Origin: a bacterium
GTDB taxonomy: Bacteria; UBP14; UBA6098; JAFGQG01
NCBI GenBank assembly: GCA_016930435.1
Contig: JAFGGQ010000139.1
Location: forward strand, 1-18,048
Reading direction: 5' to 3'
DNA: 18,048 nucleotides
Of this stretch, positions 1 through 18,048 are shown piece by piece (the first letter of the stretch is position 1; the number at the start of each line of letters is the position of its first letter). A program made the position numbers and the translations under genes. The notes beneath the pieces were generated by a model. The model was not told the origin of the DNA. It worked only from the letters and a program-made list of their open reading frames with translations, and searched no databases.

Positions 1-1252
1 CGGAGAGATCGCGAATACTTATATCAGCCGGAATACCATCGTGGAAATTTGAATTTAGAATATTCCCGAGGCCAATTTCTATTACAGTCGAGCTATTGAA
101 AGGGTTGGGGTAGGCCAAAAGGATATATTCCCCGGGTTTTTGGTTGTACTCGGTGACGGTGACATACTCGCTCCCAAATTCATAAGCTCCCCTGTCATAA
201 TAGCCGTTCCAGGGACGGATGTACCGTCTCAAGTCTAAAGAAGGCGCGTATAATATGGTATCCCGAGGTGCCACATAGATCGATTCTGCGCCTATATCGA
301 TGCCTGGGGACAAGGAATCGGGTAAATATGGATAATCGGGAGTATGGTTAAATAATACCAGATCATCCGAGACGCCACAATCAGCGATAACAAACCCGAA
401 GCAATCGGAGATATCCAAAGTACTGTAGGCTACAAAAATAGTATCGGTCAAGCCGGTTCCGATCTGATTGCCGTAGGTACCTGCCGAATTACCCTGAATA
501 ATGCAATTAAAGAGCATGATATAGAGTATATTCCCAGCTGAGATCCCCCCTCCATAAGTTGAAGCAGTATTATTACAAACAGTATTATTAGCAAAAGCGC
601 CCCGGAATGCCCACCAGAGAACACCGCCACCATCATAATCACTTGAGTTATCACAGATGACATTGTTAGTGATCACCGGGGAGCTGTTATCAATCCCCAG
701 TCCGCCAGCCCGATTATTGGCATGGTTATTCATGATAATGTTTCCTTCGATCAATGGCACCGCGAGAAACATGTAGATTGCCCCACCATAATTTGCTGTA
801 TTATTCCTGAAAATACAATTGGCCACTTTTGCTCTGGTCCTTTCAATATATATACCACCGCCGCAGCAGTCGGGCCAGTCGCCGGTAGCTCTTCCCCATT
901 CCATAATACAGTGATTTAGGGTAGAATTGGAATCCGCTTGGAATAACCGGATCCCGCTCCAGCCGGAAACGGTATCATCAGAATAAAAACGGATAGGTGC
1001 TTCAGCCGTTCCGGAAGCCCATAAATAACTGCTATCCAGGACATGGAATGGAAAATGACCCTGGAAAATTATCTCCACACCTGCTTCGATGATAAGGGTA
1101 TCACCATTTCGGACATAAATTGTATCAGTTACGAAATATGGCGAACCCGAAACAGCCAATATTCCGAAAATATCACCCGAGATAAACGTATCCGCATAAG
1201 ATGCCGCTGCAAAAAGTAACAATAGTAAAAAAACAACGTGTTTCTTCATCAT
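1..1252 (-). CDS. Secreted parallel beta-helix protein with type IX secretion sorting tail, 3' end beyond window
   Basis: An uninterrupted frame of 417 codons runs off the left edge, so the C-terminus is missing. The start ATG (1252) follows an AGGAGG box at 1258-1263; a second ATG directly after it is an equally possible start. Residues 1-20 form a signal peptide (two Lys, hydrophobic core, S-Y-A cleavage site). About residues 100-270 are rich in Asn, Gly and short N-N-T/G-G-G motifs, typical of right-handed parallel beta-helix proteins with solenoid turns. These are followed by SPGIDIG (315-321) and GAYEF (355-359), common near the end of this class of surface proteins. From about residue 378 the YPNPFN motif (381-386) and following strands match the type A sorting domain used by the type IX secretion system. 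It is probably an exported surface or extracellular protein; substrate unknown. It is transcribed away from the barrel gene and probably separately from it. Confidence 0.85.
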   Translation of the reverse strand, partial: MMKKHVVFLLLLLFAAASYADTFISGDIFGILAVSGSPYFVTDTIYVRNGDTLIIEAGVEIIFQGHFPFHVLDSSYLWASGTAEAPIRFYSDDTVSGWSGIRLFQADSNSTLNHCIMEWGRATGDWPDCCGGGIYIERTRAKVANCIFRNNTANYGGAIYMFLAVPLIEGNIIMNNHANNRAGGLGIDNSSPVITNNVICDNSSDYDGGGVLWWAFRGAFANNTVCNNTASTYGGGISAGNILYIMLFNCIIQGNSAGTYGNQIGTGLTDTIFVAYSTLDISDCFGFVIADCGVSDDLVLFNHTPDYPYLPDSLSPGIDIGAESIYVAPRDTILYAPSLDLRRYIRPWNGYYDRGAYEFGSEYVTVTEYNQKPGEYILLAYPNPFNSSTVIEIGLGNILNSNFHDGIPADISIRDLS

Positions 1253-1257
1253 TCTAT

Positions 1258-1263
1258 CCTCCT
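1258..1263 (-). promoter_or_regulatory. Ribosome binding site of the beta-helix protein gene
   Basis: A full AGGAGG Shine-Dalgarno sequence on the minus strand lies 5 bases before the first ATG (1252) and 8 before the second (1249). It supports the start of a gene whose 3' end is outside the window. Confidence 0.8.
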
Positions 1264-1411
1264 GTTTCTGATTATCATAAATAACATCATTGTGATATTA
1301 CGAATTTAAAGTAATAGTGATTTTTAAAAAAATCAACCTGTTTATTCTCCCTGATGGAATATTCTGAACGATATGGCAGTCGATGTAAATCTAAAATTTA
1401 ACCCTTAGTAG

Positions 1412-1440
1412 ATTTAAAAGGCTATGTAAAAAGTTGTCAG
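1412..1440 (-). promoter_or_regulatory. Candidate promoter for the beta-helix protein gene
   Basis: On the minus strand CTGACA (1440-1435) and TTAAAT (1417-1412) are separated by 17 bases, five and four matches to the sigma-70 consensus boxes. The site lies just past the terminator of the upstream barrel gene, where a new promoter is expected. A perfect 7-base inverted repeat (AAATCTA 1387-1393, TAGATTT 1409-1415) overlaps the -10 box and could be an operator. The region is AT-rich, so chance matches are likely. Confidence 0.35.
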
Positions 1441-1460
1441 AGAAATATTCCTGCTGTTGG

Positions 1461-1505
1461 AAAAAATAAAAAAGGCTATCCCCTATTCCGAGAGGATAGC
1501 CCTTT
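1461..1505 (-). terminator. Rho-independent terminator after the outer-membrane barrel gene
   Basis: Read on the minus strand, GGCTATCC (1501-1494) and GGATAGCC (1481-1474) form a perfect 8-base-pair stem with a 12-base loop, followed by a T tract (1473-1461, thirteen bases with one A). It begins about 20 bases after the stop codon at 1527-1529. It separates this gene from the beta-helix gene. Confidence 0.9.
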
Positions 1506-1526
1506 AATATGCAGAATTAGATTATT

Positions 1527-2159
1527 TTAGAGGGGAAACCGCACGCCTGCGGTGAATGATATACCGGTGTTCTTGGTGGTCATATCGCTCTCTGAATCGT
1601 CATCTTCATCCTTGTTGATATCCATAAAACCCAGGGTGTATCCGGCATTAAAGACGATAAACTTCTCGCCCATTGGGATCTCCAGACCGGCACCGAAATA
1701 TAGGCCAAGGTCCATGGATTCCAAATCATCCTTTATATCGATATCTTCATCATTTTTATATTTGGCGGACATAAGCAATCCGATCTCCGGGCCCAGGGCG
1801 ATAAAAGTCCGTAATTTCTCGGGGCCGAATTTGGCCTTGATGCGAATAGGTATGGTAAGATAATCCAAAGCAGTAGTGCCCTCAGCGGTTACGCCCATAA
1901 ATTCGGATTTGGATTTAGCCCCTTTCATGGTATAATAAACGCCACCCTCCAGTGATACCGTCTCGTTCATTCCTATCTCAAGAACTCCGCCGCCGGTAAT
2001 TCCCATCCGGCTGGACTTCTCTACGTTGTCCGGCAGATCCTCGGAATAGGCCAAATTACCCATATTCAAACCAAGGTTTATCCCAGGCTGAATTGAAAAA
2101 CCAAAGGCCATCGAACAAAATACCATTATAGCTGCCAATACCAGAATTACCTTTCTCAT
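1527..2159 (-). CDS. Outer-membrane beta-barrel protein (PorT/OMP_b-brl-like)
   Basis: A 210-residue protein. The start is placed at ATG 2159 because AAGGAG (2167-2172) lies 7 bases upstream and the signal peptide (M-R-K, hydrophobic core ending near A-F-G) begins there. An in-frame ATG pair 14 codons upstream would bury the signal peptide. The mature protein alternates hydrophobic and polar residues in strands of 8-12 residues broken by charged loops. It contains Y-Y-T-M-K-G-A, a tyrosine-rich strand feature typical of eight-stranded barrels of the OMP_b-brl family in FCB bacteria, and acidic loops (NDEDID and DEDDDSES). It should sit in the outer membrane; whether it acts as channel, adhesin or structural protein cannot be told. 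It stands alone, with its own promoter candidate and terminator. Confidence 0.8.
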   Translation of the reverse strand: MRKVILVLAAIMVFCSMAFGFSIQPGINLGLNMGNLAYSEDLPDNVEKSSRMGITGGGVLEIGMNETVSLEGGVYYTMKGAKSKSEFMGVTAEGTTALDYLTIPIRIKAKFGPEKLRTFIALGPEIGLLMSAKYKNDEDIDIKDDLESMDLGLYFGAGLEIPMGEKFIVFNAGYTLGFMDINKDEDDDSESDMTTKNTGISFTAGVRFPL

Positions 2160-2166
2160 AACTAAA

Positions 2167-2172
2167 CTCCTT
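2167..2172 (-). promoter_or_regulatory. Ribosome binding site that decides the barrel-protein start
   Basis: AAGGAG on the minus strand, 7 bases before ATG 2159. It favours the signal-peptide start over the longer frame beginning at 2201, which has only a weaker GAGAGG upstream. Confidence 0.75.
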
Positions 2173-2292
2173 TTAAAATTAACTTTTTCCAATTCCATCA
2201 TTAACCTCTCGTTCTATGTAAACGGGCTAACCCGGTATTATTCTTTAAGAATATAAACATACATTCTGGTCCACTAATAAAAAAATAAAAAC

Positions 2293-2321
2293 AATTTATT
2301 CAATAAAACACGGTTCGTCAA
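2293..2321 (-). promoter_or_regulatory. Candidate sigma-70-type promoter of the barrel-protein gene
   Basis: On the minus strand TTGACG (2321-2316) and TAAATT (2298-2293) are spaced by exactly 17 bases, five and four matches to consensus. It would give a leader of about 125 bases. The leader contains a perfect palindrome with 6-base arms (ATTCTT-T-AAGAAT, 2240-2252) and a short CGGG/CCCG inverted repeat (2223-2234). Confidence 0.45.
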
Positions 2322-2400
2322 GAAAAATATTTCATTTTTAGATTGCTTTCAAGGTGAGTTCGTTTATCTTATTTATTATATTTAATGCTGAGGAAATTAT

Positions 2401-3261
2401 ATGGATTTTGAACAAGTTCTTGAACGGGAAGGCCTTCTTATAGAGAACCATCTGGAACGCTATCTTCCTTCCGAAGATGAAATCCCCTTTATAATTCATA
2501 AGGCGATCAGATATTCGGTATTTTCAGGGGGGAAGCGTTTGAGGCCGCTATTAGTTCTCTGGGCTTATCGCTGGGCAGGCGGTATCGGAGATGGTCCAAT
2601 AAGTGTAGCCTGCGCTATGGAGCTTATTCACACCTATTCCCTGATACATGATGATCTTCCCTGCATGGACAACGATGATCTCCGTCGAGGAAAGCCTACT
2701 TGTCACCGGGCTTTTACAGAGGGGATTGCCACCCTTGCCGGGGATGCTTTGCATGCCCTGGCCTTCGAACTTTTAGCCGTAACCGGAAACATTCAAATAA
2801 TACGGGAAGTTGCCCATGCTATCGGGACAAAAGGCCTTGTTGGCGGCCAGGTGATTGACCTCCTCACCGAAGGCCATGAATTCAATGAGGAAACTCTGAA
2901 ATATATCCACTACCATAAGACCGCATCCCTGATCACCGTTGCTCTTAGATGCGGCGCATTGCTGGCCGGAGCAAACACCGAAGAAATGGAATCGATCACT
3001 AATTATGGAACCAATCTGGGATTAGCCTTCCAGATCGTGGACGATATCCTTGATATCAAGGGCAATACCACGCAGTTAGGCAAAACAGTCGGCTCCGATG
3101 AGAATAAGGGTAAGGCTACCTACCCCAGATTATTCGGGATTGAACGGTCAGAATCAATCGCCGGGGACCTAATCGATTGTGCCAAGGGTTCTTTGCCTCC
3201 GGACAAAGATAACACATTGTTTTTTGAACTGGCGGATTTCGTTATTAACCGTGTTTATTGA
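2401..3261 (+). CDS. ispA: Polyprenyl (farnesyl/geranylgeranyl) diphosphate synthase
   Basis: A 286-residue trans-prenyltransferase that condenses isopentenyl diphosphate with allylic diphosphates. Visible motifs are GGKRLRP (43-49, substrate-binding), the first Asp-rich motif DDLPCMD (84-90, bacterial DDxxxxD type), RRGKPT just after it, and the second Asp-rich motif DDILD (214-218). The C-terminus ends in a conserved short helix (ELADFVINR). Length is close to E. coli IspA. Chain length (C15 or C20) cannot be fixed by eye. The start ATG has GAGGA 6 bases upstream (2390-2394). It is first in a same-strand run with dxs 18 bases downstream, a classic pairing. The usual upstream xseB is absent; the gene begins after a divergent intergenic region. 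Confidence 0.95.
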   Translation: MDFEQVLEREGLLIENHLERYLPSEDEIPFIIHKAIRYSVFSGGKRLRPLLVLWAYRWAGGIGDGPISVACAMELIHTYSLIHDDLPCMDNDDLRRGKPTCHRAFTEGIATLAGDALHALAFELLAVTGNIQIIREVAHAIGTKGLVGGQVIDLLTEGHEFNEETLKYIHYHKTASLITVALRCGALLAGANTEEMESITNYGTNLGLAFQIVDDILDIKGNTTQLGKTVGSDENKGKATYPRLFGIERSESIAGDLIDCAKGSLPPDKDNTLFFELADFVINRVY

Positions 3262-3279
3262 TATTTTATAATAGAACTA

Positions 3280-5184
3280 ATGGCAATTTTTGAACAAATC
3301 AACTCCTACCTCGACCTTAAGGTTCTGAGCTATGATGAATTGGATCAGTTAGCCGGAGAGATCAGGGACTGTTTAATCGAAAACGTATCCCAAACCGGGG
3401 GTCATCTGGCTCCCAGCCTTGGTGTAGTGGAATTGACTTTAGCACTCCTGCGGGTCTATGATCCCCATAAAGACAAGATAATCTGGGACGTAGGCCACCA
3501 GGTTTACACATATAAGTTACTTACCAATCGCAAAGAGCAATTTCCCACACTCCGGCAGTGGCAGGGGATATCCGGCTTCCCCAAGCGGGAGGAAAGCGAG
3601 CTGGACCACTGGGGCACCGGGCACGCCAGCACTTCGATCTCAGCCGCCCTCGGAATGTCCATCGCCCGTGATCTGAAAGGAGAAGAACACAATGTCATCG
3701 CCATTATCGGAGATGGCGCCCTCACCGGTGGGCTGGCCTTCGAGGGAATGAATAACGCCGGCTCAGCACAGTCCGAGATACTCGTCATCGTTAATGATAA
3801 CGAGATGTCCATAACCGAAAACGTGGGAGCGCTTTCAAAATACCTTACCGAGATAATCACAAATCCTCTTTACCGGAAGTTAAAGAGCGAGATATGGGAC
3901 ATTACAGGTAAGCTTTCGCAGGTGGGTAAACCTATTCGGGCCATGGCTCGCAAACTACAGGAAAGCGTCAAAAACCTCGTGGTTCCGGGGATTCTATTTG
4001 AGGAACTGGGCTTCAGCTATTACGGCCCTATAGATGGCCACAACATCCGGCATCTGGAACACATACTGGCCGAGATCAAGGAAATCAAACAGCCCAAAAT
4101 TTTGCACGTTGCCACTCAGAAGGGAAAGGGTTATAAATTCGCTGAGGATGATGCTCCTAAGTTTCATGGAATAGGGTCATTCAACCCCAAGACCGGGCAA
4201 AAGACCGATTTATCGAGCCGCAAAACCTATACTGAAGTATTTGGTGAGACCATGGTGGAACTTGGTCAGAAATATGATAATCTGGTAGCTATTTCCGCAG
4301 CGATGTCCCTGGGTACCGGGCTCTTTGATTTCTCCCGGAAATACCCCGGGCGTTTTTTCGATGTAGGTATAGCAGAGGAACACGCGGTGCTTTTTGGAAC
4401 CGCCCTTGCCGCGCAAGGATTCCGCTCGGTGGTGGCTCTCTATTCCACATTCCTGCAAAGAGCATTCGACCAGTTGATCCACGATGCCGCCCTTCAAAAA
4501 ATACCGGTGGTACTGGCTATCGACCGGGCTGGAGTAGTCGGGGAGGACGGACCCACACACAATGGCACATTCGACCTCTCCTATCTGCGGCTGATACCTG
4601 ATATGGTAGTGGCTGCCCCAAAAGATAAGGACGAACTGCGTAATCTGCTCTATACCGCTATAAACTGGGATAAAGGTCCCTTTGCTATTAGATATCCCAG
4701 AAGCCTTTCCGAAGGATTAGAGAATAATGAAGAGTTCCGGATAATCCCACCGGGAAGCTGGGAGGAACTGGTTCGGGGCGAAGAAGCAGTTATCTTAGCT
4801 TGCGGTTCAATGATAGCACCTGCACAGCAAGCAGTAAACAAACTGGTTATGTTCGATCGTTCCCTGGGACTTGTCAACTGCCGCTATATCAAACCGCTGG
4901 ATGAGGAGCTTTTGGTCACCATCCTAAGCTCATATAGATACATTGTCACCCTGGAAGAAAACACCCTGTTGGGGGGTTTCGGCTCCTCAATACTGGAATT
5001 CGCCTTCAGAAATAATTTTAACAAAAATTTATTCCTGAATCTGGGGATAAGTGACAAGTTCGTACCCCAGGGCGGAAGGGATGAGATACTCCAAAAACTG
5101 GGACTGGATACCGATAATATTACCAACCAGATATTAGCATTTTTAGAAAGGACCAGAAATGGCCATATTAGTAACCAACGATGA
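3280..5184 (+). CDS. dxs: 1-deoxy-D-xylulose-5-phosphate synthase
   Basis: A 634-residue enzyme that joins pyruvate and glyceraldehyde 3-phosphate, using thiamine diphosphate, to make DXP, the first step of the MEP isoprenoid pathway. The transketolase-like order is intact: His42 in TGGHLAPSLG, the thiamine motif GDGALTGG beginning at 144, the NDNEMSI segment near 172, the AEEHAV motif with the expected catalytic Glu366, and GEDGPTHNGTFDLSYLR in the pyrimidine domain. Family length is about 620-640. The start has no strong Shine-Dalgarno sequence, so it is probably translated by coupling to ispA 18 bases upstream. Its last 26 bases overlap surE. Supply of DXP next to a prenyl synthase suggests that precursor and chain-forming steps are co-transcribed. 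Confidence 0.97.
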   Translation: MAIFEQINSYLDLKVLSYDELDQLAGEIRDCLIENVSQTGGHLAPSLGVVELTLALLRVYDPHKDKIIWDVGHQVYTYKLLTNRKEQFPTLRQWQGISGFPKREESELDHWGTGHASTSISAALGMSIARDLKGEEHNVIAIIGDGALTGGLAFEGMNNAGSAQSEILVIVNDNEMSITENVGALSKYLTEIITNPLYRKLKSEIWDITGKLSQVGKPIRAMARKLQESVKNLVVPGILFEELGFSYYGPIDGHNIRHLEHILAEIKEIKQPKILHVATQKGKGYKFAEDDAPKFHGIGSFNPKTGQKTDLSSRKTYTEVFGETMVELGQKYDNLVAISAAMSLGTGLFDFSRKYPGRFFDVGIAEEHAVLFGTALAAQGFRSVVALYSTFLQRAFDQLIHDAALQKIPVVLAIDRAGVVGEDGPTHNGTFDLSYLRLIPDMVVAAPKDKDELRNLLYTAINWDKGPFAIRYPRSLSEGLENNEEFRIIPPGSWEELVRGEEAVILACGSMIAPAQQAVNKLVMFDRSLGLVNCRYIKPLDEELLVTILSSYRYIVTLEENTLLGGFGSSILEFAFRNNFNKNLFLNLGISDKFVPQGGRDEILQKLGLDTDNITNQILAFLERTRNGHISNQR

Positions 5185-5923
5185 TGGCATACATGCACCG
5201 GGTCTGGATAGCCTTGCCCGAAGCCTTGTTGAGATCGAACCTGTTGTAGTGGTCGCACCGGACCGTGAACAAAGCTCTGTAGGACATGCTATTACCTTGA
5301 GTAAGCCCATCCGTATAATGGAAATGTCAGTTTGCGATAAATATAGCGCCTATGCGATTACTGGCACTCCTACTGATGCGGTAAAGATAGCCACTAAAAT
5401 AATACTCCCCGAAAAACCCACGCTGTTAGTCTCGGGGATTAACCTGGGGCCTAATACTGGCACCGCTTTGATCTACTCGGGCACGGTCTCTGCCGCGACC
5501 GAAGGGACCATGCTGGGTATCCCATCTTTCGCTATCTCCCTGAACACCCGGCACGAGCCAGATTTTACCTATGCCGCCAAAGCAGCAAAGATCATAGCAA
5601 TGCAAATAATAGAACGGGGATTACCCAGGGGGGTGTTCCTGAACGTCAATGTTCCCGCTCTACCCGAAAATGCAGTGCAGGGTTTTAAGGTGGCAATACA
5701 AGGCGATTCCTTCTATGCAGACTTTTTTGAGAAACGCCTGGACCCAAGAGGTGGCATATATTACTGGATGGCCGGAACCAAGGAACGCCTGGATAAAACC
5801 GGAAAAGCTGATTATACCCTACTGGATCAGGGCTACGTTACCATCACTCCGGTTCACTACGACCTGACTGCTTATGATTATTTGGATGAATTAAATCGGT
5901 GGGATATTAATAAAGGTCCATAA
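5159..5923 (+). CDS. surE: 5'/3'-nucleotidase SurE
   Basis: A 254-residue metal-dependent phosphatase acting on nucleoside monophosphates, linked to stationary-phase survival. Metal ligands expected for the family are visible: Asp8 and Asp9 in NDDGIHAPGL, Ser39 in PDREQSSVGHA and Asn95 in SGINLGPNTG, followed by YSGTVSAATEG. Length is normal. The start ATG overlaps the end of dxs by 26 bases in another frame, with AAAGGA upstream inside dxs. Both frames carry family-typical sequence up to the overlap, so this is a true overlap and not a frameshift. The next gene begins after 31 bases. Confidence 0.95.
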   Translation: MAILVTNDDGIHAPGLDSLARSLVEIEPVVVVAPDREQSSVGHAITLSKPIRIMEMSVCDKYSAYAITGTPTDAVKIATKIILPEKPTLLVSGINLGPNTGTALIYSGTVSAATEGTMLGIPSFAISLNTRHEPDFTYAAKAAKIIAMQIIERGLPRGVFLNVNVPALPENAVQGFKVAIQGDSFYADFFEKRLDPRGGIYYWMAGTKERLDKTGKADYTLLDQGYVTITPVHYDLTAYDYLDELNRWDINKGP

Positions 5924-5954
5924 ATTTGGGGCATCAACCCTATTCAGGCTAATT

Positions 5955-8549
5955 ATGAATGAGCCCAATTGGCACAACCTTGACCTAAAGGAAACAGCCA
6001 AAAAGCTAAATTCCCATCCCCTTAAGGGAATTGCTTTTTCCGAAGGGGATCAACGGCTATCTGATCTTAAAGATACATTGATATCCGAATCCCATTCTAA
6101 TGACTATTCACAGCTTTTTCTGAGGGCTTTGACTACTCCATCCACTCTATTAATGCTCGTCGCCGTGATAATCTCCCTTGTTTTAGGGCATTATATTACT
6201 GCAATCGTATTGCTAAGCATTATTGCAGGTTTAGACTTTTTGATCATCTCAAGGTGGGTAGCCGCCCAAAAAAGCCTGAGTGAGACCAGGTTCCACCAGG
6301 TTGAAAAAGTCTCAGTAATAAGAGACGGAACCCGCCAGATGATAGGAGTTTCAGAGATCGTTTTAGGCGAATTACTGATACTTGAGGAAGGGACAATCAT
6401 CCCCGCAGACCTTCGAATAACCGAGTCTATCAATCTCCGTATTGATGAATCAACGATTCGCGGTGATAGCTTATCGGTAGAAAAGCAATCTCATAGCCTT
6501 CCTCCCGACACCCCCATATTACAGAGAGACAACATGGCCTATGCCGGCACCAGAGTGATCCACGGCACCGGTAAGGGAATAGCTGTGGCTATAGGCAAGG
6601 ATACCCGCCGGAAACAAATGGATGGTTCCAAAGCGCCGGCCGGTGAAGAGTATCTAAGACTGTTTCAAATCCCCGATGACTTCCACTGGACAACCAAATT
6701 CGTACTCATCGCTATAACCATGATTTTCGGCAGAATCTGGCTGGCCACCGACTATTCATATTTGCCACTAGCTTTTGTAACTATGGCCGTCGCCGCCATG
6801 CCCGAAAGTACCATCGCCCTGGTCCTGTTCCATAGCCGTAAAACTATTCAATCCCTGCAGCAAAAAGGCATACAGATCAGATCACTTCAAACCCTTACAG
6901 AACTTTCCAGGATCGACACCCTTATAATCAACCTGGGCGACCTCTTTTTTGAAGATGAATTGAAACCCCAGAAAATTTTCGTCAATGACAACCTTATCAA
7001 GGTCACTCCAAAAGGATTTCAGACCTATGATCGTGAGATCGATCTCGCCTCCCAGAATGCCCTGGGATTATTACTCAAGATCGGTCTTCTCTGCAATAAT
7101 GCCATCCGGGAAGATAAACCGGGTGAGACATCATCTGCATATTTTGGCGATCCTCTTGAAATTGCCCTCTTAAAATTAGGAAGATTTGCCGGACTTGAAC
7201 AGGATACAGTGAGGCAAAAATATAGACTGGCACAAGAATTTCCCTTTGATCCAGAACGGAAATTAATGAGCGCTGTTTACTCCATTCCCGAACAGGGAAA
7301 TCTGCTTATGGTTAAAGGGGCTCCTGAAATCGTTCTTGAGCGGAGCCAGTTCTTTTATAAGGATTCAAAAGTCCAGAGTATATCACCTGAAGGCAGGGAA
7401 TACTTAGCCCAGAAGATAAAGGAATTCGCATCTGTGGGGCTTAAAGTGATAGCTTTTGCTTATAAAAGCCTTGAGCCGGAATTCACCTGCGAAAAAGCGG
7501 AATTTGGCCTTACCCTGGTAGGATTCGTGGGATTTAAAATCAACCCGAAACCTGAAGCCAAGGATTTCCTGAACAAAATGAAACACCTGGGGATCACTAC
7601 CTATATTCTCTCCGGAGATAACAGGGATACCTTATTTTATCATTTAAGAGAGATAGGCATGGTCAGCCTGAGGGAACACATTTTAGATGCACGTGAATTT
7701 GAGCGGATTCGGGGATCAGCGCAGGAGGGCCAACTTCCCGTTATAAAAGCCCTTTCCCGAATCCGCAAGGAAACCCTGGAATCATTCCTTCAGATGATGC
7801 AGGAGGAGGGCAGAAGGGTTGCAATGCTGGGCACCAACCCACTGCTGGCACCAGTTTTAGCCCGGGTAAACCTACCCTTCACTTTCGAGAATTTAGAAAA
7901 TGATCTTCTTATTGACAGCTCCCAGATGATACTGAACGGGCGGGATCCTGACTCCCTGAAGGAGGCTTTCAGCATCGCTCAACGTTATTCCGCGAACGTA
8001 GCCCTGGGTACCCATCTCTTTTCGGTACTGAGTCTGGCACAGATATTCTCAGTATTTCTATGCTTTCTCTTCAGGTTATCGGCTATACTATTGCCACTTC
8101 AATTGTTATGGGTAAATATTGTTCAGGGGGGATTGATGAACCGGGTCATTTACCATCGAAAACTCAAATCCATCGTTAGGACAGGATCCTCAATCTTCCC
8201 GCGTATATTGCAGTTCGGGACAGCCGCTATGATTAGCCTGGGGCTACTGGCAGCTATGCTCACCCAACAGAAAATTATGAACGGAAATGAGATGCAGATT
8301 CTTACTGCCGGGTTCTTTACCCTGGTTCTAATCCAATTAGGACTGAGCTTTAGCTTCAAAGGCCACGATCTGTTCCGGACCATAGTATTCATTTCTGTCT
8401 CCCTGATTTCCCTGGTATTATATGCCCTGACGACCTGTTTATTAAGCTGGCAATCCTATGGATTAATATTAACATTCAGTACAATACCGGTTTTATTAAC
8501 TATCGGTATGAAAAATCTTATCCGACTGAGAGAGGAAAATTTAAAATGA
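5955..8549 (+). CDS. Degenerate P2-type cation-transporting ATPase homologue (probable pseudo-pump)
   Basis: An 864-residue membrane protein with the full P2A (SERCA/PMCA-like) layout. It has an N-terminal cation-ATPase domain (about 5-40), M1-M2 (about 65-105), an actuator domain (about 110-215), M3-M4 (about 240-300), nucleotide and phosphorylation domains (about 300-680), and a helical bundle to about 855. Conserved pieces include FPFDPERKLMS, KGAPE (454-458), the first Asn of LLWVN (721) and Pro-Glu in M4 (283-284). Hand alignment shows every catalytic motif changed. DKTGT is replaced by INLGDLF (325-331) with no aspartate at the phosphorylation site. TGES becomes RGDS (169-172), DPPR becomes NPKP (530-533), TGD becomes SGD (553-555) and GDGxNDxPAL becomes GTNPLLAPVL (626-635). 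The M6 Asp is Gly (725). Pumping is therefore unlikely. The frame is intact over 2.6 kb, which argues for selection. It ends in a 4-base overlap with the next gene. Confidence 0.88.
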   Translation: MNEPNWHNLDLKETAKKLNSHPLKGIAFSEGDQRLSDLKDTLISESHSNDYSQLFLRALTTPSTLLMLVAVIISLVLGHYITAIVLLSIIAGLDFLIISRWVAAQKSLSETRFHQVEKVSVIRDGTRQMIGVSEIVLGELLILEEGTIIPADLRITESINLRIDESTIRGDSLSVEKQSHSLPPDTPILQRDNMAYAGTRVIHGTGKGIAVAIGKDTRRKQMDGSKAPAGEEYLRLFQIPDDFHWTTKFVLIAITMIFGRIWLATDYSYLPLAFVTMAVAAMPESTIALVLFHSRKTIQSLQQKGIQIRSLQTLTELSRIDTLIINLGDLFFEDELKPQKIFVNDNLIKVTPKGFQTYDREIDLASQNALGLLLKIGLLCNNAIREDKPGETSSAYFGDPLEIALLKLGRFAGLEQDTVRQKYRLAQEFPFDPERKLMSAVYSIPEQGNLLMVKGAPEIVLERSQFFYKDSKVQSISPEGREYLAQKIKEFASVGLKVIAFAYKSLEPEFTCEKAEFGLTLVGFVGFKINPKPEAKDFLNKMKHLGITTYILSGDNRDTLFYHLREIGMVSLREHILDAREFERIRGSAQEGQLPVIKALSRIRKETLESFLQMMQEEGRRVAMLGTNPLLAPVLARVNLPFTFENLENDLLIDSSQMILNGRDPDSLKEAFSIAQRYSANVALGTHLFSVLSLAQIFSVFLCFLFRLSAILLPLQLLWVNIVQGGLMNRVIYHRKLKSIVRTGSSIFPRILQFGTAAMISLGLLAAMLTQQKIMNGNEMQILTAGFFTLVLIQLGLSFSFKGHDLFRTIVFISVSLISLVLYALTTCLLSWQSYGLILTFSTIPVLLTIGMKNLIRLREENLK

Positions 8550-9217
8550 AAAAAATTGCAGTTATGCTATCCGGAGTAGGCTGGCGAGACGGAACAAATC
8601 CCATTGAAGTTGCTTTTGTAATGCATGCATTGGAGGCCGCTGGTGGAGCAAAGATGATCCCCTGCGCGCCCGATATTGAATTTCCCCGGTTGGTGAATTA
8701 CCGGTCTGAAAAAATATTAGACCAAAAACGGAATATACTCGAGGAATGCTATCGAATGATAAACAACACCGTTTATCCGCTGGGTGAGATCGATCCGGCG
8801 GAGATCGATGGGCTGATCATTACCGGTGGAGAGGGCATCCTTTATAATCTCTCGGATTTTTCAACCGGCAACGAGAATATTGCTATATCTGAAAAAGCAA
8901 GACGTTTGGTACAAGGGGTTTTTCTGAGGGGCAAACCTATAGGCACTTTAGGCTACGGAGGCCTTATTCCGGTATTTGCATTAATCAAAGTTGCCACACT
9001 GATCCTGACTATCGGGAAAGACTCTGCGGTAGCGGGAAAGCTTGAGAAAGCCGGGGCGATGATCATTAAGGCAGCCCCCGAAGAAGTCATTATCGATGAT
9101 GATAACCGGTTCTTTTCGAATCATGGGGTCTCCCCTGAAAGTTCGGTAATCAAAACACTTTTAGGGATATCCAGGTTGGTTGAAGAAGTGGTTACCTTCA
9201 AGAAAAAAGCAAAGTAA
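8546..9217 (+). CDS. ElbB/ES1-like class I glutamine-amidotransferase-fold protein lacking the conserved cysteine
   Basis: A 223-residue protein of the ElbB (YhbL)/ES1 branch of the DJ-1/PfpI fold. It shares with E. coli ElbB the start KKIAVMLSG, CAPD, GLIITGG, NLSDF, LTIG and DDDNRFFSN (aligned with VDEDNKIVT). At the nucleophile elbow E. coli ElbB has GFMCIAP, with the reactive Cys. Here the segment is GTLGYGG, with Gly136 at that place and no other Cys nearby. The protein therefore probably lacks the glyoxalase activity reported for E. coli ElbB. Its ATG overlaps the stop of the ATPase homologue (ATGA), implying coupled translation. ElbB was found as an enhancer of lycopene formation, so its place in an operon with dxs and ispA fits an isoprenoid link. 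The function here is unknown. Confidence 0.85.
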   Translation: MKKIAVMLSGVGWRDGTNPIEVAFVMHALEAAGGAKMIPCAPDIEFPRLVNYRSEKILDQKRNILEECYRMINNTVYPLGEIDPAEIDGLIITGGEGILYNLSDFSTGNENIAISEKARRLVQGVFLRGKPIGTLGYGGLIPVFALIKVATLILTIGKDSAVAGKLEKAGAMIIKAAPEEVIIDDDNRFFSNHGVSPESSVIKTLLGISRLVEEVVTFKKKAK

Positions 9218-9322
9218 GGGTGACCTTTGTAAAACCGGTTACAGGAACCATTTTACCTTTCAATAATCAGTATTCAGTGGTTTTCACTTTACATTAATTC
9301 ATTATATAACTGATTTCGAATA

Positions 9323-10357
9323 TCAAATGATGCGGATATGATTGGAGTAGATCCAGCCCTTTCCCCTTTTCATTACTTCCACCCGGTAGATTCCTGGCCC
9401 CGGGCAGCGGAACTCAAGGGTGCGGCCGGTCTTAACCCCTAAATGTTCACCGGATCCGATCAACCGGACCTCCCCATTTTCCGGAAGCTCTACATAGAAA
9501 TTCATGTCCGCTCTAAATTTAACGGTTTCGCCCATGATTAACCTGCTCTGGTCAGCCCTGACATAGAATCTGAAACCGTCGGCTTGAGCCACCCTGTAAT
9601 TCGAAAAATAGACCTGGCAGTTTGTCAATAGACGGAAAAACTCCTTTTCTGCTTTCGGAAAATCAGCAGGCAAGGGTTGACGGGTTAGAAGATGTGTTCG
9701 GATAGTCGTAAAATGTACCTTGTACGGAAATATTTTGACCTTAAAAGGAAATTTTCCGTATTTATGTTCGTGGGCATCAGTGGACCCTATTCCGACTACC
9801 GGACGCTCGCGGTTCAATTCATCCCAGATTCTGAGGATCTTAGGTGTAGGTGTACTGAGAAAGCTTCTGGGATGAGTAAAATACCACAGTTTTCTGGATG
9901 ATGCAATTCCCTCCGTCCAGGCGGAAAGGTGGTTCCATATCTCGATCCCATTAAAATCCCGAACGCTCCAGTCGGTCCAGGGATAAGGTGGTAAACTGGC
10001 AGAGGTACGTACCTCATCTGGATGGGCAATTATCCCCACTCCCCCGCGGCGTGCTACTTCTGCAGCATATTCTCCTGAACTCAAATGCTCGGGTAAAACC
10101 TCATCCAGACAGTACGCCAGGAAATGGTTATGGTTATCCTGGTCGTTGATCTCATAACCCATAATAACCAGCACATTGCCGTACCATCCCTCAAGATGCT
10201 TATGCTTCAAAGTCATGTGGTCATTGAAGAGCAGGAAATCCAGACCCATATCTTGCACGATCCCGATTATTTCGGGATGGGTCTTGGTACCATCGGAGTC
10301 ACTGGTATGGACGTGTATCACCCCGCAATATTCATAGAACTCGTCATTATGTAACAC
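9323..10357 (-). CDS. PHP-domain metallophosphoesterase (CehA/McbA-like)
   Basis: A 344-residue protein if started at GTG 10357, two bases after the coaX stop. A longer form from ATG 10420 would lie 62 bases inside coaX and adds residues before the conserved domain, so I prefer the GTG. Metal-binding PHP motifs are present in order: HVH (15-17), NDH (45-47), Glu69, AHPDE (111-115) and STDAH (192-196). The last 80 or so residues are a beta-rich, Ig-like C-terminal domain (from about FRFYVRADQ). This arrangement matches CehA/McbA-type hydrolases. Substrate unknown; family members hydrolyse phosphoesters and, in CehA, carbaryl. No signal peptide is visible, so it is probably cytoplasmic. It is likely co-transcribed with coaX. 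Confidence 0.85.
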   Translation of the reverse strand: MLHNDEFYEYCGVIHVHTSDSDGTKTHPEIIGIVQDMGLDFLLFNDHMTLKHKHLEGWYGNVLVIMGYEINDQDNHNHFLAYCLDEVLPEHLSSGEYAAEVARRGGVGIIAHPDEVRTSASLPPYPWTDWSVRDFNGIEIWNHLSAWTEGIASSRKLWYFTHPRSFLSTPTPKILRIWDELNRERPVVGIGSTDAHEHKYGKFPFKVKIFPYKVHFTTIRTHLLTRQPLPADFPKAEKEFFRLLTNCQVYFSNYRVAQADGFRFYVRADQSRLIMGETVKFRADMNFYVELPENGEVRLIGSGEHLGVKTGRTLEFRCPGPGIYRVEVMKRGKGWIYSNHIRII

Positions 10358-10358
10358 T

Positions 10359-11123
10359 TTATTGCCTGTCTTTGTTGAATTCCCAGATTTTACCAAGCCC
10401 TTTAAACAGAAGGTGCTCATCGACTATCGCAGTATTTTTCAGCTTTTCTTGCGCAATGCCGGCGTACCCACCGGTAAGGATGATCAACGGGTCACTTTCC
10501 AATAGGCTTGAATACCTCTCTATTAAAAAAGCTACTCCACCCAATACCGCTGCCTGGGTACCTAAACTTATGCAGGTCTCGGAATCCTGCCCAATTATAT
10601 CATCGGTAAAAGCAAATTCCACCCTTGGAAGAAGTTTGGTATGTTGATGCAGGGCATGATGGATCATGCTGACACCAGGAACTATAGCACCTCCCGTCAT
10701 TTCATCACCCCTTACCAAATCCACCGTTATTGCCGTTCCGAAATCCACTACTATTACATCACTGTTCTGGACTTTGCCATAGAAAGAATAAGCACCCACA
10801 GCCGTGCTGATCCTGTCCGGACCCAGTTGGCGAGGATTATGATAAGCCAGTTCAAGTCCAAGGTTGAGTTCGGATGAAACCTCAATTTTGTCTAATGAAC
10901 TGTCCTCAAGAGCTTCCACAATAATATCCCTGGTACGCGGAACTACCGAAGAGATCATTACACCCTGAATAGGATAATTACGCTTGACTTCCTCCAGCTC
11001 GGCACGGATACCAGCGGATACCCCCATAGTAGGAGAACTTCCAACCAGCTTCACCTCGCCATTGTCAGAATAACAACCCAGCTTGGTTTTGCTATTACCG
11101 ATGTCAATTGTTAAAATGCACAT
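10359..11123 (-). CDS. coaX: Type III pantothenate kinase
   Basis: A 254-residue kinase that phosphorylates pantothenate using ATP, the first step of coenzyme A synthesis. It has the ASKHA-fold motifs of the CoaX family: DIGNSKTK (7-14, phosphate 1), NPRQLGPDR (96-104) with the substrate-binding Asp103, DFGTAITVD (127-135, phosphate 2), TGGAIVPGVSM and LTGGYAG near the C-terminus. Length is typical. CoaX enzymes need a monovalent cation and escape CoA feedback. The start ATG is preceded by GGTGA. It heads a two-gene minus-strand unit with the PHP gene and is divergent from the phosphotransacylase gene, both linked to acyl-CoA chemistry. Confidence 0.95.
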   Translation of the reverse strand: MCILTIDIGNSKTKLGCYSDNGEVKLVGSSPTMGVSAGIRAELEEVKRNYPIQGVMISSVVPRTRDIIVEALEDSSLDKIEVSSELNLGLELAYHNPRQLGPDRISTAVGAYSFYGKVQNSDVIVVDFGTAITVDLVRGDEMTGGAIVPGVSMIHHALHQHTKLLPRVEFAFTDDIIGQDSETCISLGTQAAVLGGVAFLIERYSSLLESDPLIILTGGYAGIAQEKLKNTAIVDEHLLFKGLGKIWEFNKDRQ

Positions 11124-11154
11124 TAGTTCACCCGACTTTCGTTAATAAAGATTT

Positions 11155-11183
11155 AATAAACGCACCTCTTCTTTAACTGTCAA
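11155..11183 (-). promoter_or_regulatory. Candidate promoter for coaX
   Basis: On the minus strand a perfect TTGACA (11183-11178) is followed after 17 bases by TTTATT (11160-11155). It would give a leader of about 25 bases to the coaX ATG at 11123. In the same divergent region a TTGACA on the plus strand (11220-11225) could serve the phosphotransacylase gene, but its -10 box is poor. Confidence 0.4.
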
Positions 11184-11280
11184 CATATTTATAGAATACA
11201 GGTACATTATTTAATATGCTTGACATTGCACTAAATTTATTTAAGTTAAGGGTTATTGATTAAGAAATATAAAGGGTTTA

Positions 11281-11287
11281 AAAGGAG
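11281..11287 (+). promoter_or_regulatory. Ribosome binding site that decides the phosphotransacylase start
   Basis: AAAGGAG lies 7 bases before ATG 11295. It argues against the longer frame from 11256, whose extra 13 residues are lysine-rich and would place this site inside the coding region. Confidence 0.75.
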
Positions 11288-11294
11288 TAAGTCA

Positions 11295-12218
11295 ATGCCT
11301 GAACTTTCTGCAACTATTACCAGTTTTAATCAGATATTTGATAGTATCCATCGTTGTTCTACCAGAAGATTGGCAATAGCTGGGGCAGGGAATTCAGAAA
11401 TTATAACAGCAATTAATGAATCTGTAAACAAAAAGATCGTTTATCCCATACTCGTGGGAGATAGGAACAAGATCCAGCCCCTTATCGAAAAAGTAGGCCT
11501 TCAAGGTGATTACAAGATAATTCATATCACCGGTGACGAGGAGATTGCCCAGAAAACCGCGGAGTTGGCGAAAAGTGGTGAAGCTGAGTTATTAATGAAG
11601 GGGAAGGTACCTACCGGGACCTTTTTAAAAGCTGTACTGGACCGGAAAAACGAGCTTCGGAGCGGCGAACTTTTAAGCCATACTGCGGTAGTGGAGGTGG
11701 AAAAATACCCCAAATTGATGTTATTCACTGATGGAGGGATCAACGTGGCTCCCAACCTGGAGCAAAAAGTGGCGATTCTTAAGAATTCCCTGAGAGTTGC
11801 CGGAGCATTGGGGATAAGCCAACCTAAGGTTGCAGTACTCAGCGCTGTGGAAGTAGTCAATCCCAAGATACCTGATACTTTGGATGCTCAGCAATTGGTT
11901 GAGATGGCCGGTAGAGGGGAATTCGGAGACATTGACATTGCAGGGCCTATCGCAATGGATCTTGCTATTTCAGATTATGCAGCTCAACTTAAAGGCTATC
12001 ATTCCAAGGTAGCCGGTGAAGCTGATGTTTTTTTAGTACCCGATATATCTACAGGAAATATTACCGTAAAAGCCTTGATCTACCTTGCTCAAGCCAAAGT
12101 GGGCGGGATAATTATGGGGGCTAGCATACCAATCATTCTCCTTTCCCGGTCGGATACTGCGGAGATAAAACTCTGCTCTATAGCGCTGGGCTGTATGGTA
12201 GTTGAGGACAAGGACTGA
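11295..12218 (+). CDS. Phosphate butyryltransferase/acetyltransferase family enzyme
   Basis: A 307-residue enzyme of the phosphotransacylase (PTA_PTB) family, which exchanges CoA and phosphate on short acyl groups (acyl-CoA + Pi to acyl phosphate + CoA). Diagnostic segments are LLMKGKVPTGTFLKAVLD, LLSHTAVVEV, LMLFTDGGINVAP, the DIAGPIAMDLAIS region and the C-terminal GNITVKALIYLAQAKVGGIIMGA. The length of about 300 and the KGxVxTGxFL signature are more like Ptb (butyryl) than Pta. The substrate is not settled by sequence. No acyl kinase (buk/ackA) is next to it. The gene is followed after 10 bases by small membrane-protein genes and rpiB. The start was chosen from the AAAGGAG box. Confidence 0.88.
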   Translation: MPELSATITSFNQIFDSIHRCSTRRLAIAGAGNSEIITAINESVNKKIVYPILVGDRNKIQPLIEKVGLQGDYKIIHITGDEEIAQKTAELAKSGEAELLMKGKVPTGTFLKAVLDRKNELRSGELLSHTAVVEVEKYPKLMLFTDGGINVAPNLEQKVAILKNSLRVAGALGISQPKVAVLSAVEVVNPKIPDTLDAQQLVEMAGRGEFGDIDIAGPIAMDLAISDYAAQLKGYHSKVAGEADVFLVPDISTGNITVKALIYLAQAKVGGIIMGASIPIILLSRSDTAEIKLCSIALGCMVVEDKD

Positions 12219-12228
12219 AATAAATCAA

Positions 12229-12507
12229 ATGGTATTCTGGATAATACTGGCCATCAGCTTGAATTTTATATTGTTAATGTCCATCTATAATGGAGCGGGA
12301 CAGGATAGTATTCTTGCTATAGCTTACTCCATTTTGCTTGTGGCTCTCGGCGTTTTGTACCGCAGTTTCATCAAATACAAGGAGGGCAAGCTCGAAACCC
12401 TGGATGAAAAATGCTCCAGATTGACCAAGGAAAATGAAAAACTTAAACAAAAGATCGGGTATTACGAAGCCGAATTCGGCTCGGATAAACCCGTTGAAAC
12501 TAAATGA
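12229..12507 (+). CDS. Small membrane protein with two helices and a coiled coil (paralogue A)
   Basis: A 92-residue protein of no family I recognise. Two hydrophobic segments (about 2-19 and 28-44) are joined by a short polar loop (NGAGQD) and followed by R-S-F and then a charged, heptad-like coiled coil (about 50-78) ending in a polar tail. Both ends probably face the cytoplasm, with the coiled coil inside. The start ATG at 12229 lies 10 bases after the phosphotransacylase stop. A TTG at 12202 would add nine polar residues and overlap that gene. No strong Shine-Dalgarno sequence is seen, so coupling is likely. It overlaps paralogue B by 4 bases (ATGA). Confidence 0.75.
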   Translation: MVFWIILAISLNFILLMSIYNGAGQDSILAIAYSILLVALGVLYRSFIKYKEGKLETLDEKCSRLTKENEKLKQKIGYYEAEFGSDKPVETK

Positions 12508-12785
12508 TAATCTGGACCCTGATCGTAATCGCCCTGGACCTGATCCTCATCATTAGCTATTACCAAGGCTATCATGAAGATTTCATATTGGGAGTGGCTT
12601 ATTTAATCCTGCTCACAGCGGTAGGCATTCTGTACCGGATCTTTAAGGAAATGCGAATGGCCAGGATCGAAAAGCTGGAAAAACTGGTCTCTCAACTCCA
12701 GGAAGAAAACGAACAGCTAAAATTAGTATCGGACATCCAGAAAAGGAATATTCCCCCAGAACAGGATAACAGAGGAATAAAATGA
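12504..12785 (+). CDS. Small membrane protein with two helices and a coiled coil (paralogue B)
   Basis: A 93-residue protein, a diverged tandem copy of the preceding gene. By hand count about 32 of the first 74 positions are identical without a gap, including W4, Y20, G22, D26, the AY and LYR segments of helix 2, and LxEENExLK in the coiled coil. It has two membrane helices (about 2-19 and 28-44), then a coiled coil (about 52-76). It is linked by ATGA overlaps to the gene before it (12504-12507) and to rpiB after it (12782-12785), so all three should be translated together. Function unknown; the design suggests a membrane-anchored dimerising or docking subunit, possibly a heteromer with paralogue A. 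Confidence 0.78.
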   Translation: MIIWTLIVIALDLILIISYYQGYHEDFILGVAYLILLTAVGILYRIFKEMRMARIEKLEKLVSQLQEENEQLKLVSDIQKRNIPPEQDNRGIK

Positions 12786-13240
12786 TAAAAATCTCTATAG
12801 GATCAGATCATAGAGGCATTGATTTAAGAAAGAAAATCAAGGACTATCTTGATGCTAAGGGTTATGAAGTGCTTGATTTTGGCAGTTACTCCGAGGAATC
12901 TACCGATTACCCGGATATTGGTTATCAGGTGGCGTTATCTGTTCGGGAGGGCCGGGCAGACCGTGGAATACTCCTATGCTATACCGGAGTAGGAATGTCT
13001 ATAATTGCTAATAAGGTAAAGGGTGTGTATGGAGCCCTGGCATATTCTGAAGCCGTTGCCCAATTAGCACGTGAACATAACAACGCTAATATCCTGGTTC
13101 TTCCGGCTGGATTCACCACTTTTGAACAAGCCCGTGAAAGGATCGATATCTTCCTCAATACCCCCTTCAGCGGTGATGTTTCAGAAGGGGAAAGACACAA
13201 GAGACGGGTAGATAAGATCAAAAAATACGAGAATCTTTAA
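12782..13240 (+). CDS. rpiB: Ribose-5-phosphate isomerase B
   Basis: A 152-residue RpiB/LacAB isomerase interconverting ribose 5-phosphate and ribulose 5-phosphate in the pentose phosphate pathway. Motifs: SDHRG (8-12), TDYPDIG, the catalytic Cys in LLCYTGVGMSIIANK, and REHNNANILVL. The residue after the Cys is Tyr where E. coli has Gly. C-terminal residues EGERHKRRVDKI fit the family's end helix. Length matches. The start is the A of ATGA shared with the upstream small membrane protein. A GAGGAATAA stretch just before it gives a fair ribosome site. Its product also links sugar phosphates to the dxs substrate pool, but the operons are distinct. Confidence 0.95.
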   Translation: MIKISIGSDHRGIDLRKKIKDYLDAKGYEVLDFGSYSEESTDYPDIGYQVALSVREGRADRGILLCYTGVGMSIIANKVKGVYGALAYSEAVAQLAREHNNANILVLPAGFTTFEQARERIDIFLNTPFSGDVSEGERHKRRVDKIKKYENL

Positions 13241-13432
13241 ATAATTATTGAAATCCGATTCCAATGATAAACACTGATATTTCCATGCACGCCTTTTACA
13301 GGAGTATTTCTCGTGGCTTAATCATGCCCTTACTCTATTTCTATTTATAGCATACCCTTCGATTCACATATTAATTACATTCAAAACAGTTTGAGGGTGG
13401 GAGCAAAGATCAATCGATAGAAAGGAAAGTGA

Positions 13433-14386
13433 ATGAAAGACGATAAGATAAATGTAGGGGGACAAGCAGTTATCGAGGGGGTGATGATGCGTTCACCCAA
13501 GCGTGTGGTCACTGCTGTCCGAAGGCCGGACGGGGTGATCGTTACTCAGGCTAATGACTATATATCCCTTGCCAAAAGGTACAAAATACTTAATCTCCCT
13601 CTTGTACGTGGCACTATTAATCTCTTTGAGATGCTTATCATCGGGATTAAATCCCTTAACTGGTCCGCTGAAGTAGCCATGGAGGAGGAGAAAACCTCCG
13701 AGATTCCGCCAGATATTGATGAAGATAAACAAGCGCCTTCAACTCCCCATAAATCGAAAGGGACCACCCTTTCCCTGGTGTTTGCCCTGGTGATCGGATT
13801 GGGAATGGGGTTATTGCTGTTTTTTCTGCTCCCCATAACCCTGACCTCCCTGCTGGGGTTCTCCAAGGAAGCCCTGACCTTTAATCTCTTTGCCGGGCTT
13901 TTCAGGATGATCATCTTCCTTCTTTATCTGTTCATAATATCCAGACTTAAGGACATTAAAAGAATTTTTGAATATCATGGGGCGGAACACAAATCAGTAT
14001 TTGCATTTGAACATGGTAAGGAATTAACCGTAGAGGGAACCAGACAGTTTTCTACCCATCATCCTCGTTGCGGAACCAGTTTTATAATTATTGTAGCCCT
14101 TTTAGCCATCCTTATATTTTCAGTTACTGACATTCTTTTTGCCCATCTTTTCGGCCATCCTCCCAATATTATCCAGCGTTTCGGATGGCATCTTCTGTTT
14201 CTGCCTTTAGTAGCAGGATTATCTTACGAATGGCTGAAACTCAGCGGGAAAGCCATAACCCGGAAAAATATAGTCATCCGGTGGTTGTCAGCACCGGGCC
14301 TGTGGTTACAGAATATCACCACAATTGAACCATCAGACGATCAGATCGAGGTGGCCCTGACCGCTTTAAAGGAAGCGTTAAAGTAA
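13433..14386 (+). CDS. DUF1385 family membrane protein (YqhQ-like)
   Basis: A 317-residue protein of the DUF1385/YqhQ family, of unestablished function though often called a metal-dependent enzyme. The N-terminal signature [15 protein letters not shown] (8-22) is followed by a cytosolic segment with an acidic, proline-rich insert (about 80-107), then hydrophobic helices at about 112-138 and 145-168. The conserved [10 protein letters not shown] (180-189) and [10 protein letters not shown] (208-217) carry His, Glu and Cys residues that could bind metal. Two more helices follow. GAAAGGAAA precedes the ATG. The stop codon is directly followed by the prfA ATG with no gap. DUF1385 next to prfA is a recurring neighbourhood in bacteria, suggesting joint expression. 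Confidence 0.92.
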
Positions 14387-15451
14387 ATGTTAGAGAAGCT
14401 TAAAAATCTGGAAGACCGTTATCAAGAATTAACTGAACTGTTGGCAGACCCTAAGATCATTAATAACCGGACTGAATATCTCAAACTCACCAAGGAGTAT
14501 AGCTGGCTGGAAAATATAATCAGGCTTACCAACCAGTACCGTAAGATAATAGAGGATTTGGCCGAGGATGAGAGGCTTATCAAGAGTTCTAATGATTCGG
14601 ACCTGGTGGAAATGGCCAGGGAAGAGATGATCGAGCTGGAGGAGAAACAGAGCGAACTGGAGGAGAACCTGAAATTTGCCCTGATTCCCCCAGACCCTTT
14701 GGATGGGAAAAATGTCATCTGTGAAATCCGAGCGGGTACCGGTGGTGAAGAGGCATCCTTATTCGTGGGCGACCTCTTCCGGATGTACTCACTTTATACA
14801 GAATCGAGGGGATGGAAACTGGAGGTAATGACCTCCAATCCTTCTGACCTGGGTGGTTTAAAGGAAATCACCTTTTCCATCCAGGGTGAGGATGCCTATA
14901 AGAACATGAAATTTGAAAGTGGTATTCACCGTGTCCAGAGGGTCCCCGAAACCGAGAGTTCCGGGCGTATCCATACATCCGCGGTATCCGTGGCCATACT
15001 TCCGGAAGCCGAGGACGTTGAGGTGGACCTCAATCCCGATGAACTTCGAATCGAAACCTTCCGTTCCAGCGGACCGGGGGGGCAGCATGTCAATAAAACC
15101 GATTCCGCTATCAGGATAACCCACATCCCAACCGGCCTGGTAGTCTCATGCCAGGACGAGAAATCACAGCATAAAAACAAAGCGAAAGCTTTAAAAATTT
15201 TAAAAGCCCGTTTACTGGCAAGAGAACAGGAAAAGCAACACGACCAGATCGCCAAAGAACGAAGACTTCAGGTGGGTTCCGGGGACCGCTCCGAAAAGAT
15301 TCGAACCTATAACTACCCTCAAAACCGTCTTACTGACCATCGGATTAACCTGACCATCTACAAACTTGATCAGGTAATGAACGGCGACCTGGAAAGTATC
15401 TTTTTGGAACTTCAGAAAGCAGATATGGTGGATGCCCTGAACGAGATTTAA
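14387..15451 (+). CDS. prfA: Peptide chain release factor 1
   Basis: A 354-residue class I release factor that reads UAA and UAG stop codons and triggers peptide release. The codon-recognition tripeptide position reads PET (187-189, PxT type, marking RF1 and not RF2). The GGQ motif lies at 231-233 in SSGPGGQHVNKTDSAIRITH, and the C-terminal DHRINLT segment is intact. Length is normal. The start is immediately next to the upstream stop codon. The usual downstream methyltransferase gene prmC is not here; a cysteine hydrolase follows after 33 bases. Confidence 0.97.
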   Translation: MLEKLKNLEDRYQELTELLADPKIINNRTEYLKLTKEYSWLENIIRLTNQYRKIIEDLAEDERLIKSSNDSDLVEMAREEMIELEEKQSELEENLKFALIPPDPLDGKNVICEIRAGTGGEEASLFVGDLFRMYSLYTESRGWKLEVMTSNPSDLGGLKEITFSIQGEDAYKNMKFESGIHRVQRVPETESSGRIHTSAVSVAILPEAEDVEVDLNPDELRIETFRSSGPGGQHVNKTDSAIRITHIPTGLVVSCQDEKSQHKNKAKALKILKARLLAREQEKQHDQIAKERRLQVGSGDRSEKIRTYNYPQNRLTDHRINLTIYKLDQVMNGDLESIFLELQKADMVDALNEI

Positions 15452-15484
15452 ATCATTCTTTCAAATTATCTGGGAAATAATCAT

Positions 15485-16129
15485 ATGTCATACTCATACG
15501 ATCCTGCCACAATAAAGAAGTGGCTTTCTGAAATAGCCCCGTTTAACAGGCGCAATATGAAGCTGGAGCCACCCCATTCCGCTCTGCTGGTCGTCGATAT
15601 GCAGAATTATTTTGTAGAGCCCGGCGGGAATATTTTCCTGAAGGCCAGCAGGGAGATACTACCCCAAATAAAATGCCTGCTCGGTGCTTTTAGAAAAGCT
15701 AAACTGCCCGTAATTTATACCCGTCATGAACACCATCCCGACGGTCGTGACGCGGGAGCGATGGGCTGGTGGTGGAAAGACATGATCAAGGAGGGCTCAA
15801 CGGAGTCTCAGATCTGTTCGCAGATAGCCCCTTTACCCGATGACAAAGTCATTACCAAGCACCGCTATTCAGCCTTCTACAATACTGATCTTGAAATAAT
15901 ATTAAGGGGAGCCGGAATAAAGGACCTTCTAATTGCCGGGGTAATGACAAATCTGTGCTGTGAAACTACTGCCCGTGAAGCTTTTATGCGGGATTTCAGG
16001 GTCTTCTTCCTGGCAGATGCTACCGCCTCCATGACCGAGCAGATGCACCTGGCAAGTTTACTAAATTTGGCTTATGGATTTGCTTCTATCACTACCACTG
16101 AAGATGTTTTAAAAACCATATTCGGGTAA
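15485..16129 (+). CDS. Isochorismatase-family cysteine hydrolase
   Basis: A 214-residue hydrolase of the isochorismatase/nicotinamidase superfamily. The catalytic triad is visible: Asp38 in VVDMQNYF, Lys125 in VITKHRYSAF and Cys158 in GVMTNLCCETTAREA. A distinct loop rich in aromatic residues (GAMGWWWKDM, about 98-107) lies near where the active site should be. The substrate (isochorismate, nicotinamide, ureido- or other amide) cannot be assigned by sequence. No signal peptide is seen, so it is cytoplasmic. It is on the same strand as prfA, 33 bases downstream, and probably in its transcript. It converges with the L,D-transpeptidase gene only 20 bases away. Confidence 0.9.
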   Translation: MSYSYDPATIKKWLSEIAPFNRRNMKLEPPHSALLVVDMQNYFVEPGGNIFLKASREILPQIKCLLGAFRKAKLPVIYTRHEHHPDGRDAGAMGWWWKDMIKEGSTESQICSQIAPLPDDKVITKHRYSAFYNTDLEIILRGAGIKDLLIAGVMTNLCCETTAREAFMRDFRVFFLADATASMTEQMHLASLLNLAYGFASITTTEDVLKTIFG

Positions 16130-16149
16130 TCCCAAGGGGCAGTTCTCTA

Positions 16150-16887
16150 TTAATATATAAATACCGGATCCCCAACGCCAAGCACCTCATATATGGCCCG
16201 GACATCCGCTCTGCTCATTCGGATACATCCGTGACTGCTTCGCCGGCCTAATTCCTGGCCATAATGTATCAATATACCATCACCAAGACCCAGCACATAT
16301 TTTCCCAGGTAACCCGGAACCATACGCACCTTTAGCTTATCCTGCTCCGAAAGCCGGTTATAAGCTCTACGAGCATCCTCCGGCCGGAGCCGCGTACTTA
16401 TCCCGATGAACGAATCGGGAACTGCCATACCACGCTCCTCCCAGAACCAGTCCGGACGGTTCCACCAGGGATCAGTTACCTTTTCACGAATATGAAATTC
16501 CCCTGAAGGGGTATCAAAATCCCAACTTTTACCCCGCTCATTTGTCTCTCCCTTCCCTATACCACACTTTCCCGAGCGTAATATCTTATTCCCCTTCCTC
16601 AATTCAAAAGAACATTCACCCAAATTTACTACCAGATAATATCCCTTCATTTGCAGAGCCTCTTTCTCCAGCTCCAGTGAAACTATCCTGCTTTTTTCCA
16701 ACTCTTCCAGAAAGGCTATATCATCCAGGTTATCCCGGAGATGTTGTTTCTCAAAACGTGAATACCACAATTGATCCTCCAGATAATCGATCTTCCAAAC
16801 CGACTTTTCCAAAAGGCAAACCGTAAAAACCAGCAGTATCGCCAGTAAAATCATTCCTACTATTAATACAAATCGAGGCATGGTCAT
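16150..16887 (-). CDS. Membrane-anchored L,D-transpeptidase (YkuD domain)
   Basis: A 245-residue protein. Residues about 7-25 form a membrane anchor or uncleaved signal. Residues about 33-78 are charged with heptad-like spacing and may form a coiled-coil stalk. The YkuD domain runs from about YLVVNLGECSF to the C-terminus, with the catalytic signature IHYG followed by SHGCIRM (nucleophile Cys221, His219). It should act in the periplasm, joining meso-diaminopimelate residues or anchoring proteins to peptidoglycan, so the organism probably has a wall. AAGAGAA precedes the ATG at 16887. The next gene on this strand is cut off by a terminator, so it is likely transcribed alone. Confidence 0.92.
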   Translation of the reverse strand: MTMPRFVLIVGMILLAILLVFTVCLLEKSVWKIDYLEDQLWYSRFEKQHLRDNLDDIAFLEELEKSRIVSLELEKEALQMKGYYLVVNLGECSFELRKGNKILRSGKCGIGKGETNERGKSWDFDTPSGEFHIREKVTDPWWNRPDWFWEERGMAVPDSFIGISTRLRPEDARRAYNRLSEQDKLKVRMVPGYLGKYVLGLGDGILIHYGQELGRRSSHGCIRMSRADVRAIYEVLGVGDPVFIY

Positions 16888-16935
16888 TTCTCTTATAAGC
16901 GGGTTTTAGCATTCATATTGTCCTGACCCTTATTT

Positions 16936-16974
16936 AAAAAAACAGCCTGCCGGGTCATTTAGCTCCGACAGGCT
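16936..16974 (-). terminator. Rho-independent terminator after the InlB-repeat protein gene
   Basis: On the minus strand AGCCTGTCGG (16974-16965) pairs with CCGGCAGGCT (16953-16944) through ten positions with one G-T wobble. An 11-base loop separates the arms, and seven Ts (16942-16936) follow. It lies about 36 bases after the stop at 17011 and ends transcription before the L,D-transpeptidase gene. Confidence 0.92.
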
Positions 16975-17010
16975 GCTTTATAATCGATATTATCGTTCTC
17001 CCTTCCTAAA

Positions 17011-18048
17011 TTAAGGCAGATCCACCTGCACCCAGACCTCCAATATGATGGTCTGAGGATCGAAAGTAGTGCTTAATACCGGCGCAATGAACTGAAGCCA
17101 TAAGTTCTCCGAGGAATCCGAAGGGATATTGATCCCGCCCGGACCGAAAACATCCTCTGTAGCCCAGGTTAAGGTTGTTTTCACGTAGTCCAGTGAAGGC
17201 TGGAAGAGGGGTGGCGGAAAATAATTATCATCAAACCTGGCCCGTAGGACAAACTTATCCTCATCAGGAGCGTAACCCGAGCTCCAGAATAAACCTGTAT
17301 TGGCAATTCTCAGACCCAGATTCACATTATATGGACTACGCACACCGAGAATAATTACCTCCCCCTCGGTCATTGTCCGGGTATCATAAAGACCAATAAT
17401 ACCCAGATCCCATGAAGAGGGTATTGCAGTCAGTTCTATCGTGATGTACTCGGTATCATAAACTGCAGTATAAACCGTATTGGTATCCACGGGCAGAGTA
17501 ATATGTGTAGGACTGGGGTCTCCACCCTCGCTCCAGTGATCGAAATTGTAAAGGGTATCACCAGCGCCGTCGGGAGTGGTAACTGTCAATTCATAGGTAG
17601 AGCCGGAGTAAGTCCAGAAATTCTGCTCGAAGGTGTTAGGGTAAGTAACCCCATCAATAATTATATCCCCATAGTTTCGAAGGTGAGATTTTTGGACGGT
17701 ACACTGGAACTGCTTGTCATAGAATGCGGTAAATATAGTGGGTGCAATTATGGGAGCGGTAAAATGGGTACGGGCGCCCCCGTCGCTCCAGTGAGAGTAA
17801 AGGTAGCGCAATCCGTTTGCCGGGTCCAGATCCGGATCGGATACCGACAATTGAGGCATAGAACCTTCCTCGAACCACTCTTCGCGGTAATTGGAAGCGG
17901 CCCCATAATAAACATCAGAGTTTATACCGAGCCAACCCAGTGTATTGGAGAACGGCTCCTTCTCTACTACACACCGGAAATGTTTCGAATAGGAAGCCAC
18001 AAATACGGTATCGTCAAAGAGTGGCCCAACCAGATGGGGGTTGGTGCC
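17011..18048 (-). CDS. Secreted repeat protein with InlB-like (List-Bact) repeats, 5' part beyond window
   Basis: The frame stays open to the right edge, giving 345 visible residues; a GTG at 18000 is internal, because 16 further in-frame codons precede it. Two HWSxGG repeat units begin at about visible residues 86 and 171. They recur near every 85-90 residues with aligned YDKQFQC and YDTEYIT strand starts; a third, earlier copy is truncated at the edge (ASYSKHFRC). This pattern matches the divergent InlB B-repeat found in secreted bacterial proteins. The last 150 residues (from about TAIPSSWDLGI) form a separate beta-rich domain ending in V-Q-V-D-L-P, with no type IX sorting motif. It is probably an exported or surface protein; function unknown. 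The missing N-terminus prevents calling a signal peptide. Confidence 0.85.
   Translation of the reverse strand, partial: GTNPHLVGPLFDDTVFVASYSKHFRCVVEKEPFSNTLGWLGINSDVYYGAASNYREEWFEEGSMPQLSVSDPDLDPANGLRYLYSHWSDGGARTHFTAPIIAPTIFTAFYDKQFQCTVQKSHLRNYGDIIIDGVTYPNTFEQNFWTYSGSTYELTVTTPDGAGDTLYNFDHWSEGGDPSPTHITLPVDTNTVYTAVYDTEYITIELTAIPSSWDLGIIGLYDTRTMTEGEVIILGVRSPYNVNLGLRIANTGLFWSSGYAPDEDKFVLRARFDDNYFPPPLFQPSLDYVKTTLTWATEDVFGPGGINIPSDSSENLWLQFIAPVLSTTFDPQTIILEVWVQVDLP

Follow-up and report, generated by a model that had tools for sequence, protein, structure and literature searches.

Introduction

The P-type ATPases are textbook pumps that are defined by a phosphorylated aspartate, and mutants of this residue in the Na,K-ATPase (D369) still bind ATP tightly. 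The replacement of the aspartate by asparagine at the phosphorylation site stops P-type pumps, as is seen in SERCA D351N and in Na,K-ATPase D369N (PMC13322241). In animals, the protein TMEM94, also called ERMA, combines the P-type architecture with the sequences DKQGI and GSSANL and with the absence of TGES (PMC12134183, PMC13322241); in one study, neither ATPase activity nor a nucleotide in the proposed site was found for TMEM94 (PMC12134183), while in another study it was linked to Mg2+ uptake that needs its aspartate (PMC13322241). Regarding bacteria, our search for literature on stand-alone dead P-type ATPases, conducted among open-licence papers only, has returned no paper.

The extra half of FUPA24 is reportedly a dead type I pump, as Chan et al. 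are said to have described in 2010. These mycobacterial proteins (CtpH/CtpI) have a long extra N-terminal segment, and their active motifs are located in the C-terminal half (PMC3573892).

Here, we describe a protein of 864 residues, encoded at positions 5955..8549 of the forward strand of the window, i.e. the whole 18,048-nucleotide stretch of bacterial DNA that was analysed, which belongs to a draft assembly that is 90% complete and consists of 180 contigs. Its sequence and its AlphaFold2 model mark it as a full-length type II P-type ATPase homologue, a pseudo-P2A ATPase that is predicted to be catalytically dead. We refer to this protein and its orthologue in genome G001 as group A1, to the copies in genomes G002 and G005 of family f2 as group A2, and to the proteins of another phylum as group B.

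Identity and predicted fold of the window protein

The reading frame, the coordinates and the length of the gene are those that the first-pass annotation had given. The open frame is far beyond chance, because the probability that a random frame of 864 codons stays open is about 1e-18 (61/64 per codon), and because the protein matches profile models with strong E-values: in Pfam, PF00122 (1.8e-24), PF13246 (6.7e-20) and PF00690 (1.4e-5), so that actuator, N-terminal and nucleotide-binding cation-ATPase domains are found above the cut-off. The HAD phosphotransferase model PF00702 scores 26.2 bits, just below its cut-off of 26.4, and the NCBIfam model of the P2A PMR1-type Ca2+-ATPases (TIGR01522) is matched at 2e-57, with only 194.5 of the required 798.3 bits, so that its curated cut-off is missed. 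The top match among the solved structures is LMCA1 of Listeria (1.8e-59, residues 24-826). No other PF00122 protein was found in the same genome (2.85 Mb, 90% complete).

The AlphaFold2 model, for which the window protein was aligned with 20 canonical P2A pumps, has a mean pLDDT of 76.3 and a pTM of 0.65; large parts of the N domain have a pLDDT close to 90. The model superposes on SERCA (5ncq) over 850 residues with a Z-score of 30.8, and on LMCA1 (9evc) with a Z-score of 30.1; the P2A homology and fold thus span the whole length of the protein, in the sequence match with LMCA1 as well as in the overlay on SERCA. The full P2A architecture of the model is a prediction that is partly imposed, since its alignment contained canonical pumps; the sequence match does not depend on the model.

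The catalytic motifs

The motif columns were read from a joint alignment of the window protein with about 28 canonical P2A pumps. A derived segment is the phosphorylation loop, TLTELSRIDTLIINLGDLFFEDELKPQKIFVND (residues 313-345, positions 6891..6989, + strand), where the sequence INLGDL places N326 at the position of the phosphorylated aspartate (SERCA D351) and LGDL at the position of KTGT. The absence of DKTGT that had been claimed from the sequence is therefore real, and it is shared by the orthologue of G001. In the AlphaFold2 model, N326 terminates the strand 322-326, in the place of the canonical aspartate, and an ungapped alignment puts no aspartate at the site.

Further replacements are found in the A domain, where RGDS occupies the place of TGES (residues 169-172, 6459..6470, + strand), and in the P domain, where SGD replaces TGD and GTNPLLAP replaces GDGVNDAP (residues 626-633, 7830..7853, + strand), with GTNPLL in the columns of GDGVND. 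The Mg2+/hinge residues are gone with the latter: the equivalents of SERCA D703, N706 and D707 are all missing, and K684 is replaced by L608, while R678 is retained. These three replacements agree with the first reading of the sequence. The loss of DPPR also holds, but the residues aligned with it are INPK (529-532, 7539..7550, + strand) rather than NPKP, which is off by one position. The assertion that every catalytic motif has been lost is a little too strong: RGDS keeps the Gly-acid-Ser pattern, SGD keeps Gly-Asp, R678 is present, and the N-domain pocket is intact. The glutamate of the A domain survives in the orthologue of G001, whose loop is RGES at this position.

The nucleotide pocket and the membrane residues

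The nucleotide pocket of the N domain is retained (residues 402-455, 7158..7319, + strand): in the joint alignment, E402, F431, K436 and K454 correspond to E442, F487, K492 and K515 of the adenine/ATP pocket of SERCA. The window protein keeps 17 of the 19 residues that are invariant in the N domain of canonical pumps, only one of 16 in the phosphorylation segment, and 17 of 56 in the remainder of the P domain (P2). As far as the aligned sequences can tell, the erosion is selective, the N domain having been spared and the phosphorylation segment not.

In the membrane part, the Pro-Glu pair of M4, Pro283-Glu284 (6801..6806, + strand), which includes the position of SERCA E309, is retained as had been proposed. 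M6 carries NIVQG (residues 721-725, 8115..8129, + strand), in which the N796 position is kept, T799 is replaced by glutamine, and the D800 position is Gly725, confirming the reported change from aspartate to glycine. Hydrophobic residues had been assigned to the Asn and Glu positions of M5; the aligned residues are in fact polar, N768 being replaced by S693 and E771 by Q696, and the orthologue of G001 keeps the glutamate at the E771 position. The Ca2+ ligand set of M4, M5 and M6 is thus incomplete, with the E309 and N796 positions kept and N768, E771, T799 and D800 changed.

Orthologues, gene neighbourhood and selection

In G001, which belongs to another genus of the same family (f1), an orthologue of 859 residues is 39% identical to the window protein, and has CINLGDL at the phosphorylation site. 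It is the sole orthologue in that family, and it lacks the intact motifs too. The two genomes share the gene order FPP synthase-dxs-surE-X-elbB, X being the pseudo-ATPase. In the window, as assigned by Pfam/NCBIfam and synteny, this collinear cluster consists of the genes of FPP synthase and dxs (2401..5184, + strand), of surE, a 5'/3'-nucleotidase gene that lies directly upstream of the pseudo-ATPase gene and is its neighbour in both families f1 and f2 (5159..5923, + strand), and of an elbB-like gene that overlaps the pseudo-ATPase gene by the four nucleotides ATGA (8546..9217, + strand). G001 also encodes a canonical P2A pump; this is a separate, non-syntenic gene with intact motifs, and its product is only about 26% identical. 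A Na+/Ca2+ exchanger gene of the same orientation lies close to this canonical gene (L065:2-697 and 2192-4939, contig C18).

Elsewhere in the window, a partial frame that runs off the edge (2-1252, - strand) matches the polymorphic membrane protein repeat of Chlamydia (PF02415), and a CehA/McbA-like metallohydrolase frame (9323-11123, - strand) starts within the last 60 nt or so of a gene for a type III pantothenate kinase. Two small overlapping frames of 101 and 93 residues, each with two TM segments and without a clear family (12202-12785, + strand), are flanked by a phosphate butyryltransferase-like gene and rpiB.

In family f2 of the same class, G002 and G005 have a degenerate P2A homologue of 862 residues after surE, with a 4-nt overlap with surE, where DSDNF stands for DKTGT and FEGK or FEGG stands for TGES; catalytic residues are thus gone in all three homologues of the class. 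The orthology of the f2 copies rests on their position, because their identity with the window protein is only about 23%; they have also lost the M4 Pro-Glu pair, as well as the N-domain pocket residues, which are missing from the group B proteins too. Two other families of the class, f3 and f4, have no PF00122 protein, though surE is kept in most of their genomes. In f4, the slot after surE is occupied by a Na+/Ca2+ exchanger (PF01699), whose gene overlaps or directly follows surE (L055:5582-6628, L059:4634-5662, L041:2105-3130, L057:5862-6887 and L056:4939-5952). A general linkage of surE with Ca2+ transporters has been rejected, as the exchanger is found beside surE only in f4, among 30 related exchanger loci.

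With regard to selection, group A1 consists of two sequences only, which are too diverged for dN/dS: dS is saturated, with a pN of 0.43 against a pS of 0.83. The sole measurable pair of the class, G002/G005, gives a dN/dS (NG86) of 0.21, compared with 0.08 for surE; the values for group B, described below, are also not near 1. The two A1 proteins are identical at 20 of the 33 residues of the altered loop (313-345; 61%), against 324 of 864 overall (37.5%; Fisher p = 0.005), and the loop ranks among the best conserved windows of 30 residues. A loop that has no catalytic role, and yet is conserved in its new form, is therefore better explained by a new function than by decay.

Outside the class, a DNA-pattern scan of genome contigs for close relatives recovered only a canonical clostridial pump, and a scan of viral contigs with the window protein found no close relative. 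Thirty-five IMG/VR contigs that are labelled viral (L160-L194) carry P2A ATPase genes, many of them full-length and with intact motifs; these contigs may be host flanks or may have been mis-binned.

A second family in another phylum

A profile of the pseudo-P2A proteins, together with the initial search for relatives, led to two genomes of a different phylum, G054 and G331; when that phylum was searched, 83 of 84 genomes had a match, in most cases a single one (L097:6199-8982 in G331, L066:7455-10199 in G054, L098-L147 and L225-L254). DKTGT, TGES and GDGxND are all absent from the copies of 59 of the 60 genomes that were inspected, the exception being the canonical protein of G387 (L144). Sixteen close pairs have a dN/dS of 0.08-0.21, and the proteins have conserved replacement motifs of their own, e.g. 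FGSS, DEKGIAS and LGQNxxDxR in one large clade. The copy in G391 is split into overlapping frames of 399 and 624 residues (L146:4702-7558), a split that a frameshift or a mistake in the assembly may explain.

The gene immediately upstream, on the same strand, is thrB at 38 of the 47 loci with enough flank, mostly preceded by an aminotransferase gene. A link of group B with isoprenoids through a neighbouring GHMP kinase was considered and rejected, as this kinase is homoserine kinase, i.e. thrB. Group B looks confined to its own phylum, because all 20 of the other-phylum matches that were fetched, in a sample drawn around G331 from the whole domain, are canonical; most of the lower matches were not read.

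Group B resembles the window protein in being full-length, in its loss of motifs, in purifying selection and in a conserved operon position, and differs from it in following thrB instead of surE and in the loss of the N-domain pocket residues. A quick mixture-model tree, which contains long branches, sets each pseudo group apart by a single branch and supports the split between pseudo and canonical proteins at 95; a tree with A1 placed among 16 canonical pumps is better by 2 log units, with a p-AU of 0.56. On these sequences, whether dead P2A proteins, including group B and the window protein, have a single origin or several remains unresolved.

Interpretation and alternative explanations

Judging from its sequence, the window protein is almost certainly dead as a canonical P-type pump, its lack of activity being an inference, and there can be little doubt that it is under selection as a protein. 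The first-pass annotation had read it as a retained pseudoenzyme, a reading that would have been refuted by an orthologue with intact motifs, by a dN/dS near 1, or by an aspartate aligned with the phosphorylation site; this reading is supported, because all three, once tested, went against refutation. A recent decaying pseudogene could account for a non-synonymous rate that is about twice that of the neighbours (dN of 0.63 in the A1 pair, 0.25-0.36 in the flanking genes), but hardly for 864 open codons, for a syntenic orthologue that shares the derived residues, for the dN/dS of the f2 pair, or for the extra conservation of the derived loop; the derived state that is common to both genera refutes it, and we give it next to no credence. 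Even less credible is the possibility that an assembly artefact or an unusual genetic code makes the motifs look lost: the window does come from a draft assembly, but the identical states in the independent genome G001 refute this explanation, and the neighbouring dxs, surE and FPP synthase genes read normally with table 11.

Two further alternatives keep a transport function. The transmembrane part could conduct cations without ATP, as a channel or exchanger that is either passive or gated, the cytosolic domains forming the gate; E284 of the M4 Pro-Glu pair and N721 of M6 occur in both A1 proteins, the M5 glutamate persists in G001, the A1 pair reaches 42-46% identity in segments M1-M6, compared with a mean of 39%, and a PF01699 exchanger holds the slot after surE in f4. 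This ATP-independent pathway is nevertheless unlikely: SERCA D800, which is common to both Ca2+ sites, corresponds to Gly725 and N768 to a serine, the M4 pair is lost in A2, the adjacency of surE and exchanger is confined to f4, and PF01699 exchangers are present in all four genomes with a pseudo-ATPase copy. Alternatively, the protein could be an active ATPase of a non-canonical kind, in which the phosphate is accepted, or Mg2+ coordinated, by another residue, as some argue for TMEM94/ERMA, for which Asp-dependent Mg2+ uptake has been reported by one group despite its degraded motifs (PMC13322241); D329, three residues from the site, is conserved in G001. We regard this as very improbable: TMEM94 retains its aspartate where the window protein has an asparagine, the latter has lost K684 and the equivalents of D703, N706 and D707, and another group finds no ATPase activity in TMEM94 (PMC12134183).

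The reading that we prefer overall is that of a retained pseudo-pump, one that serves in the membrane as a scaffold or regulator responding to nucleotide, and not as an active transporter; we consider it probable without being secure, the role being inferred in the absence of expression data. The P2A-type scaffold would no longer be able to form the aspartyl-phosphate, and would thus not go through the normal pump cycle; it may bind a nucleotide, ATP or some other, that it does not hydrolyse, and it may signal through, or scaffold, a membrane complex. A sensing or scaffolding role is made probable by the fact that the residues that burn ATP are gone, and yet the gene is kept in relatives and in another phylum, where the parallel dead family shows that such proteins persist; we rather favour it over a passive ion pathway, again by inference. 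Such a role, suggested at the outset, fits the selectively conserved N-domain pocket, which does not demonstrate it; that a nucleotide is still bound is somewhat more plausible than its opposite, and is inferred without binding data. Nucleotide binding would not be general to dead P2A proteins, because A2 and group B have lost the pocket residues.

The most economical partner would be the SurE nucleotidase of the conserved neighbouring gene, or an unidentified membrane transporter, neither of which is proven; in the absence of partner data, SurE as a direct partner is doubtful, and its adjacency may reflect gene order only, given that surE is present in families f3 and f4, where the pseudo-ATPase is missing. 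A CNNM/CorB partner has been proposed for TMEM94; we have found no signal of one here, as PF01595 occurs in 17 of 17 genomes of the class, with or without a pseudo-ATPase. More broadly, we put forward only tentatively that Ca2+ pumps have become non-hydrolysing membrane proteins more than once in bacteria, by at least two independent losses of catalysis (one surE-linked, in the class of the window protein, and one thrB-linked, phylum-wide), the body of the pump being retained as a conformational sensor or scaffold, with nucleotide gating through the N domain in the present case.

Comparison with known systems

The best sequence and fold matches of the window protein are the P2A Ca2+-ATPases (LMCA1, SPCA/PMR1 and SERCA), with which it shares the length, the domain order, the 10 TM helices, the ATP-pocket residues of the N domain and the M4 Pro-Glu pair, and from which it differs by the absence of the phosphorylated aspartate, GDGxND, TGES, DPPR and the M6 aspartate. 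FUPA24 is also bacterial, but its extra portion forms one polypeptide with an active pump, whereas the window protein stands alone and, by its motifs, is wholly dead.

No TMEM94 chain appears among the best 60 of the 91 sequence matches (1e-3) of the window protein, among the best 60 of the 98 sequence matches of a group B protein, or among the matches listed in the structure search with the AlphaFold2 model; a relationship is not excluded. By analogy of character, TMEM94/ERMA is the closest precedent, one whose own activity is disputed: DKTGT, TGES and GDGxND are all degraded within a P-type fold, as in the window protein, but TMEM94 is eukaryotic, has a much larger N-like region, keeps its aspartate and has an occluded nucleotide pocket, whereas the window protein keeps the pocket residues. 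With one pseudo-pump kept together with its neighbours across genera, and a second family that is phylum-wide with nearly one copy per genome, these proteins offer models of what the body of a pump can do without ATP hydrolysis, as well as natural bacterial models for the dispute over pumping by proteins like TMEM94/ERMA.
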